Virus record (IMG/VR): IMGVR_UViG_3300042010_000106 | Span: 248,001 to 312,000 of that record | DNA: 64,000 bases | From: a virus | Direction: 5' to 3' (one strand) | In this document: in pieces, positions 1 to 64,000 of the stretch | How the letters are laid out: each line of letters begins with the position of its first letter | Position numbering within the stretch: position 1 is the first letter of the stretch | Notes under the pieces: generated by a model | The model's input: the letters and a program-made list of their open reading frames with translations, nothing else | Database searches by the model: none | Told to the model about the DNA's origin: nothing | Program-made: the position numbers and the translations under genes

Positions 1-773
1 TCCAGACCCGGATTCATCAGCGCCATGTTTTGCAACCATTGTTGCACGCTGTCTGCACTCGGTTCTGCTTTGCGGAAACCTTTTGGCAGAGCCTTGCCGC
101 GTTTCGAATCCTCAGACACAACGGTCTGGTCGAGTTTCATCGCGACAATCGTACCGTATTTTTGCGTCTTGTCTTTCAGCAGTGTCAGCACGTCTTTATC
201 AACGGCTTTTACTTTAACTGGATGCGGGCCTTTGGAAGTGATTTCACCCTTACCATATGACTGGAAATGCAGACCGCCTTTGTATGTTGTCCAAGCGCGT
301 AACTCTTCGGACACAGCCACAACAGCAGACATACCAATGCCGTGCGTGCCAGCCGACGTTTTATACGCCTTGTCATTGAATTTTGCGCCTGCGTGAGTGC
401 GGGTATACGCCGCTGTCATGATCGAAATCTTTTCGCCAGACTTCAGCGTTTTCATTTCGAGCGGAATACCACCAGCGCAGTCAGCCACAATGAAAATGTC
501 GGTGTCGTAGTTCAGAATCACTTCGATGATTTTGTTACGACCGGCAATGTGTTCATCGTATGCGTTATCTACAGCCTCTTTCACACAGCGATAAGCCATG
601 AATGGGCCGAGGTCGCCGAGATACATTGACGGGTTTAAACGCAGACCGTCCAAGCCTTCCGCAATTTGGAATCCGTCTTGCGTTGCGCTGTCTTTCTTGT
701 TGGCCTTTTTAACACCCTCGGCAATCTTTGTTTTCTTCGTTGCCTTTTCGACCGGGGCCGATTTCTTAGCCAT
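1..773 (-). CDS. Type II DNA topoisomerase large (GyrB/gp39-like) subunit, N-terminal part
   Basis: Partial gene: it starts at 773 and runs off the left edge of the window, leaving about 257 residues. The visible part is a GHKL (Bergerat) ATPase domain of the GyrB/ParE/T4 gp39 type. It has the N-box EAVDNAYDE (residues 66-74), the glycine box DCAGGIP (98-104) and the lid TSAGTHGIGMSAVVAVSE (139-156). It precedes these with the family-typical EGLDGLRLNPSMYLGD stretch and a lysine-rich N-terminal extension of about 35 residues. In the phage it would relax or decatenate replicating DNA. The ATPase identity is clear; whether it is a full GyrB or a split gp39 form cannot be told because the TOPRIM half is outside. 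Its ATG overlaps the stop of the upstream gene (TGATG), so translation is probably coupled. Confidence 0.9.
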   Translation of the reverse strand, partial: MAKKSAPVEKATKKTKIAEGVKKANKKDSATQDGFQIAEGLDGLRLNPSMYLGDLGPFMAYRCVKEAVDNAYDEHIAGRNKIIEVILNYDTDIFIVADCAGGIPLEMKTLKSGEKISIMTAAYTRTHAGAKFNDKAYKTSAGTHGIGMSAVVAVSEELRAWTTYKGGLHFQSYGKGEITSKGPHPVKVKAVDKDVLTLLKDKTQKYGTIVAMKLDQTVVSEDSKRGKALPKGFRKAEPSADSVQQWLQNMALMNPGL

Positions 774-970
774 CAGTAAAATTCCTCTTCTGCAATGCGA
801 CTGCGCAGAATGTCGTAGTAGACGTGCATGGCCTCAAGCTGTTTCAGGATTCGCCGTTGTCCACCGCTATGAATGGTTTTGTATTCGGGGCCGTCGAATA
901 CTGCTTGCAAACGTTTCATTTCTTTTTCGAGGTTTGCTTTTTCAGCAAGCATCAATTCTTGTGTGGTCAT
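773..970 (-). CDS. Small coiled-coil-like protein upstream of topoisomerase
   Basis: 65 residues, highly charged, with a long predicted helix (heptad-like leucines in residues 5-30 and 42-60). No family recognised. It overlaps the topoisomerase start by one base and the upstream gene by four bases, so the three form one coupled leftward operon. A role as a small partner of the topoisomerase is only a guess from position. Confidence 0.7.
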   Translation of the reverse strand: MTTQELMLAEKANLEKEMKRLQAVFDGPEYKTIHSGGQRRILKQLEAMHVYYDILRSRIAEEEFY

Positions 971-1398
971 TGCTTGGTCGCCTTTGGTTTGCGTGCACGG
1001 GGCTTGCTCGGTTTCTTTGCAGCCATACCGCCGACATCCAAAGACGCGGCCACTTCAGCCTTCGCTGCTGCTTTTACTTTGGGAGACTTGCGTTTCTTTT
1101 TGACCTTAACCGCAGGCATTTCGCTTTCGAGTTGGGTCAAACCAATCTTGAACATTTCCGAATGGTTAGCACCTGCGTCCGAAGCCACACGGATAATTCC
1201 GCTTTCTGTTTTCTCAATGATCAGGAACGTTCCCGATTGCGGATGTTTGACGACCGTTGTGTATGTGGTGCCGTCTTTGTGTGTATTGCTGCGATGAAAA
1301 GTATCATCGTGGCGGGTGTGTGGGTGTGAATAGAAGCTGCCAACAATGGCGTGCATCACTTCGCGAGTGTTCAACTTGCCAATCAATTGCGTAAGCAT
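967..1398 (-). CDS. Unknown protein with basic C-terminal tail
   Basis: 143 residues. The first ~95 look globular (several beta strands). The last ~45 are rich in Lys, Ala and Arg, as in nucleic-acid-binding tails. The start is fixed by a perfect AGGAGG at 1407-1412, nine bases or so before the ATG. It is the first gene of the topoisomerase operon and lies just downstream of a promoter-like box at 1417-1435. No known family; DNA binding is inferred only from the basic tail. Confidence 0.75.
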   Translation of the reverse strand: MLTQLIGKLNTREVMHAIVGSFYSHPHTRHDDTFHRSNTHKDGTTYTTVVKHPQSGTFLIIEKTESGIIRVASDAGANHSEMFKIGLTQLESEMPAVKVKKKRKSPKVKAAAKAEVAASLDVGGMAAKKPSKPRARKPKATKQ

Positions 1399-1416
1399 AA
1401 AGAATTCCTCCTTTCG

Positions 1417-1435
1417 TATAGGAGTTATTTACAGT
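1417..1435 (-). promoter_or_regulatory. Promoter-like box ACTGTAAATA-N5-TATA
   Basis: On the minus strand ACTGTAAATA (1435-1426) is followed after five bases by TATA (1420-1417). The same arrangement occurs at 13177-13195 and 53131-53149. It lies between the terminator at 1451-1486 and the ribosome-binding site of the gene starting at 1398, as expected for a promoter of the topoisomerase operon. Assignment as a promoter is inference from position and recurrence. Confidence 0.6.
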
Positions 1436-1450
1436 TTTTCGGCCCTATAT

Positions 1451-1486
1451 GAAAAAGCCCCCGAATCCATTAAGGAAACGAGGGCC
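1451..1486 (-). terminator. Rho-independent terminator, leftward
   Basis: Read leftward, GCCCTCG (1485-1479) pairs with CGGGGGC (1463-1457) with one G-U pair, and a run of U follows. It begins four bases after the stop of the leftward gene ending at 1490. Its sequence is almost identical over about 32 bases to the terminator at 42670-42701. Confidence 0.75.
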
Positions 1487-1489
1487 ATT

Positions 1490-1960
1490 TTATTTCAGGT
1501 ATTCCATCCAATTCTCGAAATACTTCGTCAACTGGTCACTGCGTTTGTGTGTACGCTTGTGGGCGTGCAGGAAATCCCTTTGGTTTTGTTTCTTGTCTGC
1601 AATGAGCATGAACCGCAAATCCTCAAGAAGAGGGCCAACGGCTTCACTGATTTCGTCCTGCGTCCAACTGTCTGTGTGTGGTTTGCACAGATAAGCATTT
1701 GCCGCACGGCGGTAATCCAAAGCCAACACCAATGCAGCAGAGTTAACCTTTGGATCGTTCCCGATTTTGTCGATGAACATTGTGTATTCTGCGTCACCCT
1801 GCAAAAGCGGATGCAAACAGAATGCAGCTTTCACATAATCTTTTGCACCGAGTTCCGTAAGGATTTCAATGCCTTCGTCAATGTGATTCATCAACGGGAT
1901 TCCGCTGCGTCTTGCACAGCGGTCGCCGTAGTATTCTGAAATCAGTTGATGCTCATACAT
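1490..1960 (-). CDS. Conserved phage protein, HD-phosphohydrolase-like
   Basis: 156 residues from the ATG at 1960; longer reading frames upstream only overlap the lipoprotein gene and look non-coding. The region PLMNHIDEGIEIL followed by KAAFCLHPLLQGD resembles the H...H arrangement of small HD/RelA-type phosphohydrolases seen in large phages, but the metal-binding HD pair is not clear-cut, so catalysis is uncertain. The C-terminal third is basic. It is the last gene of a leftward unit and is followed by the terminator at 1451-1486. Confidence 0.65.
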   Translation of the reverse strand: MYEHQLISEYYGDRCARRSGIPLMNHIDEGIEILTELGAKDYVKAAFCLHPLLQGDAEYTMFIDKIGNDPKVNSAALVLALDYRRAANAYLCKPHTDSWTQDEISEAVGPLLEDLRFMLIADKKQNQRDFLHAHKRTHKRSDQLTKYFENWMEYLK

Positions 1961-1970
1961 GACAGTGCCC

Positions 1971-2210
1971 TTAGTTGCAGCGTTCCGGCAGCAACGTTTC
2001 TTTGTTGATTTTTGCAGTGTATTCCTTCGGGCCGATACGTAAGTACACAATACCGTCAGCACACCGCAAGTCACTGTTTTTGATTTCGTAAATCTTGATG
2101 TACTCAGTTTTGCTTTCCATCGTGGCGCGGGTGACAATTTCGTCAGACCCACCACAACCGGCCAGCGCCATGAACGCGATCAACAATACAAAACCGATTG
2201 CGCATTTCAT
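1971..2210 (-). CDS. Small lipoprotein
   Basis: 79 residues with a classic lipoprotein signal peptide: basic N-terminus, hydrophobic core at residues 4-15, and the lipobox LAGC with Cys19 as the lipidated residue. The mature ~60 residues contain two more cysteines (about 50 and 78) that could form a disulfide. It should be exported and anchored in the host envelope; superinfection exclusion or a spanin-like role are possible but not shown. Its ATG overlaps the stop of the upstream metalloprotease gene. Confidence 0.8.
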   Translation of the reverse strand: MKCAIGFVLLIAFMALAGCGGSDEIVTRATMESKTEYIKIYEIKNSDLRCADGIVYLRIGPKEYTAKINKETLLPERCN

Positions 2211-3379
2211 CAGTCAGCCGCCTGTGCTTTCTTGACGGTTTTTTCCAGAAGCTTTTTGATCGTCTTCGGCAATTCTTTACCCGTGAAGTGGTATGCGAAT
2301 GCTTCGGCGAAAAGTTCCTGTACGCTGGTCTTGGCGTATTCCGAAATCAGCGAATCGGAATGCGAGATTGCCGCGCTGGTCGGCCAGATGGCGCTGAGTG
2401 CCTTGCTGTTTTGGTTCAGCAGGATATTCAAATCTTCCGGCGACATTTTGTGGATCTTTTTCAGATACGCGAGCGCATCTTTGAACATTGCCAGTTCGTC
2501 TTCTTCGATGTCGCTTTGGAATTCGCGAACCGATTGCTGCGAAGAAACCAGTGCAGTGCAAAGGTCTTCCATTTCGGATTTCTTTGCCTTGGTCACTTTG
2601 GTTTGTTCGTTGTAGATTTCCAGCCACTCGGAACGAGTCTTTTCATCAACGAAACGATACCACACAGCGTGGCCGAGTTCGTGCATGAAAATGTATTGGT
2701 TGTACAGTTGATCGTTCAGAACTTTCGGGTGCAGTTTGATGATGTCCTCTGCGCTACCCGATTTGAAACTGACTTGATACGAACCGGCCCACTTGCCTTT
2801 TGGATTGTGGACTTCGATGCGCTGAATCGGCAGAACTTTCGACAGGCCCATGTCGCCCATCTTGGCTACGACTTTCTTGATCGCTACTTTGATAGCTTTC
2901 TTTTCGTCGTCGTCAGTTTTGCGGAAATAGTGCATAGGGCCGAGGTCGGTTTTGACTTCGCCGTAATGCAGAGTGATTTGCACACCGAATGCTGCGCCCG
3001 GTGCAGGATCTTTACCGATGTTTGCAATCAGTGTGTGTTCGTCGTATTCGAACGTTTGTGGCTCTTCACTGTGCAGCGTGTCTTCGATGTAGCAAGTGTT
3101 ACGCTTCGGCGAATGGGCCAGTGCCAATTTGTTTTTCTTGCCTACGCGGACGATGATGTAATCGTCTTTTGCAACTTCGATCAGAACGCGGTCGCTCTTC
3201 ACTTTGGCAACAGCAGTTTTGCCTTCGGTGTCGCCGCCGCTAACGTCCACAACTACGTCGCTGCTTTTCTTTTTCTTTTTGGTCGGCACGTCAAGGTCGA
3301 GTTTCTTTTTCTTCACCAGCACTTTACCGCTCGATTCCTTGTTCTTTTTCTTCTTCTTTTTCTTGATGTCATCAGACAT
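2210..3379 (-). CDS. Zincin-like metalloprotease with poly-lysine N-terminus and DVSGG motif
   Basis: 389 residues from the ATG at 3379, chosen because GGAGA precedes it at good spacing. Residues 1-40 are lysine-rich (runs of five to seven Lys). Residues 41-49 are DVVVDVSGG, shared with three other proteins of this window. A globular part carries HELGH (residues 233-237), the zinc-binding HExxH signature, and QELFAEAF with Glu359 as a candidate third ligand. This fits a gluzincin-type metallopeptidase. The substrate is unknown; head maturation or a packaged enzyme acting after injection are possibilities. The stop codon overlaps the lipoprotein start. Confidence 0.75.
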   Translation of the reverse strand: MSDDIKKKKKKKNKESSGKVLVKKKKLDLDVPTKKKKKSSDVVVDVSGGDTEGKTAVAKVKSDRVLIEVAKDDYIIVRVGKKNKLALAHSPKRNTCYIEDTLHSEEPQTFEYDEHTLIANIGKDPAPGAAFGVQITLHYGEVKTDLGPMHYFRKTDDDEKKAIKVAIKKVVAKMGDMGLSKVLPIQRIEVHNPKGKWAGSYQVSFKSGSAEDIIKLHPKVLNDQLYNQYIFMHELGHAVWYRFVDEKTRSEWLEIYNEQTKVTKAKKSEMEDLCTALVSSQQSVREFQSDIEEDELAMFKDALAYLKKIHKMSPEDLNILLNQNSKALSAIWPTSAAISHSDSLISEYAKTSVQELFAEAFAYHFTGKELPKTIKKLLEKTVKKAQAAD

Positions 3380-3659
3380 TGGTATTCTCCAAAGGTTTTG
3401 TGTAGGGTATGCCTGTTTTGGCATGAAAGAATTTTGCGTTTGGATCAGGCTTGGTTAGCAATTCGTGGGAGTAGAATGAATCCCCATCACTAATGGGTCG
3501 CGATAATATACCGCCTTCAAGTTCTATATCCCGCACCTCGATAACAGCGTGTGGATTGTTTTTCCAGTCTGTATTTTTCCAACGAGAGCCTACGATCCAA
3601 CCGCCTGCAAATTGTACAGGTTCGTTTTTTGCGTTGTAGGAATTTCGCCACACCTGCAT
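3372..3659 (-). CDS. Unknown small protein
   Basis: 95 residues, rich in aromatic residues (several Trp in the first third), soluble, no recognised domain. It overlaps the start of the metalloprotease gene by eight bases, indicating co-translation. Confidence 0.65.
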   Translation of the reverse strand: MQVWRNSYNAKNEPVQFAGGWIVGSRWKNTDWKNNPHAVIEVRDIELEGGILSRPISDGDSFYSHELLTKPDPNAKFFHAKTGIPYTKPLENTNV

Positions 3660-3679
3660 TAGCTACTCTCCAGAGTTTT

Positions 3680-4183
3680 TCAGTCGCAAATATCTTTGAG
3701 GCCGTCGCCAATCGCGCTGACACATTCACCGGCTGTTTCGACTGTGCTGTTAATACCGTTGCCGATAGAACGCACAATGCCTTCTGCCAAATTAAGCAGG
3801 CCGTAACCATCAACAACTGGCGCACTGGACTGCGAAGACGACATAGACAGAGCCGAGTTATTTTGTGGCGCGTTACGCTCACGGTATTCCTTGCGGGATT
3901 GCTCAATCGAAATCTTTTCTTGAGCAACGTACGCGACCGGATCAAAACTTTCGTGACCGACAACAGTTACCAGAAGCTTTTCGGCTTGGTAATGGCACGG
4001 ACGATCCCACGCAATGTAGCCGCAAATTTCGTTGTATTTTTGTTCGTCGATGAATTCCCAATCACCCCAACCCGCTGCCAATTCTTCGGCAGTGAATTCT
4101 TCGCGACGACTGCTGTACCAAATATTTCTGTCCCACGAACGATAGCGGTACAGGTATTCAACGTCGCTTTGTTTTTCAACCAT
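3680..4183 (-). CDS. Unknown protein with serine-rich linker
   Basis: 167 residues from the ATG at 4183, which overlaps the stop of the upstream gene by eight bases; a start at 4204 would add seven residues. The N-terminal ~90 residues are globular and Trp/Tyr-rich. A Ser/Gln/Asn-rich linker (about 105-125) leads to a glycine- and alanine-rich C-terminal amphipathic stretch. No family recognised. Confidence 0.65.
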   Translation of the reverse strand: MVEKQSDVEYLYRYRSWDRNIWYSSRREEFTAEELAAGWGDWEFIDEQKYNEICGYIAWDRPCHYQAEKLLVTVVGHESFDPVAYVAQEKISIEQSRKEYRERNAPQNNSALSMSSSQSSAPVVDGYGLLNLAEGIVRSIGNGINSTVETAGECVSAIGDGLKDICD

Positions 4184-4808
4184 TTGCCACCTCTTTGGCG
4201 GCAAGGGCCGCGATTTCTTTTGTCAGGAAACCATTCAACAGAATTTCGTTTTCGGTGATGCCCATGTAATCGAACTGGATTCCGTTGTTGAACTGGAACA
4301 GACCACCCGGCGTCATTTTCGAATTGAAATTCTCTACGTCTTTATCCCACGTGTAACCGTTGGTGCCGATGTAGTGAATCATGATCGGGTATTTGCTGCG
4401 GTTTTCGGTGTTGGCATTCAGGTTGCCATAACCGTAGACCAGATAAACGTTTCCGTTTTCATGGGTGTATGTGCTGCCGATGGTTGGCAAGTCATCCATG
4501 TAAACGGTTTGATCGCCGACAGTGGCATAACGCGGGATGAACACCACGTAGTTTTCCAAGTCGTGCGCATAAATGATTTCTGTTTTGTTGGTGCCTTGCG
4601 CTTTGATCGCGATTACAGCTTCGTCGGCTGCTACGCATTCGAACAGAGCGTTGTCGGTTTTGCGTTTCAACCAATGCACGTTCGGACGGCACAGCGCGTA
4701 TTGCAAAACCCCGTTAGAAACAACCGGGTTGTAAATATTGTGGATTGCATTGAGAGCCAATGCTTCTTGGATCAAACTGTTTACTTGCTCTTCGGTGTAC
4801 TTGATCAT
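4176..4808 (-). CDS. Unknown protein
   Basis: 210 residues from the ATG at 4808. The longer frame upstream (to 4967) lies inside the neighbouring gene and is not supported. Mixed alpha/beta composition with many aromatic and Asn residues, no signal peptide, no recognised motif. A box ACTGTAAATT sits 44 bases upstream at 4852-4861. Confidence 0.65.
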   Translation of the reverse strand: MIKYTEEQVNSLIQEALALNAIHNIYNPVVSNGVLQYALCRPNVHWLKRKTDNALFECVAADEAVIAIKAQGTNKTEIIYAHDLENYVVFIPRYATVGDQTVYMDDLPTIGSTYTHENGNVYLVYGYGNLNANTENRSKYPIMIHYIGTNGYTWDKDVENFNSKMTPGGLFQFNNGIQFDYMGITENEILLNGFLTKEIAALAAKEVANG

Positions 4809-4851
4809 ACGTTGCCTTTTTATGTGGATTGGGCACTCGCCCTTTGTCCTC

Positions 4852-4861
4852 AATTTACAGT
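4852..4861 (-). promoter_or_regulatory. ACTGTAAATT box overlapping a stop codon
   Basis: Minus-strand ACTGTAAATT contains the TAA stop of the gene at 4855-5787 (Leu-stop = CTG TAA). No TATA follows at the five-base spacing, so promoter function is weaker than for the other copies. Confidence 0.3.
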
Positions 4862-5787
4862 TTTTTCGCTTTGGAATAGCCGTCGAGAATATCCGCCAAT
4901 CCTTTTGCAATTGCGTTATGGCCTTTATCGCTGTCGTCGTACAGAGTACGCAGCAAACGTGCATCACAATTCAACATTTCAACAGGCTGCTTTTCATAAC
5001 GCGTCTGGAAAGCCATCAGTTCTAAGCGTTCGTGTATTTCGTTGAGGCCGTTTCTCTCATAGTAGCGGGCGTCCGGGGTTGTGACGGGGCCGCAAAACAA
5101 AAGCATGCGCGCCTCTTTGACGATTTCTTTTACGGCTTCATTCACTTTTAAGCCACGGTCACGGATAAGCTGATCTTCGATTATGTTGAAGTGTTCACCA
5201 CGTTTGTCAGCGGTCGCAATGTCGGGCGTTTTATCCGCACGTACATTCTTCAGGTGCATATTTGCTGCGTGGATAATCTGCTTTGTCTGTTTCTCTACAG
5301 CCATGCCGTACGTAAGTGTACGTAAGTTCTTTTTATCTGTGAGAATTGTCAGGCCAGCGGTAGGATGCTTGCTTGTCCAATCTTTCAGGAAAATAAGCCC
5401 CTGCTTTTTCAGAGGTGCCTTTATCACAGATTTTTTCCACGTGCGTTCGTACCATTTTGCAGACAGGAAAACGTACTCACGGCCATTCAAAAAAACCGCG
5501 TCACCAAACCATGACATGATATAACGGCGTTTTTCAATGTAGTCGAGGTTTCGCAGGTCGAAAATGTCCACGATCTTTTTCGCGTGGTCTATCGCACTAT
5601 TTCGGATGTCTTCGGGCACGCCGAACAGCCGATCTTTCGCATTTTTAAATTGCGGGCCACCGTCTGTATATGTGTGCAGTAGCAAAGCTTTGTGAAGCGC
5701 TTGCTGGTGGTCTACAAACTTCTCTTCTAAATCACCGAGCGTAGCGCCGCTAACGACGGTGTTAAAAATGGGCAAATAAACTTTCAT
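4855..5787 (-). CDS. Unknown 310-residue protein
   Basis: 310 residues, basic, no signal or membrane segments. Residues ~75-160 are rich in Trp, Tyr and Lys. No catalytic signature recognised. It follows the 500-base gene-free leader at 5788-6290, which would form its 5' untranslated region if transcription starts near the box at 6288-6297. The ribosome-binding site TAGGAA lies before the ATG. Confidence 0.7.
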   Translation of the reverse strand: MKVYLPIFNTVVSGATLGDLEEKFVDHQQALHKALLLHTYTDGGPQFKNAKDRLFGVPEDIRNSAIDHAKKIVDIFDLRNLDYIEKRRYIMSWFGDAVFLNGREYVFLSAKWYERTWKKSVIKAPLKKQGLIFLKDWTSKHPTAGLTILTDKKNLRTLTYGMAVEKQTKQIIHAANMHLKNVRADKTPDIATADKRGEHFNIIEDQLIRDRGLKVNEAVKEIVKEARMLLFCGPVTTPDARYYERNGLNEIHERLELMAFQTRYEKQPVEMLNCDARLLRTLYDDSDKGHNAIAKGLADILDGYSKAKKL

Positions 5788-5872
5788 GAATTTCCTAAGT
5801 CTTTATCAATGGTTGGTGCGCAGGCCGGTGGGTCGGCTTTGGGAAAGGGGGCGGGCGGCAGGTGGGGATAGG

Positions 5873-5918
5873 GCGCCTTTCGGCGCTGTTATCGTTAGGA
5901 ACGTAGTGACTAGATAAC
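5873..5918. repeat. Two adjacent hairpins
   Basis: GCGCC-TTTC-GGCGC (5873-5886) is a tight tetraloop hairpin. Directly beside it GTTATC (5888-5893) pairs with GATAAC (5913-5918), with additional TAG/CTA pairing inside. Confidence 0.7.
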
Positions 5919-6227
5919 GAGCTGCCTTTGATCCAGAAAAGACTTATGGTTCGTTTTATGGAACATAAAATTCGGACACAATATGCCATTGAAAAATCAC
6001 AGAAGGCATGCAAAGCACACGCTCTTTCAAAGCTTTTCTTGTGGGGCTGCTGGGGGCTGCTCTTGCACTCGCATCTGCTGTCCCTTCGGGACGACAGGCT
6101 TGTTCGCTTCGCTCCCTCGCCTGTCTTTCTTTCGCTTCGCTCCAGCCTTTCTCGCAAGCTCGAAAGAGCAAACGCAATTCGTTCGAAGCTGGTTGAACCG
6201 CAAAGGAAGCAATGGCTCACTACGTTC
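5899..6227. repeat. Long-range 11-base inverted repeat
   Basis: GAACGTAGTGA at 5899-5909 is exactly complementary to TCACTACGTTC at 6217-6227, enclosing about 307 bases that are themselves full of hairpins. Confidence 0.65.
6093..6143. repeat. Hairpin with interlocking direct repeats
   Basis: GACAGGC (6093-6099) pairs with GCCTGTC (6119-6125). TTCGCTTCGCTCC occurs twice, at 6103-6115 (in the loop) and at 6131-6143. Confidence 0.7.
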
Positions 6228-6287
6228 GGGGTCGTTTCAAAACGCATACGTTCTGAACCTCCATTCCGCGCCGAGTACACATCCCCC

Positions 6288-6297
6288 AATTTACAGT
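6288..6297 (-). promoter_or_regulatory. ACTGTAAATT box
   Basis: Minus-strand copy of the recurrent box at the upstream edge of the gene-free region. No TATA at the usual spacing. It could start a transcript through the hairpin-rich leader into the gene at 4855-5787. Confidence 0.3.
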
Positions 6298-6395
6298 ATT
6301 AAAAAGGTCGATATTTTTGAGCCAAAAAGAAACGGTTTTACCTAATGAAAGCTTGTGTATTAACGCATTAATAAAAAACATGGGGTCACGGGAGA

Positions 6396-6418
6396 GCGAA
6401 AAACACGTGTATTTTTGC
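6396..6418. repeat. A/T-rich hairpin centred on CACGTG
   Basis: GC-AAAAA-CAC pairs with GTG-TATTTTT-GC around the palindrome CACGTG with one unpaired base. It could be a second terminator or an operator; nothing decides between them. Confidence 0.45.
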
Positions 6419-6485
6419 AGCGTAGACGCTCAGGATTACAGGTTCGCAAATCATTTGTGTATTTTCCTAATAAAAACCAAATAAA

Positions 6486-6519
6486 AGGCAATAAAAAAGG
6501 GAACCGTTTGGCTCCCTTT
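6486..6519 (-). terminator. Rho-independent terminator, leftward
   Basis: Read leftward, AAAGGGA (6519-6513) pairs with TCCCTTT (6502-6496) with further C-G pairs inside, followed by a U-rich run. It lies 18 bases beyond the stop of the leftward gene ending at 6538. Confidence 0.75.
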
Positions 6520-6537
6520 AGGTAAGGCAATGAAAGA

Positions 6538-7323
6538 TTAGGACTTGCTGGCTGTGAAATACGCACTCAATTCCTGAAGGTTGCTTTCAGGTTTGCGTTT
6601 CCATTCACCATGCGAAACCACTTGCGGTGCCAATGGGCAGGGGTCTTCTTTGTACAAAAGGCGTTTGCAAACCTCATGCAAAAGATTAACCAATTGCCCA
6701 TCGGTTATATCAAAACTCCAACCGGTTTGGCCGAAGTCGAATTGCAAAGCCAAGCGCGGTTCCTGATTAACCACTTCAGGTTCAGCAATTGCCTCTGTGA
6801 CAGCCGGTGCCGGATTGAAGAAATCATAAACTGCTTTGTTGATGGATTCACCAACAGGCAGACCATCGTGCGTTTCGAAAACTTCTTTGCCGGGATTCAA
6901 TTCGGCCACACGTGATTCAATGGTCTGTTCCGTGTCGTACGTGGCGTCAACCATTTCACGATAACCCGGTGCCTGACCTTTCCACACGTCCACGCCTTCA
7001 ATGGTCACGCGCAGCTTTTCAGAGCCGTACATGTCCACGTTGATAACGGTTTCGTCATCGTTCCAATTGAATGTGCGGATAGCTGCCGCTGTAGACTTCA
7101 GCTTGTGTTTATTTTTCAAACGCTTCAGGATTTCGTGTTTCACACCATCCCAAATTTTACCGAACGCAGCAGAATCGCTGTCGTGAATAACCTTCGCCAG
7201 CTTTTCGCCAGTCTGGTTACTCATGAACGGCATAATCATACGCAGCATTGCACTACGTTTTGCATCGCCTTTACGGCCCCGTGCAATTGCGATCATGTTT
7301 GACGCAATCAGTTTTTCGTTCAT
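6538..7323 (-). CDS. Unknown 261-residue protein
   Basis: 261 residues. The N-terminus (to ~100) is basic and helical; the middle contains an acidic, Pro/Ala-rich linker (about 170-190). No domain recognised. It overlaps the upstream gene by four bases and is the last gene of the leftward unit 9383-6538, followed by a terminator. Confidence 0.7.
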   Translation of the reverse strand: MNEKLIASNMIAIARGRKGDAKRSAMLRMIMPFMSNQTGEKLAKVIHDSDSAAFGKIWDGVKHEILKRLKNKHKLKSTAAAIRTFNWNDDETVINVDMYGSEKLRVTIEGVDVWKGQAPGYREMVDATYDTEQTIESRVAELNPGKEVFETHDGLPVGESINKAVYDFFNPAPAVTEAIAEPEVVNQEPRLALQFDFGQTGWSFDITDGQLVNLLHEVCKRLLYKEDPCPLAPQVVSHGEWKRKPESNLQELSAYFTASKS

Positions 7324-7823
7324 GGTTGGTACTCAAAATCAACAGGTTTTATTTGGTGGCCGTGCGTAACCACAGAGCATTCCAAAGCCGCACGAACATC
7401 CGGCACTAGGTCTGCTTTAGACAGGCTATGCAAAACAATGCGATTGACCGCACGCCCACGAATCAGTCTGGCCGCTCCCTGCACGTTATTCAAAAACAAA
7501 TGATGCTTGTAGTTTTTAACCATCACGACTTTATCCGCCGGGAAAATCTCGACAGTGTACCAGTCGAAAATAGGTACAACCTTTTCAGGCACTTCAGCTA
7601 CTTTTGAATAACCGTCCTCAAACGCGGCTGCGGGACTGAACGACTGATAGCCATCCAGATACTGCACGAAATAACCGCCCACAAAAGGCTTATGTTTTTC
7701 CATGTAGTCAGCAGTAACGATCACGTACACGTTGGCATCAGCACTGATCAAGGAATTACCCACGATGCGGTCGATTTGAAAACCGTCCACTTCTTTGTGG
7801 CATTTCCAATGTGGCAGTTTCAT
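7320..7823 (-). CDS. Conserved phage protein with GGYFVQYLDGYQSFSP motif
   Basis: 167 residues from the ATG at 7823; sequence further upstream overlaps the next gene and is not coding. It begins MKLPHWKCHKEVDGFQI and contains GGYFVQYLDGYQSFSP followed by AAAFEDGYS. From memory, both patterns recur in small uncharacterised proteins of many unrelated phages. Function unknown. It sits in the coupled leftward operon 9383-6538. Confidence 0.7.
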   Translation of the reverse strand: MKLPHWKCHKEVDGFQIDRIVGNSLISADANVYVIVTADYMEKHKPFVGGYFVQYLDGYQSFSPAAAFEDGYSKVAEVPEKVVPIFDWYTVEIFPADKVVMVKNYKHHLFLNNVQGAARLIRGRAVNRIVLHSLSKADLVPDVRAALECSVVTHGHQIKPVDFEYQP

Positions 7824-7824
7824 T

Positions 7825-8304
7825 TTATTCCTCCTTGAGTTTGTACATGAATTGCAGCGTGCCACCTTCTGGCGAACCGTGCATGATAGAACCGTCGCGG
7901 ATTTCGAACAGAGACTGCGCGGCGTTGATACGATCACACATCGACGGGAAATCACCCGGACGCAAATCAATTTTCTGACCTTCTGGCTTGGTCACGAAAA
8001 TATAAATGCAGCGGTCGGCCATGCCAATTTTTACACGGTCTTCGTGGCCTACCCACATTGCGAATTCATCGAGGCGCAGAAATTCTTCGCAAATCAGGAA
8101 ACGCATGGTGGCGCTGCCGACAGACAAAGCCACTTCCAAATCCTTTGCCATCCAGCCTTTGAAATCCACGTTGATTTCGCCGATGGTTTGCCCGCGCAGG
8201 AAATTCAGATTGTCGTCGTAGCGCATGCTGAAAACATTGCCATCGCGTGTAGCAGGTTCGTCACGTTCATGCAAAACAACTTTGATTGGATTGAGGTCGG
8301 TCAT
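7825..8304 (-). CDS. Unknown 159-residue protein
   Basis: 159 residues, mixed alpha/beta, slightly acidic, no signal peptide or known motif. Its start overlaps the stop of the upstream gene by four bases. Confidence 0.7.
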   Translation of the reverse strand: MTDLNPIKVVLHERDEPATRDGNVFSMRYDDNLNFLRGQTIGEINVDFKGWMAKDLEVALSVGSATMRFLICEEFLRLDEFAMWVGHEDRVKIGMADRCIYIFVTKPEGQKIDLRPGDFPSMCDRINAAQSLFEIRDGSIMHGSPEGGTLQFMYKLKEE

Positions 8305-9383
8305 CGCAGTTTATATCCTTTGGAAATGTTGCGGAGAGGTTCGGTTGGTTGCAGAACACGTGTCGAGCAAACCCATTCAAGGCGGCGCTGGTCAGCAGTG
8401 ATTTTCCGTTCAACGTCACGTACTTTCATGTACAGGCCGCGATCTGGAATGCAGATGATATCCCCTTCGTTAACGGCGCTCACTTCTGGCCCCAAAACAA
8501 TTGGAATATCACTCATTGTCATAAGCCGATCGTAATCGAGTGTGGTGTTTTCCCCACCGATATTGCACAGCAGTTTTTGGATACCCATATCGAATTCAAC
8601 AGAGACGTGGGTGAACCGCGAACTGATTACTTTGACACGAATTGTTTTACCAGCATGACGGCGCAGGTCGGCAATCAGAATTGGCACGCCATCCATACGC
8701 AGCAGGCGCTCTTTCAACAATTGCAAATCGTTGCGAATGCTGTACGTGGCCGATGCAAAGAATTTCGGCACCAGAATATCGAACGCAACAAAACCTTGCG
8801 GATGTTCTTTATCCATTGAGTGCGGCGCACTGGTCGAATCAATGTGATAGCCATCAATTTGCGCAATGTTCAAATGCGTGAACAACCGGCGCTGCTGACC
8901 GTACATTGTGTAACCCGGTTGGCGCAGAGTGCGATAGCAGATACCACAATTCACAGAACCAGTTGCAACGCTGTCTTCGAATTCTTCCGCTTCCAGCACA
9001 CCGAGAACGCCAGTGTTATCGCGTCCACCAGAAACGTCGAGGATTACATCGTCGTTCATGATTTTTTCGGCCATATCCAGACCAAAAATATCGTCGTCCT
9101 GCATATCCATTTCAATATCGTCAATGAAACGATCTTTCTGCGGAATGACCGGCGCCATGTTTGAGTTTTCACCGCGTGGGATATTCGTTTGGAAACACGA
9201 ACACGGACGGCCAACCAAACGGTTAACCTGATACAGCGTTACTTCGACGGCATCAACCGCCAAACTATTTTGAACCTGATTGTTAAAAGCCTCAACCGTT
9301 TCCGTTAGGCGCGCTTGAGCTTGCTTGGGGATTACGTTGCGGGCGTGACGACGTGCATGTTTAGCTAGGCCCTTCTTGATCAT
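8301..9383 (-). CDS. Probable virion-associated protein with DVSGG motif
   Basis: 360 residues. The N-terminal ~30 are strongly basic, then comes an acidic stretch (85-111) and then DVILDVSGG at residues 112-120, the nonapeptide shared with three other proteins here. The C-terminal ~200 residues look like a beta-rich globular domain; CGIC near residue 145 is a possible metal pair. The start is set by AAAGGAGG just upstream. First gene of the leftward unit. A structural role is inferred only from the shared motif. Confidence 0.7.
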   Translation of the reverse strand: MIKKGLAKHARRHARNVIPKQAQARLTETVEAFNNQVQNSLAVDAVEVTLYQVNRLVGRPCSCFQTNIPRGENSNMAPVIPQKDRFIDDIEMDMQDDDIFGLDMAEKIMNDDVILDVSGGRDNTGVLGVLEAEEFEDSVATGSVNCGICYRTLRQPGYTMYGQQRRLFTHLNIAQIDGYHIDSTSAPHSMDKEHPQGFVAFDILVPKFFASATYSIRNDLQLLKERLLRMDGVPILIADLRRHAGKTIRVKVISSRFTHVSVEFDMGIQKLLCNIGGENTTLDYDRLMTMSDIPIVLGPEVSAVNEGDIICIPDRGLYMKVRDVERKITADQRRLEWVCSTRVLQPTEPLRNISKGYKLR

Positions 9384-9403
9384 TGGTTGGCCCTCCTTTA
9401 CGT

Positions 9404-9410
9404 TAAATTA
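9404..9410 (-). promoter_or_regulatory. TAATTTA element (weak)
   Basis: Minus-strand TAATTTA 21 bases before the start at 9383, resembling the elements before the genes at 26692, 32523 and 54839. It is so close to the Shine-Dalgarno that a promoter here would leave almost no leader. Confidence 0.25.
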
Positions 9411-9468
9411 CGCCGCGAAAAACGAAAGTGTGGATAGTAATTCAGTGGTATGACAAGGAGATTCGCCA

Positions 9469-10116
9469 ATGGCCCGCAAGAAGAGCAAGAAGAAAGAAAA
9501 GCCCCAAGCGCCTATACTGGAATTCAAACGCAAGACGTTGAAACGCACGCATAAAGATTCGATCTATGTTACCGGCCAAGACATGGGCACAGCGAACTAT
9601 GCTGTAACCCAAATCGAAGCATGGTTACGCGACGGCAAACTGCGTTTCCGAATCGTTGGCACCAAAATGATGGTGAACATGATTCACGACGTAAAGGTCG
9701 CGCAGAATGAATGCGCATTGTTTGTAAAAGAATACAGCGCTTTGCCTCCTGCTGACCATATCGCAGCCGAGCGCTACCAATCGCGGCCCGGTGGCAGCAC
9801 TGGTTCCACCGTTGAAGCCATTTCCATGATGCTTGGCGTTATGTGTATGGTTTGCCCTGATACACCAATCGAATTCTACACAGCGGCCACGTGGAAGAAC
9901 GCATTCAACCGTACCGCCGCTGATTTGAAAGAAATGTATGAGGACTTAAAGGTCAAATACAAAGGCACCGGAATCGTCATTCACCAATTGGATAGTTTCT
10001 TTATCGCGTTGTATCACGCCGCTAAAATATTGGGCGTGCAACCATTTGATTTCATTCAATCAATGGCCGATGAAGAGCGTTTGTTTTTGGTTCTGCAAGA
10101 TGCACCGTCCCTATAA
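9469..10116 (+). CDS. RuvC-like Holliday junction resolvase / RNase H-fold nuclease
   Basis: 215 residues with a lysine-rich N-terminal tail. The core shows the RuvC/poxvirus-type RNase H pattern: GQDMGTANYAV with Asp38 on the first strand, AAERY with Glu101, and IHQLDS with His172 and Asp175 before the last helix. These acidic residues would bind two metal ions to cut four-way junctions before packaging. No other resolvase is seen in the window. A ribosome-binding site AAGGAG precedes the ATG. Divergent from the leftward operon at 9383. Confidence 0.7.
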   Translation: MARKKSKKKEKPQAPILEFKRKTLKRTHKDSIYVTGQDMGTANYAVTQIEAWLRDGKLRFRIVGTKMMVNMIHDVKVAQNECALFVKEYSALPPADHIAAERYQSRPGGSTGSTVEAISMMLGVMCMVCPDTPIEFYTAATWKNAFNRTAADLKEMYEDLKVKYKGTGIVIHQLDSFFIALYHAAKILGVQPFDFIQSMADEERLFLVLQDAPSL

Positions 10117-10118
10117 AA

Positions 10119-10139
10119 AATGTAAATAAACCGGGTATT
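10119..10139 (+). promoter_or_regulatory. Possible promoter (TGTAAATA box)
   Basis: TGTAAATA at 10121-10128 followed by TATT at 10136, seven instead of five bases apart, in the 52-base gap before the gene at 10169. Lower match than the main copies. Confidence 0.35.
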
Positions 10140-10168
10140 TGACAGTTTCGAAAACCCGGAGAATCACC

Positions 10169-10612
10169 ATGGACAAGCATAGCAACGACGGTATCATTTC
10201 CGCCTCTGTTGGGCCACGAAATCACCCGCATCGTTTGAGCCGCGCAGCCGTTTCGCTGAACGGATCTTTCTCGCAATACATCGCAAATGAAATCCTTTAC
10301 GCTGCATTCGATTTGGATGCACGCGCAATGGATGAAAAGCAGAACCCATATCTGCTGACGATTGGTTTCCTTGAAACGGCGGTGAACATTGCCGAAGTAA
10401 ATGCAATGGCCCAGCGCGATTACGTGCCGGAACACATTACGTTCACCACGCGCAATCAGGAAAACCGAATCGTTTCTATTCGGACGTTCACCAATCTGAA
10501 GTTCCGGTCGTCTGCTGTCGGTTATGCCGTGCATGCAAAAGACGAACGCCCGGTTCACAAGATTGTTTACACCGCCACGCTGTCTGATGCTCAATACTTT
10601 ACATCGGAATGA
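10169..10612 (+). CDS. Unknown 147-residue protein
   Basis: 147 residues from the ATG at 10169, preceded by CCGGAGAA. Alpha/beta composition, no recognised motif. Overlaps the following gene by four bases. Confidence 0.7.
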   Translation: MDKHSNDGIISASVGPRNHPHRLSRAAVSLNGSFSQYIANEILYAAFDLDARAMDEKQNPYLLTIGFLETAVNIAEVNAMAQRDYVPEHITFTTRNQENRIVSIRTFTNLKFRSSAVGYAVHAKDERPVHKIVYTATLSDAQYFTSE

Positions 10613-11091
10613 ATTGCAAACAGTGTCCGTTGTACGACGGGTATAAATTCAAGACAAAATGTCGAATAGATACCTGCAAGTATTACACAGAGAGAACCAA
10701 GAACCATTGCATGGGACTTGATACGGTTTTCTCTGCGACGGAAAAAGGTGTTACTGACGCTGAGTTACGGTTTTTGAAAATACCGGAACAAACCAAGCGA
10801 GAAGCATTTGTCCTGCGCCGCGATGCACAGGAAAAAGTTCAGGCAATTTTGGCGTTGCACCAAGCCGCCTTGATTTGCCGGGAAGAAATGGACTCTGATG
10901 TTTTCCCTTTGGAGACGCCAGTGACCACAAAGATTATGAAACATCCACTCTTTCACGATCCAGATATTGGATTAGAAGTTTGGATGCTCACGTATCTGCT
11001 AGACGCGAAATTCATGAAACGTGTCGGCAACCCGAAGATCCACATCCTGTTCAATGTTTCTGAAAAAGAGCTAGAACAACATCACTCGTAA
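10609..11091 (+). CDS. Zinc-ribbon protein of unknown function
   Basis: 160 residues. The first 34 hold six cysteines (MNCKQCPLYDG, KCRIDTCKYY, NHC) that look like a treble-clef or ribbon zinc site. The rest is helical and basic-acidic mixed. Such small zinc proteins in phages are often transcription or DNA-metabolism factors, but nothing here identifies a role. It overlaps the upstream gene by four bases. Confidence 0.7.
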   Translation: MNCKQCPLYDGYKFKTKCRIDTCKYYTERTKNHCMGLDTVFSATEKGVTDAELRFLKIPEQTKREAFVLRRDAQEKVQAILALHQAALICREEMDSDVFPLETPVTTKIMKHPLFHDPDIGLEVWMLTYLLDAKFMKRVGNPKIHILFNVSEKELEQHHS

Positions 11092-11109
11092 ACACCCCGG
11101 AGAAACACA

Positions 11110-11787
11110 ATGCAAACCAACGCTCGCACCGCAAAACCAGTTCCAGCCCGTACCGCAGGCCGTAGCAGCGCAGAAATGCGCAAGCTGACCGTTGCCCAAG
11201 CACTGGCCGACAAAGACGATATCCATTTGTTCGTAATGAACATTCAAAAGCCTGATGGCAACATCAACCTGACCGTGAAAGGCGACGACGGCACCAACCA
11301 ATCGGTTGTGATTCCGAAAACTTTCATTCCGTTGGACATGGGCCTGTTCATCAACCGCGATAACATGCTGAATAACCAGATTTTCCGTCGTCTGGTTGCT
11401 CGCGGTGATGCTGTTGTAATCGTGAACACCGAAGACGCAATCAACGCCATCGAAAACAACCCTTCGGCGAAAAAAGAACTGAAGCGTATTCTGTCGGAAA
11501 ACAACACTTACCAAGTGGCCGAAGAAGACGACGGTTTCATCACCATGAAAGCTTCCGGTAGCGCCCCGGTTTCCCCGGACAAGCAAGAAGTAATCCCGGA
11601 TCTTTCCCCGTTCGCAATGGGCATCGTGCAACAAGCTGGCGAACCGAACGCCGACATGGCTGACCTGATGCTGGACATCGAAGGCCGTCTGCCGGATCTT
11701 TCCATGAATGATCTGGAATTCATCTGCGCCAGCGTAGAAGACGCCAGCCTGAAGCAGTGGATCGTTGATCAAATCACCAAGCGTTAA
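11110..11787 (+). CDS. Unknown, possibly abundant protein
   Basis: 225 residues with a Thr/Ala/Arg-rich N-terminus, a beta-rich middle and an acidic C-terminal half. It has its own strong ribbon of spacing (GGAG, then ATG) and ends at a strong terminator. Codon choice resembles that of the sheath and other structural genes. No family recognised; a virion or single-stranded-DNA-binding role would be guesses. Confidence 0.65.
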   Translation: MQTNARTAKPVPARTAGRSSAEMRKLTVAQALADKDDIHLFVMNIQKPDGNINLTVKGDDGTNQSVVIPKTFIPLDMGLFINRDNMLNNQIFRRLVARGDAVVIVNTEDAINAIENNPSAKKELKRILSENNTYQVAEEDDGFITMKASGSAPVSPDKQEVIPDLSPFAMGIVQQAGEPNADMADLMLDIEGRLPDLSMNDLEFICASVEDASLKQWIVDQITKR

Positions 11788-11793
11788 TTGAAG

Positions 11794-11840
11794 CAAAAAA
11801 AAAAGGCCGCAATCCCGAAAAGGAAAGCGGCCTTTTTTTC
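11794..11840. terminator. Bidirectional terminator
   Basis: GGCCGC (11805-11810) pairs with GCGGCC (11827-11832), extended by an A-run on the left and a T-run on the right. It can therefore stop transcripts from both convergent genes (ending 11787 rightward and 11850 leftward). Confidence 0.9.
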
Positions 11841-11849
11841 GTCTGTACT

Positions 11850-12140
11850 TTACATTGCTTCGATCAATGCAAGCATTTTTTCCATTGCTTCCTCGATACT
11901 TTCTTCTTCCTTGAGTAGAGTCAGCATTTCTTTTTTGCGTTTGTATTCTTCGCCGAGCGACAGCATTAGACTGAACGCCATCGACTGTGAGCATTTGTCC
12001 GGGATACCGTAGTGCAGATATTCAGGACGAATACCAATCTCCCCAAACGCCCACAAAGCAGCGTCAACATCTTTCATTTTATCGAAAACTTTATTGAGCG
12101 ATGCGATCATCGGGCCTGTTGCAAGTTCGGTGCTACTCAT
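11850..12140 (-). CDS. Small helical protein downstream of primase
   Basis: 96 residues, acidic, with a Glu/Lys/Met-rich helical C-terminus. Overlaps the primase stop by four bases, so co-translated with it. No family recognised; an accessory role in priming is only positional inference. Confidence 0.7.
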   Translation of the reverse strand: MSSTELATGPMIASLNKVFDKMKDVDAALWAFGEIGIRPEYLHYGIPDKCSQSMAFSLMLSLGEEYKRKKEMLTLLKEEESIEEAMEKMLALIEAM

Positions 12141-13147
12141 GCTGATTTCTTCCTTTTGACAAATTTCTTTTCAGGGGTTTTTTCATAGACAATGGCTTTC
12201 ACCTTGTCGATGATTTTCTGACTGGCGCTGTCCGGGTCAAGCTTGATCAGTTCGCCGTCTTCGTCTTTCTTACGCGGTAATTCCAATTCTTCAAATTCAA
12301 TCTTGCCGTCACACACGCTGTGAATAAGCTTCACCATTTCGCGGCCAGCTTTATCGTTATCCGCTAGTGTATAAATCTTTCGTATGCCCAACGAAATCAG
12401 CAACATCAATTTCGTTTCTGCAAACATTTTCGAACCGAGGATTGCGCAGCACGGGATTTCATTCTGTGCCATGCGTAACCAGTCACGCGGGCCTTCCACC
12501 AGAACGATACTATCGCAACCCCACAGGTTGTTATCCCGCATGTAATCGTAACCAAGCAGGCCGTAATTCATTACCCAATCGCCGCTGATGTTCAAATACG
12601 ATGGGCCTTCTTTTGGTTTTTCCCAAAAGGCTTTCACTCCACCACGGAACCGCCCATTAATGTAAATAGGTAGTACCAACATCAATTCATCGCGCTTGTC
12701 TTCGTTGAACATGTAGCCTTGCACAGCGGAAAGCAAACTGCCTTTGTAACCGCGCCATGCTTTTTTCTTCGGCCACGGCAGAACAGCACCGCCCACCTCT
12801 TCGAACAAACGATCCAACGAATAGTTATTTGTGTTTTCGAAATCCTTACGGTACTTGCTGACACGCTGATAGGCGCCCGCCGTTGTACCGTTGAAAAACT
12901 GCCAATCTTTTACTTGGCGCAATCCCAATTTTGCAGCGAGTTTGTTCCAGCCGCCCCGCGCTTCACATGCCCAGCAGGAAAACGTACCGATACGAACTTT
13001 TGCTTCGTGTGACATGTTAATCGAACACGATGGTTTCGAATCTTCGTGGAACGGGCAAACGATTTCAATGTTCGTTGCGGTTCGCTTTTTGTAGCCTTCA
13101 ATCTTGTCTATTTCTTCGTTAATAATAGTGAACGCATCTTCCATCAT
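12137..13147 (-). CDS. DNA primase (DnaG/T4 gp61 type)
   Basis: 336 residues. An N-terminal CHC2 zinc finger is visible (Cys31-x2-His34 and Cys58-x2-Cys61 with the typical CPFHEDSKPS and SCWACEARGG contexts). A TOPRIM domain follows with the glutamate motif VEGPRD (217-222) and the acidic motif DNDKAG (263-268). Together these identify a bacterial/T7/T4-type primase that makes RNA primers on the lagging strand. No helicase domain is fused, so it must work with a separate helicase. Start is at 13147 or at the next codon (ATG ATG). A promoter-like box lies at 13177-13195. Confidence 0.92.
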   Translation of the reverse strand: MMEDAFTIINEEIDKIEGYKKRTATNIEIVCPFHEDSKPSCSINMSHEAKVRIGTFSCWACEARGGWNKLAAKLGLRQVKDWQFFNGTTAGAYQRVSKYRKDFENTNNYSLDRLFEEVGGAVLPWPKKKAWRGYKGSLLSAVQGYMFNEDKRDELMLVLPIYINGRFRGGVKAFWEKPKEGPSYLNISGDWVMNYGLLGYDYMRDNNLWGCDSIVLVEGPRDWLRMAQNEIPCCAILGSKMFAETKLMLLISLGIRKIYTLADNDKAGREMVKLIHSVCDGKIEFEELELPRKKDEDGELIKLDPDSASQKIIDKVKAIVYEKTPEKKFVKRKKSA

Positions 13148-13176
13148 AACAAATGCCTCAAAAATACCAATTTACC

Positions 13177-13195
13177 TATAAGACGTATTTACAGT
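13177..13195 (-). promoter_or_regulatory. Promoter-like box ACTGTAAATA-N5-TATA
   Basis: Minus-strand ACTGTAAATA (13195-13186), five bases, then TATA (13180-13177), 30 bases before the primase start. Identical in layout to 1417-1435 and 53131-53149. Confidence 0.65.
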
Positions 13196-13210
13196 TAAGG
13201 GAAGACCCAC

Positions 13211-14335
13211 ATGTTTAAGGATTTAGCGCGGGGTATTAAAGCTAACCGCCGCTTCACACACGTGGAATCCCACATGGGCCGCGTATACGCAGATGTAATG
13301 GAGAAACGAATTCTAACACCGAACGGTCGCGGCCCTGAATACCGCCCTTCGTCGTTTCCCATTTGCCCTGTTCAAGTTCACATGCAATTCATTCAAGCTG
13401 CTGAGTTAGGTTTCTATCAAAGCAATATGCACGCGGGCGGTGGCTACTTCACAACCGTAGGAACAGCAGCGCACGAAAACATTCAATACTACATGGGCGA
13501 AACTGGAAAGGTTTACGGCCATTGGAAATGTCGCAATCCGAAATGCCAGAAGCATCACGACGCCCGCGACCTGTACGATGAAAAGGGTAAGCTGTATCGC
13601 CCCGGTAAAAACACTCGCGAAAACACAACGAAGAACACGTGCCCGAAATGCAAGGTTGCTTGCGAGTACGTAGAAATCTGCATCAACTACAACGGTTTGA
13701 AAGGTCACGTCGATTGCATTTATGAAATGCCCGATGGAACCTATTGGGTACTCGACTACAAAACGAGTACGAAAGGCGCAATCAAAATGTCGCCTTCCAA
13801 GCTGCCAAAGCGCGAACACTTAATGCAGGTTCCAACATACTGCTACGTTCTGGAAAAGAAAAACGGTTTGAAAATTTCTGGTTTCTCTCTGCTGTACCTG
13901 AGCCGGGACAACCCGTTTGAATATCGTGAGATTGCACGTGACTGGAACAAACGCTGGCGCGCAGAAATCAAAGAGCTGATTTCCGACCAGAAAAAGAAAT
14001 ACCGTGCTGCTGTGAATTCGTTCATTCAGAACAAGCCTGAAATTTCGATGAAGTGTAAGCCTTGCCAACGCAAAGGCGATTACGAAAAAATGATGCCCGC
14101 TTATGAACCGTGCCCGATGGAAGAGGTATGCTTCAGCAAGAATGATTTGCGGGACAACATGTTGCACGCGCTGAAGCCAGAACAATTGCTGCATCTGGTA
14201 GACATCACGAACAACATGGAAAACTACATCGAAGACGAACACATGCCTGTTGTCAAAAAGGCAAAGCGCATTGAGAAACCTAAGTCGAAAGTGAAAAAGA
14301 AATCCACCAAAATTCTGAGGCTGACAAAGCAATGA
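13211..14335 (+). CDS. Cas4/RecB-like PD-(D/E)XK nuclease with iron-sulfur-type cysteines
   Basis: 374 residues. The nuclease core is visible: GTAAHE (84-89), GHVDCIY with Asp168, VLDYKTS with Asp182 and Lys184, and a following Gln206. One cysteine near the N-terminus (Cys52) and four near the C-terminus (282, 285, 301, 307) match the cluster-binding layout of Cas4/AddB nucleases. A second cysteine group (107, 112, 144, 147) forms an inserted zinc ribbon. Likely a DNA exonuclease in recombination or end processing. No CRISPR array or cas1/cas2 is nearby, so a CRISPR role is not supported. Basic C-terminal tail; overlaps the next gene by four bases. Confidence 0.82.
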   Translation: MFKDLARGIKANRRFTHVESHMGRVYADVMEKRILTPNGRGPEYRPSSFPICPVQVHMQFIQAAELGFYQSNMHAGGGYFTTVGTAAHENIQYYMGETGKVYGHWKCRNPKCQKHHDARDLYDEKGKLYRPGKNTRENTTKNTCPKCKVACEYVEICINYNGLKGHVDCIYEMPDGTYWVLDYKTSTKGAIKMSPSKLPKREHLMQVPTYCYVLEKKNGLKISGFSLLYLSRDNPFEYREIARDWNKRWRAEIKELISDQKKKYRAAVNSFIQNKPEISMKCKPCQRKGDYEKMMPAYEPCPMEEVCFSKNDLRDNMLHALKPEQLLHLVDITNNMENYIEDEHMPVVKKAKRIEKPKSKVKKKSTKILRLTKQ

Positions 14336-15054
14336 AAATTCGAATCAATCTAAAGGAAACGTCCACTGCCGGTAGCGTGTACAGCGCGCCGTCTATGGAA
14401 GCCCAAGAACAGCAATTGCCTAGCGACGACGAACTGGCAATCCGCGACAAGGAAGAAGCCGACCGCCAAGAACAGCAAGCGGAAAAGGAACGCAAAGACG
14501 CTGCCAAGAAAGCAGAAGAAAAAGCGAAGAAACTTCCGCCTGCTGATAAAGCACCCGGTGAAAAACCTGCTGCTGAAAAAGATAAAGCAGACGACGAAGA
14601 AGAAGACGAAGAGTCGGACGACGAAGACGATTTGGATGAAGACTTGGACGATTCCGAAGACGATGAATCCGAGGATGACGAAGAAGAATCAGACGATGAT
14701 GAATCCGAAGACGAAGAGGACGAAGAGGCAACCGCATCTAACGCAATCGCTCGCGTCCGTCCGTATCCAGATTCTTATGTCGAATCCATTCCCGATGCAA
14801 TCTTGCCGGAAACACCACGTGAATTAACGCCTGAAGAAATCGCCGAGAAAGCAGAAAAGGAAAACGAAAAACCACAAGGCGATAACCCTGACGTAATCCT
14901 CCCCGACAAGCCGAAAGGCAATGATGTCGGTGCACCGAAAGGCGAAAACGTTGCTGGTGATACGTCTGGAAAAGATGGCGACAAAACCGCAACGCAAGAA
15001 ATTGCAACCGGCTCCGCACGCCAACGCCCTTATCCTGATTGTTGGGATAACTAA
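14332..15054 (+). CDS. Acidic, disordered protein with repeated RPYPD motif
   Basis: 240 residues, almost entirely low-complexity. A charged helical stretch (20-70) is followed by about 50 residues of nearly pure Asp/Glu/Ser (about 86-134) and then Pro-rich linkers. RPYPD occurs twice, once after the acidic block and once nine residues from the C-terminus; PD-A/V-ILP also occurs twice. The pattern suggests a DNA-mimicking or hub protein whose short motifs bind a partner, comparable in logic to acidic SSB tails, but there is no OB domain. Ends at a terminator. Confidence 0.7.
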   Translation: MKIRINLKETSTAGSVYSAPSMEAQEQQLPSDDELAIRDKEEADRQEQQAEKERKDAAKKAEEKAKKLPPADKAPGEKPAAEKDKADDEEEDEESDDEDDLDEDLDDSEDDESEDDEEESDDDESEDEEDEEATASNAIARVRPYPDSYVESIPDAILPETPRELTPEEIAEKAEKENEKPQGDNPDVILPDKPKGNDVGAPKGENVAGDTSGKDGDKTATQEIATGSARQRPYPDCWDN

Positions 15055-15061
15055 AACAAAG

Positions 15062-15094
15062 ACCCTCGTTAGCTAACGCTACCGGGGGTTTTTT
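15062..15094 (+). terminator. Rho-independent terminator
   Basis: ACCCTCG (15062-15068) pairs with CGGGGGT (15083-15089) with one G-U pair, followed by a T-run. The stem resembles those at 1457-1485 and 42670-42698. Confidence 0.8.
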
Positions 15095-15110
15095 CGTATG
15101 GCGTCCTAAA

Positions 15111-15135
15111 ACTGTAAACTACACACAGACATAGG
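15111..15135 (+). promoter_or_regulatory. Promoter-like ACTGTAAACT box
   Basis: ACTGTAAACT at 15111-15120, then CATAGG at 15130. It sits 22 bases after the terminator stem and just before AGGAGG of the clamp loader gene. Confidence 0.45.
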
Positions 15136-15142
15136 AGGGCAT

Positions 15143-16318
15143 ATGGCCGACAAATCTGGTAAGAAAAAGACGTTTAAATCGGATACCGAGGCAAACGTTA
15201 AAGCTGCAAAGAAACCAAAGAAAGCCGAAGTGAAGGCAATTGGTTCATCGGAAAACCTGACAACAACGTATCGCCCTAGAACGCTGAAAGACGTTTACGG
15301 ACAAAAGCAATCCGTTGCCTCGTTGTTGGGTACGTTCAAGCGCGGCAAGATTCCAAGCACAATGCTGTTTAGCGGCCATTACGGTTGCGGCAAAACCAGC
15401 ATGGCAATGATCTATGCGCGAATGGCAAACTGCGCAACGCATGACCTTTGCGGCAAATGCTTTTCGTGTAAGTTCGAACGGCACCCGGACATCATCTATC
15501 ACGACTGCGGAACGGACGGAAAGATCGACGATATACGTTCGCTGATTTCCAAATCCAAAGCAAGCCCGGTAACGCAGAAACGCTTTATCATTGTGGACGA
15601 AGTTCACCTGCTGCGCGATCAACCGGAAAAAGCTTTGCTGGTTGAATCGGAAAACCCTTCGCCAAATACGGTATGGGTATTCTGCACAACCAACGTTGAA
15701 AAACTCGCGAAGACTCTCGTTAGTCGTTGCCTGCATTTGTATGTGAAAGCAATCGAACCAGAAGTTTTGGTAGAGCGCATGATTGAAGTGGCCGAGCTGG
15801 AAGGCGTCAAGGTCAAGAAGACAATCAAGAAAGCGTTTCTCACAATCGCGCAATCGTCGAATGGTTCCATGCGTGAAGCGTTGGCAAAGCTCGACAGTTT
15901 CCTAAACGTTGTGGCGTCCGGCGACGAATACGATCCTGAAGTTCTCAGTTCGTTTATGAGTGACGAAGACGGTAGCGTTGACGAAGTAGCGGCGCACGTG
16001 GTCGCGGGCATTCTCGACCTGAATATAAAATACACGATCACCGCAATTCGTAAGAGCGGCGGTAATCCTCGCGCAATCATGAGCCGTGCACGCTGGCTGC
16101 TGGATTTCCTAATCGGGAAAGAAACCGGTACAGCGAAATGGGGCGGCGCAGCATACAAAGCATTCGAAGGTATCGGCATTAAGAAAATCAACTTCACTAT
16201 GTTGGTTCTCACACAGCACATGCTGGCCGAACTTGAAATCAAACTCAATAGTGTTTCGTTGGACGAAGCGGTTGTGTTTTATTCGTCTATAGGATCATTC
16301 ATCGCAGAGCATAAGTAA
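15143..16318 (+). CDS. Clamp loader ATPase (DnaX-like)
   Basis: 391 residues. An AAA+ module of the DnaX/RfcS type follows a ~35-residue basic extension. It shows Walker A GHYGCGKT (78-85), a four-cysteine zinc module (97, 103, 106, 109) as in bacterial gamma/tau, Walker B with DEVH (152-155), sensor 1 (CTTN, 181-184) and the SRC motif (194-196). It would load the sliding clamp encoded at 45849. No delta-type or gp62-type partner is evident in this window. Start set by AGGAGG before 15143. Confidence 0.9.
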   Translation: MADKSGKKKTFKSDTEANVKAAKKPKKAEVKAIGSSENLTTTYRPRTLKDVYGQKQSVASLLGTFKRGKIPSTMLFSGHYGCGKTSMAMIYARMANCATHDLCGKCFSCKFERHPDIIYHDCGTDGKIDDIRSLISKSKASPVTQKRFIIVDEVHLLRDQPEKALLVESENPSPNTVWVFCTTNVEKLAKTLVSRCLHLYVKAIEPEVLVERMIEVAELEGVKVKKTIKKAFLTIAQSSNGSMREALAKLDSFLNVVASGDEYDPEVLSSFMSDEDGSVDEVAAHVVAGILDLNIKYTITAIRKSGGNPRAIMSRARWLLDFLIGKETGTAKWGGAAYKAFEGIGIKKINFTMLVLTQHMLAELEIKLNSVSLDEAVVFYSSIGSFIAEHK

Positions 16319-16319
16319 A

Positions 16320-18704
16320 ATGGAAAAGCTATCCGTAATCGAATCGGCGCTGATGCTGTCGCTCAAGATGCACCCGAATAATCACGCAGTGTTTCACGCT
16401 CGCGCAGTCAGTGCCACCGTGTTGGAAATTGACCGTGCAGTTGCAGCGCTCAAACGTTTGAACTACGTCATTCAGGATAACTCGGGCCGTCTGACGCTGA
16501 ACGAACACACGATCAAACGTGCAAATACCGATTTGATGCACGCAGAACAAAAACCTGTCGTGCATCGGGTAGCTGAATCCGCTCCTGTTCTGCCCGTAAC
16601 AAAAGCTGAAAAAGCAGGGGAAGCGCCCGTGACCGTTTATGGAAAACCAACACCGGAAACTTTGTTGGCGCAGTTGACCGTTCAACGCAACAAAGGCATG
16701 ACCGCTGGCGACATGGCGAAACACTACGGCGGTTACGATGGTCGTTCGCTGGTGCAACTCCTGCGCAAAATGAAAACAGACGGATTGGTTACGAAATTCG
16801 GGAACATGTGGTACGCCGCCACGCAGGAAGACAAAGTGGAACACATTGAAGTTCCGTACGAAACCCGGCGCGCAGTAACCAATAGCAACGAATTGCAAAA
16901 GCTGATCAAATTGCAGAAAGGTTGGTTCACTGCGAAAGAATCATACGACGAATTGTCGAAAGCTTTCATCGTGGACTGGTCACTGTTCTACGGCGTGTTC
17001 ATGGAAATGGCAGGCGAAGGCCATTTCAACGTTAAAGAAAACGGCGTGTTGGTTTCGTACGAACATTCCTACGACGCAGACAACAAACACGCGAATTGCC
17101 GTTGGGATGACACGATCCACGACGCCGAAAAATTCAACAAAGTTGTGCAGGATTACATCTACCTTGTTCAGCAAGGCGGCTCGCAACGTTGGAGCCTTGA
17201 ACACTGCGTTGAAATCACAAAGATTCAATCCGGTATGCTGTTGCACTGGTTTGAACTGGCCGGTTTCGACGTTGACGACATTGATTCGATTGGCCCGAAA
17301 GTCGCACCGGGATTCACGCCGTTTGATCGACTGGATTCTGTGAAGGTTCAAGAATTCATCGGTGCTGAAGGTTGCCGCGTCACTGCATTCATGAAAGCGT
17401 TTAATCTCGATCCAGACACAACGGAAAAAGTCTGTTCGTTGCTGGAACTGGTGAACATCGCTCGCTACGATGCTGAAAACAAATTCCTGATGCTGCCTCA
17501 AACGAAAAAGATTGTCGAAGCACCAGAAGAACCGGCCCCGCGTGTAACTAGCGATCCTGTAACCGGTGAAGAAACAATTCAAATGATTCAGGAACCGAAC
17601 GAAGGTTTCGTTTTCTTTGAAGTGGTGTGTGAAGCCAACCGCCCCGTGGCTGCGCACTATCAACTCGGCAATTCTTGCTTTAACGGCATGCCGATTACAC
17701 CGACTGACGATCCAGAAATTTACATGCTGCAAGTTCCTGATGCTTTCAAATTCGAAGCGGTTGATGTTGAAGGTATGTACGAACATGTGACGCACGATGA
17801 ACCACAGTTGCATAAGCCAACTGCAAGCAGTCCACACTTCGCGGCACAGCGCATAGAAGAACGCGCAGCAGAACAGAAAGAAAATCCGCCTGAGAAAATG
17901 TATTTCAATGGCGAAAAACCTGTTGTTGATCCTGCACCTTTTACCGGCAACGAATCGTTCGTAAAAGAAATGGTGGCGCGCCTGCGTGAAACCATCGAAG
18001 GGGATAGCCTCGGCAAACGTGAACCAGAAGTGGAGCATTCCAGCATGTTGCAAATTGATCGTCCGTTGGTAGGCATGCACCTGTTCCGCACAATGGATTG
18101 CGTAGTCTCGGGTAACGTGCCTTTGCCTGAAACCGTTGAAGACGAAAACAGTCCGTATTTCGGTTGCAAAATTACCCCGTGCGATGGCGAACATATCGGC
18201 TACGCAACGATCACTATTGAGCCGGGGCACCCAATGTGGCAACCGCCTCGCTACGCGTACACGTCCGACAGGGACAAAGCCGTTTTCGGTGATTCAATTG
18301 TTCCAGAAGACGAAGACATTTTCGGTGCCGATGCTGACCCGCTGAGCAACGAACCTGACGGCGATCCTGAAGCAGAAGAATACGCAGCGAATTTGGAACC
18401 GCATTTGAAACATCTGCTGAAAGCACTGGCAGGCGTTCCAACAAAAGAAGACATTTTCAAAATGGTTCGCGAAGCCAACGATACTATCCGCCGTGATTCT
18501 GCTTCTGCCGGCGTGAAAGGTACACCAGAAAGCGGTGTTTCAATCGGCGCGTGCAAAGCAGCAAGCGGTGGCGGTACACCACTGCCTGTGCGTACTGTAA
18601 AGCCTGAGTGGACAAGCGGCCTCGCGCTCATTGCAGACCAACACAAACGCAGCAGTTCGACTTACAAACTGCTGATGGAAATCAAAGAGTATCTGGAAAA
18701 ATGA
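16320..18704 (+). CDS. Large protein with winged-helix-like N-terminal domains
   Basis: 794 residues. Residues 1-65 and about 110-165 each look like winged helix-turn-helix units (helix, helix, recognition helix and beta wing). The middle is of unknown fold. Residues ~490-560 are a Pro/Glu-rich linker and the end has a short coiled-coil-like stretch. It lies between the clamp loader (two bases apart) and the SbcC-like gene (four-base overlap), so a role in DNA transactions is likely but unspecified. Confidence 0.7.
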   Translation: MEKLSVIESALMLSLKMHPNNHAVFHARAVSATVLEIDRAVAALKRLNYVIQDNSGRLTLNEHTIKRANTDLMHAEQKPVVHRVAESAPVLPVTKAEKAGEAPVTVYGKPTPETLLAQLTVQRNKGMTAGDMAKHYGGYDGRSLVQLLRKMKTDGLVTKFGNMWYAATQEDKVEHIEVPYETRRAVTNSNELQKLIKLQKGWFTAKESYDELSKAFIVDWSLFYGVFMEMAGEGHFNVKENGVLVSYEHSYDADNKHANCRWDDTIHDAEKFNKVVQDYIYLVQQGGSQRWSLEHCVEITKIQSGMLLHWFELAGFDVDDIDSIGPKVAPGFTPFDRLDSVKVQEFIGAEGCRVTAFMKAFNLDPDTTEKVCSLLELVNIARYDAENKFLMLPQTKKIVEAPEEPAPRVTSDPVTGEETIQMIQEPNEGFVFFEVVCEANRPVAAHYQLGNSCFNGMPITPTDDPEIYMLQVPDAFKFEAVDVEGMYEHVTHDEPQLHKPTASSPHFAAQRIEERAAEQKENPPEKMYFNGEKPVVDPAPFTGNESFVKEMVARLRETIEGDSLGKREPEVEHSSMLQIDRPLVGMHLFRTMDCVVSGNVPLPETVEDENSPYFGCKITPCDGEHIGYATITIEPGHPMWQPPRYAYTSDRDKAVFGDSIVPEDEDIFGADADPLSNEPDGDPEAEEYAANLEPHLKHLLKALAGVPTKEDIFKMVREANDTIRRDSASAGVKGTPESGVSIGACKAASGGGTPLPVRTVKPEWTSGLALIADQHKRSSSTYKLLMEIKEYLEK

Positions 18705-21004
18705 TTGAGATTTGCGAATCGGACTTTAAAGGTATCGTCTCGTATCGCGAAGGCAGGTATGACTTCACTGACAACTGCGGTTTCGTGGTTGTTAGTGGGA
18801 TCAACAAAGACTCGCTGATTTCGCGTGAACAGAATAACGGTGCCGGTAAATCTGTATTCTTTGGCATGATTCCTAACGTGCGGTTTGAGAAAACCCCGCT
18901 CGCAGACTCTGTTAAAAAAGCACGGATTCATACCAAGGGTTCCCACGTTACGCTCCGAGTGAAAAACCTTGGGCACACGTGGGATGTAACCCAAAAAGCA
19001 AACGGCTACGTAATCGCACGGGACAATGAAGACCTGAAGGTACGCGGCCAAGCAACACAGAAAGCAAAAGTCGCAGAAATCATTCCGCTGACTGAGGATG
19101 AATGGTATTCCTACGTTTATCTCCAGTCGCAGAAATCTCTAGGCTTTCAGCAAAGCACACCACGCGTTCGGATGACATACATCACGGACGTTTGGCGCCT
19201 TGATCAATACGACATCATGCGCAAACACTTCGACAAGAAAATTGACGACGTGAAGATGGCGAAAAATGAATACGACGTGCACGTGAGTACGTCGGTTCAA
19301 TTGTCTAGCGCGCTGAAAAAGAACGGCTGGAACAACAAGAAGCAAGCAGAACTCGACGAAGCAACTGACATCGTTAAAGGTCTGTCGAAGAAAGTAAAAA
19401 ATCTGCAAACCCGTGTGCAAGAATTGCGCAGCCTCAAGAAGCAAGTAGAGTTTTACGAAACAACTGCTGGCAAACTGCGTAAGCTCGAAAAGAAATCGAA
19501 GTACACGAAAGCAGAACTGAAGGAAATGTACAAACTGGCTGAAAAGCATGAGCATTATGCTGAAGCCAAAGCAGAGTACGACGAAACGTTTGCGAAACTT
19601 AACAAGCGTTTGAAAGCACTCGGCAAAACCAAGGGCACCAAAGCCCTGAAGGTGCGGGCTAAAGAGCTGCGCACTGAGCTGGTGAAGTGGGAAGAAGAAG
19701 AAAAACGTTTGACGAAAGTTCGTGATAAATACGACGACGCTAAACGTGAACTGGAAAACCTCGACGATCACAGCGAACCTGAACTGCGTCCGTTCCTGAC
19801 CAAGTGCAGCAAAGCAAAAATTGATCCGATGGAAGCGCTGAAGGAAGAGCAAAGCATGGTGAAAACCACGCTGAAACTCGCTGACCTTTTGCACGAACAC
19901 GAAGACGGTAAATGCCCGACGTGTCAAAGCGCGATCAACATCAAAGACTTGGAAGTAAGTCTGAAGGTGGCGAAGAAACGCAAAGGTGTTCTGTCGTCGA
20001 TGATCTACGCGCTGCAAATCCGAAACACTCGCACAGAGAACAAGGCGATCATTGATTCCTTGAACTTTGACGAACGCGGGTTCTATGCACTGCGTAAAAA
20101 GATCAAGAAAGCCAACGAAGAACTTGATGAAATTTCCGAGCAGGTAGAAGCCGCAACGAAGTTTGATCAAATCACCGAACAACTGGCAGAGCTGAAAGAA
20201 CCAAAGGCGCCGAAAGGCAAAGTGAAGTTGACCGTTGAACAAATCGAAGAGGCGGTCGAAGTCCTCAACGAAATCAAAGCGCTCAAAGCACGCCTTGCAG
20301 AGTTTGAAGACAAGCCAGAAGACAACGGTATCAGCGCCGAGCTGAAAGAAGTTAAAGCGAAGCTGGGCAAGCTGGAATCCAAGTATGAAAAAGCATTCAG
20401 CACAACCGTGAAACTCGGCCAGTTGCATGCGGAATTCAAACTGCTGACGAAGCAACGCAAATCACTCGATGAACAAATCGACAATTTGCTGCCTCTCACA
20501 AAGAAACTGGAAATGTACAAAACGTTGTCGAAAGCCTACAGCAACAAGGGCTTGAAACTCTACGCGATGAACAACATTTTGTACCAGTTGCAGCAGCACT
20601 ACAACGCATATGCAAATCTGATCTTTGCTGAGCCGTTCAAGTTCACGGTAACAGCGAAAGAAGACGGCGTGCACATCATCGTTGACCGGGGCCACGGCAA
20701 CCCTAGCGACGTTCGTGAATTGTCCGGTGCAGAATCCGATAGTTTCCGACTGTTGCACTTCCTTGCGTGCTTGATCATGGCGCCGGATGATCGTCGTTTG
20801 AACATTGCGATTCTCGACGAACCAGATTCACACATGGACTTGGCAACGGCTGGGCTTTTTGCTGATCGTTACATTCCTTTCCTGCGTACGTTGGTGCCGC
20901 ATATTTTCCTGATCACACAGAAAGGGAAACACATGCACAGCAACTGCGATTACCTGACCATTGAAAAACACAAAGGTGTTTCAAAACTGAAGGTAGGTCA
21001 GTGA
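18701..21004 (+). CDS. SbcC/Rad50/gp46-like recombination ATPase
   Basis: 767 residues from the ATG at 18701, which overlaps the upstream stop; a longer frame upstream is out of context. Order: Walker A NNGAGKS (45-51), long coiled coil, zinc hook CPTC (405-408), second coiled coil, ABC signature ELSGAESDSFR (from ~673), Walker B ILDEPD with Asp706-Glu707, and a switch His. This is the SMC-like partner of the SbcD-like nuclease at 25529. In T4 the equivalent gp46-gp47 pair resects ends for recombination-dependent replication. Confidence 0.93.
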   Translation: MIEICESDFKGIVSYREGRYDFTDNCGFVVVSGINKDSLISREQNNGAGKSVFFGMIPNVRFEKTPLADSVKKARIHTKGSHVTLRVKNLGHTWDVTQKANGYVIARDNEDLKVRGQATQKAKVAEIIPLTEDEWYSYVYLQSQKSLGFQQSTPRVRMTYITDVWRLDQYDIMRKHFDKKIDDVKMAKNEYDVHVSTSVQLSSALKKNGWNNKKQAELDEATDIVKGLSKKVKNLQTRVQELRSLKKQVEFYETTAGKLRKLEKKSKYTKAELKEMYKLAEKHEHYAEAKAEYDETFAKLNKRLKALGKTKGTKALKVRAKELRTELVKWEEEEKRLTKVRDKYDDAKRELENLDDHSEPELRPFLTKCSKAKIDPMEALKEEQSMVKTTLKLADLLHEHEDGKCPTCQSAINIKDLEVSLKVAKKRKGVLSSMIYALQIRNTRTENKAIIDSLNFDERGFYALRKKIKKANEELDEISEQVEAATKFDQITEQLAELKEPKAPKGKVKLTVEQIEEAVEVLNEIKALKARLAEFEDKPEDNGISAELKEVKAKLGKLESKYEKAFSTTVKLGQLHAEFKLLTKQRKSLDEQIDNLLPLTKKLEMYKTLSKAYSNKGLKLYAMNNILYQLQQHYNAYANLIFAEPFKFTVTAKEDGVHIIVDRGHGNPSDVRELSGAESDSFRLLHFLACLIMAPDDRRLNIAILDEPDSHMDLATAGLFADRYIPFLRTLVPHIFLITQKGKHMHSNCDYLTIEKHKGVSKLKVGQ

Positions 21005-21132
21005 TGCGACTCAAGCAAAAACAACTCAAAAAGAAAGTTCCTGATAATGAAGCTGCGCTGAAGCGAATGCGGGCGTATGCAGAAGCCACACGGGAACAAT
21101 TCGTTAACGTGTTGAACAGGGCAGACCCATGA
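21004..21132 (+). CDS. 42-residue basic protein
   Basis: Short frame starting ATG at 21004 inside the SbcC-like stop (TGATG) and overlapping the next gene by four bases. Very basic (Lys/Arg/Gln-rich first 12 residues) and helical. The coupling on both sides makes it credible despite its size; function unknown. Confidence 0.6.
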   Translation: MRLKQKQLKKKVPDNEAALKRMRAYAEATREQFVNVLNRADP

Positions 21133-21335
21133 TCACATGGACAGCAAAAGAAGTGAAAGCGGGATGGCGTTTCTACGCCGTCCTGTTGCTTTACGGAAGT
21201 GTGAAAATCCACACCGACGTTCTCATTCCCCGCAATCAGATGTCACCGGAAACTGCGTGGGACTGCATCGCAAAAATGCAGGCGGCTATCAACCGTCGTC
21301 GCGCAGAGCATGAGGCGCCCAATGGGACAAGTTGA
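21129..21335 (+). CDS. Unknown 68-residue protein
   Basis: Aromatic-rich N-terminal half and a helical, Arg-rich C-terminus. Overlaps neighbours on both sides. No family recognised. Confidence 0.65.
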   Translation: MITWTAKEVKAGWRFYAVLLLYGSVKIHTDVLIPRNQMSPETAWDCIAKMQAAINRRRAEHEAPNGTS

Positions 21336-21666
21336 AAGCGACTTTACTGAATTATCGGAGGGCCAATATTTCGTAACCAGTTACGATGCGGCCATCCGCG
21401 CAGCAGAACATTTCTACGTTGAATGCGCAAACTTTGACGCTACGATGGCAACGGTAGTGAGCGAAGACGCACCGGTTAGCTTTGAGCTGGATGCCGCACT
21501 GGTCAACGCTGAATATCCACGCATAGTTTCATTCTACATTGAACACGGTTGTTACGGTGAGGCATGCCGCGATCAAAGAGAATCGTTTGTAGAAATTCTC
21601 TACAGTTTCGGACTGCCTGAAACACTGGAAATGACTGCACAATTTACTTCGCGGGGTTATGTGTAA
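21322..21666 (+). CDS. Small-protein family member A
   Basis: 114 residues from the ATG at 21322, preferred over 21310 because GAGG lies six bases upstream. It shares a loose pattern with the products at 21666, 21967, 23095 and 23770: a Y/L-F/L-V strand, a helix with FxxA-type spacing, then YP-x-V/I-V and a Cys-containing strand. Function unknown. Overlaps the next gene by one base (TAATG). Confidence 0.65.
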   Translation: MGQVESDFTELSEGQYFVTSYDAAIRAAEHFYVECANFDATMATVVSEDAPVSFELDAALVNAEYPRIVSFYIEHGCYGEACRDQRESFVEILYSFGLPETLEMTAQFTSRGYV

Positions 21667-21956
21667 TGGACAAGTTCGATTTGCCTGATCGTACAGCACA
21701 ATACAAACGCATTAACGGCGACCGCTATTTGGTGCTGAGTTTCCAAGGTGTGTTCGAAGCGGCCACAACCGCAATCGGCCACGGTGTTTCCAAAGTGCAT
21801 TACGTTTGCCCTGACAACGAACACACCAACAACGTGTCTGGCGAGTACCCACGCGTCATGACATTTTCAAAAGATCCACACAACAATTACTGCGCGCTGG
21901 TCACGTCGTGCATCAACGAAACGCAGTTGAACGAACTGCAAAAACATTTCATGTAG
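21666..21956 (+). CDS. Small-protein family member B
   Basis: 96 residues with the family layout: YLVLSFQGVFEAATTAI, then GEYPRVMTF, then a Cys-containing strand and TQLNEL near the end. Function unknown. Confidence 0.65.
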   Translation: MDKFDLPDRTAQYKRINGDRYLVLSFQGVFEAATTAIGHGVSKVHYVCPDNEHTNNVSGEYPRVMTFSKDPHNNYCALVTSCINETQLNELQKHFM

Positions 21957-21966
21957 GGACACAGAA

Positions 21967-22218
21967 ATGCTTCACGTGATACGCAATATCTACTACGTGC
22001 AAGACAGAGCAGACGTTTCAAAAGCAGCAAAGCACCTCGCAGGAATCACACGGGGAACTGTTGGTTTGTTTTTCTTGATCGACGACGAACCGGCTTACCC
22101 TGCATTCGTAGTTCTACACCTCGACAAAAAGCATTTGACCGTTGACGTGGTTGGATACCTGCACACGTTTGATTTATCCGACCTGCACAACGCAGAATTT
22201 TCAGGAGAAAGCACATGA
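21967..22218 (+). CDS. Small-protein family member C
   Basis: 83 residues: IYYVQDRADVSKAAKHLAG, then PAYPAFVVLHL and a DVVGYL strand, matching the family layout. Overlaps the next gene by four bases. Function unknown. Confidence 0.65.
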   Translation: MLHVIRNIYYVQDRADVSKAAKHLAGITRGTVGLFFLIDDEPAYPAFVVLHLDKKHLTVDVVGYLHTFDLSDLHNAEFSGEST

Positions 22219-22373
22219 TCGTAGACGTTTTGCGCAAGTTGAAATTCGATACGTCTTACAAATTCTACCGGGCCGACGGTAAGTTTGAAGCAGATGCAAA
22301 CCGGCACGTAACGCAGTTCCACGCAGAAAGCGAGCTGCAAGATATCAAGGCCAAATGCCCAAAGGATGACTGA
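22215..22373 (+). CDS. 52-residue unknown protein
   Basis: Short frame from ATG 22215 to a stop at 22373 that overlaps the next ATG (TGATG). Charged, no motif. Position in the coupled chain supports it; AGGAGA lies upstream. Confidence 0.55.
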   Translation: MIVDVLRKLKFDTSYKFYRADGKFEADANRHVTQFHAESELQDIKAKCPKDD

Positions 22374-23098
22374 TGAAAGTTTTTGCGTTTGCACACCACG
22401 CGCCCGATGAAATTTTGATGAAGCTTTGCGAATCCGGTATTGATCGCGATGACATCTATGTCGTGCGTGTTGACGAAGTGATTAAGCGCAAAAACAAGCG
22501 TAATCACTTGATCTTTTTGACGACAGCCAGTTTCAATGCCAACCGTGAGCAGTTAGAAGTTCGTACAGCACAATCGTACGTGTTCGATAACCCGCTGCGT
22601 TTGGCACAATTCAATTTCACGCCCGCCGATTATCGTATGGAAGAATATTTCCACGTTGACGGGTTTGCATTGATTCCGTGCGTACGTCTCGACAGATGCC
22701 CCGACCAACCAATCAATCGGAAACCGTTTGATATCGTGGCAGTCGCAACGGAATATGCGAAGCAACAAATCACGTTCCTGATGCAGTTCATGACGTTCAT
22801 TTATTCGATGCCTAGCGAAACACACCAGAAGCCAATTAAAGAGCTGGTGTGCAAGTGGATGGCGTCTAAAGAACCATTCAGCAGATACTGTAAACGATTG
22901 GAGAAGCTGCGCGAATCCATTCACCTGACAGACAAACAGGTACGGCGTTTAACCGACTTGCTTAGCAGCAGTACCGCGATTCTTTATCGTGACGCTTTGC
23001 AACAACCGGGTGAAGAAGACGAAGTGGCAAAAGCCTATAAAATCAGCGCGTATGAAATGCGCTACATCCGGTCGATTAACGGGACGCTGAAATCATGA
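22373..23098 (+). CDS. Unknown 241-residue protein
   Basis: 241 residues. The N-terminal part is alpha/beta; the C-terminal half is helical, and a final segment (about 200-235) could be a small helix-turn-helix. No family recognised. Overlaps neighbours on both sides. Confidence 0.7.
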   Translation: MKVFAFAHHAPDEILMKLCESGIDRDDIYVVRVDEVIKRKNKRNHLIFLTTASFNANREQLEVRTAQSYVFDNPLRLAQFNFTPADYRMEEYFHVDGFALIPCVRLDRCPDQPINRKPFDIVAVATEYAKQQITFLMQFMTFIYSMPSETHQKPIKELVCKWMASKEPFSRYCKRLEKLRESIHLTDKQVRRLTDLLSSSTAILYRDALQQPGEEDEVAKAYKISAYEMRYIRSINGTLKS

Positions 23099-23493
23099 GC
23101 CTTGAAAACTACGAATATATCGCACCGAGTCTTTTTGTTGCGCGCACGCAAGCGGGCTTCAATCAGATTCTGAAAATGCACCAAGACGGCACCGATATGC
23201 CTGTCGATGGTTTCCCTGTTTCGTACCCGTCGTTTGTCACAATCCATTTGGGATATCGCGGCCACCACTATCTTGACGTAACTTGCTGGCCGGTGAATCT
23301 GGTTGCAGACGCATGTAAACGGCACACGCCGGAACCGGTGCACGAAACACCAGAAGAGGAAGGCGCAAGAATGTATCGTGAAAACGTCAGCCTTTCAAAC
23401 GTTTGGGGATCGGTTTCGCCTGTAAACTTTCCGCATGTTGGCCGTGTGTTAGACGCGTACGTTGTAGAGGCGGAAAATGATAAAGCAAATTGA
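23095..23493 (+). CDS. Small-protein family member D
   Basis: 132 residues: LFVARTQAGFNQILKMHQDG, then SYPSFVTIHLG, then LDVTCW, matching the layout of the products at 21666-22218, with an extra Glu/Pro-rich C-terminal part. Function unknown. Confidence 0.65.
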   Translation: MSLENYEYIAPSLFVARTQAGFNQILKMHQDGTDMPVDGFPVSYPSFVTIHLGYRGHHYLDVTCWPVNLVADACKRHTPEPVHETPEEEGARMYRENVSLSNVWGSVSPVNFPHVGRVLDAYVVEAENDKAN

Positions 23494-23773
23494 TGGCTTC
23501 GAAATGAAAGAAGCAGGATGGGCACCAGTAACCAGCGTTCCGCAAGAAGTTTGGGACAACGCCATGAAAAACGGCATCCCACACATTCAAGGCTTTAACA
23601 TTATCACTGACGCATTTCAGCACAGGCCGAAAGGCAAAACCGTTAACGGCGTACGCCTGTCGTACACGAAACGTGGCGTGCTACTGCAAGATCGTTGGAT
23701 GGGTGGTGGTATGACTCTGCATTTCCATAGCATGCGCGAAGCATCCGTTTACGCAAAAGGTTGGACAGCATGA
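23477..23773 (+). CDS. Unknown 98-residue protein
   Basis: Globular, beta-rich composition with several Trp. Overlaps the upstream gene by 17 bases and the downstream one by four. No family recognised. Confidence 0.65.
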   Translation: MIKQIDGFEMKEAGWAPVTSVPQEVWDNAMKNGIPHIQGFNIITDAFQHRPKGKTVNGVRLSYTKRGVLLQDRWMGGGMTLHFHSMREASVYAKGWTA

Positions 23774-24039
23774 CTGATAAATATAAAAACATTCACAAAA
23801 ATTTGTGGTTGGTTGAAGACCGTGAAGGTTTGGAGCAGGCCGCGAAAATCGTTGCGCACCAAAGCAAGCGCGACGGTCTGCCAGTAACCATTCACAGCAC
23901 ACGCATGCAACTGTCTGATAAATATCCGTGTGTTGTGGTGCTGATTCAAGTTGACATTGCAGCCGTCGAAGTTGTCAGCGTTTTGACAGACACAACGTTG
24001 TCGCACTGCCTGCGTGAAATTGGAGCGCTCCCAAAATGA
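23770..24039 (+). CDS. Small-protein family member E
   Basis: 89 residues from ATG 23770 (ATGA overlap with the previous stop). LWLVEDREGLEQAAKIVAHQ, then DKYPCVVVLIQ and a VEVVSVLTDTTL strand match the family layout. Function unknown. Confidence 0.65.
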   Translation: MTDKYKNIHKNLWLVEDREGLEQAAKIVAHQSKRDGLPVTIHSTRMQLSDKYPCVVVLIQVDIAAVEVVSVLTDTTLSHCLREIGALPK

Positions 24040-24446
24040 GTACGGAACAAACCCTCGCTGGCGCAATTGCTAGCAAAGACGAAATCTTGCGCTGGGCAGA
24101 CAGCGTAATGACTGACCTCGGAAACATTCGTGTAGAACCTTCGATAGATCCAGCCGTGGATTACGAAGTGAACGTTTACGAATTGAAATCAGAACCGCGC
24201 ACATACGAAGAACGCCAAGCAGATCGTTTGGCAAATATGCTCAAGCGTCGGCACTTCCAACACATGATCACGCACGGTATGAGCAGCATGCCACGCCACG
24301 TGCGTTTGCGCGCAGTTCGCGGTGGTTGTTTTGTTGATGTTTTCTACACGTACGCATTTATTCAAATGCCTTTCAACAGTATCCGGCTCGCACGGAAATA
24401 CGTTAAGTACATGGGTCTGCCACTGCACACCGGAGAAGAGAAATGA
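24036..24446 (+). CDS. Unknown 136-residue protein
   Basis: Helical N-terminus, Arg/His-rich middle, aromatic C-terminal part. ATGA overlaps on both sides. No family recognised. Confidence 0.65.
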   Translation: MSTEQTLAGAIASKDEILRWADSVMTDLGNIRVEPSIDPAVDYEVNVYELKSEPRTYEERQADRLANMLKRRHFQHMITHGMSSMPRHVRLRAVRGGCFVDVFYTYAFIQMPFNSIRLARKYVKYMGLPLHTGEEK

Positions 24447-24793
24447 TTTCGCAAGTTACAAAAGCTTTGTTCCCGCCATGCCCTGAATTCAAACGCCACG
24501 TCGTCACGTTCTCTTTGCCGAATGGGCATGAGTGGAAATACAACGTCGTGCGCATTAACCGCAAGCCAATCATGCGCGGCCACACCGACACTATGCGCAT
24601 GAATATCACGGGCAAAGAAAACGTTCTGCACTTCACTGACATTCAGTTGGGTCGCGGCAACAAGCTCGACGATATCAAAACCGACGTTCCTGTTAACCAA
24701 GAATTCAGCGTGCCAATTCGTGTGGGGATTGATTACCACTTGAACGCCGTTGGTAGCACAGCCGTTGTCTACACTCTCCCGGTGAACGTATGA
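24443..24793 (+). CDS. Unknown 116-residue beta-rich protein
   Basis: Mostly beta-strand composition, no signal peptide. ATGA overlaps on both sides. No family recognised. Confidence 0.65.
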   Translation: MISQVTKALFPPCPEFKRHVVTFSLPNGHEWKYNVVRINRKPIMRGHTDTMRMNITGKENVLHFTDIQLGRGNKLDDIKTDVPVNQEFSVPIRVGIDYHLNAVGSTAVVYTLPVNV

Positions 24794-25119
24794 AAACAGA
24801 AGTCGCTTCTGAAGTTGTTTGTCATTTGATGGAACAAATCAATGCGCGCATTCACCCAAGTGACGCATGGGTTTATGTACGTCGTCGCAAATACAAGAAG
24901 CAAGACGAATTGGTACGTGAAATCAACGAAGAACGTCGCAGCGTAGAACAGCACAACGTTTATCACGTCAAAACAAATGACACGCTGTCGGAAATTGCAC
25001 AACGTTTTGAAGGCGCCAGTATCGGCGTGATGATGCGTATCAACAACATCGTAGACCCGGATGTTATCTACGCTGGTTCCACGTTGAACATCTACAACAA
25101 GGCGAAACCGAATGAGTAA
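24790..25119 (+). CDS. LysM-domain protein
   Basis: 109 residues. Residues ~55-105 form one LysM repeat: VYHVKTNDTLSEIAQRF, a middle with MMRINN, and IYAGSTLNIY at the end, which is the standard beta-alpha-alpha-beta pattern that binds peptidoglycan or chitin-like glycans. There is no signal peptide or catalytic domain. In phages lone LysM units occur in tail baseplate proteins. Its place inside a recombination gene chain is unusual. Overlaps the next gene by eight bases. Confidence 0.8.
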   Translation: MKTEVASEVVCHLMEQINARIHPSDAWVYVRRRKYKKQDELVREINEERRSVEQHNVYHVKTNDTLSEIAQRFEGASIGVMMRINNIVDPDVIYAGSTLNIYNKAKPNE

Positions 25120-25528
25120 TTCAGCGCTCGACGACATCAACGTACGCCGCACGATCAGTCACATTCAAAACAAATTGCACGAAGTGGTTTGTGCCAATAC
25201 AACAATTGGCGAAATGCTGCGGCCTGAATCGGCGAAACAACGTATCAAAGAAGTCACCGACGATTTCATGCGTAGTCTCAAAGATCGCGGCGCAATTACA
25301 GACAGTGAATCGACGTGTGAGCGCATATGCAGCGTTGTGCTGAACGACACACCACGCGGCCCGGTTGCCAACTGCCTGAACGAAAAAGGCGAATCGGTAA
25401 AGACTGTAAAATACAGTGGTCGTCGCTACGCACGAAAACGTATGCGCCGTCAAATTGGCCTGTACGTGATTGCATGGAAAATCGAACCTGCTCCCATGCA
25501 GGTTTACCAAATCAGAGTGAGTATTTAA
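25112..25528 (+). CDS. Unknown 138-residue protein
   Basis: Helical first half and a strongly basic stretch (SGRRYARKRMRRQ, about residues 100-112) that could contact nucleic acid. Lies immediately before the SbcD-like gene with no spacer. No family recognised. Confidence 0.65.
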   Translation: MSNSALDDINVRRTISHIQNKLHEVVCANTTIGEMLRPESAKQRIKEVTDDFMRSLKDRGAITDSESTCERICSVVLNDTPRGPVANCLNEKGESVKTVKYSGRRYARKRMRRQIGLYVIAWKIEPAPMQVYQIRVSI

Positions 25529-26572
25529 ATGCTGGAAGGTATTGCAACATCTGACTTCCACCTTGACGGGTTGAACAAACATTTCATCAATGCAAATGAT
25601 CGTATCTTTGCAGAGTGGGACAAGATTTGCCAATACGCTTTAGCTAACGGCATCAAACACATCTTTATCCCCGGTGATATGTCGGATACACCACTGCTGG
25701 ATTGGGATACGTACACGAAGCTTTTCCTGCATCTGAAAAAGTATGACGGGATTCTGAATACGTATTACATGATTGGCAACCACGACGTGGCCGACAGTGA
25801 AAACACGTCGATGAATTTCTTGAATACCCTCGCACAAGCAGGCGTGTTCAAGACGTTCAAAATCTACATGAAACCAAAGCGTGAAATCATTGACAACGTG
25901 CCGGTGAATTTCATTCCGTGGTATGCAGGTCAAATGAAAACCCTTTCGGATGGTAAGGAAGGTGCATTGAATTTCGCACACGTTGAATACACGGGTGCCA
26001 TTGGTGATAACGGTCGCCTGCTGAAAACAAAGCATGAATTGATCACCAATAAAAACGATTACACAATCAGCGGACACATTCACCAATATCAGGTGCTGGA
26101 ATCCAAACGCGCCTTGTATTGCGGCAATCCATTCCAAAAGAACTTTGGTGAGGATTTGCCAAAAGGTTTCGTGCATTTCAAAGCTGAATTGAAAGGCAAT
26201 AAGATTGAATTGACGCATAAACGCGTTGATAACAAACCAAACTTTACGCTGCAAAACGTCATTATCGAAGACATTAACCATTTCAAGAAGCTGGAACATA
26301 GCGATAGCATTCGTTATAAGCTGCACGTTAGCGCAGACGTGCCTATTCCTGCTGATTTGATGCTGCAATACCCGAACATTACGGGCGGCATTTGGGTACA
26401 TGGTCAAAAGAAAAAGGATTCAAAGGAAGAAGAGGTTAAAATCACCAAAACAGAGGTGAATATGCGTACTGGTCTAAAGAAGTTCTTAGGTGCTGAAGGA
26501 ATGGATAAAGACCAAATCAAACGTGCAACCGCCGAGGTTAAAGCAGCACAGAATCACCTCGGATTTAGTTAA
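25529..26572 (+). CDS. SbcD/Mre11/gp47-like nuclease
   Basis: 347 residues of calcineurin-like phosphoesterase type. The five motifs are in order: SDFH (Asp9, His11), PGDMSD (Asp50), GNHD (Asn84-His85-Asp86), FAHVEY (His151) and SGHIHQ (His183, His185). It should form the nuclease half of the complex with the SbcC-like ATPase at 18701. Thirteen small genes separate the two, whereas in T4 and bacteria the pair is usually adjacent or nearly so. Confidence 0.92.
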   Translation: MLEGIATSDFHLDGLNKHFINANDRIFAEWDKICQYALANGIKHIFIPGDMSDTPLLDWDTYTKLFLHLKKYDGILNTYYMIGNHDVADSENTSMNFLNTLAQAGVFKTFKIYMKPKREIIDNVPVNFIPWYAGQMKTLSDGKEGALNFAHVEYTGAIGDNGRLLKTKHELITNKNDYTISGHIHQYQVLESKRALYCGNPFQKNFGEDLPKGFVHFKAELKGNKIELTHKRVDNKPNFTLQNVIIEDINHFKKLEHSDSIRYKLHVSADVPIPADLMLQYPNITGGIWVHGQKKKDSKEEEVKITKTEVNMRTGLKKFLGAEGMDKDQIKRATAEVKAAQNHLGFS

Positions 26573-26605
26573 GGAAATTCACGAGTTTTCGCCGGATTGG
26601 GGCAT

Positions 26606-26622
26606 ACTAATTTATATTTAGG
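26606..26622 (+). promoter_or_regulatory. Possible late promoter element TAATTTA
   Basis: TAATTTA (26608-26614) followed by TATTTAGG in the 119-base gap before the basic-protein gene. Similar elements lie before the genes at 32523 and 54839. Confidence 0.4.
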
Positions 26623-26691
26623 TTGGGTACATCGTGGCGCTACGATTGGATTCCAACTGTATACTCCAATCCCACGAAGGTAGTGATTACC

Positions 26692-28101
26692 ATGGCTAAG
26701 ACTGTTGTTGTTCGTAAGGACACCAGCGCTGCTGCTAAGAAGGCTGCTAAAGTAGCCAAGCAAGCGCGCAACAAAAACAAAGGTAAGCTGAACGCAAAAG
26801 CTAAACGCGAATACAAGCACCTTTCCCCGAAACAGAAAAAAGCGCATCTGGAAAAAGTGGTTTGGCGTAAAGCCAAGGCCCACGGCGCCACTGATGCCGA
26901 AGCCGATAAGGCCGTACTGATTTACAAAAAACGTCGTCAACATCGGAATGCTGGTAAGCACGCCGCTGAACAACGCCGTCAAGCTACCAGTCTGCAAAAG
27001 CAGGTTCGTGGCAACATCAAAATGAAAGCGAAGAAAATCTCTGACTCTCACAAGAAAGCACTGCAAAAGATTCGCACCGCCAAAGTTGCACCGGCTGTGA
27101 AATCGAAAATGCGCAATGCTGAAAAGCAACGTTACGCCGCCGAACGCACTCAACTGGCGAAAGAGCGTAACAAAGCTGTGAAGTCGCACGCATCGCGTCT
27201 GACCAAGATCAAAGCAGTTGCACAGAAGCACGGCCCAATCAAGCTTTCGAGCCTGATTTCCAACTTCAGCAAACGCACTCTCGGCCAGAAAGGCAAGCGT
27301 CTGAAAACCGTAAGCGATAAGCCGAAAGTTGCTCAGACCAAAGCCGGTGGCGCAATGAAGAAACCAACCGCCGCGAAAAAGCCACGTGCCGCGAAATCGG
27401 TTGGTAGCGAAGTTGCTGCAATTGCCGACAAAGCATTCGGTGTGAAAGGGAAGCCGGGCCGCAAGCCTAAAAACCCTACCCCAGCCGCTGATGCTCCAGT
27501 AGCCAAAACCAAACGCGCTTACGTGCGTAAGGCAAAAACTGCTGAAACCGCCGCCAAAGCTGCACCGGCTGCAAAAGCCACCAAGGGTAAGAAAAACCCT
27601 ACCACCAAAGTAGCCACTCCAGCTACCGAGGGTAAGCCAAAACGCGCTTACAACAAGAAGCCAAAAGTTGAAGCTGCCGAGGCTCCAAAAGCCAAACGTG
27701 CCTACAACAAAAAGCCGAAAGTTGAAGCTGCTCCGGCTGAAGTGAAAACCAAGCGTAAATATACGCGTAAGGCCAAGCCTGAAGCTGCCCCGGCTGCTGA
27801 AGTGAAAACCAAACGCAAATATACCCGTAAGGACAAGGCCGCTGCTCCTGCTGCCGAAGCCCCAAAGGCAAAACGCGCTTACAACAAAAAGCCAAAAGCT
27901 GATGCCGCTCCGGCTGCAAAAGCTCCGGCCAAAACCGGTAAGAAAGCTGCTGCTAAACCAGCCGCTAAAGCACCAGCCAAAACCGCTGCGAAAGCTCCGG
28001 CAAAAGGCGGCGCTAAAGCCAAATCCGGCGCGGCAATCCCGCAAAAGAAAACCGCAGCTAAACCAGCCAAGTCTGGTAACAAGCGCGCTACCCTGAACTA
28101 A
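26692..28101 (+). CDS. Histone-H1-like, lysine/alanine-rich DNA-binding protein
   Basis: 469 residues from the ATG at 26692, chosen because the upstream extension is unlike the rest. About half the residues are Lys, Ala or Arg. The first ~210 residues look helical; the rest is an H1-tail-like region with GRKPKNP (AT-hook-like) and six copies of an eleven-residue repeat of the form K-x-KR-A/K-Y-x-R/K-K-x-K (27505-27897), then AKAPAK-type repeats. Likely to compact DNA or to be packaged with it. Its own promoter-like element and terminator flank it. Not a known phage family by name; the H1/AT-hook resemblance is compositional. Confidence 0.75.
   Translation: MAKTVVVRKDTSAAAKKAAKVAKQARNKNKGKLNAKAKREYKHLSPKQKKAHLEKVVWRKAKAHGATDAEADKAVLIYKKRRQHRNAGKHAAEQRRQATSLQKQVRGNIKMKAKKISDSHKKALQKIRTAKVAPAVKSKMRNAEKQRYAAERTQLAKERNKAVKSHASRLTKIKAVAQKHGPIKLSSLISNFSKRTLGQKGKRLKTVSDKPKVAQTKAGGAMKKPTAAKKPRAAKSVGSEVAAIADKAFGVKGKPGRKPKNPTPAADAPVAKTKRAYVRKAKTAETAAKAAPAAKATKGKKNPTTKVATPATEGKPKRAYNKKPKVEAAEAPKAKRAYNKKPKVEAAPAEVKTKRKYTRKAKPEAAPAAEVKTKRKYTRKDKAAAPAAEAPKAKRAYNKKPKADAAPAAKAPAKTGKKAAAKPAAKAPAKTAAKAPAKGGAKAKSGAAIPQKKTAAKPAKSGNKRATLN
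27505..27897 (+). repeat. Six eleven-residue KRAY/KRKY coding repeats
   Basis: Within the basic protein: KTKRAYVRKAK, KPKRAYNKKPK, KAKRAYNKKPK, KTKRKYTRKAK, KTKRKYTRKDK and KAKRAYNKKPK, spaced by Ala/Pro/Glu-rich linkers. The DNA repeats are close enough to recombine. Confidence 0.85.
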
Positions 28102-28126
28102 TAGTTTTGGGTTAGGTTACACCAAG

Positions 28127-28164
28127 AAACCCGGTATTCCATTCATTTGGGTGCCGGGTTTTTT
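28127..28164 (+). terminator. Rho-independent terminator
   Basis: AAACCCGG (28127-28134) pairs with CCGGGTTT (28154-28161), followed by more T. Lies 26 bases after the basic-protein stop. Confidence 0.85.
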
Positions 28165-28175
28165 GCGTTCTACAC

Positions 28176-28195
28176 GCTAATTTTACTGTATATCC
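28176..28195 (+). promoter_or_regulatory. Possible promoter, TAATTTT plus ACTGTATA
   Basis: TAATTTT (28178-28184) runs into ACTGTATA (28185-28192), combining features of both recurrent boxes, directly before the virion-block gene whose start is near 28202. Confidence 0.35.
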
Positions 28196-28201
28196 ACTGT
28201 C

Positions 28202-29212
28202 TTGGGTGTTCCCGCATTGCAAATACAATCAAAATACATTGATGACAATCCAAATGTCATTGATTTAAAGAATGCCCGAAACGCTAATGAAGTGATTACA
28301 GTTCTTTCGAAGATCAACACAACATTTAGCGTATTGGTTGCCAAATTCAATCAAAAGAAGCTTCCATATTTGAAAGTTTCTGACGCCGTAGAAGCATTGA
28401 AATTCTGTGTTGATTCAATGGTAGAGATTCGTTGCGCCCGTTCGGTTGCGCAGGAGTTCAGCGATTCAAAACGCGACCGTTGTTTCAATATGATTGCAGC
28501 ACAGTTAACGAACATTCGGGACTTTCAAAAGACGCTGCTGGATTTGATCGACAGCGTATGCGCAACCCGTATGGATAAACACCTTTCGTTCTTGTCTGAA
28601 ACCGTATTCAAGATCCTTTCCAAAATCAGCAACACAACGCAGCTTCACGTACGCTTGCCAGATCAACAAATGATTTGCATTCGAACCGATAGCGGTGTGA
28701 CTGACAAAGACGGATACGTAAGCGGGCCAATCACAATCAAGCTGATGCTGGTTGGCGGCAATTATCGGATATCAATTCCTGATTCCCCATTCGTTGCATC
28801 TGAGGAATCCAACGTCTTCAATTCGAAAGACGTTCAATCGTATATCATGGGGAATTTGTCAGACTTCGCGCACGTTGGAAAGCCTGTGCCAAAGGATGAT
28901 CAATTGCTCGCATCGAACATGGTTCAAAGCGTTGACGTTACCGAGGAAGCATTGGTCGTTACGCTCAAACCTTCTGTGCGTCCCGATGATATCCAACGCT
29001 TGTTAACGCAGGTGCTTCCGTACCTGAAACGAGCTGTGAATTTGTCGGGCACGGATATCATTCACCGTGTCTCGCAATACGGCCCGAATCGCACAATCTC
29101 GTTTATTGTGGCAAAGCGTAAAGTGTATGATGCAAGGTCATTGACCAAGCTGACTAAATTGCTCGGCGCGTCGAAAACCGAAGTCGAAAAACTCAACTCA
29201 ATTATGGAATGA
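28202..29212 (+). CDS. Unknown protein at start of probable virion block (TTG start)
   Basis: 336 residues if it begins at TTG 28202; the open frame begins only at 28181 and the first in-frame ATG is over 180 bases further on, after conserved-looking sequence. No Shine-Dalgarno is seen before 28202 or before the second TTG at 28217, so the true start is uncertain. Helical N-terminal half, alpha/beta C-terminal half. No family recognised. Overlaps the next gene (ATGA). Confidence 0.6.
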   Translation: MGVPALQIQSKYIDDNPNVIDLKNARNANEVITVLSKINTTFSVLVAKFNQKKLPYLKVSDAVEALKFCVDSMVEIRCARSVAQEFSDSKRDRCFNMIAAQLTNIRDFQKTLLDLIDSVCATRMDKHLSFLSETVFKILSKISNTTQLHVRLPDQQMICIRTDSGVTDKDGYVSGPITIKLMLVGGNYRISIPDSPFVASEESNVFNSKDVQSYIMGNLSDFAHVGKPVPKDDQLLASNMVQSVDVTEEALVVTLKPSVRPDDIQRLLTQVLPYLKRAVNLSGTDIIHRVSQYGPNRTISFIVAKRKVYDARSLTKLTKLLGASKTEVEKLNSIME

Positions 29213-30366
29213 CCATGAAAATACCAAAGCCCTCGACATACGCCAAGATGGAGAAAATGTCGGACGCACAATTGACAGCGTATTTTGAAAAACGCCTGCC
29301 ACTGTACCGCCGTGCACTTGCTCGCTTGACATCGTTTCTGCGTCAAATGGTCGGTCGTGTGTTCAAAGGTAAAAACCTTGCAACTGCGTCTGATGTAATC
29401 CTGAACATTTCCGGTGGCGAAGGTGGCAAAACTTCCCATTCGGATTCGGGCACCAGCCTGACCGTTAGCAAGTTCGATCACCCCGGCCCGCGTAAGCTCG
29501 CTGGCTACATTGATGCACTGGAACAAATCGAATACATCGGCGAACTGGATTACCAGATTACCCGGTACGCTGACACTGAAAACAAATCGCTGCAAAAGGT
29601 TCAAAAACTTCGCGTGAGCATGTACAACAGTTTGGTTGACGCTTACGTTGAAGCAATTGAAGCAATGCGCGACATCGCCAAAAACAAACTGCCTGAACCA
29701 GTGGGCAATCTGTTCAAAGCAGCCAAGAAATACTTCGATCCAAAAGAAGTAGAATTCATTGAGAATTACAAGGCTGCAAACGACGGCGACGAACCGGAAC
29801 ACATGCTGGATTATTACATCAACGTCGGCGTGAAAGACAACGTTGTTGACATCGTTTTCAACGCAGACATTTCGCACTGGCCGCGTGAAACGAAAGAAGG
29901 TTTGATGGTCGCGGTAATCACCGTGCGCCTTGAACCAACTGAAGACGCGTTCACCATGAAAGCTTATGCGAACGTTCTGGATCGCGTGGGCCTGCCGGGT
30001 CGCTACAACATCGGCACCGAATTGAAAGGGAAAGACATTCCCGAAATCGCGAAGAAAATTCCGAAAGCTTTCGACATGGAATTGGCCGCGCACAACATCA
30101 TTTCGTTCATGGCTCCAGTTAACCTGAAGCTGGACGAAACCGAAGTTGAAGAACGTCTGATGAAAATCGAAGGCGTTAGCGGTGTTGTTGTAAATGACGA
30201 CGGCGTGATGATTGAAATGACCGATGATCGTGGTGTGCACCGTGAAGCAATGGCCGCGCTCGACACAATCCCATCGGTTAAAAAGCTGATTCGTTCGGGT
30301 TATTCTCGCACGCTGGCAAACCCTTCGCCGGGTAGCTACCTGTACAGCGTAACTCTGAAGAGCTGA
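29209..30366 (+). CDS. Probable virion protein with DVSGG-type motif
   Basis: 385 residues from 29209; an ATG two codons later (29215) has a better-spaced GGA. A basic helical N-terminus (to ~55) leads to DVILNISGG (residues 62-70), the motif shared with the products at 3379, 9383 and 33437, then a Gly/Ser-rich linker and a large alpha/beta body. No enzymatic motif. Overlaps neighbours by four and one bases. Confidence 0.7.
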   Translation: MTMKIPKPSTYAKMEKMSDAQLTAYFEKRLPLYRRALARLTSFLRQMVGRVFKGKNLATASDVILNISGGEGGKTSHSDSGTSLTVSKFDHPGPRKLAGYIDALEQIEYIGELDYQITRYADTENKSLQKVQKLRVSMYNSLVDAYVEAIEAMRDIAKNKLPEPVGNLFKAAKKYFDPKEVEFIENYKAANDGDEPEHMLDYYINVGVKDNVVDIVFNADISHWPRETKEGLMVAVITVRLEPTEDAFTMKAYANVLDRVGLPGRYNIGTELKGKDIPEIAKKIPKAFDMELAAHNIISFMAPVNLKLDETEVEERLMKIEGVSGVVVNDDGVMIEMTDDRGVHREAMAALDTIPSVKKLIRSGYSRTLANPSPGSYLYSVTLKS

Positions 30367-31262
30367 TGTATACGCATATCGGCATGCCGTTTGATTTTCG
30401 TCTTTCGGCATGGCCTTACGGCGGCGATAGGTACGTCACGACGTACAACACTGACCGTTATCAAATCGACATTCGTGCGATTTGCGATTACGTCGAAGAA
30501 CAACTGCGCAAATCTCCTTTAGCATTCGTGCTGAAAACGACGTTCACGCTTGTGAATCTTTATTCAGGATTCACCGATACAAGCGTGGGCCTCGTTATGG
30601 AGCCTGCAAAGAAAGTTCGACGCGATCAAGTTGTGTTCACATTCACCCGGACAAACGTAGACGAATCGGGCGATCCGATGTTTATGCACTGGCTGAACAA
30701 TTACACAATTCAGTGGGGAACAAATACGAGTCGCAGTTCTGATTACATTTCAATTGCCGTTCCAATCACTGTAGCGACACGTGCCCGCCTTCAGCAAATG
30801 ACGGACAGGGAACAGAAAGCGCTATACGACATTGTGGGCGGCTATTCGAAAGCTGTGATTCGTTCGATCCACGAATACGACGGTTCGGTTTTATCCACGC
30901 GGAATTTCCTACGCTACACAATCCCACGCGCCATGTTCTATATGGCGATTAGCGATTGGCAGTACGTGTTGGACTTCTGGAAACGCATGCCGGATTTGAT
31001 ACACGTTAACTGGACTCCGAAATTCATCGAATATTACGTTCGATACATTGCGCCTAAGCTGCCTGACCGCAAACGCAGCAAGTATTACGCGCAGTACGAA
31101 GAGGAAGTGCAGGAACACTTACGGCAATTCGTTCTCCGGTATCTGCAAAACACCGTGCAAAAAGAAGAAGTTAATCTGGTTGCACTTTTACCCGCAGATG
31201 ACGCAATGATTCACGACGTTGAAACGTTGGTGTTTAATCTGTCGAAGGGGATAATCGCATGA
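30366..31262 (+). CDS. Probable virion protein, unknown
   Basis: 298 residues rich in Tyr, Phe, Trp and Arg, mixed secondary structure, no signal peptide. Tightly coupled to both neighbours. The virion assignment rests on its place between two probable structural genes. Confidence 0.6.
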   Translation: MYTHIGMPFDFRLSAWPYGGDRYVTTYNTDRYQIDIRAICDYVEEQLRKSPLAFVLKTTFTLVNLYSGFTDTSVGLVMEPAKKVRRDQVVFTFTRTNVDESGDPMFMHWLNNYTIQWGTNTSRSSDYISIAVPITVATRARLQQMTDREQKALYDIVGGYSKAVIRSIHEYDGSVLSTRNFLRYTIPRAMFYMAISDWQYVLDFWKRMPDLIHVNWTPKFIEYYVRYIAPKLPDRKRSKYYAQYEEEVQEHLRQFVLRYLQNTVQKEEVNLVALLPADDAMIHDVETLVFNLSKGIIA

Positions 31263-32473
31263 CGAATGTTTATGAAGGGCAGACGGCTACGATTTCCGAG
31301 GAATTTCTTGATGATTTCGATCAAGTTATTTTGCCTCGCGAATCTACGCCTGCCCCGTTGGTGCGATTATTCGACACTGACAAAACAATCATCGCTGAAG
31401 TCTACGCAAAGCCAGATCCAAAGATTGCGGGAACGTGGGTTGCTGATATCCCAATCCCGAACATGGATTTGCGCGACACTACGAAGTTTGTAGCGAAGTG
31501 GAGTTTCGAAAGCGACGAAGGTGTACACACTGCAAAAACAACGATAATGGTAGAGCCTGCAACAATGGGGCGCGAATCCGACATTGTGATTTTGTGTGGA
31601 CACGACAGCCGTATGCAGGTGACGATTCCAACGAAAGTAAAGTTGGGTGTTGCTGAAAGAAAAGCAGACCTTGCCCGCGCAGTTAAGGCACGGCCTGCAA
31701 AGGAAGGCGACTCGCTTTCAATGTCGCTTTACTACAACAACAAAGCCGTATTCGAAGCACTCGACAGTACAAACACTGCCGTGAAAATCGAAACGTCTGA
31801 AAACAAAACATTAATCGACATGCCTGCTGTTGTTGGTAAACCAGCAATGGCACCAATGTCGTTGATCGTTAAGCACAAACCAACACGGAAAATTGCAGAA
31901 ACTTCCTACACCTACAAAGTGTGGGCGGTTACTCCGCAAATCCTGTTGGCTGCGCGACAACTTGAAGATTTCATCGACAAGGCGCGCATTGCGAATATCA
32001 TTCCTGAGTTGGAATATACACAGGGTGATTTGCTGGAATTCTTGACGCGGGGCCTGATGTATTTCAACGCTTTGCAACCGGTAATGACAGCGTTTACAGG
32101 AACCAATATGCAAGGGCCTTTGATGAACTGTTGGTTGGTTTGTTCCAGCCAATACGCATTAGGGGCACAAGCACAGGCAGAAGGCGCATTAGCTTTTGAT
32201 TTCGGTGGTCAAACCGTTAGCCTGAACATCGACCGCACCCCTGCAATTGAAGCGGCATTAGGTCGCATTGATGCAGAGATTGAAGGGATGGTTAAACCAT
32301 ACAAAAAACTGCTTGGTAAAACAGGCGTTCTGGATGGTGACGGTTCACAAGGCGGCAAATTCATTGACGGTTCCAGTCACATGGGCGTTCTTGGTTTGTC
32401 GAATACTCCATTGACACGAATTGGCCGTGGCCGAAGTGGCATGAGTTCCAGTTTCTACCGATCTTTCTTCTAA
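31259..32473 (+). CDS. Probable virion structural protein
   Basis: 404 residues. The N-terminal ~120 look like an Ig-like beta sandwich (alternating strands, GTWVADI, FVAKWSF). The C-terminus is Gly/Ser-rich. No catalytic motif. Composition and place before the abundant-looking gene at 32523 suggest a head, neck or tail component; which one is not known. Confidence 0.6.
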   Translation: MTNVYEGQTATISEEFLDDFDQVILPRESTPAPLVRLFDTDKTIIAEVYAKPDPKIAGTWVADIPIPNMDLRDTTKFVAKWSFESDEGVHTAKTTIMVEPATMGRESDIVILCGHDSRMQVTIPTKVKLGVAERKADLARAVKARPAKEGDSLSMSLYYNNKAVFEALDSTNTAVKIETSENKTLIDMPAVVGKPAMAPMSLIVKHKPTRKIAETSYTYKVWAVTPQILLAARQLEDFIDKARIANIIPELEYTQGDLLEFLTRGLMYFNALQPVMTAFTGTNMQGPLMNCWLVCSSQYALGAQAQAEGALAFDFGGQTVSLNIDRTPAIEAALGRIDAEIEGMVKPYKKLLGKTGVLDGDGSQGGKFIDGSSHMGVLGLSNTPLTRIGRGRSGMSSSFYRSFF

Positions 32474-32475
32474 GT

Positions 32476-32482
32476 TAATTTA
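32476..32482 (+). promoter_or_regulatory. Possible late promoter element TAATTTA
   Basis: TAATTTA followed by AACTAGAG, three bases after the upstream stop and 41 bases before the next ATG. Confidence 0.4.
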
Positions 32483-32522
32483 AACTAGAGAAAACAAACT
32501 CTTTACAAAGTGGAGATACACA

Positions 32523-33371
32523 ATGAGCTTTAACCTTTCTCGCGCTGCTACCGCTTTGGTTTCGGGCGCTCACAAAGAAGTTGCAACCGTTACCATTCGT
32601 GATGCTGTGCAAATTGATGATCGTTTCGCACGCGTCATTGCCACCGCATCCGCCACCGCTACCCCGGCACAAGTTGCTGAAGGTATCAAACAACAATTCC
32701 GTGGCGCCGTAGCCATTCCGGGTTCGTTCGTTGCTCTGTCTTCCAGCAAAGCCATGACCGTATTCGAAGGCATCGTTGGCGTTGTTGCACAGCGCGTTGT
32801 TCTGACCGATGAAAATCGTGAGAATTACAAAGCCGTTGCTGCAAACATGTTCATGGACGAAGGCGAACAACTTTGGTCGCTGCGTCAAACCGCAACCGGT
32901 CAAGTTCTGGTGAAAGCCGCTGATAGCGAAGCTGATCACGCTGTCATGAAACATCTGATGGCCTGTGCATCGACCGATTACAACCAATTCGAACACCGCG
33001 ATATCGGCGTAGAAAATGCGCAAATTCGTGCAAGCGTTCAAGGTGGTGATTTGGTTTCGTATATCAGCCAGCAAAGCGCCGACCTGCAAATGGGTATCGC
33101 CACTGCTTCGGTTGAAAACGAAGACGGCACCGATGCTCACATGATCGCTGTTGTTCGTCCAAACGGCCAAGCCGAAACCGTTAACCGCGAAATGATCGTG
33201 GTTGCCGCTACCTTCGAAGAAGACGCCGAAGACATCAAGGAAGCCGAAACCGCTACCGCTGGTGCAATGGACGTTGAACGTTTCAATTCGTATTACGCTC
33301 GCGTGTTCGCACGTCGTCCTGCGTACTTCGAAGAATTCATGAAACGTGTTCGTTCGTACGTGTTCATGTAA
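32523..33371 (+). CDS. Probable abundant structural protein
   Basis: 282 residues, Ala/Val/Thr-rich, acidic, no Trp-rich or catalytic signature. It has its own promoter-like element, a good ribosome-binding site (GGAGATACACA before ATG) and a strong terminator, so it is a single-gene transcription unit, as expected for a highly expressed virion protein such as a tube or decoration protein. No family recognised. Confidence 0.65.
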   Translation: MSFNLSRAATALVSGAHKEVATVTIRDAVQIDDRFARVIATASATATPAQVAEGIKQQFRGAVAIPGSFVALSSSKAMTVFEGIVGVVAQRVVLTDENRENYKAVAANMFMDEGEQLWSLRQTATGQVLVKAADSEADHAVMKHLMACASTDYNQFEHRDIGVENAQIRASVQGGDLVSYISQQSADLQMGIATASVENEDGTDAHMIAVVRPNGQAETVNREMIVVAATFEEDAEDIKEAETATAGAMDVERFNSYYARVFARRPAYFEEFMKRVRSYVFM

Positions 33372-33393
33372 GAAAAAATAGCTGCACACAATC

Positions 33394-33413
33394 GGGGGCC
33401 TTTGCCCCCTTTT
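33394..33413 (+). terminator. Rho-independent terminator
   Basis: GGGGGC (33394-33399) pairs with GCCCCC (33404-33409), followed by TTTT. Confidence 0.85.
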
Positions 33414-33436
33414 GTCGATTTATGGTCGGGGGAAAT

Positions 33437-34237
33437 ATGGCGAAGAAATCAAAGGACGTTGTTTTTGACGTTAGTGGGGGCAGCACAAAGATTGACGAAC
33501 GTGGAAAGCTGCGCAACCGTGACGCAGACGAAGCCGACCGTGGATCAATGGGCAGTAAAGGCAAGAAGAAAAAGAAAAGCAAGATTGAAAAGCGTGAAGC
33601 AATTGTAATCGAAGATAACACGTACAAAGCTGGACAAGAAAAGAAGAAAAAGAAACGCAAAACTTCCGACTCTACAGAAGTCATTCTACCGAAGAAAAAG
33701 AAACGTTTGCCTGTCACCATTGAAGGTGAAAAAAGCCTCGTTGTACTGAAGGCAACGAAAGGCGACCAGAAGAAACTCGCGAAGGCTCAAGCAGCCATCG
33801 AAGAATTTAACGAATTGCCACCTCCTGTTGATGAATTCGACGCGGTGATTCGTGCCAAGTTTGAAGCGCAAGTAGACCTTGCCGCTCGGCTTGAAGAACA
33901 AATGGAAGACCGTATTTATGCACGGGATGTTTACGCATTGAACACCGTGTATAACCAGATTCGGGAAATGATTGCAGACCTGCGCGCAAGCCGTGACGTG
34001 AGCGCACAAGTTGATGAAATTCAAACGGTAGTTATTCTGCCGTATCACCGCGTTGTCGGTGAAGCACTTGGTTTGATTTTCTTCCACGTAGAAGGCTCCA
34101 TTCGCAAATTCGTAAAGGATGGGGATTTGCAGGAAGAGATTATCAAGAAGCTGAAGAACTCGATTCACGAAAGTGCTGTGCAATTGCAGGGTGAATACAA
34201 CGCCGCGACTGATCGCGTACGGAAAGTATTGCTATGA
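33437..34237 (+). CDS. Lysine-run protein with N-terminal DVSGG motif
   Basis: 266 residues from ATG 33437 (GGGGGA upstream). DVVFDVSGG occupies residues 7-15, then come lysine runs (about 40-48, 66-75 and 84-91) and a helical acidic-basic body. The N-terminal plan of lysine runs plus this motif is shared with the metalloprotease at 2210-3379. Likely packaged with or bound to DNA, by inference. Overlaps the HNH gene by four bases. Confidence 0.7.
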   Translation: MAKKSKDVVFDVSGGSTKIDERGKLRNRDADEADRGSMGSKGKKKKKSKIEKREAIVIEDNTYKAGQEKKKKKRKTSDSTEVILPKKKKRLPVTIEGEKSLVVLKATKGDQKKLAKAQAAIEEFNELPPPVDEFDAVIRAKFEAQVDLAARLEEQMEDRIYARDVYALNTVYNQIREMIADLRASRDVSAQVDEIQTVVILPYHRVVGEALGLIFFHVEGSIRKFVKDGDLQEEIIKKLKNSIHESAVQLQGEYNAATDRVRKVLL

Positions 34238-34563
34238 CAGTTAAGCGCGTTAAGCCTGCGAAGGTGCGCAATACAGCCAGCACGCAAAAGATTGGTGGCG
34301 TTTCTAAAATACGTCGTAAATCCGCAGACGTTTACGGTTCACGTACCGCGTGGATGGAACTTCGCGAAAGAGTGATTGCACGTGACGGGCGCCAATGCCG
34401 TTTGTGCCATTGTAAAACGAATCTGCAAGTTGACCATATTCGACCGGCTGCGCGTGGTGGGCAAACGATCATGACGAACCTTTGGACGTTGTGTGCTGAT
34501 TGCCATTCCAAACGCCCCGGCCACGCCGCCGCAAAACATTTGATCTTGGCGAAAAAGAAATGA
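34234..34563 (+). CDS. HNH endonuclease-like protein
   Basis: 109 residues. It has the McrA-type HNH layout: CRLCHC, VDHIRPAARGG, an Asn in the TNLWTLC stretch, and CADCHSK. The two CxxC pairs bind zinc and the DH...N...H residues are the catalytic core. It has a basic N-terminal tail. It could be a homing-type nuclease or a packaging-associated nuclease; no terminase lies next to it here. ATGA overlap with the next gene. Confidence 0.85.
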   Translation: MTVKRVKPAKVRNTASTQKIGGVSKIRRKSADVYGSRTAWMELRERVIARDGRQCRLCHCKTNLQVDHIRPAARGGQTIMTNLWTLCADCHSKRPGHAAAKHLILAKKK

Positions 34564-35237
34564 AGCTACCGACAGATATCAGCGACGACTTTCAAGAATC
34601 ATGGGCAGCCTTTACAGAGATACCCGCAACAAAAGCGCTGGAACCTGCCGTTTTAGCTGAATGTTTTCGGATTTATCTGTCGCAGGCTGGCATCAAAACG
34701 CAAAGTTTAAAAACACTCAAGGATTATTTAACTGTAAATAAACTGTATGGCAAATTTAATCGTCTCGTTACGACTAGATATATGCTCTATCAACTGCAAC
34801 CCGTTCAACACAAATTCGAAATTGATTTGCATGAGAATCGGCTGATCAATATCGTTAATGGTGTAACGATTCGCGGACAGGTAAAGCTGAAGCCCCAACG
34901 GTTTGCACTGAAATACTTGCTGGAACGAATGGTTTCTTTGAAGGTGTTTCCAAACATGCCTGAACAGTTGCGATCCGTTACAGATTACAAGACAACGAAA
35001 GATGCGAGAGCCGCACACGCATCAAAGCTGGTCGGTTCCATTTCGCAATTGCGTGACCGGCATTTCGTATTAGTGCATCGTGATTCCGACATTGTTCTAA
35101 AGGTTGCTCGCCTGAAAAACGATTACCTTGTGCTGGATTACGCAGTTACTTTTCCTGAAACTTTCCCCCTTTATCCAAACGTAGAAAAACAGCTCACAGC
35201 CGTATGGCGAAGGGCAACAATCGGAGACTTTCGATGA
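34560..35237 (+). CDS. Unknown 225-residue protein
   Basis: 225 residues from ATG 34560 (overlapping the HNH stop). Helical and basic with a beta-rich C-terminal third. No family recognised. Contains an internal match to the promoter-like box at 34731-34749. Confidence 0.65.
   Translation: MKLPTDISDDFQESWAAFTEIPATKALEPAVLAECFRIYLSQAGIKTQSLKTLKDYLTVNKLYGKFNRLVTTRYMLYQLQPVQHKFEIDLHENRLINIVNGVTIRGQVKLKPQRFALKYLLERMVSLKVFPNMPEQLRSVTDYKTTKDARAAHASKLVGSISQLRDRHFVLVHRDSDIVLKVARLKNDYLVLDYAVTFPETFPLYPNVEKQLTAVWRRATIGDFR
34731..34749 (+). promoter_or_regulatory. Internal ACTGTAAATA-N5-TATG match
   Basis: Exact ACTGTAAATA (34731-34740), five bases, TATG, inside the gene at 34560. It could be an internal promoter for the downstream 2004-residue helicase gene, or chance coding sequence. 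Confidence 0.3.
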
Positions 35238-35650
35238 CTGTTAAATCCGCTCTGGACGGAGTGGACGCAATCCTCGGCATCATTGCCAAAGGTGACGCAG
35301 ACCCGTCCGTAAAATTGGTAGCCATTCGTAAGCTGGCTGAAACGTTGCGCAATGACATTCAGGATATTACTGATGTCGAGTACAACAACTATATCGAAGC
35401 CAGTGATGAAACTGACTTTGACATGGAAGGCGCTGTCGAAAGTTTGCACGAACGTTTGGCGAAACAAGATTTCAACAATCTGTATGCGTACTACGATATT
35501 GACGGCATTCGCTTCGCAGATGATCGTCCGCGTGTTCGTGTTGCGATTGCAAAAGCATTGCTGCAAATTGCAGTAGAACAAAAGCGTGATGCTAACCCTG
35601 CGTGGGAAGGCGTTGTAAGTACCGAAGGCTTTATCGGAGGCGACGAATAA
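35234..35650 (+). CDS. Unknown 138-residue acidic protein
   Basis: 138 residues from ATG 35234 (GGAGA upstream, ATGA overlap), preferred over 35204. Helical, acidic; no motif. Ends one base before the giant helicase gene, so probably co-translated with it. Confidence 0.65.
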   Translation: MTVKSALDGVDAILGIIAKGDADPSVKLVAIRKLAETLRNDIQDITDVEYNNYIEASDETDFDMEGAVESLHERLAKQDFNNLYAYYDIDGIRFADDRPRVRVAIAKALLQIAVEQKRDANPAWEGVVSTEGFIGGDE

Positions 35651-35651
35651 A

Positions 35652-38600
35652 ATGTCTGAACTTTGGGCAAAAAATCGAATCGCGGATTCGATGGCTCGTT
35701 ATCGTGAATCGGAATTCATGGCAACAGCCGCAGACGACACAACCACCGAAACCAACTTCGTCCGCTCTATGCGTCCGGTCGCCCTCGACATGGATCGTGA
35801 TAAAGAATTCGAAGGTTTCTTCTTTCCAAAAGGCGAAGCAACTCCAGACGGTTACACGGCGCGTGAATTCTTGCTGCCTGTTCTGGAATCGCTGAGTGAT
35901 GTAACGTCGAACATCAACCTGTTCTACGCGTTCATGCGTCAATGTATGAACAACGCCAACCACATTTCTGGTATGAGTCAGGAAGACGCACAGACTTATA
36001 TCGACATGTATTTCCACGACACGTTCCGTATGAAACGTGCCGAAAGCTCTACCAAAACAATCGTACAAAACTTCCTGATCGCAATTCGCGCATCGTCTTC
36101 TTCGTTCCACAATATCTATCGTTCTGCTCGTTATGCAGACGGTGTTGATATCGTGATGAATGGCACCGGTGACGACGTACGCGGTCGCGATGTTCCGCCT
36201 GTGTTCTTCGGTTCCATGGACGCTGATTTGCACGGCCCATCGTTCCTGAATAACGGCGGTCGTCACGAATGGGCAGTTGATCGTGAACGTCGCGGCAAAT
36301 GGCAATCCACTTTCGGTCTGAATCTGGTAGCCGCTGCAAAAGATATCAGCGTTTTCCTGTTTGGCACTTCTGCAATCAGCGACCGTACGCTTCACAAATC
36401 GCTGAGTCTTTCGACAGAATTCACAAAGATTGAAGAAATCTTTACCCGTCACACCGGGTTCAAACTGCCGAAGGAAATGATTACCGACCTGAACATTACC
36501 AACCATTTGGCAGAGCAATTTCTGCAAGTGGAAATGCTCAAGGTTCCAAGCGGCATGGCGAAAAACGTTGCAGCACGTGTACGCGCCGGTAACATCCGCA
36601 AGCCGTCTGACTTCACTGGTGAAGTTGGCCGCTCCAGCATGCACGAAGCGAACACGCTTGTTGAACATCGTATGAACAGCGACGATGAATTCATTTCGCC
36701 TGAAGCTGAAGCGCTGAACGTTTGCCTGCGTTCTACAATTCGTTTCACACTGGAAAAAGACATCGCAAATTATGTCAGCCAGTCTGAAGAACACGAACGC
36801 CCAAGCCTGAGCCGTATCAACGCGTGGTTCTCCCTGTACATCGGCCAAGTATTGCGCGCACGTGCGACCGCAAAACGTAAAGGCCAACCGAAATCGCGTA
36901 ACGCTTCGACAATCAGCATGAACGACATTCCTCGCTATGCGATGGGTGCAACAACGCTGAAGAAATTGTCGGATATTCGTGCGTCCAATGGTTTCGTTGT
37001 AGAAAAAACCAAAGGCAACAGCGAAGACATGTATGTAACGCCAAGCGGCACGTTGTCTGTGCGCCCAAGCGTTGACGCATTCAAAGCTTCCACACAAGCA
37101 GAAGACTACGAAAAGTTGTCTGATGAAATTCTGGAAATTTTGAACCGTTACGACATTCCGATGGCTGCTTTCCAAAGCAATCCTCGCGCTGATGCGTGGC
37201 CGCACATTAACGCAGTTGATATCGAAAAGCTGTGGGAATTGCTGCAAGAATTGAAATCGTATGACGGCGCTCTGATCGGTTACGATTGGGACTACGGCGT
37301 ACAGATTTATGCTTCGTCCACTCCCGGCATTCTGACGACTTCGTTGGAAAACGGTGCTGTAACTCCTGACGCTTTGACCATTGCCGACCAGCTCGGTTAC
37401 AACATGGCGAAAGAAGGTCAGCAGCCGATGAAACGTAGCTTTGCGTCTACTATGTACACGCTGACTTACGCGCATCCGGTTGGACAAGTTAAACGCGAAT
37501 CGGAACGTATGTACGGTGCCGACGCAGATGCAGGCGCAGCAGCTTTTGCGAAGTCGAACATCGTAAAAGAAATTGTTAACCTGTACCTGAAACTCGCGTA
37601 CAACGATAACAAAGCGCCGAAAATGGATGTGCTTGCGAAGAATGCAATGCGCGCCCTCGGCCTTGAGAAATTGCCGACTGAAAAAGGTCACGATTACTCT
37701 TCGCTTTACCTGCGTTATTTCACCCCTGAAGGTGACATGAAACGCGAAACAACCACGTCTATTCGTGCGTTGCCTGTCGAACTGCTGGCCGATGCAATGA
37801 CGCAAGCAAGCGGCGGGCCGGGTTCGCAATTGTGGCATGACACCTACGAACAAATGGCAACCGGCGACAAATTGCCGAAGTCTTATGAGGTTGCGGAGGA
37901 ACTCGAAAACCATCCGAACTTCTTCAACACTTCGACATCGACTACTGCTGAATTCACCAAGCTGTATTCGTATTTCGGTGGTCAATTCTTCAAACAAATT
38001 CTCGATGCAATCAACAGTATTCCGGCCTCGGATTATCTGAACGAACGCAAATCGAAAGTAAGTGTTGAAGTCGGTGCAAACCCGTATCGTGATGATGGCA
38101 TTCCATTGGTTCTGGAACTGACTACACCGTCCAACACCACGATCATGAAAGACATTCTCCCGTACACTTTGATGCTCGGGAAATACGCAGTAAATCACGA
38201 AACGATTTTCGCTGAAGCTGACGAACAAGTAGAATCGTTGCAGCCGGATACTGGTTTCACCGCTGACGATTTGAAAATTCCGGGCATGGTTGCAGATGAT
38301 CGCGCCATTTTCCCGCACCAAGAAAGCGTGCAAGCTTCGTTGCGTAAACCAGTTCCTCCAGCCTTCGCAATTCTCGCACTTGATCCGGGTGGTGGTAAAA
38401 CCGGCCAAGGCGTAATCGACATGACCTGTATGGTTCGTGATATGTCGAGCGTTGGTAACGTGGTGCGTCCATTGGTGATTTGCCCTAACGGTCTGATTAC
38501 TCAATGGTGTGAAGACATCAAATATTTCCTCGGCGCAAACTGGAACGCGTTTCCACTGTCTGCCGATGTGATGAAACGTTGGGGTCAAGACAAGTTGCTG

Positions 38601-41600
38601 GCGTACGCTGCGAAAGCACCGGCCAACACAATCTTTATCGCTTCGATGACTTTCATTCAAGGCCGTAACGTAAAACTTACCATTGGTAACGCGCAAATCG
38701 ACGTTCCGATGAACCTTGAATTCGTGCGCCGCTTGGGTTGCAGCTATGTTGCAATCGACGAATCGCACAACCTGAAAAACTTCACGTCTTCCCGTCACAA
38801 AGCTGTGAAAGCTCTGACCACTGCAACCACCGTGAAATGGATTCGTCTGTTGACCGGTACAATCATGCCCGACCGCGCACGCGATATCGAAGGCCAGATT
38901 GCATTGCATAGCCCGGCTGTTTTCCGCAGTGGCGAAATCGCGATGATTAAATCCGATGCGGACGTGGGCGAAGAAGACGTAATTATCGACGGCAAAGCTG
39001 TTGCTACTTACACACCGCTCAACGCAAAACGCGCTGTAGATAAGCTGAGTCATTACGCTGCATTCATTGTGAAAAAGCGTAAGGAATGGGCGTTCATGTT
39101 GCCCGCTCCAATCGAACGTTTCCTCGCTATCGGCATGGTCGATACCGACGAAGGAAGCATGACCAGCGAACTTGAACGTGAACAGCAAAAACTTCACGCA
39201 CAACTCTATGAGACTGTGTTGAAGAAAACGCTGGAAGACGTGAAGAAACTGCAAGCGCAGAAAAACAAAGTCAGCGCAGGCGAAGACGAAGAGGAAGACA
39301 ACGGCGGTGGCGAAAGCAACCCGGATAACGACGTTGACTTTGCTGGTGAAAAGATTGACCAACTGACGTGGGAAACAAGTATTGCACGTCTGGAACGTTT
39401 GATCATTGCACCGCAATTCGACGAAGATTTCCAAAGCGTTTTCGGTGATGCTGGCGCGAATTTCAAATCGCGAAAAGCCAAGTACATTGCCAACCTCGTA
39501 GACGACCACTTCCATCCGGCAGCATGGCGCCGGGGCCAGTCTTACAAAGAATACAATTTGGTTGCCCATGGCGATAAACTTTATGTTGCTCGCAAATGGA
39601 ACGCTCAAGTTGCAGACCACGTTGCACTTCCACCAGAAGTTCAGAACATTGCACCACCGGATGCGCCTGAATACTGGAAAGAAGAACCACGCGGCAAGTG
39701 CATTGTTATTACACGGTACAACTACAGCGCCCGCGCAGTTTATGAAGCGCTGCCTGCTGAGTACCAACGTCAAGCGGTGATTTTCACCGGTGACGAACCG
39801 AATAAGCACGAAGGGTTTAACCGTTTCAAAACGGATAACAAAATCCAGATCCTTATCGCGAACGAACAAGGTATGTCCGAAGGTCACAACCTGCAACTTG
39901 CAAGCCGGATTATCCGTGCTGAAAGTCCGTGGGGGCCGGGTGCACTGAGCCAGACTAACGCCCGTATTTTCCGTCCTGATCCGAAAGGTGCAATGGCGGC
40001 TGCGAACGGTAGCGGCGAAATGACGCGTGACGTTGTTTTCCTTGATTGGGTATTGGCAAACAACACGATGGAAGTTCCTAAACTTGCGCGTGTTATTTCG
40101 AAGACGTTCGGTATCGTACGTTTCACCGAAGCCGACAACCCACGTTACAAAGGCGTGCTGTCGCAATACATCGTTCCAACCGAAAAGGAAAACCCTGAGC
40201 TTTCCCTCGGCGTGGAAATGTTGGCAAACATTAAAGGTCTGCAAGACTCGCCATTTAAAGAAATGGTTGGTTCTGATACCGAAGTCGGCGCTTATCAAGC
40301 GTTGAACAAAGTTGAAAACCAAGAATTCCGGGAAATGCGCCAGACCCAACGTGCTGTGATGCTTCCAATCCAAGCCGATGCAAACGTGCCCGGTGCAGAA
40401 CGTATGGAAGTGTTGCCTTTCGTGCCGAACCAACCAATTCCAGATCCGAAAGGTTGGGAGCCGGTTGTAGTTGCACACGTATTGCGTGATGAAAAGATCG
40501 CAAGTAATTACGACGAAGAATTGTTCGGTAAACCCGTGATGACAGAATTCGGCCTCGGTCGGATTGTTAACTTCACCACGAAAAAGGGTAGCGGCGGCAA
40601 AGTGCTTTCGAGCATCAAAGTCCGTATCAAAAACCCACCGGCTGACTTCGACGAATGGCAGACCATCGACGCGACACTGGTTCACCTTGTAACTGGTGAA
40701 ATCAAACGCGAAGATTTGCCGTTGTTTGACGTGCCACTTGATCGTACTCCTACGGATGCGAAAAGGTCTGACCGCCAAGCAGAACGTGAGCAGAAACAGC
40801 GCGAAGCACAGGAAGCCGAAGAAGAGAAAGAACGTCAAATTCGTGAACGTCAAGCAGCGAAGACAATCCGCATCGTTAAGAAACAAGATGCCGATGGTCA
40901 GAAACGCCGTGAGAACGAAGCGAAAGGCCGTCCACTCAACGAAGGCGTCTACACAATTGATCAAGGTACACCGCTGCCTACAGCAATCACCAAAGCCGTC
41001 ATTCCTGAAGGTGGTGATCCAACTGTCGGCGTAATCGTTGAAGGGGATAACACAGTAAATGTTTATCCTGCTTACTACCACGGCTTTGCAACACTGGAAG
41101 CTGAGTTCGACGAAACCGCAGTGAACCTGAAAAAACTTGGTTTCAAACACACGCCGCCGTACGCGTTCGTGGTTGTTTCCAACAAGAAGAAATTCCACGC
41201 CATCTACGAATACTTGCACAATAACTTCGATCTTCGCGACAAAACTGTTTCGATGATTGAGGAAATCAACAACGCATTCGAACCGGGCCGGAAAAACGTA
41301 CACAACCTGTGGTACAAACTTGAACTGGCGCCGGTAACGTCGCTGCCGGGTTTCTTCAACACGTCGAAACGTATTGTTGAAAACCGTCGTGAAGTCCGGG
41401 TGTTCCCGGTGTTCATGGAAGATCAAGTCATGCTCTGCATTGACCTGCGTACAAACCCTGCAATTTTGAAACATATCGGCAAAGCAATTCCGGGTGCTGG
41501 TACGAAATGGCAGAAGTCCGATGGTCATTGGTTCTACTTCGGCAAAGGCAAAACTGATTTGCGTGACATGATCGCGAAAATCAAACGCAACGGCTACGAT

Positions 41601-41666
41601 GTTGTGAACGCCAAAGAAGCGCTGAAAGAGCTGACCGAACTTCGGTTCAAATTCCGCAAAGACTGA
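35652..41666 (+). CDS. Giant SNF2-like SF2 helicase, 2004 residues
   Basis: Residues 1 to ~880 have no recognised domain. An SNF2-type motor follows: Walker A DPGGGKT (911-917), DESHNLKN (from 1036), LLTGTIMPD (motif III), and EGHNLQLASRI with QTNARIFRPDP (motifs V-VI, ~1410-1442). Between the two RecA halves lies an acidic insert and, at 1292-1342, a pattern W...Y...V...GD.LYVA...W like chitin-binding type 3 modules. A coiled coil (~1700-1760) and a C-terminal domain of ~230 residues follow. It may be a packaged or injected DNA translocase, by analogy with virion-borne SNF2-type proteins such as P1 DarB, or a chromatin-remodelling-like replication factor. GGAGG precedes the start. Confidence 0.85.
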   Translation: MSELWAKNRIADSMARYRESEFMATAADDTTTETNFVRSMRPVALDMDRDKEFEGFFFPKGEATPDGYTAREFLLPVLESLSDVTSNINLFYAFMRQCMNNANHISGMSQEDAQTYIDMYFHDTFRMKRAESSTKTIVQNFLIAIRASSSSFHNIYRSARYADGVDIVMNGTGDDVRGRDVPPVFFGSMDADLHGPSFLNNGGRHEWAVDRERRGKWQSTFGLNLVAAAKDISVFLFGTSAISDRTLHKSLSLSTEFTKIEEIFTRHTGFKLPKEMITDLNITNHLAEQFLQVEMLKVPSGMAKNVAARVRAGNIRKPSDFTGEVGRSSMHEANTLVEHRMNSDDEFISPEAEALNVCLRSTIRFTLEKDIANYVSQSEEHERPSLSRINAWFSLYIGQVLRARATAKRKGQPKSRNASTISMNDIPRYAMGATTLKKLSDIRASNGFVVEKTKGNSEDMYVTPSGTLSVRPSVDAFKASTQAEDYEKLSDEILEILNRYDIPMAAFQSNPRADAWPHINAVDIEKLWELLQELKSYDGALIGYDWDYGVQIYASSTPGILTTSLENGAVTPDALTIADQLGYNMAKEGQQPMKRSFASTMYTLTYAHPVGQVKRESERMYGADADAGAAAFAKSNIVKEIVNLYLKLAYNDNKAPKMDVLAKNAMRALGLEKLPTEKGHDYSSLYLRYFTPEGDMKRETTTSIRALPVELLADAMTQASGGPGSQLWHDTYEQMATGDKLPKSYEVAEELENHPNFFNTSTSTTAEFTKLYSYFGGQFFKQILDAINSIPASDYLNERKSKVSVEVGANPYRDDGIPLVLELTTPSNTTIMKDILPYTLMLGKYAVNHETIFAEADEQVESLQPDTGFTADDLKIPGMVADDRAIFPHQESVQASLRKPVPPAFAILALDPGGGKTGQGVIDMTCMVRDMSSVGNVVRPLVICPNGLITQWCEDIKYFLGANWNAFPLSADVMKRWGQDKLLAYAAKAPANTIFIASMTFIQGRNVKLTIGNAQIDVPMNLEFVRRLGCSYVAIDESHNLKNFTSSRHKAVKALTTATTVKWIRLLTGTIMPDRARDIEGQIALHSPAVFRSGEIAMIKSDADVGEEDVIIDGKAVATYTPLNAKRAVDKLSHYAAFIVKKRKEWAFMLPAPIERFLAIGMVDTDEGSMTSELEREQQKLHAQLYETVLKKTLEDVKKLQAQKNKVSAGEDEEEDNGGGESNPDNDVDFAGEKIDQLTWETSIARLERLIIAPQFDEDFQSVFGDAGANFKSRKAKYIANLVDDHFHPAAWRRGQSYKEYNLVAHGDKLYVARKWNAQVADHVALPPEVQNIAPPDAPEYWKEEPRGKCIVITRYNYSARAVYEALPAEYQRQAVIFTGDEPNKHEGFNRFKTDNKIQILIANEQGMSEGHNLQLASRIIRAESPWGPGALSQTNARIFRPDPKGAMAAANGSGEMTRDVVFLDWVLANNTMEVPKLARVISKTFGIVRFTEADNPRYKGVLSQYIVPTEKENPELSLGVEMLANIKGLQDSPFKEMVGSDTEVGAYQALNKVENQEFREMRQTQRAVMLPIQADANVPGAERMEVLPFVPNQPIPDPKGWEPVVVAHVLRDEKIASNYDEELFGKPVMTEFGLGRIVNFTTKKGSGGKVLSSIKVRIKNPPADFDEWQTIDATLVHLVTGEIKREDLPLFDVPLDRTPTDAKRSDRQAEREQKQREAQEAEEEKERQIRERQAAKTIRIVKKQDADGQKRRENEAKGRPLNEGVYTIDQGTPLPTAITKAVIPEGGDPTVGVIVEGDNTVNVYPAYYHGFATLEAEFDETAVNLKKLGFKHTPPYAFVVVSNKKKFHAIYEYLHNNFDLRDKTVSMIEEINNAFEPGRKNVHNLWYKLELAPVTSLPGFFNTSKRIVENRREVRVFPVFMEDQVMLCIDLRTNPAILKHIGKAIPGAGTKWQKSDGHWFYFGKGKTDLRDMIAKIKRNGYDVVNAKEALKELTELRFKFRKD

Positions 41667-41708
41667 TAACGGACGGGCCAAGGACGGCCCAACCATTGGA
41701 GAGAAATA

Positions 41709-42170
41709 ATGCAATATTCTGATATGGAACTACGCGCACAACAATTGGTGTTGGCATTCCTCGGTTTCTATAACGGGATGATCGACGGCATTTGGAGCGG
41801 CGCAACAATCAAAGCAATGCAGGCGTTTGAATGCGACGATAAATTCCTGCCTGCCGTTCCAACCACGGGCTATCCGTTCGCGGCTCGCTCGCGTCTGCCG
41901 AAGGGAATGTATTGGGATAAGAATCTCGTTGCACACGTGAAACTGACTCCTGAAATTGCTGCTGAGCTTTTGCAGAAACGTTCCCCGCGTGCTGCTGCCC
42001 CTGTCGTGGAAACGCCAGTTGAAAAGGTTGTTGAAACTGAAGTGCCTGTAGTCGAAGAACAGAAAGAACCTGTCGTGGAAACGCCGGTTGTTGAGGTTCC
42101 GAAAGTGCAGACGCAACAGCCACAACAAAACCACCAGCACCGCGACCGCAATGATCGCCAGCGCCGTTAA
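41709..42170 (+). CDS. Peptidoglycan-binding-like protein with Pro/Val/Glu tail
   Basis: 153 residues. Residues ~8-42 (AQQLVLAFLGFYNGMIDGIWSGATIKAMQAFE, cut here in two overlapping halves: LVLAFLGFYNG and DGIWSGATIKAMQAF) match the first part of a PG_binding_1 unit. The C-terminal half is a low-complexity PVVETPV-type repeat ending in a basic His/Arg/Gln tail. No catalytic domain or signal peptide. GGAGAG lies before the start. Confidence 0.65.
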   Translation: MQYSDMELRAQQLVLAFLGFYNGMIDGIWSGATIKAMQAFECDDKFLPAVPTTGYPFAARSRLPKGMYWDKNLVAHVKLTPEIAAELLQKRSPRAAAPVVETPVEKVVETEVPVVEEQKEPVVETPVVEVPKVQTQQPQQNHQHRDRNDRQRR

Positions 42171-42184
42171 GACCGGGGGCGATT

Positions 42185-42664
42185 ATGCACAAGACAGAAG
42201 TTGCGCTGCATTACGCCTACCTGAATATTTATAACCACGAATATCGGATTCTGACCACGAACTTTGAAAAGCTTGTGGCCGGTCACGAAACATCTGACTT
42301 TCTTGGTTATTTCGGTTTGGGTTCCGGCGAGTTCTGGACAACGAAAATCGAAGGACTGCCACACAACATTACGTCCGTCGAAATTCCAGACACAGAACTG
42401 AGTCTGTTAATGTGGAAGGATCATCCGCGTTTCATGGGATTCATTGACGCCCGACCGCAACACAAACCAATGGTGATTTTGAGCGGCGGTGACACGTCGA
42501 TTTATTCATTGCCAATCAATTGGGAAGTGTACACACAGTTGGGTACGAAGCAGTTGGCTATGCAACACCTCGGCGCTTTCGGGCGCGCTTGGATTGCGTA
42601 CGAATCACCTGAAGAAAACTTCAAACGCGTACAAGACATCATGCGTCTTTCACAAATGTTCTAA
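42185..42664 (+). CDS. Unknown 159-residue protein
   Basis: 159 residues, mixed alpha/beta, Trp/Tyr-rich, no signal peptide. Last gene before a strong terminator. No family recognised. Confidence 0.65.
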   Translation: MHKTEVALHYAYLNIYNHEYRILTTNFEKLVAGHETSDFLGYFGLGSGEFWTTKIEGLPHNITSVEIPDTELSLLMWKDHPRFMGFIDARPQHKPMVILSGGDTSIYSLPINWEVYTQLGTKQLAMQHLGAFGRAWIAYESPEENFKRVQDIMRLSQMF

Positions 42665-42666
42665 CC

Positions 42667-42701
42667 AAAGCCCTCGTTTCCTCAATGGATTCGGGGGCTT
42701 T
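42667..42701 (+). terminator. Rho-independent terminator
   Basis: GCCCTCG (42670-42676) pairs with CGGGGGC (42692-42698) with one G-U pair, then TTTG. Nearly identical over 32 bases to the leftward terminator at 1451-1486. Confidence 0.85.
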
Positions 42702-42716
42702 GTCGTTGGTGGCAAA

Positions 42717-42737
42717 ACTGTAAATAACCTGTGTATG
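42717..42737 (+). promoter_or_regulatory. Promoter-like ACTGTAAATA box
   Basis: ACTGTAAATA (42717-42726) with TGTATG starting five bases on, between the terminator and the DNA polymerase gene. Confidence 0.6.
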
Positions 42738-42753
42738 AGTCTCACCTTCGCGC

Positions 42754-45700
42754 ATGGATTATTTCATGAAATTTGAATACACAGAGTTTCGACACAAGTA
42801 CGGAAAGGCCCTAAAAAGCTTTGACGTTACAGGGTTCGATTACGTCGAACTCCCCAAGCACATTAACAAGAAAGCGCGTGGGAAAATCCTATTCGTTTTG
42901 GACTACATGCCGGGTGAAGCGCTCAAGCGTGGCAAGATGTTCGACGGGGCAACCGGCGACCTTCTACAAAACCTGATGTGGTGTGCTGAAGAGTACAACA
43001 AAGCACCAAACAAGCTCGACGATTATGACTGGTTGGCAATCAGTTATCACAGTGTGAAAACGCTGGGCGGCTCTTCGTCATTCTTGGAAGCAGCACACGG
43101 CGAATTTAAAAAGCGCCTTGAGTATGTAATTGAGAAATACAAACCCAATACCGTCGTGACGTTCGGCCCCGACCCAACCAAAGCACTGAACGACGAATTT
43201 ATCTCGCAGCACAAAGGTAAAAAGGGTGTGCAGTATCAGCACTTCTACGGGGTGCCGATTCCTACAGAAATCAAAGGTCATAAATTCAAACACGTTCCGA
43301 CCTTGAGTCTGCGCACACTGCAAAAAGACGACGGCACCATGGCAGCAGCCGGGTACGTTGCGCGCAACCTGACAACCGCACTCAACGATGGCAAGTTGAT
43401 GTATCGCGTTCCCAAACTGGATTACAAAATCAAGGTTGTGGACACGATTGAAAAGTTCGACAAAATGTACAAGAAATTGTGCAAAGCGAAAGTCGTTGCA
43501 ATCGACACGGAAACCCGGAACCTCAAGCGCCGTAAGAACTACACGGTAACTTGGCAGTTCGCGATTGATAAAGACTGCGCGTACATCCTGCCATTCCTGC
43601 ATAAAGATTCACCGTTTATGCCGGAGGAAATCACGTACATCAAGAACAAGCTGCGTGACTACTTCGAATGGGAAAACGAAAACGAATTAAACATCTATGC
43701 AAACGCGGCGTTCGACTTGATCGGTGCCCGTCGTGATGCTGGCGTGCGTTATTTCAAAGCGCCGCTGTGGTGTGTAATCGCTGGTGAATTCGCACGTGAT
43801 GAAAACCACAAAGCGATTCAGGCAGTCACCGGCCAGAACTATTATTCGTTGCTCAATATCTGTATGCAGTATGGATGTCGGGCGTATTACGAATCGGACT
43901 TCGGTAAAGAAAACCGGGCGTTCATTGCAGACGAAGATTTGGCTGGCCCCGTGCTGACGTACATGGCGCTTGACGTAATCACACTTCTGCACATTCAGGA
44001 ACAGCAAGCCAAGTATGGCCGCGTAATCGGGTATGAGAAATACTACTCGATGGTTTCTGAGCAAATGAGTGACCAGATTCACACGCTGTCCAACCTTGAA
44101 TACAACGGCTCGTACCTCGACATCGACTGGCTGTTCAAACTCAAATCGAAAGATTCACAAATCGTTAAGGAGAAAAACAAGGTCACGAAAGCCTTGTATG
44201 ATTCTGACGGTGTGCGCAAAGCAAACAAATTGCTGGCGAAGAAATCCGGTGCGCCGGGTATGGGAATGTTCGGGCGTGTGAAGCACGACATTTTCAGCAT
44301 CCGTAAAGCAGAACACAAAGAGCTTTTGTTCTTTGATGTTCTCGGACTCAAACCCCTGTTCCTGAACAAAAAGGGCAAGGGCAAGATCGACAAAGATTTC
44401 CAGAAGAAGTACGAAGACGTTGCAGAGATTAAGCTGTTCACAGAGCTGACGAAAATTGACAAGCTGTACAACGCTTATGTGAAAAGCTTCGTTCTGAAAT
44501 GGGGTAACGACGACGATTTCCGTTCTGATAAACACATGCGTCCGCGATTCGGTTATCTCGACGTAGTGACAGGCCGGACATCTGCAAAAGATCCAACACT
44601 TCAAACAATTCCGCAACGTTCGGCAATGGGCAAGATGATCAAACGTCTGTTCATTACGCACGAAGGCCGAATCATTGTTAAGGTGGACTATAGCGCACAC
44701 GAAGTTCGTGGTTGGTCGCTAATCTCCGAAGACATGGAAGTGGCTGACGTATTCCGCGAAGGTCTGGTACTGCGTCAAAAGTTCAAGAAAAAACCAACGG
44801 TCGAATTGGCTGAACAACTTGAGCTGAAAGGTGACGTACACAAAATCAACGCCGCTTACTTCTTCCGTAAAGACGTTTCCGAAGTTGACAAGGCGATGCG
44901 TCAATCCGTTAAGCAGGTAATTTTCGGATTGATTTACCAACAGGGCGAGAAAGGTACTGCCAAGTCGATTAACGCGACTGTGGAAATGGTACAGAATCTG
45001 ACCAAGGAATTCTTTAAACGTTTCCCGGTCGGTGCGAAGTGGTTTGATAAGGCGAAACAACACGCACGTGAATTCCTGTTTGTTGAATCGCCGTTGGGCC
45101 GTCGCCGTAACCTGTGGGGTTTGATGACGCCGAAGTCTCACGATGAAAGCGGCAACATCCTTGCACGTAACGAGCGCCAAGCTGTAAACAGTCCAGTACA
45201 GGGCATGGGTTCCGACTTTATGATGACTGGTGCACGGCAGATTGAACGCCTGCGCTTTGAGCATTATCAGGCGACCGGGCACTATCCTGATTTCATTCAA
45301 AACAACAGCGTGCATGACTCCCTTGAATTCTCCTGTGCTTATGAGGATTTGTGGCTGGCAATCAAAATGATCGAACAAGGTTTGACGACTGAAGTTGAGC
45401 GAATTTCCATGGAACGTCATGGATTCAAATTCGGTATCAGTCTCGAAATCGACTTCGACTTTGGCGGCAACCTGCGCGACGTAGAAGGTTGGAACATGTC
45501 GTTGACCGGGAAATTCCCGATCAAAGAAAAATCCAGTCTGGATGGAATTCTGGTCGAAACTTTGAAGTGGCAGAAAGAAGAACTCGGCTACGACATCGAC
45601 ATCAAACGCGATATGAAACGCCTGCATAGCAAGTTCGCTGAAGGCCCTGAGTGGGCGCACAAGCAATATGCGTTCTGGCAGAAGCAAGGCATTGACGCAC

Positions 45701-45852
45701 TCGGCGGTTACGGCCCGAAAATGAAAGCGAAAGGCGCGAAGAAAATCGAAGGTGTTGCAACTATCGAGACTTCCAAAGTCAAGAAGATTGCGAAGAAAAC
45801 CCTCGACGTTATTCAGTCCAAAGCGAAACGACTCACGAAGGAAAAACGATGA
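42754..45852 (+). CDS. DNA polymerase, family A, with UDG-like N-terminal domain
   Basis: 1032 residues from 42754 (42766 also possible; neither has a clear Shine-Dalgarno). Residues ~40-220 resemble a uracil-DNA-glycosylase fold (ILFVLDYMPGEAL, GATGDLLQNLM, VVTFGPDPTKAL). The 3'-5' exonuclease follows: AIDTET (Asp251, Glu253), NAAFD (Asp321), YMALD (Asp407). Polymerase motifs: A VDYSAHEVR (Asp645), B RQSVKQVIFGLIYQ (Arg716, Lys720), C VHDSLE (His854-Asp855). This is the replicative polymerase. A ~100-residue basic C-terminal extension ends in lysine-rich sequence. Overlaps the clamp gene by four bases, which supports co-production. Confidence 0.93.
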   Translation: MDYFMKFEYTEFRHKYGKALKSFDVTGFDYVELPKHINKKARGKILFVLDYMPGEALKRGKMFDGATGDLLQNLMWCAEEYNKAPNKLDDYDWLAISYHSVKTLGGSSSFLEAAHGEFKKRLEYVIEKYKPNTVVTFGPDPTKALNDEFISQHKGKKGVQYQHFYGVPIPTEIKGHKFKHVPTLSLRTLQKDDGTMAAAGYVARNLTTALNDGKLMYRVPKLDYKIKVVDTIEKFDKMYKKLCKAKVVAIDTETRNLKRRKNYTVTWQFAIDKDCAYILPFLHKDSPFMPEEITYIKNKLRDYFEWENENELNIYANAAFDLIGARRDAGVRYFKAPLWCVIAGEFARDENHKAIQAVTGQNYYSLLNICMQYGCRAYYESDFGKENRAFIADEDLAGPVLTYMALDVITLLHIQEQQAKYGRVIGYEKYYSMVSEQMSDQIHTLSNLEYNGSYLDIDWLFKLKSKDSQIVKEKNKVTKALYDSDGVRKANKLLAKKSGAPGMGMFGRVKHDIFSIRKAEHKELLFFDVLGLKPLFLNKKGKGKIDKDFQKKYEDVAEIKLFTELTKIDKLYNAYVKSFVLKWGNDDDFRSDKHMRPRFGYLDVVTGRTSAKDPTLQTIPQRSAMGKMIKRLFITHEGRIIVKVDYSAHEVRGWSLISEDMEVADVFREGLVLRQKFKKKPTVELAEQLELKGDVHKINAAYFFRKDVSEVDKAMRQSVKQVIFGLIYQQGEKGTAKSINATVEMVQNLTKEFFKRFPVGAKWFDKAKQHAREFLFVESPLGRRRNLWGLMTPKSHDESGNILARNERQAVNSPVQGMGSDFMMTGARQIERLRFEHYQATGHYPDFIQNNSVHDSLEFSCAYEDLWLAIKMIEQGLTTEVERISMERHGFKFGISLEIDFDFGGNLRDVEGWNMSLTGKFPIKEKSSLDGILVETLKWQKEELGYDIDIKRDMKRLHSKFAEGPEWAHKQYAFWQKQGIDALGGYGPKMKAKGAKKIEGVATIETSKVKKIAKKTLDVIQSKAKRLTKEKR

Positions 45853-47009
45853 AAATCATTGCAGGTGGAGAGGTTGAATTTGAGGCAATTGGTAAGGACA
45901 TTGCCGCAGCCTTCGCGAAAATTACAGCGGTCACAACCTATGTGAAAGCGGACGATACAAAGTTCGTAATTGCAGCGGTTAGTTCTGAGGAAGGCAAGGA
46001 AAATGCCGGGATCTTTCTGATTGGTTTTTCCACTGACGCCATGGCTTCCATGCGCATTAGTGGTAAGGCCAAGAAGAGCGGCACAATTCGTGTTGACGCT
46101 GTAACGCTTGCCGGTCTGCTGAAAGCCCGTGGCGAATGTGAATTCAAATCGGGTACAGGCAAAATCATTTTCCGTGAAAAGAAAAGCGAGTTCAAAGCTA
46201 GCTTGGATATCATGGAATTCGACGACGAAGATATTCGGATGCTGTCTCTGCAATTCGGTGAAATTCAAGGCGTGCCGATTGCCAAAGACGTGATGGATAA
46301 GCTTCTGGATTCGGTGCGGAAAGTTGCGTTGCTTGATGTCTACCATGGGCACATTCTGCCAGTGATTTTCGACATCGGTGAAAAGTGGCTGAAGGTCTAC
46401 TGCTTCGACGATTTCCACGTGGCGTTGTTCAAGCAAAAGATCAAAAACAAAGTGCCAATGCGCATGGCGTTGCCTACGAAAGTGTTTTCGATGGTCGAGA
46501 AATTCATCGAAGACGACGACGTAAAGTTCAGCACGGGCCTCGGTCGTTTCGTTGCGTCCAGTAAAGATTTCATTGTGTCGATTCCTGAAACGCAATTGCG
46601 TGACGGCGATTACACGATGGCATTGCACTACATCAAAACGCTGCAAGAACTTGACCCGCGTGCCTCGATTACATTTGACACGAAGGCGACAGCGACAGTT
46701 GCAAACATGGCGGTGTTGACTGACCAAGATACAAAAATGGCGATCACCATCGACAAGGAAAAAACGACTCTTTCCGTGAAAGGTAAGGGTGGCGTAGTTT
46801 CCGATAGCTTCAAAGCAAAAGCCACGGGCAAACCGTTGGACATGCGTGTAGACCCGCGAATTTTCATGGATCTTTTCAACAAGGTGAAAGCCGATGAAGT
46901 TACCATGGTGATGTACAAAATTCCGGCTGCAATGTCTACGTTTATGCTCACCAATAAACTAGATAACGGGACGTTAACGCTGGTCGGCACCTATGATGAA
47001 GCGAAGTGA
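45849..47009 (+). CDS. Sliding clamp (DnaN-like)
   Basis: 386 residues, the size of a three-domain bacterial beta clamp rather than the ~230-residue T4 gp45. Repeated beta-alpha-beta composition with SGKAKKSGTIRVDAVTLAGLLKA early on and a short hydrophobic C-terminus. It directly follows the polymerase with an ATGA overlap, which is the strongest support. Sequence similarity to DnaN is weak by eye. It would be loaded by the DnaX-like ATPase at 15143. Confidence 0.7.
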   Translation: MKIIAGGEVEFEAIGKDIAAAFAKITAVTTYVKADDTKFVIAAVSSEEGKENAGIFLIGFSTDAMASMRISGKAKKSGTIRVDAVTLAGLLKARGECEFKSGTGKIIFREKKSEFKASLDIMEFDDEDIRMLSLQFGEIQGVPIAKDVMDKLLDSVRKVALLDVYHGHILPVIFDIGEKWLKVYCFDDFHVALFKQKIKNKVPMRMALPTKVFSMVEKFIEDDDVKFSTGLGRFVASSKDFIVSIPETQLRDGDYTMALHYIKTLQELDPRASITFDTKATATVANMAVLTDQDTKMAITIDKEKTTLSVKGKGGVVSDSFKAKATGKPLDMRVDPRIFMDLFNKVKADEVTMVMYKIPAAMSTFMLTNKLDNGTLTLVGTYDEAK

Positions 47010-47442
47010 CAACGTAAGTCCGATTTTTTCACTGGCTGACACAATCTCACACACCACCAAAAATACAGAAACGTTCGAAGACTTTGGCAGCGCGCACGAC
47101 GGCCACCATATCGGCCTGTTCTTTCGTAAGCTGGCTGATACGCCAATGAGCATTGACTATCAGAATCCTTTTGTCTTGAATCGTTTCTGTAAGATGTACA
47201 ATTTTGTCAACGGCAGAGGGTCGGTTTACGGCCATCTGTTTGTTGTCAGCGATCCGTCGAAAGTTTCGCTAACAGACCATCGACTGATCATTACATGCAA
47301 CAAAAAAGAAATGTTGGATTATGCGAAAGTTCCGCTGACATCCGACCGACTGAAACTTCTGATTCTAAAGACAAGCACGGGCAGCATTCTCGCAATCAGC
47401 GGGCACGCCGCCAGTAAATATCTTGTCACGGAGCCTACATGA
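46993..47442 (+). CDS. Unknown 149-residue protein
   Basis: Starts at 46993 or 46996 inside the end of the clamp gene (17-base overlap). Alpha/beta, no recognised motif. ATGA overlap with the next gene. Confidence 0.6.
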   Translation: MMKRSDNVSPIFSLADTISHTTKNTETFEDFGSAHDGHHIGLFFRKLADTPMSIDYQNPFVLNRFCKMYNFVNGRGSVYGHLFVVSDPSKVSLTDHRLIITCNKKEMLDYAKVPLTSDRLKLLILKTSTGSILAISGHAASKYLVTEPT

Positions 47443-47771
47443 CGCATAAGTTCACGCCGACACATAATGCAGTGCACTTGCGGCATGCAGTAGCCGCTAT
47501 GGTGGAATTTCAAGGAGGGTCACGTAAAGTAGACCTAACGAATTTTCCTGAAGAAAAACTTGCGTATTTTATGCAGGCTATCGAAGAGGTTGGTTCTGAT
47601 CCTGAATTCATCAAACCGTGCTACACCATCGACCAATGGTTTGAGCGTCATTGGCGGCTGTTCCCTTTCAGCGATTTGTGGGCCAGTCTTACACCGATTC
47701 AAAAGGAAATGGTTTCCTGTGCACGCCATAGCTGCGCGTCATTGGCGACCCACTACGGGCATGAGGTTTAA
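47439..47771 (+). CDS. Tandem paralogue 1 (HWRLFPF protein)
   Basis: 110 residues. The C-terminal half WFERHWRLFPFSDLW followed by LTPIQKEMV is clearly related to the next gene's WYTKHWKLFPF and LTLIQQEMV, so the two arose by tandem duplication. Function unknown; the Trp-rich motif suggests a protein-binding surface. Confidence 0.7.
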   Translation: MTHKFTPTHNAVHLRHAVAAMVEFQGGSRKVDLTNFPEEKLAYFMQAIEEVGSDPEFIKPCYTIDQWFERHWRLFPFSDLWASLTPIQKEMVSCARHSCASLATHYGHEV

Positions 47772-48089
47772 ATGAAAACTTTTACTGTGCGTTCGAACAT
47801 GATGATGCTGCACGCTACTTTGAGTGGGCTGATGCTCATTCACGATATGCAACCGGCAGAATGGATTGAGCTGAATGACAAAGACGTTCTGGCCTACGGT
47901 GACGCGGTTGACGACTACCAATTGGAAGTTGAGCCGTGGTACACAAAGCATTGGAAATTGTTTCCCTTTGGCGAATCGAATTTCCGCAACCTGACTTTGA
48001 TTCAGCAGGAAATGGTTGAACAAGTCAGCGGGCAAGTTAATCTCGCTGGTCATTGGTATGGCGAGAATCTGCAAGCACTGCCAGCATGA
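47772..48089 (+). CDS. Tandem paralogue 2 (HWKLFPF protein)
   Basis: 105 residues, paralogue of the preceding product (see WYTKHWKLFPF and LTLIQQEMV). It begins directly at the base after the previous stop. Function unknown. Confidence 0.7.
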   Translation: MKTFTVRSNMMMLHATLSGLMLIHDMQPAEWIELNDKDVLAYGDAVDDYQLEVEPWYTKHWKLFPFGESNFRNLTLIQQEMVEQVSGQVNLAGHWYGENLQALPA

Positions 48090-48628
48090 CAAAAGACGAA
48101 CTCGCGGCTATCAAGCGAATCATCCGTAAAGACAAAAAGTTTCAGCGGATGAAAGAGTTGTACGACACCAACCCGGCATACGCGATCAACTTCGAAGGTT
48201 TCCACGAAGAAATTTCGATGCTTCACGTCACGCGTAATACGCGTAGCCTGCGCCGGAAGAAAAGCAATCAGTTTGTCGAGAACGTGATTGATGCAATGCT
48301 GCAAGACGCGGCCAGCCGTTCCCGTATCGTTGAAATCCTTGGGCAGTGCGTGAAGATCGGCACGTCCATGGAAAAAACCGTGTCGAACGTTCGTGATTAT
48401 TTGCTCTCGGAATACACTGTTGTTCTGCGTAAGCTGGGCACACAGACCGAACGTAAATACTTTGTCGAAAGTGTGATGCGGACGTTTTACGAATACCTCA
48501 ACAAAATAGAAACTCTTGAGAAACATGCACGCCTTGTGGTGGACGACATCGACAAAGCTGGCTACGTTTATAAAAACCTCATTGAGTCCATAAAAATCCT
48601 AACACGACCTGAGCAGACACACCTATGA
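48086..48628 (+). CDS. Unknown helical basic protein
   Basis: 180 residues from ATG 48086 (ATGA overlap); a start further up lies in the neighbour. Almost all-helical, with a basic patch (RNTRSLRRKKS). Such proteins near polymerase and helicase genes may be loading or mediator factors, but no family is recognised. Confidence 0.65.
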   Translation: MTKDELAAIKRIIRKDKKFQRMKELYDTNPAYAINFEGFHEEISMLHVTRNTRSLRRKKSNQFVENVIDAMLQDAASRSRIVEILGQCVKIGTSMEKTVSNVRDYLLSEYTVVLRKLGTQTERKYFVESVMRTFYEYLNKIETLEKHARLVVDDIDKAGYVYKNLIESIKILTRPEQTHL

Positions 48629-48915
48629 AAACCGTATTTGTTTACGCAAACAAATTGGCTCTCGCTGCATTCAATGATCCGCAGGAGGAATTACTTAAAG
48701 CCTTCGAAGGCACAGCACTTCCCCACATTGCGGAACACGTCGTTATTTTCCCACTGGAAAGCAAAGACGAAGACCTTGCGGAGTTTCACCAACAGGTGGC
48801 CGACTACGCAAAGGAACATGGCGAAGCAGACGTGTTTTTCTACATCGTGGATGGGGCAGAATTGCGCATCGTTCAGGAATTGTTGACGCTCTCTTCTGAA
48901 ATCATTTTCCATTGA
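48625..48915 (+). CDS. Unknown 96-residue acidic protein
   Basis: Alpha/beta, acidic, no motif. ATGA overlap upstream; followed by a 52-base gap holding a hairpin. Confidence 0.65.
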   Translation: MKTVFVYANKLALAAFNDPQEELLKAFEGTALPHIAEHVVIFPLESKDEDLAEFHQQVADYAKEHGEADVFFYIVDGAELRIVQELLTLSSEIIFH

Positions 48916-48925
48916 TTGCATCGTG

Positions 48926-48970
48926 TGTGGGTTCATTCGTGCGCCCACATAACTGTAAAGGTGATGTATG
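48926..48970 (+). promoter_or_regulatory. Hairpin plus ACTGTAAAGG-N5-TATG
   Basis: TGTGGG (48926-48931) pairs with CCCACA (48944-48949), then ACTGTAAAGG (48952-48961), five bases, TATG. The ATG of the next gene is part of this TATG and AAAGGTGAT acts as its Shine-Dalgarno, so a promoter here would leave almost no leader. Confidence 0.35.
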
Positions 48971-49408
48971 ACTAGCCAAGCATTTGAAATGCCGAAAGAG
49001 CTGCACGGAAAGTTCAACGACGCAATCCTGTCCTATTGGGATCGTCCATTGCTGCCAATGTTTTTGATTCGCGGCGAAGTTAAAAGCACGCTGGTTATTC
49101 AAACGGTGAACGGTCTGCGAAATGCAGAATCCAAGTTCATCGACGACCCGGCTATGCACGAAATTCTGTACAAAGGCGGCAGTCTGGTTTTGTACACGTT
49201 CACCACGATTGAAGAAGCCTGCGCCGCTATTCAGGCACACGCTGCAACAAAGTCACGGTTCCCGTTCATTTCGGTGCGCGACCTCAACCTGAGCGACACA
49301 ACACCTCTTTTGAAATTCTTGGAAGAAAACAACATCGAGTTGCGCATGATGTTTGATCGTCCCGAGTGTTATGCAGAAGAGGTTCGGCACCTCTTACCCG
49401 AGCTTTGA
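48968..49408 (+). CDS. Unknown 146-residue protein
   Basis: Alpha/beta composition, no signal peptide, no recognised family. It ends immediately before the UvsW-like helicase gene with no spacer. Confidence 0.65.
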   Translation: MTSQAFEMPKELHGKFNDAILSYWDRPLLPMFLIRGEVKSTLVIQTVNGLRNAESKFIDDPAMHEILYKGGSLVLYTFTTIEEACAAIQAHAATKSRFPFISVRDLNLSDTTPLLKFLEENNIELRMMFDRPECYAEEVRHLLPEL

Positions 49409-51076
49409 ATGGATAAAATAATCATATCGGATAAGCTGTATGTCCCAACACACGCCATCCCTGAGAAGCGTGTGCAGAAGCATTATTTCAAGTCTTTCTT
49501 TTCCGATTATGGTTGTCGCCAGTGCGATTTTCGTCCTGAGCGTCCAGTTAAAGAATGTACAGGTTGTGAGAACTTCGGCGGGCATTACAAGCTGGCGAAC
49601 ACCCGCATTATTGGCAACGTGGAATACTACGGTTTGCCTTTGGGTGATCGCGAAAATATCGAAGATAAAATGCGCATTGATTTCGACGATTACAAGATCG
49701 TTGATAAGCGGTGCCGCGAAGAGTTCGACTACAAAATCAAAGTGAGCCTCGGCGAAGGTCGCGACTGGTTCCCTTACCAGTTGAAAACCATTGATCGAAT
49801 GAAGAAAGCTAAGTACGGCCTGTTTGTTTTGCCGCCGCGTTCTGGTAAATCTTTGACAGCGATTAAACTGGCTGTAGAGCTGGGCTACAAAGTCCTGCTG
49901 ATCGCTGACCAATACGACTTCTTGAATCAGTTCATCGGTGACATTGAGGAAAGCACCAACCTCAAAGCGTTGCAGGAAAAGACTGGTAAAAAGTTGTACG
50001 GTTTCATCAAGTCCAAAAAGGATTTGAAAGATATCCAAATCGGGATCATCACGTATCAATCGTTGATTACCGACAGCGGGCGCAAGCTGTTGCGTGCCTG
50101 CAACAAAACGTTTGGCACCGTGCTATGCGACGAAGTGCAATCGACAGGCGCACCGGAATTTTCATGGGTTATGAACAACATGAAAATGCGTTACCGTTTC
50201 GGCTGTACCGGTACTGAAGAACGCAAAGACGGTAAACACATAATCACGTTCCTTGTGATTGGTGGTGTGAAATCAAAAATCAAACGTGCGCAGATGACGG
50301 CGAAGATGCTCGCCATCGACACGGGGTTAAAATCGAAAGGGAAATTCCAAGGCAAGGCCGGGTTTGTTCACCTCGGTAAAGCACTTGCGAAAAACGAGAA
50401 ACGAAATGCGTTGATTCTTGAGTGGGTTTTGAAGGATTTGGAAGCCGGTCACAGTATCGTTATTCCGCTGCACTTCAAAGATCATATCGAGGAAATGGTT
50501 CGCCGTATCAACGCAGCCGTGGGCTACGAAGTTGCAGCCGCATTTGTTGGTGGTGGTACATCGCCAAAGAAAAACAAAGAACGTCGCGACTGGATTAAAG
50601 CGCAAGCATCTGCACGGAAAATTCGTGTTGTTGTGGGCATTCGTAAACTGCTGCAACGCGGTATCAACATTAAACCGTGGAGCTGCCTGTACTACGTCAT
50701 GCCAATGAATAACGAACCGAACTGGAAACAGGAAAGCTCGCGTATTCTCACGCCAGACCCGGATAAACGACAGCCGATTATTCGGTTCTTTGTGGATAGT
50801 GGTGCGCAAGCGTCTTTGAAGTATTGTGCGAACACGTGGGAACAGGCGATTAAGTTCAACCACCAACCTACACCAACCGCACTCGACCGTATGCGCGTGA
50901 TGCTGAAAAATGTAAAGCGCAACATAAGCGAAGAAGCGGCAGACTGTGAAGTCGAAGTGAGTACAGCAGGCGTGCGGCCATCGGGCGGAATGTTCGGTAA
51001 TATCGCTGCGCAAATTGCCAGTAAGCGCCAAGACAACAAAGCGGACTATTGGAAAAAGAAGAAAGGTAAAAAATGA
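49409..51076 (+). CDS. UvsW-like SF2 helicase with N-terminal zinc module
   Basis: 555 residues. An N-terminal four-cysteine zinc module (36, 39, 50, 53) comes first. Then an SF2 motor: Walker A PPRSGKS (142-148), motif Ia region VLLIADQYDF, motif II DEVQ (241-244), motif III GCTGTEE, and motif VI QESSRILTPDP. T4 UvsW unwinds branched recombination intermediates; this is the likely role here. The DEVQ box departs from the usual DEAD/DEAH. Basic C-terminal tail. ATGA overlap with the next gene. Confidence 0.85.
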   Translation: MDKIIISDKLYVPTHAIPEKRVQKHYFKSFFSDYGCRQCDFRPERPVKECTGCENFGGHYKLANTRIIGNVEYYGLPLGDRENIEDKMRIDFDDYKIVDKRCREEFDYKIKVSLGEGRDWFPYQLKTIDRMKKAKYGLFVLPPRSGKSLTAIKLAVELGYKVLLIADQYDFLNQFIGDIEESTNLKALQEKTGKKLYGFIKSKKDLKDIQIGIITYQSLITDSGRKLLRACNKTFGTVLCDEVQSTGAPEFSWVMNNMKMRYRFGCTGTEERKDGKHIITFLVIGGVKSKIKRAQMTAKMLAIDTGLKSKGKFQGKAGFVHLGKALAKNEKRNALILEWVLKDLEAGHSIVIPLHFKDHIEEMVRRINAAVGYEVAAAFVGGGTSPKKNKERRDWIKAQASARKIRVVVGIRKLLQRGINIKPWSCLYYVMPMNNEPNWKQESSRILTPDPDKRQPIIRFFVDSGAQASLKYCANTWEQAIKFNHQPTPTALDRMRVMLKNVKRNISEEAADCEVEVSTAGVRPSGGMFGNIAAQIASKRQDNKADYWKKKKGKK

Positions 51077-51300
51077 GTGTAATCATCCTGCGTGCCCGTG
51101 CCGAACAAACAGCAGAACAGCGTAAAGAATGTGAAGTGTTTACACGGAACTACGAATCGCATACAGCGCACACGCAGGAAGAGGTTCACCGATACCTTGA
51201 ATGCAACCCGTTGAAAGATGTTACCTACGTTGCGTGGGTTTCGGTGGTTCTTTTTGGGTTGCTGTTTCTTATTTATTGGGTATGGAGAAATAAGAAATGA
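51073..51300 (+). CDS. Small tail-anchored membrane protein
   Basis: 75 residues. A charged cytoplasmic part is followed by one transmembrane helix (about residues 52-70, VAWVSVVLFGLLFLIYWVW) and a short basic end. N-in, C-out-type tail anchor. Function unknown. ATGA overlaps on both sides. Confidence 0.7.
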   Translation: MSVIILRARAEQTAEQRKECEVFTRNYESHTAHTQEEVHRYLECNPLKDVTYVAWVSVVLFGLLFLIYWVWRNKK

Positions 51301-51488
51301 ATTTCGAAGCAGATACACCGGTTCACCTTGGCAACATTGCAGAAGCGGAAGCCGCATTTCAAGCGAAGCTCAAAGCAATGTTGAATCCCGATGTCGGCAC
51401 CATTGGTCACGTTGATCACGGTAAGCCAAAGACATATCAACCGAAATTGAACCGCGCACAACGTCGCGCACAGAAGCACAAAAAATGA
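51297..51488 (+). CDS. Unknown 63-residue protein with basic tail
   Basis: Acidic/neutral first half and an Arg/Lys/Gln-rich C-terminus (LNRAQRRAQKHKK). Coupled on both sides. Function unknown. Confidence 0.6.
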   Translation: MNFEADTPVHLGNIAEAEAAFQAKLKAMLNPDVGTIGHVDHGKPKTYQPKLNRAQRRAQKHKK

Positions 51489-51670
51489 TTACAACTGGCG
51501 GCTGGATCGCAATTGGTATAGGCGCTGTGATTGTTGTCGTTGGAGCTATCGCAATTTTCCGCGAATGGCTCGACATGCAAGACGCGCAAAATGAACTGGA
51601 ACGCATGCAGTACAATAAATTCCAGTACGACAACCACACGGCTTTCGAACAATACAATAAAAAGGAATAA
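51485..51670 (+). CDS. Small membrane protein
   Basis: 61 residues with one N-terminal transmembrane helix (about 5-24: GGWIAIGIGAVIVVVGAIAI) followed by a charged, helical cytoplasmic or periplasmic part. No lipobox. Function unknown. Confidence 0.7.
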   Translation: MITTGGWIAIGIGAVIVVVGAIAIFREWLDMQDAQNELERMQYNKFQYDNHTAFEQYNKKE

Positions 51671-51674
51671 TCCT

Positions 51675-51914
51675 ATGTGGGAAATCTTTCGCAAATTGCT
51701 GGGCATTCGTACACCAGAAGAATCGTTTCGTGCTGGTGCTGAATACGTGAGTGCAGAAGTAGAAAAACACGGTGCTACCAACACCGAAGAAATGAATCGT
51801 TTGTGGGCCGAATGCGACGGTGCGATTGATAATTCCCCGTTCGACAAAGGTATGGCGCGTGAACTGATTCGCCTGAATATTCCTGATCCTCAAGATCCAC
51901 GGTGGAACCACTAA
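51675..51914 (+). CDS. Unknown 79-residue protein
   Basis: From ATG 51675, with AAAGGAATAA upstream; sequence further 5' overlaps the membrane protein in another frame. Acidic, helical. Its stop overlaps the next start (TAATG). Confidence 0.65.
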   Translation: MWEIFRKLLGIRTPEESFRAGAEYVSAEVEKHGATNTEEMNRLWAECDGAIDNSPFDKGMARELIRLNIPDPQDPRWNH

Positions 51915-52429
51915 TGGGCAACGTATATTGCGTTTTAAATCACGACCGTAAAGAGGCGTACCACATCGGAAAATCTTTCACGGTCATTGAAATGCTTGGA
52001 TCGTGGGAATCGGTGCCGTTTTATCCATACAGCTATTTCAGTTTCAAAACGCTTGTACTGTTCGACATGGTAAAGTATCTCGCCGAAGCGGAACCGCACT
52101 GGCGTATCGACCATATCGAAAAACTTTGCAAAGAATTGATTGCTTTCGATCCGCAATCGCTTTACGAAGAATGCGACGATGCTGTGTTGGAATACTACCG
52201 CGACTACAAATACATCGGCAGTATTTATGCGCAGCATTTCGATTATGACGATGGAATAGGTAAACCACTGCATGACCGTGAAGACGGCCACGTGTGTGAC
52301 GGCGACCTTCGGCCACAAGACGCGCCACATTTGGTGCTGATTGAAAACATGAAATACCACATCGAAGAAAACGCCAAAAAGATCGACGCACAGGCCGAGC
52401 AAATCGCTAACCTTCTGCAAGGTGAATAA
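51914..52429 (+). CDS. Unknown 171-residue protein
   Basis: From ATG 51914 (TAATG overlap). Tyr/Asp-rich with a C-terminal coiled-coil stretch (about 145-171). No family recognised. Confidence 0.65.
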   Translation: MGNVYCVLNHDRKEAYHIGKSFTVIEMLGSWESVPFYPYSYFSFKTLVLFDMVKYLAEAEPHWRIDHIEKLCKELIAFDPQSLYEECDDAVLEYYRDYKYIGSIYAQHFDYDDGIGKPLHDREDGHVCDGDLRPQDAPHLVLIENMKYHIEENAKKIDAQAEQIANLLQGE

Positions 52430-52432
52430 ACC

Positions 52433-52645
52433 ATGAGCATAACGAAACAAGATCGTGCGCGTGCAAAAGCTGTGATGAAACAGTTTGAAATCGACGAAGC
52501 GGCCCGTATGCAAATGCAGAAAGATTGCACACTACAACCGAAGCTGGCTGAGTATCTGAATAGTCCTGAAGGCAAAACAGATATGAAAGCATTCATTGCG
52601 GACAAGCTGTCTACCCTGAGCAAATTGTTTGGGGTGAAATTGTGA
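52433..52645 (+). CDS. Unknown 70-residue helical protein
   Basis: Charged and helical, no motif. Three bases after the upstream stop and overlapping the next gene by four. Confidence 0.6.
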   Translation: MSITKQDRARAKAVMKQFEIDEAARMQMQKDCTLQPKLAEYLNSPEGKTDMKAFIADKLSTLSKLFGVKL

Positions 52646-52839
52646 GCCTCGATCCTGAAAGTGTGCAGTATATGAAAGACGCCAGCACCAAAGCGTTGGA
52701 AGAACTTCGCGAAAAAGAACCGTTCTTTCCGCGTTTCAATGATCGCCGGTTCTACGCAAAAAGTACATTGCCTGACGGCACTGAATTGCACATCATTGCG
52801 CGCCCGAGCGCAGTCAAGAAAGGTACACGGGTATTATGA
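52642..52839 (+). CDS. Unknown 65-residue protein (GTG start)
   Basis: Starts with GTG at 52642 overlapping the upstream stop (GTGA). Basic C-terminal half. No motif. Confidence 0.6.
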   Translation: MSLDPESVQYMKDASTKALEELREKEPFFPRFNDRRFYAKSTLPDGTELHIIARPSAVKKGTRVL

Positions 52840-52958
52840 TGGAATACGACGAAGATCACGAAGACGCAATGTGCGAACACGGCAACTACTTCAACCAAGT
52901 AGAATGCGAAGAGTGCATGAGCGCAAATGAAATTCCTGATTCCGGGGAAGAAGAATGA
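52836..52958 (+). CDS. 40-residue Cys/His mini-protein
   Basis: Two consecutive ATGs (52836, 52839). Very acidic with CEHG and CEECM, four potential zinc ligands (Cys13, His15, Cys24, Cys27). ATGA overlaps on both sides make the small frame credible. Confidence 0.55.
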   Translation: MMEYDEDHEDAMCEHGNYFNQVECEECMSANEIPDSGEEE

Positions 52959-53137
52959 AACGTCGAATCAGCCACCGTCGTGTGAAAATCATCATGGCTG
53001 CACAGCTACATTCATTGGAAAAACAATTCCAGTTTGAGCCGGACGACTATCACACCAGAAAAGTAAAGCGTATCTATATGCAGTGCGCGCAGATACACCT
53101 GAACGAACGTATATTCCCTGTACACGCGAAACTGTAA
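52955..53137 (+). CDS. 60-residue basic protein
   Basis: Arg/Lys/His-rich, helical. Its last codons CTG TAA are part of the promoter-like box at 53131-53149. Function unknown. Confidence 0.6.
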   Translation: MKRRISHRRVKIIMAAQLHSLEKQFQFEPDDYHTRKVKRIYMQCAQIHLNERIFPVHAKL

Positions 53138-53149
53138 ATACGTTGTATA
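53131..53149 (+). promoter_or_regulatory. Promoter-like box ACTGTAAATA-N5-TATA
   Basis: ACTGTAAATA (53131-53140), CGTTG, TATA (53146-53149), 19 bases before the next ATG. The layout equals 13177-13195, where the spacer is CGTCT. Confidence 0.6.
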
Positions 53150-53167
53150 GCACTAACTGAGGTTCGT

Positions 53168-53833
53168 ATGAGCAGTCGTCCACCAGCACCACACCTGAAT
53201 TTCCGCATTGATTCAGACAGGGTGAAAACTCTAAAAATGCAGGGCGTTGATGGTTCCGCGTTTCAGGTAATGCGTAGCCCGTTTCTACTCGACGATACTC
53301 TGACATCCATTACGCCGCACGTACCCGCATGGCTTCCTGAAGACTACGATTTGCCGCGCTTGAGTGTTCGCCGACAGATTGAAGCTTGCCAGCGGATGTT
53401 GACCAATCCTTTGCACGGTAGCCCGATTATTGGTATCGGTTCCATGGCTACAGATGATCGCGCAAAGTTTCTGGCGTTGTCGTTTATGGCAGCGGCGATT
53501 GATCAACAGAAATCCACCAAATCACACCGGGGAAAACTTCTGCCTTTGTGGCATCGGGTGTTAGGTGGTTATCAAGACAATTTGCGTGACCTGAAAGAAC
53601 GAAAGAATATTTCCATGTTGGTAATCACCAATGTGGCGCCAGATAGTACACCGCAAAAGATTGAAAAGGTGCGCGACCTTCTGGAAATCTACGATCATAT
53701 TCCGCGAATTGTCGTAATGAATGGCGCCGATCCTGTGTCGTTCTTCGTTGAGAAAATCCGAATGACAATGCAGTTTGCGATCTTTCTGAATAGCAAGCGC
53801 AGTTCGAAACAAGACCTATTGAGCATGATCTAA
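53168..53833 (+). CDS. Possible helicase-loader-like protein, degenerate P-loop
   Basis: 221 residues. PIIGIGSMATDDRAKFLA (from ~86) sits where a DnaC-like AAA+ ATPase would have its P-loop, but the GKT/S is missing. ISMLVITNVAPDST resembles a Walker B strand and sensor 1, and PRIVVMNGADP a following strand. So it may be an ATPase-dead or unusual helicase loader. It directly precedes a J-domain-like gene (one-base overlap), and chaperone-assisted helicase loading is known from phage lambda. Assignment is tentative. Confidence 0.5.
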   Translation: MSSRPPAPHLNFRIDSDRVKTLKMQGVDGSAFQVMRSPFLLDDTLTSITPHVPAWLPEDYDLPRLSVRRQIEACQRMLTNPLHGSPIIGIGSMATDDRAKFLALSFMAAAIDQQKSTKSHRGKLLPLWHRVLGGYQDNLRDLKERKNISMLVITNVAPDSTPQKIEKVRDLLEIYDHIPRIVVMNGADPVSFFVEKIRMTMQFAIFLNSKRSSKQDLLSMI

Positions 53834-54681
53834 TGGCCGACCTTACTGGATTGCCCGACGTTGTAGACGAAGAAGAATACGTCGAACTTCCTGAAACGGA
53901 AATGACGCTGAAAGACCTTCAGGAAATTGCCGAAGACGAAGATAAGCTCGCGGCATTAAAGCTGAAAATCGAACGTGGTTACGCAGCTTTGTGCGCATTG
54001 TGCGCGCATCCAATGGAAGACGATGACGAAGCTGAATCTGATGATGACGACGAAGAAATGTCCGATTCAAAAGAACTAATCAGCCTCGACAAAGCATTGA
54101 AATGCGTACACACTGGCCTTGATCTTTCAATGCCGAAAAAGAAAAAGAAAAAGCGCAGCCTTTCCCTTGACGGTAAAGGTGGTGCATCGACAGACGAAGA
54201 CGCCGACGAAGATCCTGCGGAAATGTCATGTCGTTTGCTATTCAAAAAGATTAAGCAGGCATCGCATCCTGACAAGATCATGCGTTTCAGCGCAGACATA
54301 AAGAAAGAAATTCTCGAATGCTTTTTCAATGCCAAAACCTATTACGCTGAAGAGGATGTTAGTGCATTAATCCTTTGCTACATTCGCGTTTATTTGTTGC
54401 GTGGCGAAGCATTCAAGATTACGCCAAAGATGTATCAATTGGCAAAGGAACGGCACAATGCCATTCTGCACCATATGAATTATTTGGCAGCGCGCCCATA
54501 CATTAACGCAATTGAAGCGTTGTATCGCGGCGAAAAGGAATTGGCAAAGCGTTTGTTTACTGCTTATCTGAAGAAACAAAAGGCAGAGAAAGCAGAGGAA
54601 TGGGATGCGTTCGTTGATGAAGACGGCGAAGTCTATTTCGAATACGATGATGAAGAAGACGAAGAAAAAGAAGACGAATAA
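53833..54681 (+). CDS. J-domain-like (DnaJ-type) acidic protein
   Basis: 282 residues. The N-terminal ~135 are acidic with a Lys/Asp/Ser low-complexity linker. At 130-170 LLFKKIKQASHPDKI and the following helix match helix II, the HPD loop (His145-Pro146-Asp147) and helix III of a J-domain, which stimulates DnaK. The C-terminus is a helical part and an Asp/Glu run. If real, it would recruit host DnaK, for example to remodel replication complexes. Followed by a terminator. Confidence 0.6.
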   Translation: MADLTGLPDVVDEEEYVELPETEMTLKDLQEIAEDEDKLAALKLKIERGYAALCALCAHPMEDDDEAESDDDDEEMSDSKELISLDKALKCVHTGLDLSMPKKKKKKRSLSLDGKGGASTDEDADEDPAEMSCRLLFKKIKQASHPDKIMRFSADIKKEILECFFNAKTYYAEEDVSALILCYIRVYLLRGEAFKITPKMYQLAKERHNAILHHMNYLAARPYINAIEALYRGEKELAKRLFTAYLKKQKAEKAEEWDAFVDEDGEVYFEYDDEEDEEKEDE

Positions 54682-54706
54682 CACAATCAAATGCAATACC
54701 TAATCA

Positions 54707-54727
54707 GGGGCCTAGTGCCCCTTTTTT
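54707..54727 (+). terminator. Rho-independent terminator
   Basis: GGGGC (54707-54711) pairs with GCCCC (54717-54721), followed by six T. Confidence 0.85.
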
Positions 54728-54769
54728 ATTGCCCAAAATACGCAAATGTTTCGTTTAAATCCCTTTAAG

Positions 54770-54776
54770 TAATTTA
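54770..54776 (+). promoter_or_regulatory. Possible late promoter element TAATTTA
   Basis: TAATTTA followed by GATATAG, 63 bases before the tail sheath ATG, just after a terminator. Confidence 0.45.
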
Positions 54777-54838
54777 GATATAGTGGAAAGGCAGTAAATG
54801 CACATTCCCATATACCAACGATACAAGGGGTTTATTCC

Positions 54839-56479
54839 ATGGCATTTCCCAATACAAGTGCCGGGGTCTACGATCAGGATCGTGACCTTAGCCAGCGTGG
54901 CGGCACCGTAATCAGTTCCATTGCGGCACTGGTTACTGAAGCTGCAAAAGGTAAAGTCGGTGAGTGGATTGATGTTTTCGACAAAGAAAATGCCAAACAA
55001 ACTTTCGGCACAAAGTCTCTGAGCAAATACGGTTTCGGCATGTATTGCACAGAGCAATATCTGCGTGAATCGCGCATGATGGTTAAACGTGTTGTTGACC
55101 CGGCCACCGCCCGCACTGCTGGCGCATGGCTTTCGGTTGATGATGTAACCGCAACCAATCCAGTTCTGAAACTCGTTTGTTTCGACAATGGCGACAATCA
55201 GCCGCAAGGCGTGCTTGGCGATCCAATGGAAACAGTCGATTTTCTCGCATCTAATCCGGGGGCAAAAAATGCCCTTTTGTTCGTTTGCGCGAACTCGCCG
55301 GGTGAATGGTCTGATGAACTGAGTATCCGCGTTCGTCCATCCGCCCAAATGGGTACAGAAGTTGGCGAATTTTCTGACCCGTACCATTTCTACCTTGAAG
55401 TTTTCCTGAACTACAAGGGTGATGCTTCTGTTCCGGTCGAATCCTATTTGTGTTCGCGGACTTCGGAAATTGATGGGGAAGGCGGTCAGATGTACGTCGA
55501 GGATCGCATTAACGCGGCTTCGCAATACATCAAAGTGAAAAACAACAAACTGTGCCCACCTGTGCAAATCCGTACAACTGCTTTCGAATACATCGACGGT
55601 GGTGAAGACGGCAAGCGCCCAACTGCCCAGCAAATTGCTGAAGCATGGGATGGTCTGGAAGACACGGACACGTACGAAGTACAAATTCTTTTGAACGCGG
55701 GTTACACGACTCCAAACGTTCAACAGAAAATGATTACCACCGCTGAAAAGCGTGGTGATGCAATCGCAATTATCGACCTGCCGAAAGAATACGCCGAAGC
55801 TGCCCGCGCAGTGAACTATCGTCGGAATATCCTGAACGTTTCCAGCTCCTACGGCGCGATGTATGCCCCGTATGTGGAAGTGACCGACGAAATCACAGGC
55901 CGTCGTTTCTTCTGCCCGCCATCTGCATTGGTAGGCGCTCAATTCGCATACACCGACCGCGTGCGTGCGTACTATTGGGCACCGGCTGGTATTTCGCGTG
56001 GTCAAATGAAAGTCACTGACTTGTTCAAGAAATACAACAAGCAGGAACGCAACGCTTTGGAACAGGCGCAAGTCAACGTGATTCGCCGTATTCCGGGCCG
56101 TGGTTTCGTGATTTTCGACCAGTCCACACTGCAAGCTTTTGCGTCTGGTTTCCAGAACGTAAACGTACGCCGTTTGGTCAACGGTATTAAATCCATGGTT
56201 CGCAAAGCTTTCTTGCCATCGGTATTTAATCCGAACGATGAATTCGAACGCCTCAAGCTGAAGAACCTCGTTGATGCCGAAGTGCGTACCATCAAAACCG
56301 GACGCGGTGTAAACGAATGGGAAACCATTTGTGACGAACGTAACAACACGCGGGATGTAATCGCGAACAACGATATGGTCATTGACCTGATTCTTGATCC
56401 GACCATTCCTGCAAAACGCGCGCATATTGGTGCGGATATCCGCAACTTCGGCGATTCGATCAGCTTCCGGGAGTCCTAA
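54839..56479 (+). CDS. Contractile tail sheath protein
   Basis: 546 residues. The C-terminal half has the sheath hallmarks: SSYGAMYAPYVEV, FFCPPSALVGAQFAYTD, YYWAPAGISRG, and a terminal assembly domain with RRIPGRGFVIFD and NVRRLVNGI. It polymerises around the tail tube and contracts at infection, which defines the phage as a myovirus. The start is set by AAGGGG upstream. First gene of the tail block. Confidence 0.92.
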   Translation: MAFPNTSAGVYDQDRDLSQRGGTVISSIAALVTEAAKGKVGEWIDVFDKENAKQTFGTKSLSKYGFGMYCTEQYLRESRMMVKRVVDPATARTAGAWLSVDDVTATNPVLKLVCFDNGDNQPQGVLGDPMETVDFLASNPGAKNALLFVCANSPGEWSDELSIRVRPSAQMGTEVGEFSDPYHFYLEVFLNYKGDASVPVESYLCSRTSEIDGEGGQMYVEDRINAASQYIKVKNNKLCPPVQIRTTAFEYIDGGEDGKRPTAQQIAEAWDGLEDTDTYEVQILLNAGYTTPNVQQKMITTAEKRGDAIAIIDLPKEYAEAARAVNYRRNILNVSSSYGAMYAPYVEVTDEITGRRFFCPPSALVGAQFAYTDRVRAYYWAPAGISRGQMKVTDLFKKYNKQERNALEQAQVNVIRRIPGRGFVIFDQSTLQAFASGFQNVNVRRLVNGIKSMVRKAFLPSVFNPNDEFERLKLKNLVDAEVRTIKTGRGVNEWETICDERNNTRDVIANNDMVIDLILDPTIPAKRAHIGADIRNFGDSISFRES

Positions 56480-56482
56480 TAA

Positions 56483-57127
56483 ATGGCTGAGAAAAAAATC
56501 GAGGAAATTCGCGATGCACTTCGCGTTATTTCCGACATCCAGAACATGGATGAAACCAATCCAATCGTACACCGCGTGAGTAACGCGACTGTTCGAAAGG
56601 TAACAACCACCGTTGCTGCTGTTCGCGAACCTACGCAATTGATCGTTCCTTTGAACGTGATTTGGTTCGACTTCGATCCGCAAAGCAAATTCTACAAAAC
56701 AGCTCGCCGTCGTGTTTCGAAAAACGCAGACGTTGGCGCCGGTACTCTCCACACGTGGGAAGTAATCGACACTTACGCTCAATTCATCGAAGATCAATTC
56801 TACGATGCAGAAGACGCGGAAATTCTGAACACTCAAGCGCCGTTGCCTGTTGCTTCGACAACCGTTATGGGTATCGCGAAACTGAGCGTTGCTGCTGTGA
56901 ACGGTGCCACGCCAACGGTTGTCGGTGAAGGCGATCCGCGTTTGACTGACGCACGTACACCAACCGAACACACGCACGCGGAACGTCCTGCATCGCAATT
57001 GAAAACGCGCACGGGCATTGTGACAATTGAAAACAGTGCTGCTCCAGTTGTTGGCGCTACGCTGTTCGCAACCAGTCCAAATTCCGCCGTATGGCGCCAA
57101 GTAACCACCGCCGACGTGAATCGTTAA
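56483..57127 (+). CDS. Tail-associated protein, short form of a duplicated module
   Basis: 214 residues. It matches the N-terminal ~235 residues of the next protein: VPLNVIWFDFDP, YKTARRRV, WEVIDTYAQFIEDQF, then DPRLTDARTPTEHTH and PASQL. Such DPRL-D-AR-P-xH-H stretches occur in phage tail and fibre proteins. Probably part of a tail or fibre complex. Three bases from the sheath stop. Confidence 0.7.
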   Translation: MAEKKIEEIRDALRVISDIQNMDETNPIVHRVSNATVRKVTTTVAAVREPTQLIVPLNVIWFDFDPQSKFYKTARRRVSKNADVGAGTLHTWEVIDTYAQFIEDQFYDAEDAEILNTQAPLPVASTTVMGIAKLSVAAVNGATPTVVGEGDPRLTDARTPTEHTHAERPASQLKTRTGIVTIENSAAPVVGATLFATSPNSAVWRQVTTADVNR

Positions 57128-57136
57128 GAGGCTGTT

Positions 57137-59464
57137 ATGACATTAACCGAGTTTGTAGATTCCAAACTTGCGATTGCGTTGGATTATCGCGGTTTGAGCA
57201 AATACAACCCGGTTGAGATTGTGGTCGAGGGCAACGGGCATACGTTCGTTGTTCTCGTTTCGCATCTTGAGCCGGATACCCTCACAGTTCCTTACAACGT
57301 TTCGTGGATTATGTCCGATCCCGAACACCCTGATTACAAAGTATTGATGCGCCGCGTCGATGCTGAAAACTACGATGGCAACGGCTATCGCGGTTCGTGG
57401 GCAGTTCTTTCGACTGTCGAAACGATTTTCGAAGAACCTCAATTCTTCAAGAAAGATTCCGATCCAATTCTTGGTGAAGTTGAACAATTCCGACCGCCAA
57501 TTGCTACCGACAAAGCATACGGCGGTTTCTTCGTTTCTCATGTTGCCGCTGGTTCTGAATTGGCACCGGTTGTTGTTGAAACCAGCGACCCGCGCATGAG
57601 CAACGCACGCCCACCGAAAACACACAGCCACGTACAAACCCCGGCCACCATGCTTAGCGCTGGTGACAGTCTGGAAAAATACGTAAACATTTCGACGGTA
57701 AACGATCCTGTTGCCGGTCAAATGCTGTTTGTTACGGGCACCGATGGCGACGGCAATTATGTTGGTGAATGGAAATATCCAACCGCTGAATTCCCGTACA
57801 TTGGCCCGGTTCCGGTAAGCCTTGATGTAATCGGCCCACTGGTTCCAGTTCTCGGCGGAACGAATCACGTTTTGCGTGCTGACGTTCTGATGGATGACGA
57901 TACAACTCTGAATAGCGTTAAAGCTGTTTGGACTCTCGGCAACAATGCCGAATGGGCGCAAATCAATGCAGCTACCGGCGTTTTCAAAGCTGGTTTGGTT
58001 GCTGTCGATACGCCTGTAACTGTTCGCGCAACATGGACTCACGTTGATAGTGGCGAAGTAGTTTTCAAAGATTACATCATCACAATTATCGGCGATCCAT
58101 CGTTGGTTATTCTCGACTTTATCAGCATTGGTGGCCCTACCGAAATCCAGAAATCGGAAACCGGTACGTATCCAGTAACCGCGCATTACACTGACGGTTC
58201 TACCGCTGTCGTAACGCCGAATGTTTATGAATCGAGCAATAGCGCTGCCGGTACATTCAGCAATGGCGTACTGACTCCGCGCTCTTCGCAAATTGGCGAT
58301 CTTTCTACACGCCTGACTGCGACGTATACCGCCAACGGAATTACACGCACGGCATTCATTGACGTGACCGTGAAAGATCCTGCAATTTATCCGGCGACGA
58401 TTACAATCAATGGCCCTGTACAAGTTGATCAAGATGATTCGATCACTTTGCTGGCTCACGTTGTTTTCACTGACGGTTCTGAAGCCGATGTGAACACCGC
58501 TGCATGGTCTGTTGTATCGACTGTGTTTGCGACCATCACCACTCCGGCTGGCGTTCTGACTGCTAAACCGTTGACCACTCCGGGTTCTAAATCCGTGACT
58601 GTTAACGTTTCGTTTACGCAGAATGGCGTGACCAAAACTGCGTCGAAAGCAATTGCAATTGCTGACACCAAAAACTGGCCGACAACTGCACAAGTTCTCG
58701 GTAAAACAACTGTTGCTCCTAGCGCTACAGAAACTTACACGTACGAAGTGACATACACGGACGGTTCGAAAGTTCTGAAAACGCCTGTTTGGTCTAGTTC
58801 CGACGAAACCAAAATGACGATTGATGCTGCGACTGGTGTGGCTACATACAACACCATCGAATCGACTGTGACTGTTCGCGCAGTTTACACAGAAGACGGA
58901 ATCAATCTGAATGCCAACAAAGTTGTAACCATCGCTGTTCCGCCTGTAGTTGTTCCAGAAATGCGCATTGGTTCTGCAATGTTCGCTAACCGGTTGTTCA
59001 CGGGTGGCCCAATCGCTTCTGAAATCACTCCTGAAGAAGCTGAATACGATGTAATCGCTGATCCATCGCCGTACGGTCGCCCGTATGATCATTGGGCCGG
59101 TTTCGCAGAATTTGCTGCCGACAAAATGACTCAAACTGTGACAACCGTTGACGGCACCACACCGGTAAGCGTCACCGTTGATAACGGCGAATACGTTTAC
59201 ATCATGTGGCCGAAGTCGAAAGGTTCTGCAATTGTCACTCTGTTGCAGCCGGGCGATTTCAACGAAATCATGGGCGGCGTTCTGTACCGCAACGAAATCC
59301 TTGGTAACTCTGATGGCTTGCCGGGTTACGATCCGAACTTGCCTAAGTTTGTCGAAGTTATGTACGACGATGGCACTGGTGAAATTCCGTGGATTGTTGT
59401 GCGTGCTGATGACACACCAAACGCAACACAAACGTTCACGTACAAAATCAGCTATGTTCCATAA
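57137..59464 (+). CDS. Tail protein with four Ig-like (BIG2-type) repeats
   Basis: 775 residues. Residues 1 to ~230 are paralogous to the preceding product. Four repeats of about 90-95 residues follow, each of the kind I-x-GP...G...Y-TDGS...W-S...G-V...VTV, ending near 600. A unique ~165-residue C-terminal domain closes it. Ig-like repeats on virions help weak surface binding. Probably a fibre or decoration component. Confidence 0.75.
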   Translation: MTLTEFVDSKLAIALDYRGLSKYNPVEIVVEGNGHTFVVLVSHLEPDTLTVPYNVSWIMSDPEHPDYKVLMRRVDAENYDGNGYRGSWAVLSTVETIFEEPQFFKKDSDPILGEVEQFRPPIATDKAYGGFFVSHVAAGSELAPVVVETSDPRMSNARPPKTHSHVQTPATMLSAGDSLEKYVNISTVNDPVAGQMLFVTGTDGDGNYVGEWKYPTAEFPYIGPVPVSLDVIGPLVPVLGGTNHVLRADVLMDDDTTLNSVKAVWTLGNNAEWAQINAATGVFKAGLVAVDTPVTVRATWTHVDSGEVVFKDYIITIIGDPSLVILDFISIGGPTEIQKSETGTYPVTAHYTDGSTAVVTPNVYESSNSAAGTFSNGVLTPRSSQIGDLSTRLTATYTANGITRTAFIDVTVKDPAIYPATITINGPVQVDQDDSITLLAHVVFTDGSEADVNTAAWSVVSTVFATITTPAGVLTAKPLTTPGSKSVTVNVSFTQNGVTKTASKAIAIADTKNWPTTAQVLGKTTVAPSATETYTYEVTYTDGSKVLKTPVWSSSDETKMTIDAATGVATYNTIESTVTVRAVYTEDGINLNANKVVTIAVPPVVVPEMRIGSAMFANRLFTGGPIASEITPEEAEYDVIADPSPYGRPYDHWAGFAEFAADKMTQTVTTVDGTTPVSVTVDNGEYVYIMWPKSKGSAIVTLLQPGDFNEIMGGVLYRNEILGNSDGLPGYDPNLPKFVEVMYDDGTGEIPWIVVRADDTPNATQTFTYKISYVP

Positions 59465-59473
59465 ATAAAGGAC

Positions 59474-59505
59474 GGGTCAGTTATCGAAAGGTAGCTGGCC
59501 CTTTC
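59474..59505 (+). terminator. Weak terminator-like hairpin
   Basis: GGGTCAG (59474-59480) pairs with CTGGCCC (59495-59501) with one G-U pair, followed by TTTCCC rather than a clean T-run. CTGTAAAAAGG follows, resembling the recurrent box, before the next gene's AAGGAGG. Confidence 0.45.
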
Positions 59506-59527
59506 CCTGTAAAAAGGAGGATTCAAC

Positions 59528-61195
59528 ATGGCCGGTATAGACGAAGTTCCATGGCCGGTAGAGCTACAAATAATCGGGCCATCGCAAACAATTCCAGAAC
59601 GCACAAGCTTTACGTTTCGTGCACGCCTTTTGTACGACGATGAATCCACAAAAATTGTTCCTGCTGAATGGTTTTTGACGTCGAATGAATTCGGCACAAT
59701 CACACCGGACGGGGTTTTCACCGCTGGTAGCGTTCCAACTGGAACACGTAGCGTTGAGGCGCAATGTTCGTACCTCGACCCACAAGCTGGCTACGTCTTA
59801 GCAGCGCAACAAACGTTCACCGTGAAAGATACTGATACCCCACCGGTTCTTTTGTCTTTGCATTTGGACGGGCCTACTGAAGTTCCCAAGAATTCAGAAG
59901 CAGAATACGTTGTAACAGCGCGCTATAGTAACGGTACAACTGTTTCTGTTGAGCCTACGTCGCTTGTATCCAGCCGACCTGCTGTTGCGACAATTGATTT
60001 AAACGGTAACGCGACTTTTGCAGCGATTCGCGGCAATGCGACCGTAGTTTTTACAGCGCAATACGTAAACGGCGCCGATACATTCGAAGCCACGCTGAGC
60101 ATTCAAGTAATTGACTCGGCGATTTATCCAGTTCGCGGCAACGTGTTCGGCCCAGCGGTCATAACCGAAAACGGTAAGGCGCAATTTGGATTGAATGTTG
60201 TTTTCGAGAACGGAAAAAATCAGCAAGTGATTGCTAACTGGCATTCGTCAAACCCGAAAGCCGGTGAATTGGATTGTAACGGACATTTTTGTGCTGCGTC
60301 TGTTGAAGGCGTAGAAACAACCACAATTATTGCATCGTACGAATACGAAGGGACTATTACTTCGGCTTCGCTAGAACTGAGTGTGCTGGACATCACCGTT
60401 TACCCGGAAAGCCTGACCATCGACGGCCCTGAAAAGATTCGTGAAGGTTTGGTAGTTCAGTATTACACAACACTTCGTTTTTCTAACGGCACGCGTAAAT
60501 CTGTTCTGGCGAATTTGCAGGCCAGTGATAGCGCAGGCGGTTATTTGGATGCAGGCTGTCAATTCCACGCGGCGTCTCAAGTGAGTGCACCGACAGACGT
60601 AATGCTGTTTGCAGTTCATGAGACTTTGACTTCACAGCGTTTTGTTGAAGTTATTCCGTCGCCAGTTTTGCCCGTTCGTTGTTATATCGAGCTGCGTTCG
60701 CCGATGTATGTTGGTGAATATCAATCGCTGAAATTCCATGTCGTTTATGAAGACGGAACGGACATTGTGCTTCCTGCATCGTGGTCGCTGTCGAACACAC
60801 ACATTGCGGAAATCAGTGAAGGCGGCGTGCTGCACGCGATTGAGGTTGTGGAAACTGCCGAACTTGTTGTGCGTGCATCTTTGAACATTAGCGGTGTTGC
60901 ATTGAACGCGGAATTGCCGGTGACGTTGATCGACAATAAAACGTATCCGATGTCGATAAGCATTAGCGGCCCTGAAAGTATCCGCGTAGGCATGGCAACT
61001 TCTTACACTGCGCTTGCATTGTTTTCCGATGGTACAGAACGCCCGGTTTCGCCGTTGTGGTTCTGCGCTGACGATCATGTAAACGTGATGTTGGGACGCG
61101 TTAAAGCGACAGCCCCCGGAACCTATCACGTGTCCGTTACGTACACGCTGCAACACGAAACAGTAACCGCAACAATTGAGATAACCGTGTCATGA
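59528..61195 (+). CDS. Protein made of six Ig-like repeats
   Basis: 555 residues composed wholly of six BIG2-like repeats of ~90 residues, beginning at WPVELQIIGP, LLSLHLDGP, YPVRGNVFGP, YPESLTIDGP, LPVRCYIELRSP and YPMSISISGP. No signal peptide, no unique domain. Resembles the repeats of the upstream tail protein. Likely a virion surface protein (Hoc-like decoration or fibre part), by inference. AAGGAGG precedes the start. Overlaps the next gene by four bases. Confidence 0.75.
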   Translation: MAGIDEVPWPVELQIIGPSQTIPERTSFTFRARLLYDDESTKIVPAEWFLTSNEFGTITPDGVFTAGSVPTGTRSVEAQCSYLDPQAGYVLAAQQTFTVKDTDTPPVLLSLHLDGPTEVPKNSEAEYVVTARYSNGTTVSVEPTSLVSSRPAVATIDLNGNATFAAIRGNATVVFTAQYVNGADTFEATLSIQVIDSAIYPVRGNVFGPAVITENGKAQFGLNVVFENGKNQQVIANWHSSNPKAGELDCNGHFCAASVEGVETTTIIASYEYEGTITSASLELSVLDITVYPESLTIDGPEKIREGLVVQYYTTLRFSNGTRKSVLANLQASDSAGGYLDAGCQFHAASQVSAPTDVMLFAVHETLTSQRFVEVIPSPVLPVRCYIELRSPMYVGEYQSLKFHVVYEDGTDIVLPASWSLSNTHIAEISEGGVLHAIEVVETAELVVRASLNISGVALNAELPVTLIDNKTYPMSISISGPESIRVGMATSYTALALFSDGTERPVSPLWFCADDHVNVMLGRVKATAPGTYHVSVTYTLQHETVTATIEITVS

Positions 61196-62484
61196 TTATT
61201 GGACTCGCAGCCGCACAGGTAGACTTCAAAATATTCGAATGGTTTTCGAATGCAGGCGCCGACTTCCAATTGAAGCTGGCAGGCCACACGCCAATTCGCG
61301 TAGAGCCTGATGATCTTATCGGGTTGAAGAAAACCACACGTGGGCCAACCGCTGGTTCTTATCAGGTTGTGTTGGCTAAATATCCCCAACTTGTTTTCCG
61401 TTCGATTAAGCAGCACGAAATCGACACGTTTTTCGAACACTTGAAACCGTTCGCTGGCGTACCGGACAAGCCGGGGTTTGAAGGCGGTCGCCGCGCACCA
61501 ATTCGTAGAGACGTGTTGGAGAAATCCGATAAGCAATCGTCGCAGTATTTTGTAGCGCCAAACTCCCCACGGGAACAAGGCTCCTACGATAAAAACGATT
61601 ACCAATGGCGACAGGTTGTTCGCACAGTTCAAATCACCACGAAAACACACGGTGCCACACGCCAAAGCTTGAAAGAGCATGAAATTGTTGGTGTGCGTTA
61701 CCTGCGTAAATCCCACGGCGGTTATGTAATCATGCCGAGCGGTGAGCGCGTGATGATTTCTCACGATAAGTACGAAGAGTTAACACTCAATTCGGACATC
61801 TTGCCGCGAGCGCGACAGGAAAAAGGCATCGTGGATTTGAACGACATTGCCCGCAACTTGCCGAAAGGTACGCGTATTCGAATGCCACGTATTCCGAAAA
61901 CGCCAATCGTTAAAACACCACGCAAAACGGAAAAGGGTTCGGTAACTGATCGCCCATTCCATGAGCAAAACAAACCGCTCGTTTCACAGTTCGATTACAA
62001 AGAGTTCGACGAAGCCTTTGATTTCGAACCAGAAGACGAAGAAGAACTGCTAAATCCACCAGACGAATTCGAATTTGAAGACGACGAAACTGTAAATACA
62101 CAGGGTGCACCGGCCCTTGATACAGAAGTTGGCGAAGAAGAAGATGACCCTGATATGGATCATTTGCAGGATGTTGAACACGACGAAGAAACAGGCGAAC
62201 CAATCGAAGACGAAGACGCAGTTTATGCCGAAGAAGGTTTGGTACTCAAAACCAAAGCAGGCGCGGAATGGATTGTTGTTGCGGTTGAAGAAGAAGGTTT
62301 GTCAGATAACCTGTTGCTTTACGACGTGGAAACAAAAGCGCTTCGGAACTATCGAGTGCCAGCCGGTGAAGACTTGCGGAATATGAAGACCGTTACACCT
62401 GATCGAGTTATGAGCGGGCCAAAATTCGAGAAGATACGGGACGAAGCCGTAGAACGTGACCTCACTGCTGGAAAACGTATATGA
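61192..62484 (+). CDS. Unknown 430-residue protein with acidic C-terminal half
   Basis: Basic N-terminal ~280 residues with several KTPR/RIPK-type stretches, then a ~110-residue Asp/Glu-rich disordered segment and a beta-rich final ~80 residues. No family recognised. It sits between a surface protein gene and the DNA ligase gene, overlapping both by four bases. Confidence 0.65.
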   Translation: MIIGLAAAQVDFKIFEWFSNAGADFQLKLAGHTPIRVEPDDLIGLKKTTRGPTAGSYQVVLAKYPQLVFRSIKQHEIDTFFEHLKPFAGVPDKPGFEGGRRAPIRRDVLEKSDKQSSQYFVAPNSPREQGSYDKNDYQWRQVVRTVQITTKTHGATRQSLKEHEIVGVRYLRKSHGGYVIMPSGERVMISHDKYEELTLNSDILPRARQEKGIVDLNDIARNLPKGTRIRMPRIPKTPIVKTPRKTEKGSVTDRPFHEQNKPLVSQFDYKEFDEAFDFEPEDEEELLNPPDEFEFEDDETVNTQGAPALDTEVGEEEDDPDMDHLQDVEHDEETGEPIEDEDAVYAEEGLVLKTKAGAEWIVVAVEEEGLSDNLLLYDVETKALRNYRVPAGEDLRNMKTVTPDRVMSGPKFEKIRDEAVERDLTAGKRI

Positions 62485-64000
62485 AATTCACGGCAATAGA
62501 AAAGCGTGCGATGAAAGCAGACCCATTGGGGTTTGCTGCCGCGACACCTCGGAAAAAGCTAGGACAAATAATCGACGAATTGGAAGCCCGTTACAGCGAC
62601 CCGGAACAGGAATCGCCTTTGTCGGATGAACAATACGATTTGATTCACGATTATTACTGGAAGGGCAGAAAGAAACCTGCGAAGAAAGTGGGCGGTGTTA
62701 AGAACGTTGACATCACCCTTGAAGTTCCGATGAATAGTCTGGACAAATTCCGAACTGTTTCTGCCAACAAACAAGCCATCTTTATGCGTGCGACAAGCTA
62801 CGTTATTTCCGACAAGGAAGACGGGATTAGTTTGGCGATTACGTATGACGGTGGCGTTCCTGTTTTGGCAACAACACGCGGTGAAACTGGTTTAGTCGGT
62901 AAGAACGTGAGCAAGGTTATTCCGCTCCTGAACATACCGAAGAAAATCGCTTACAAAAAACGCTTTATGGTTCGCGCAGAATTCACCATCGACACGAAGG
63001 TGTTTAAGAAGCATTTTCCTGACGATAAAACTGGCCGTAACACAGCCGGTGGTTTGTTGAACCGCGACGTACCAGACAAAAATATTGCCAAGTTCCGCGT
63101 CATTTGTTACGAAATCCTCATGGGTAAAAATGCGGGGCACAAACTTAGCGACCAGCTTGAATTGCTCAAGAAATATGGTTTCGATGTTGTGCCCTACATT
63201 GTCGTTGACAAGATCAACGAAGAATTGTTAACCGACCTGCACAACCAACGCAAGAAGGATGCAGGCCGCGACATCGACGGCATTGTCGTCGCCAAAAACC
63301 AACCGTACGTGGTTACTCCCGGCTATCCAGATTATTCATACGCGTTCAAAATAAACAGCCTTGAAACCGCTGTGCGTATTGTGGTCGAAGATGTTGTTTG
63401 GGAAGAAACACGGTACGGAAAATGGTTCCCCCGCATCATGATTCCACCGACCATAATCGGCGGTGTGGAAGTGTCCTTTTTTACCGGTCATAACAACTTC
63501 TACATCGAACACGGTTATCTGAAACCGAAAAAGAAAAAGGGCGAGAAAGTTGCAAAGGTTCCACACGAACCGCGCCCGATCAATAAAGGAGCTGTGATTC
63601 TTGCTGTACGTAGCGGCGACGTAATCCCCTATGTCATGCAAGTAGTGAAGGGCGCTAAAAAAGCGTCTAAGCCTAAAGCCAACTACGCAGAAGACGGCGT
63701 GCACTTGCGCGTTGTTTATTCACACGAAGAAGGAAAGACAAATACACGTGTGGTCAAAGAGCTAGCCCATTTCTTTTCGGAACTGGAAGTAGACGGCCTC
63801 AAACGTGGCGGTGTGCAAATCCTCGTTGATTCAGGTTATGACACTGTTAAAAAGATTCTGAAAATGTCGCGTGTCGAAGCGCAAAGCCTACCGGGTTTTG
63901 CCGATAAGAGCGGCGCACAATTACATAAGGCATTGAAAGCCTGCAAACCACGCATGACATTCTTGAACGTTGCACGTGGGTCAGCCGCTTTCGGTGAAGG
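62481..64000 (+). CDS. NAD-type DNA ligase (LigA-like), 5' part
   Basis: Partial: about 506 residues, open at the window end. LSDEQYDLIHDYYW resembles the NAD-binding Ia region. PMNSLDKF and DKEDGIS (Lys112-x-Asp114-Gly115) are the adenylation motifs, with Lys112 the nucleotide acceptor. RAEFTI, GRNTAGGLLN, DIDGIVVA (motif IV-like) and AFKI follow. An OB-like part and a helix-hairpin-helix pattern near VEAQSLPGF come last. T4-type phages usually use ATP ligases, so the bacterial type is notable. Starts with ATGA overlap. Confidence 0.85.
   Translation, partial: MKFTAIEKRAMKADPLGFAAATPRKKLGQIIDELEARYSDPEQESPLSDEQYDLIHDYYWKGRKKPAKKVGGVKNVDITLEVPMNSLDKFRTVSANKQAIFMRATSYVISDKEDGISLAITYDGGVPVLATTRGETGLVGKNVSKVIPLLNIPKKIAYKKRFMVRAEFTIDTKVFKKHFPDDKTGRNTAGGLLNRDVPDKNIAKFRVICYEILMGKNAGHKLSDQLELLKKYGFDVVPYIVVDKINEELLTDLHNQRKKDAGRDIDGIVVAKNQPYVVTPGYPDYSYAFKINSLETAVRIVVEDVVWEETRYGKWFPRIMIPPTIIGGVEVSFFTGHNNFYIEHGYLKPKKKKGEKVAKVPHEPRPINKGAVILAVRSGDVIPYVMQVVKGAKKASKPKANYAEDGVHLRVVYSHEEGKTNTRVVKELAHFFSELEVDGLKRGGVQILVDSGYDTVKKILKMSRVEAQSLPGFADKSGAQLHKALKACKPRMTFLNVARGSAAFGE

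Follow-up and report, generated by a model that had tools for sequence, protein, structure and literature searches.

A short peptide shared by unrelated proteins of a Lu11/PaBG-like jumbo phage as a probable docking tag with lineage-specific letters

Why should proteins with no other evident similarity, encoded on both strands of a jumbo phage genome, carry the same nine residues? The question is raised by a window of 64,000 nucleotides, the whole stretch of DNA that was analysed, which covers bases 248001-312000 of a virus record 312,325 bases long. The record is a Lu11/PaBG-like ("Lupandier") jumbo phage, Lupandier being a group name that covers these phages (PMC7412058); its closest named relatives are the Pseudomonas phages HRDY3, Lu11 and PaBG, followed by NCTB and by Erwinia, Dickeya and Yersinia jumbo phages. 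An earlier note had listed four nonapeptides in the window, and all four are present and in frame; the distances of copies 1-4 from plausible starts, 40, 111, 61 and 6 residues, also agree with the note (gene starts are inferred throughout). When the pattern D[VI]x[LVF][DN][VI]SGG was searched for beyond the window, one extra copy emerged, which brings the total to five instead of four (Table 1). The proteins bearing copies 1-5 are referred to here as c1-c5.

The five occurrences compare with 0.0007 expected in open reading frames (ORFs) of at least 100 amino acids, and the copies score 27-29 bits against their own profile, with every other stretch of the genome at 15 bits or below. BLASTP of each carrier against all ORFs of the genome returns the carrier itself only, in line with the claim that these proteins are mutually dissimilar. 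Between copies, 1-5 codons are identical among 5-8 shared residues; the shared residues are often written in different synonymous codons, hence a recently copied stretch of DNA is not the cause, and the earlier note was right that recent duplication is insufficient. Together with the orthologous sites found throughout the family (see below), this leaves chance, or a recent duplication spreading one short DNA stretch, with a negligible share of the probability, conservation across the relatives refuting both. The nonapeptide is not reported in the literature found by a search that reached few subscription papers.

Table 1. Coordinates of the carriers, motif copies, candidate cleavage sites and other genes discussed (window positions unless another record is named).
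Feature	Position	Strand	Remarks
c1, HExxH (Zn-metalloprotease-like) peptidase-like protein	2210..3379	-	phrog_17197 'peptidase'; Pfam match below cut-off
Motif copy 1, DVVVDVSGG	3233..3259	-	in frame; after the Lys-rich N-terminus of c1
c2 (phrog_21298)	8301..9383	-	conserved across 65 phage records; a beta domain is predicted at its C-terminus
Motif copy 2, DVILDVSGG	9024..9050	-	in frame; predicted disordered linker between two c2 domains
c3 (PaBG gp193 family)	29209..30366	+	in cluster with head-tail connector and 2,004-aa helicase
LATAS, candidate prohead-protease site (LATA/S)	29377..29391	+	one residue ahead of motif copy 3
Motif copy 3, DVILNISGG	29392..29418	+	in frame; carrier c3
Head-tail connector	31259-32473		neighbour of c3
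gp197, with candidate site	32523-33371		
c4 (PaBG gp198 family, phrog_23026)	33437..34237	+	N-terminal half Lys-rich; C-terminal domain conserved
Motif copy 4, DVVFDVSGG	33455..33481	+	in frame; carrier c4
2,004-aa helicase	35652-41666		homologous to the PaBG virion protein gp202
c5	genome 214348-215169	-	tag-terminated protein
Motif copy 5, DVIVNVSGG	genome 214351, outside the window	-	followed by Asn and stop, the C-terminus of c5
Core protein, with candidate sites	L003:5158-7038		
Major capsid protein, with candidate site	L003:7800-8915		
PaBG gp191	PaBG 139631-140629		Lys/Ala-rich histone-like virion protein
Lu11_0105	Lu11 77480-78340		in the c3-c4 cluster
Portal homologue	G022:C1:110284-113613		ORF of ~1,110 aa
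Interrupted RecA, AD1 (W05)	196532-199096		
Interrupted RecA, Yoloswag	194271-196817		
Interrupted RecA, G005	73030-75552		
Interrupted RecA, G018	83482-85761		

In fold searches, the beta domain of c2 ranks beside proteins for the neck, head closure and head-tail joining (BFVD); in the PDB, its neighbours include T4 neck proteins and the connector of P1. Outside its own family, these structural matches have E-values of 0.003 or worse and are hence weak. At E below 0.001, the PDB fold search returned no match for c2 or c5, and PDB profile searches with c2, c3, c4 and c5 yielded no significant hit. c5 is encoded near the SSB, RecA and DnaB genes, and its PHROGs label 'DNA topoisomerase' (PaBG gp113 is labelled alike in its record) is unsupported by Pfam or fold searches. 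The earlier note had placed the motif at a junction behind a basic N-terminal stretch, which describes copies 1, 3 and 4; copy 2 is instead found in an interdomain linker that contains acidic stretches, and copy 5 at the end of its protein. In the AlphaFold models, the motif of c2 falls in a low-confidence linker (pLDDT <50, residues 72-139) between a helix-strand unit and the C-terminal beta domain, and that of c5 within a low-confidence tail, c2 and c5 being the two modelled carriers on which predicted disorder at the tag sites rests. Many tags border Lys-rich stretches.

The comparison was extended to ~25 relatives, comprising HRDY3, Lu11, PaBG, NCTB, Erwinia and Dickeya phages and IMG/VR contigs (~23 IMG/VR records for all carriers). 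In HRDY3, Lu11 and PaBG, every carrier is represented by a homologue whose matching position holds a related peptide in phage-specific letters, and the tag site is retained in nearly all carriers among the relatives, which upholds the proposal of a shared functional peptide; the letters drift, and do so in step within each phage. The resulting dialects are of the types VKVRxVRGG, IDVSGD, AVSLDDI/AIELSDI and EIELGDL. HRDY3, for instance, has AVKVRNVREG in c5, EVKVREVRDG in c3, GVKVRTVRGG in c4 and VQVRDVSG in c2, Lu11 has VxxIxVRGG, and PaBG has DVIISVSGD, DTIIDVTGD and DRRIDVSG (DxxIDVxG). NCTB and Yoloswag carry DDIELGDL-stop, EEFELGDL, AVDLSDL-stop and AVDLSDL. Further records show the same agreement, namely G017 (c1 KIDVSGD, c2 VLDVSGD, c4 RIDVSGD, c5 RIDVSGD-stop), G007 (AVSLDDI, AIELSDI, AISLDDI, VVELGDL-stop), G020 (EFEAADI, EIELGDI, EMELGDF, EIELGDL) and G005 (EIKIQT, EIEITR, EIKII-stop). 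In HRDY3 and Lu11, the tags are also split consistently by carrier, with DVSG[ST] on c1, c2 and c6 (a further tagged protein, see below) and xVRGG on c3, c4 and c5, and the two subtypes could reflect two partners or two binding modes.

The sharing of dialects was put to a permutation test on 17 records, in which stretches fixed by position (the last 35 residues of c5, the first 75 of c4, the first 130 of c3 and the 85 residues before the CGICY element of c2) were compared between carriers by their best 7-residue match, with Lys/Arg runs masked. The summed within-phage cross-carrier similarity was 125.3, compared to 103.9 +/- 2.1 when the phages were relabelled, and none of 5000 relabellings reached the observed value (z = 10), a p-value not to be taken literally since the phages are related and the records are not all independent. 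The control, run on adjacent parts of these proteins, was without signal, with 4740 of 5000 relabellings as high. Since the compared stretches come from non-homologous proteins, such sharing could not be produced by the shared descent of any one protein.

The set of tagged proteins is itself changeable. The tag of c1 is retained in HRDY3, Lu11, PaBG, G001, G003 and G017 and lost in G004, G016, G021, G022 and the Erwinia and Dickeya phages. RecA carries the dialect at its N-terminus in G017 (MAKSKKKDVAVIDVSGD, with VIDVSGD) and in PaBG (GGDVEIDVST), and is without a tag in most other lineages; the GyrB-like subunit of G022 has the tag EVDVTGS at its N-terminus (MARKKGVQEVDVTGSS), and topoisomerase subunit A of PaBG is perhaps N-terminally tagged as well. 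Lu11_0183 and its HRDY3 homologue, together termed c6 and encoded between terminase and portal, are likewise tagged. Thus, RecA, topoisomerase, c1 and c6 gain or lose the tag while its core letters persist, and such gain and loss of clients is typical of short linear motifs.

We consider it probable (roughly 0.78) that the nonapeptide serves as a short linear docking motif for one putative, co-evolving phage partner. The tag would occupy disordered segments, at either terminus or in a linker, of unrelated proteins and, with its alternating hydrophobic residues, could add as a short strand to a single phage-encoded partner, which would in turn gather the carriers at one place. Partner and tags would then drift together, giving rise to a lineage-specific dialect common to the carriers of a phage, and one dialect per phage is the expected product of such joint drift.

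The earlier note had raised another role, that of a cleavage mark for the prohead protease at propeptide boundaries, and this does not hold for the nonapeptide itself. In many c5 homologues the protein stops at the motif (...IDVS-stop, ...LGDL-stop), which leaves nothing downstream to be released and does not fit a cleavage signal. Glu is the last residue of the known prohead-protease sites of T4 and SPN3US (PMC10052503, PMC9026906), whereas the tag has no Glu at a fixed position comparable to their P1, and the major capsid protein, which is shortened by ~20% in PaBG (PMC7412058), does not contain the nonapeptide. Instead, the head proteins have a separate candidate site. The pattern [VILMF]A[TV]A[SAN] is common to the present phage, HRDY3 and Lu11 in only five of 405 orthologue groups, compared to 0.02 expected from shuffles, and these are the core protein, gp197, a 76-residue ORF, the major capsid protein and c3. 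The core protein gp82, whose gene adjoins the capsid gene, has seven candidate sites in the present genome, the capsid N-termini contain [IV]A[TV]A/[SN] (the slash marks the presumed cut), and ATA occupies the corresponding position of the portal. Based on its likeness to V-A-x-E/S of SPN3US, [VIL]A[TV]A/S is proposed from sequence as the site cut by the head protease in the Pseudomonas clade, to which the claim is confined since a simple pattern did not recover an Erwinia-clade version. The candidate site resembles those of SPN3US and phiKZ in its position preferences and in the proteins that it marks (PMC10052503), but lacks their Glu and is distinct from the nonapeptide. Its one point of contact with the tag, and the part of the propeptide claim that stands, is c3, the only carrier with a candidate site, which reads LATA/S-DVILNISGG; no such site was found in the carriers of copies 1, 2, 4 and 5. 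As the candidate site of c3 precedes the motif, the motif would form the mature N-terminus and survive maturation. A role of the nonapeptide as the cleavage signal is hence very improbable. The candidate site would aid the prediction of mature head proteins in this group of phages.

If the nonapeptide is a docking tag, the question becomes where its carriers are taken. A head or assembly side is preferred, though the preference is tentative and falls somewhat short of even odds, because of the candidate cleavage site of c3, the weak neck likeness of c2, and the position of c3 and c4 among virion genes. As a capsid- or virion-targeting tag, a reading marginally less probable again, it would bring internal, neck or ejected proteins into the head and be kept in the mature protein. 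The earlier note had named virion targeting as its alternative, and the support for it is circumstantial. LATA/S upstream of the c3 motif is the site type of capsid, core and portal proteins, c3 and c4 are encoded near the connector, the gp202 homologue and neighbours of gp191 (gp191 and gp202 being virion proteins of PaBG), and the gene for c6, tagged in Lu11 and HRDY3, is situated between those for terminase and portal. On the other hand, no PaBG carrier is among the 14 virion proteins identified from Coomassie-stained bands (PMC7412058), which could reflect low abundance as well as absence, the structural matches of c2 are poor apart from its own family, and the RecA and topoisomerase-subunit clients of some lineages point to DNA metabolism. 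For gp191 itself, no homologue was found in the relatives compared.

These clients, along with the neighbourhood of c5 and the Lys-rich stretches beside many tags, are what commends the second choice, a DNA-replication or factory hub, which is possible but rather doubtful. Its specific form, slightly more doubtful still, is a replication and recombination hub, in which the tag would dock DNA-metabolism proteins on phage SSB, a clamp or a factory scaffold. It is opposed by the apparently head-side placement of c2 and c3 and by the replicative polymerase, which has no motif in its sequence, including its C-terminal tail. Sliding clamps are bound through the consensus QL[SD]LF. The tag as a clamp-binding peptide of this kind was rejected, as its letters differ and the polymerase tails are without it.

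Several known systems offer partial parallels. The capsid targeting sequence of T4 (IPI-IPIII) is likewise a short peptide on different, often basic phage proteins that are thought to be recruited to a common partner; it is N-terminal, about 10 residues long and removed by gp21 (PMC9026906), whereas the present tag may be N-terminal, internal or C-terminal, is not at the extreme N-terminus, and in c3 would remain on the mature protein. In P1, an N-terminal capsid targeting signal sends the very large DarB into the capsid (PMC9024508), but DarB is one protein for which no shared motif is described, and the 2,004-residue helicase of the present phage lacks the nonapeptide. Hub-binding motifs such as QL[SD]LF, the PIP box or the SSB tail are similarly small, mobile, and gained or lost on many clients, although the letters of the tag do not fit them and the polymerase carries none.

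The wider proposal, somewhat less likely than its negation, is that this whole family of jumbo phages uses the tag as a lineage-specific address code. A varying group of proteins would thereby be directed to a single phage compartment or into the virion, with a co-evolving partner reading all the tags; its clients would include a metalloprotease, a neck-like protein, a head protein with a propeptide, RecA and topoisomerase, all as parts of the same tentative joint claim. If true, this would constitute a modular sorting code readable from sequence, by which proteins with the same destination could be listed for uncultivated jumbo phages, and a clear example of a single reader evolving jointly with the tags of many non-homologous proteins. 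It could also provide a route by which foreign proteins are addressed into giant phage particles or factories.

A few other genes of the relatives have unusual structures. The portal homologue of G022 matches the portal in two segments, suggesting an insertion, and Lu11_0105 has two short matches to one region of the capsid protein (residues ~232-325), possibly a repeated capsid-domain fragment. In several relatives, RecA is interrupted near its residue 335 by ~330-400 residues, which may be an intein or an inserted domain (Table 1).

What the first reader, a model, noticed from the sequence alone, without database searches (positions are those of the whole stretch)
5788..6300. 500-base hairpin-rich, gene-free region in an otherwise packed genome
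Genes elsewhere overlap or nearly touch, yet this stretch codes for nothing credible. It differs in composition and contains nested structures: an 11-base complement (5899-5909 with 6217-6227) closing a domain that holds further stems, and repeated TTCGCTTCGCTCC. This is the expected look of a structured non-coding RNA, a long regulatory leader for the gene at 4855-5787, or an origin.
Basis: partly seen in the sequence, partly recalled or inferred. Interest (0 to 1): 0.62.

Follow-up and report, generated by a model that had tools for sequence, protein, structure and literature searches.

The report
Conserved phage RNA beside TnpB-like protein
In a family of giant Pseudomonas-type phages, a gene-free stretch of about 500 bases is a strongly conserved, hairpin-bearing element that starts at a phage promoter and runs into a gene whose predicted shape resembles RNA-guided TnpB/Cas12 proteins, so it may be a new kind of guide-like RNA, although an origin of DNA replication is not excluded.

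Summary
The gene-free region is real but longer than described (5788-6537). The window comes from a 312-kb jumbo phage related to HRDY3, Lu11 and PaBG; a long non-coding stretch sits in the same slot in 21 of 23 relatives examined. Overall folding energy is not above background, so the "hairpin-rich" claim fails that test. Comparative evidence is strong, however. HRDY3 and L087 agree at 86% of aligned bases here, against 42% amino-acid identity in the next protein. Perfect triloop hairpins with GNA loops are about 30-fold enriched on the strand read from a phage promoter at the region's edge, and one recurs 188-256 nt after that promoter with unrelated stem sequences. The gene it runs into (4855-5787) has a predicted fold whose 24 best PDB matches are all TnpB/Cas12-type; its catalytic glutamate appears lost. 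Best reading: a structured RNA, probably partner of this TnpB-like protein (confidence 0.38). Rivals: replication origin (AT-rich trough, ACCTAAT boxes, skew switches within about 30 kb in 10 of 10 genomes), or an unrelated non-coding RNA or leader. No Rfam family matches. Everything here is computational.

The parts
5788..6537 (-). whole non-coding slot, read in the direction of the two flanking genes
   Evidence: Gap between 6538-7323(-) and 4855-5787(-); same slot non-coding in HRDY3, Lu11, PaBG, NCTB, ten Erwinia/Dickeya/Yersinia phages and seven IMG/VR loci
6496..6519 (-). terminator-like hairpin with T-run after the upstream gene, inside a block shared with HRDY3 and Lu11
   Evidence: consensus match only; 6483-6522 is 87-88% identical to HRDY3/Lu11
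6275..6480 (.). AT-rich segment with two CCTAAT boxes (6341-6346, 6466-6471), possible unwinding element
   Evidence: Lowest-GC 150-bp window of the slot is in the lowest 0.06-0.64% of the genome in 5 of 5 Pseudomonas-type phages; CCTAAT is rare in the genome (30 copies) and densest here
6276..6296 (-). phage promoter-like motif CTGTAAAT...GTGTA; presumed transcript start just after it
   Evidence: Same motif annotated as putative middle/late promoter in Lu11 at the same place; CTGTAAAT has a gene start within 120 nt downstream 35 times in its own direction against 8 in the opposite one
6238..6255 (-). HP1: CAGAACG-TATG-CGTTTTG
   Evidence: Counterparts with altered stems in HRDY3, L087, L095, L085; matched by eye
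6217..6227 (-). 5' arm of the 11-base complement (GAACGTAGTGA)
   Evidence: not seen in relatives
6131..6143 (-). GGAGCGAAGCGAA copy holding the GCGAAGC mini-hairpin sequence
6103..6115 (-). second GGAGCGAAGCGAA copy
6080..6092 (-). mid hairpin GTCCC-GAA-GGGAC, 204 nt after the promoter
   Evidence: Hairpin with GNA/GNNA loop and unrelated stem 188-256 nt after the promoter in L085, L095, HRDY3, L087, Lu11
5943..5981 (-). HP2 domain: TGTCCG-AA-[TTTTATG-TTC-CATAAAA]-CGAACCAT
   Evidence: Frame TGTC...GACCAT with outer stem GUCC/GGAC, GUCUG/CAGAC, GUUUG/CAAAC or GUCUU/AAGAC in relatives; own copy has one C-A mismatch (matched by eye)
5888..5918 (-). HP3: GTTATC...GATAAC, whose loop carries the 3' arm of the 11-base complement (5899-5909)
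   Evidence: GTTACC-TA(A)C-GGTAAC in HRDY3/L087
5873..5886 (-). HP4: GCGCC-GAAA-GGCGC
   Evidence: GCGCTC-GAA-GAGCGC, GCGC-GCAA-GCGC, GCGCC-AAA-GGCGC in relatives
5841..5873 (-). C-rich tail CCCTATCCCCACCTGCCGCCCGCCCCCTTTCCC
   Evidence: Pattern occurs once per genome, here, in own, HRDY3, L087 and Lu11
4855..5787 (-). 310-aa protein with predicted TnpB/Cas12-like fold, probably nuclease-dead
   Evidence: AlphaFold model (one of five models confident), Foldseek PDB and BFVD; no Pfam or PF07282 sequence match

Best explanation
The stretch is a functional, non-coding, structured element. A phage promoter at about 6296 drives a leftward transcript of about 500 nt (about 6290 to 5788) that carries a fast-changing array of GNA-loop hairpins, a recurring 3' set of stems (HP2, HP3, HP4) and a C-rich tail, and runs into gene 4855-5787. 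That gene encodes a small protein with a TnpB/Cas12-like fold that seems to have lost the RuvC catalytic glutamate. The most likely role of the RNA is to be the bound partner (scaffold and possibly guide) of that protein, as reRNA/omega-RNA is for TnpB or the gRNA for TldR, giving an RNA-guided DNA-binding regulator rather than a nuclease. Shown by computation: the non-coding slot, its conservation, the hairpin enrichment, the promoter motif, the fold match. Inferred: transcription, RNA processing, binding to the protein, and any DNA target.
For: HRDY3 vs L087: 86% identity over 477 aligned nt (0.79 per alignment column vs 0.48 shuffled, z 15), while neighbouring 4-fold sites are 46-57% identical and the downstream protein 42%. 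GNA triloop hairpins with stem >=5 on the transcribed strand: 14 vs 0.42 in shuffles (0/300), against 3 with the complementary TNC loop. Recurrent hairpin at a similar distance from the promoter with different stem sequences. Promoter motif at the region's 5' edge. The downstream protein is homologous in own, L085, L087, Lu11 and HRDY3 (19-34% to own) and its predicted fold has TnpB/Cas12f/Cas12m/Fanzor-type proteins as the 24 best PDB matches (best E=1.2e-4) and TnpB-like viral proteins in BFVD. Precedents: conserved RAGATH-18 RNAs of unknown role proved to be guide RNAs of the adjacent IS607 TnpBs (PMC11061315); phage-borne nuclease-dead TldRs with gRNAs exist (PMC13418256).
Against: The RNA bound by ISFba1 TnpB lies 3' of the gene and is 184 nt (PMC11061315); here the RNA is 5' and about 500 nt. 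No guide segment was identified; a search of the phage's own genome found only chance-level 15-nt matches. PaBG and L093 carry a GNA-hairpin region before an unrelated protein, and in L090/L091 the nearest recognisable gene is a DNA methyltransferase; enterobacterial phages keep the slot without these hairpins. RNA folding energy is not exceptional. The fold call rests on one confident model of five, from four sequences, with TM-scores 0.3-0.4.
Confidence: 0.38

Rival explanations
1. Replication origin. The AT-rich trough with ACCTAAT boxes is the unwinding/initiator site; transcription from the adjacent phage promoter opens the duplex (as at T4 oriF/oriG, from general knowledge), and the displaced strand folds into very stable GNA/GNNA DNA mini-hairpins that help load primase or helicase.
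For: Slot kept in nearly all relatives whatever the downstream gene. Keto skew at 4-fold sites, corrected for coding strand, has a significant two-arm pattern in 10 of 10 genomes (p 0.000-0.032) with the origin-type switch 0.4-30 kb from the slot (HRDY3 -0.4 kb, 5-95% interval -5 to +7) and the opposite switch 88-124 kb away. GC trough and CCTAAT cluster. GNA and GNNA loops fit the DNA mini-hairpin rule (PMC4686876). Holliday junction resolvase and primase genes nearby.
Against: In transcription direction 8 of 10 switches lie 4-30 kb downstream, and the interval for the window's own genome (+9 to +48 kb) excludes the slot, so resolution is about 20 kb. The keto measure was chosen after the separate GC and AT results were seen. 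No DnaA boxes. Conservation is higher after the promoter than in the AT-rich part (0.79 vs 0.62). Enterobacterial relatives lack the hairpins.
Confidence: 0.27
2. Structured non-coding RNA or long 5' leader with another role, unrelated to the TnpB-like protein and to replication, for example control of the downstream operon or titration of a host RNA-binding protein.
For: Same RNA-level evidence as the best explanation; GNRA loops in HP4 of own, Lu11 and L085; the C-rich tail before the start codon could be a Rho-loading site (inference).
Against: The region stays while the downstream gene changes, which speaks against a gene-specific leader; no Rfam match; in enterobacterial phages the CTGTAAA motif sits close to the gene start instead.
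Confidence: 0.27
3. A hot spot for short palindromic repeats that spread or expand selfishly in a permissive gap, without a function of their own.
For: Repeated GAGCGAAGCGA-type units; stem sequences differ between phages.
Against: 86% identity between HRDY3 and L087 while neighbours are far more diverged; order and spacing of elements kept; such hairpins are rare elsewhere in these genomes.
Confidence: 0.05

Closest known systems
IS607 TnpB with RAGATH-18-derived reRNA (PMC11061315)
   Same: Conserved structured non-coding RNA next to a protein of TnpB fold; the RNA was known before its function
   Different: RNA 5' of the gene and about 500 nt instead of 3' and 184 nt; protein 310 aa, not recognised by Pfam; no guide segment identified; transposon ends not searched for
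TldR, TnpB-like nuclease-dead repressors (PMC13418256)
   Same: Phage-encoded TnpB-like protein, RuvC glutamate apparently lost, RNA alongside
   Different: Jumbo phage; RNA upstream and large; no target known; no sequence similarity to TnpB detected
T4-type transcription-primed origins (general knowledge)
   Same: Phage promoter, AT-rich stretch, non-coding, near the replication skew switch
   Different: Skew switch not centred on the slot in most genomes; long hairpin array with strand bias
GOLLD/ROOL ornate phage RNAs (PMC12286853)
   Same: Large phage-encoded non-coding RNA of several hundred nt
   Different: No Rfam match; no tRNA in this window, though tRNAs occur a few kb away in PaBG, L092 and L093
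GNA/GNNA DNA mini-hairpins such as GCGAAGC (PMC4686876)
   Same: Same loop rule
   Different: Described as short stable oligonucleotides; here an array at a conserved genomic slot

Membership tests
TnpB/Cas12 superfamily (protein 4855-5787) | TnpB-type fold | tested here: met
   24 of 24 best PDB matches are TnpB/Cas12/Fanzor-type, best E=1.2e-4, but TM only 0.3-0.4 and one of five models confident
TnpB/Cas12 superfamily (protein 4855-5787) | sequence match to PF07282 or other TnpB families | tested here: not met
   No Pfam match for the protein; PF07282 absent from the genome while controls ring
TnpB/Cas12 superfamily (protein 4855-5787) | RuvC D-E-D catalytic triad | tested here: not met
   By eye on alignment A8: motif I Asp in 4 of 5, motif II Glu in none, motif III Asp in 3 of 5; positions inferred, not read from a superposition
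TldR | nuclease-dead TnpB with its own gRNA that directs it to DNA | not testable with these tools
   Glutamate loss fits; RNA binding and targeting need experiments
TnpB reRNA/omega-RNA | RNA at the 3' side of the gene, ending in a guide | tested here: not met
   RNA lies 5' of the gene; no guide identified
Known Rfam RNA families | score at or above a family's gathering threshold | tested here: not met
   No match in the window; best sub-threshold match E=1.9; relatives show only tRNAs
Phage replication origin | strand-composition switch at the site | tested here: inconclusive
   Switch within 0.4-30 kb in 10 of 10 genomes but mostly off-centre
Phage replication origin | AT-rich unwinding element and repeated initiator boxes | tested here: inconclusive
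   GC trough in all five Pseudomonas-type phages; ACCTAA/CCTAAT enriched in own, HRDY3, Lu11, partly L087; not in PaBG or enterobacterial phages
Phage replication origin | initiation of DNA synthesis | not testable with these tools
   Needs infection experiments
N4-type virion RNA polymerase hairpin promoters | phage-encoded RNA polymerase that reads them | tested here: inconclusive
   PF04998 (beta') absent with working controls; PF00940 gave nothing but no control rang

The most novel reading that the evidence does not exclude
A previously undescribed class of RNA-protein system in jumbo phages: a roughly 500-nt 5' RNA with GNA-loop hairpins paired with a miniature, catalytically dead TnpB-like protein, placed in the replication-origin domain, where it may control replication or phage/host gene expression by RNA-guided DNA binding.
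Probability: 0.22. Interest if true: 0.85.

Novelty: new variant of a known kind. Interest (0 to 1): 0.6.

Why it matters
If the RNA and protein work together, this is a TnpB-derived system with an unusual layout (large RNA in front of the gene) in giant phages, adding to the TldR class of RNA-guided regulators. If it is the origin instead, it gives a testable replication start for the PaBG/Lu11/Erwinia jumbo phages. Either way, a region annotated as empty, or filled with dubious small ORFs in public records, is a conserved functional element absent from Rfam.

Tried and rejected
Chance or no function: rejected by conservation above synonymous sites. Hidden gene: no conserved frame. Energetically exceptional fold: not found. 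Known RNA family: none. Phage RNA polymerase promoters: no beta' subunit found. G-U versus A-C test for RNA rather than DNA pairing: 6 vs 2, too few to decide. RNA versus DNA folding parameters: no clear difference over ten phages. Skew was measured in four ways: raw AT skew (largely reflects gene direction), third codon positions, GC and AT at 4-fold sites separately and the keto combination, the last chosen. Structure of the upstream conserved protein (phrog_21298): low-confidence model, not searched further. PDB profile searches with the two flanking proteins gave nothing significant. More relatives: IMG/VR motif scans returned known loci plus unrelated matches; GTDB scan none. MAFFT did not align HP1-HP4 structurally, so no covariation statistic is claimed.

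Full report
What and where. The window is bases 248001-312000 of a 312,325-bp virus record whose last bases match its first over about 127 bases (inferred), so it is probably complete. Its proteins are closest to those of Pseudomonas jumbo phages HRDY3, Lu11 and PaBG and, more distantly, Erwinia, Dickeya and Yersinia phages, the group that PMC7412058 calls Lupandier. The window has no tRNA and no Rfam match.

Observation. The region is gene-free but longer than reported: 5788-6537 between 6538-7323(-) and 4855-5787(-). The 11-base complement and the two TTCGCTTCGCTCC copies are exact. Folding energy is ordinary on both strands and in 120-nt windows; over ten relatives it is only modestly better than shuffles, about equally on both strands and with RNA or DNA parameters. 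The case for a real element therefore rests on comparison, not on energy.

Conserved slot. Between the gene after the phrog_21298 homologue and the next gene, a long non-coding stretch is present in HRDY3 (630 bp), Lu11 (748, with two dubious tiny ORFs), PaBG (1477), Yoloswag (500), SNUABM_17 (392), fHe-Yen9-02 (479, also with tiny ORFs), AD1 (967, partly a truncated gene), JA29 (459), Y3 (388), Alexandra (497), SNUABM_5 (492), SNUABM_35 (329), SNUABM_7 (342), NCTB (712) and in IMG/VR loci L085, L087, L090-L093 and L095: 21 relatives. The slot was read from annotation for named phages and from ORF gaps for IMG/VR loci; L086, L088 and L089 duplicate Lu11, L087 and PaBG and are not counted, and L095 ends inside the element. 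Two further relatives do not show it plainly: Salmonella phage Sen-NF, annotated with genes abutting end to end, and Alcaligenes phage Afa-NA1, whose 482-bp gap lies elsewhere in the gene order. I did not examine these two further.

Anatomy in transcription direction (minus strand here). Terminator-like hairpin 6519-6496; AT-rich part with two CCTAAT boxes; promoter-like CTGTAAAT at 6296-6289; HP1; a variable stretch with GCGAAGC units and the mid hairpin GTCCC-GAA-GGGAC; HP2; HP3; HP4; C-rich tail; gene 4855-5787. Lu11's record annotates the same promoter motif at the same place. In four genomes CTGTAAAT has a gene start within 120 nt downstream 35 times in its own direction and 8 times in the opposite one. 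PaBG and L090-L093 carry a related motif (GTGTCAATAC or similar) at the same boundary (by eye).

Hairpins. In ten phages' regions, perfect triloop hairpins with stems of at least 5 pairs and GNA loops number 14 on the transcribed strand against 0.42 in dinucleotide shuffles (0 of 300 reach it); with the complementary TNC loop 3 against 0.27; with other loops 11 against 4.6. HRDY3 and L087 share three of these, so they are not all independent. In the whole own genome GNA/TNC loops are only 26 of 260 such triloops. GNRA and GNYA tetraloops are also enriched, on small counts. A hairpin with GNA or GNNA loop lies 188-256 nt after the promoter in own, L085, L095, HRDY3, L087 and Lu11, with unrelated stems apart from the HRDY3/L087 pair; PaBG and L091-L093 have similar ones. 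HP2 keeps the frame TGTC...GACCAT around changing stems. HP1-HP4 were matched by eye.

Selection. HRDY3 and L087 are 86% identical over 477 aligned bases of the transcribed part (0.79 per column, shuffled 0.48), whereas the flanking genes have 4-fold-site identity of 57% and 46% and the downstream proteins 42% amino-acid identity. More distant pairs such as own versus L085 are weaker (0.58 vs 0.47 per column, z 5). Between HRDY3 and L087 conservation before the promoter is lower (0.62).

Downstream protein. The 310-aa product of 4855-5787 has no Pfam match. Its AlphaFold model from four related sequences has pLDDT 76.8 and pTM 0.79, but the other four models are poor. Foldseek against the PDB lists TnpB, Cas12f, Cas12m, Fanzor2 and relatives as the 24 best matches (best E=1.2e-4, TM 0.3-0.4); BFVD gives TnpB-like viral proteins, headed by a 462-aa entry that by its length is probably the Lu11 protein (inference). 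In alignment A8 the motif I aspartate is present in four of five, the motif II glutamate in none. PF07282 is not found in the genome. PaBG/L093 encode an unrelated protein there; in L090/L091 a DNA methyltransferase gene follows; enterobacterial phages have a protein of about 550 aa with polymerase-A-like motifs (weak PDB match to DNA polymerase gamma, E=0.25).

Origin evidence. At 4-fold degenerate sites, corrected for coding direction, keto skew has a significant two-arm pattern in all ten genomes analysed, and the minimum lies 0.4-30 kb from the slot, median 6.8% of genome length against 25% expected at random (combined p about 2e-4, not corrected for shared ancestry, and the measure was chosen). 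In transcription direction most minima are downstream, and the own-genome interval excludes the slot. The GC trough is in the lowest 0.06-0.64% of the genome in five Pseudomonas-type phages and 0.05-4.7% in five others; CCTAAT/ACCTAA is enriched in own, HRDY3, Lu11 and partly L087. CCTAAT was noticed by reading the sequences; an unbiased k-mer ranking places it and ACCTAA sixth and seventh, behind C-rich words and AAAGGG.

Judgement. That the region is functional is well supported. What it does is not settled. The coincidence of a conserved hairpin-bearing element with a TnpB-like neighbour, together with the RAGATH-18 (PMC11061315) and TldR (PMC13418256) precedents, makes an RNA partner the single most likely role, at 0.38; origin 0.27; other RNA or leader 0.27. 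The roles are not fully exclusive.

Noticed in passing
G000, first and last about 127 bases: The ends of the 312-kb record appear identical over about 127 bases, so it is probably a complete circular map.
   Followed up: partly
L074:3427-4393 (Dickeya phage AD1): Part of the 967-bp gap looks like coding sequence continuing the shortened downstream gene, suggesting a frameshift or annotation error.
   Followed up: no
L071, L073, L075-L080, downstream gene of about 550 aa: Family with polymerase-A-like motifs (DMSSSQ, AKxLxYG, EHDGA); only a weak PDB match to DNA polymerase gamma.
   Followed up: partly
LT598654.1 positions 37, 85, 134 (phage NCTB): CCCGGAAGGG, a hairpin with a GNNA loop, occurs three times in the genome, all in this slot.
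   Followed up: partly
window 52514-53167: Another ORF-poor gap of 654 bp, the longest in this genome by ORFs of at least 80 aa; not examined.
   Followed up: no
L090 10196-11701 and L091 10291-11484: DNA methyltransferase genes follow the hairpin region in these two phages (the L090 match is below the Pfam cut-off).
   Followed up: no
PV359490.1 (Sen-NF) and PV550095.1 (Afa-NA1): Short records (108 and 78 kb) with homologues of jumbo-phage genes; Sen-NF is annotated with genes abutting end to end.
   Followed up: no
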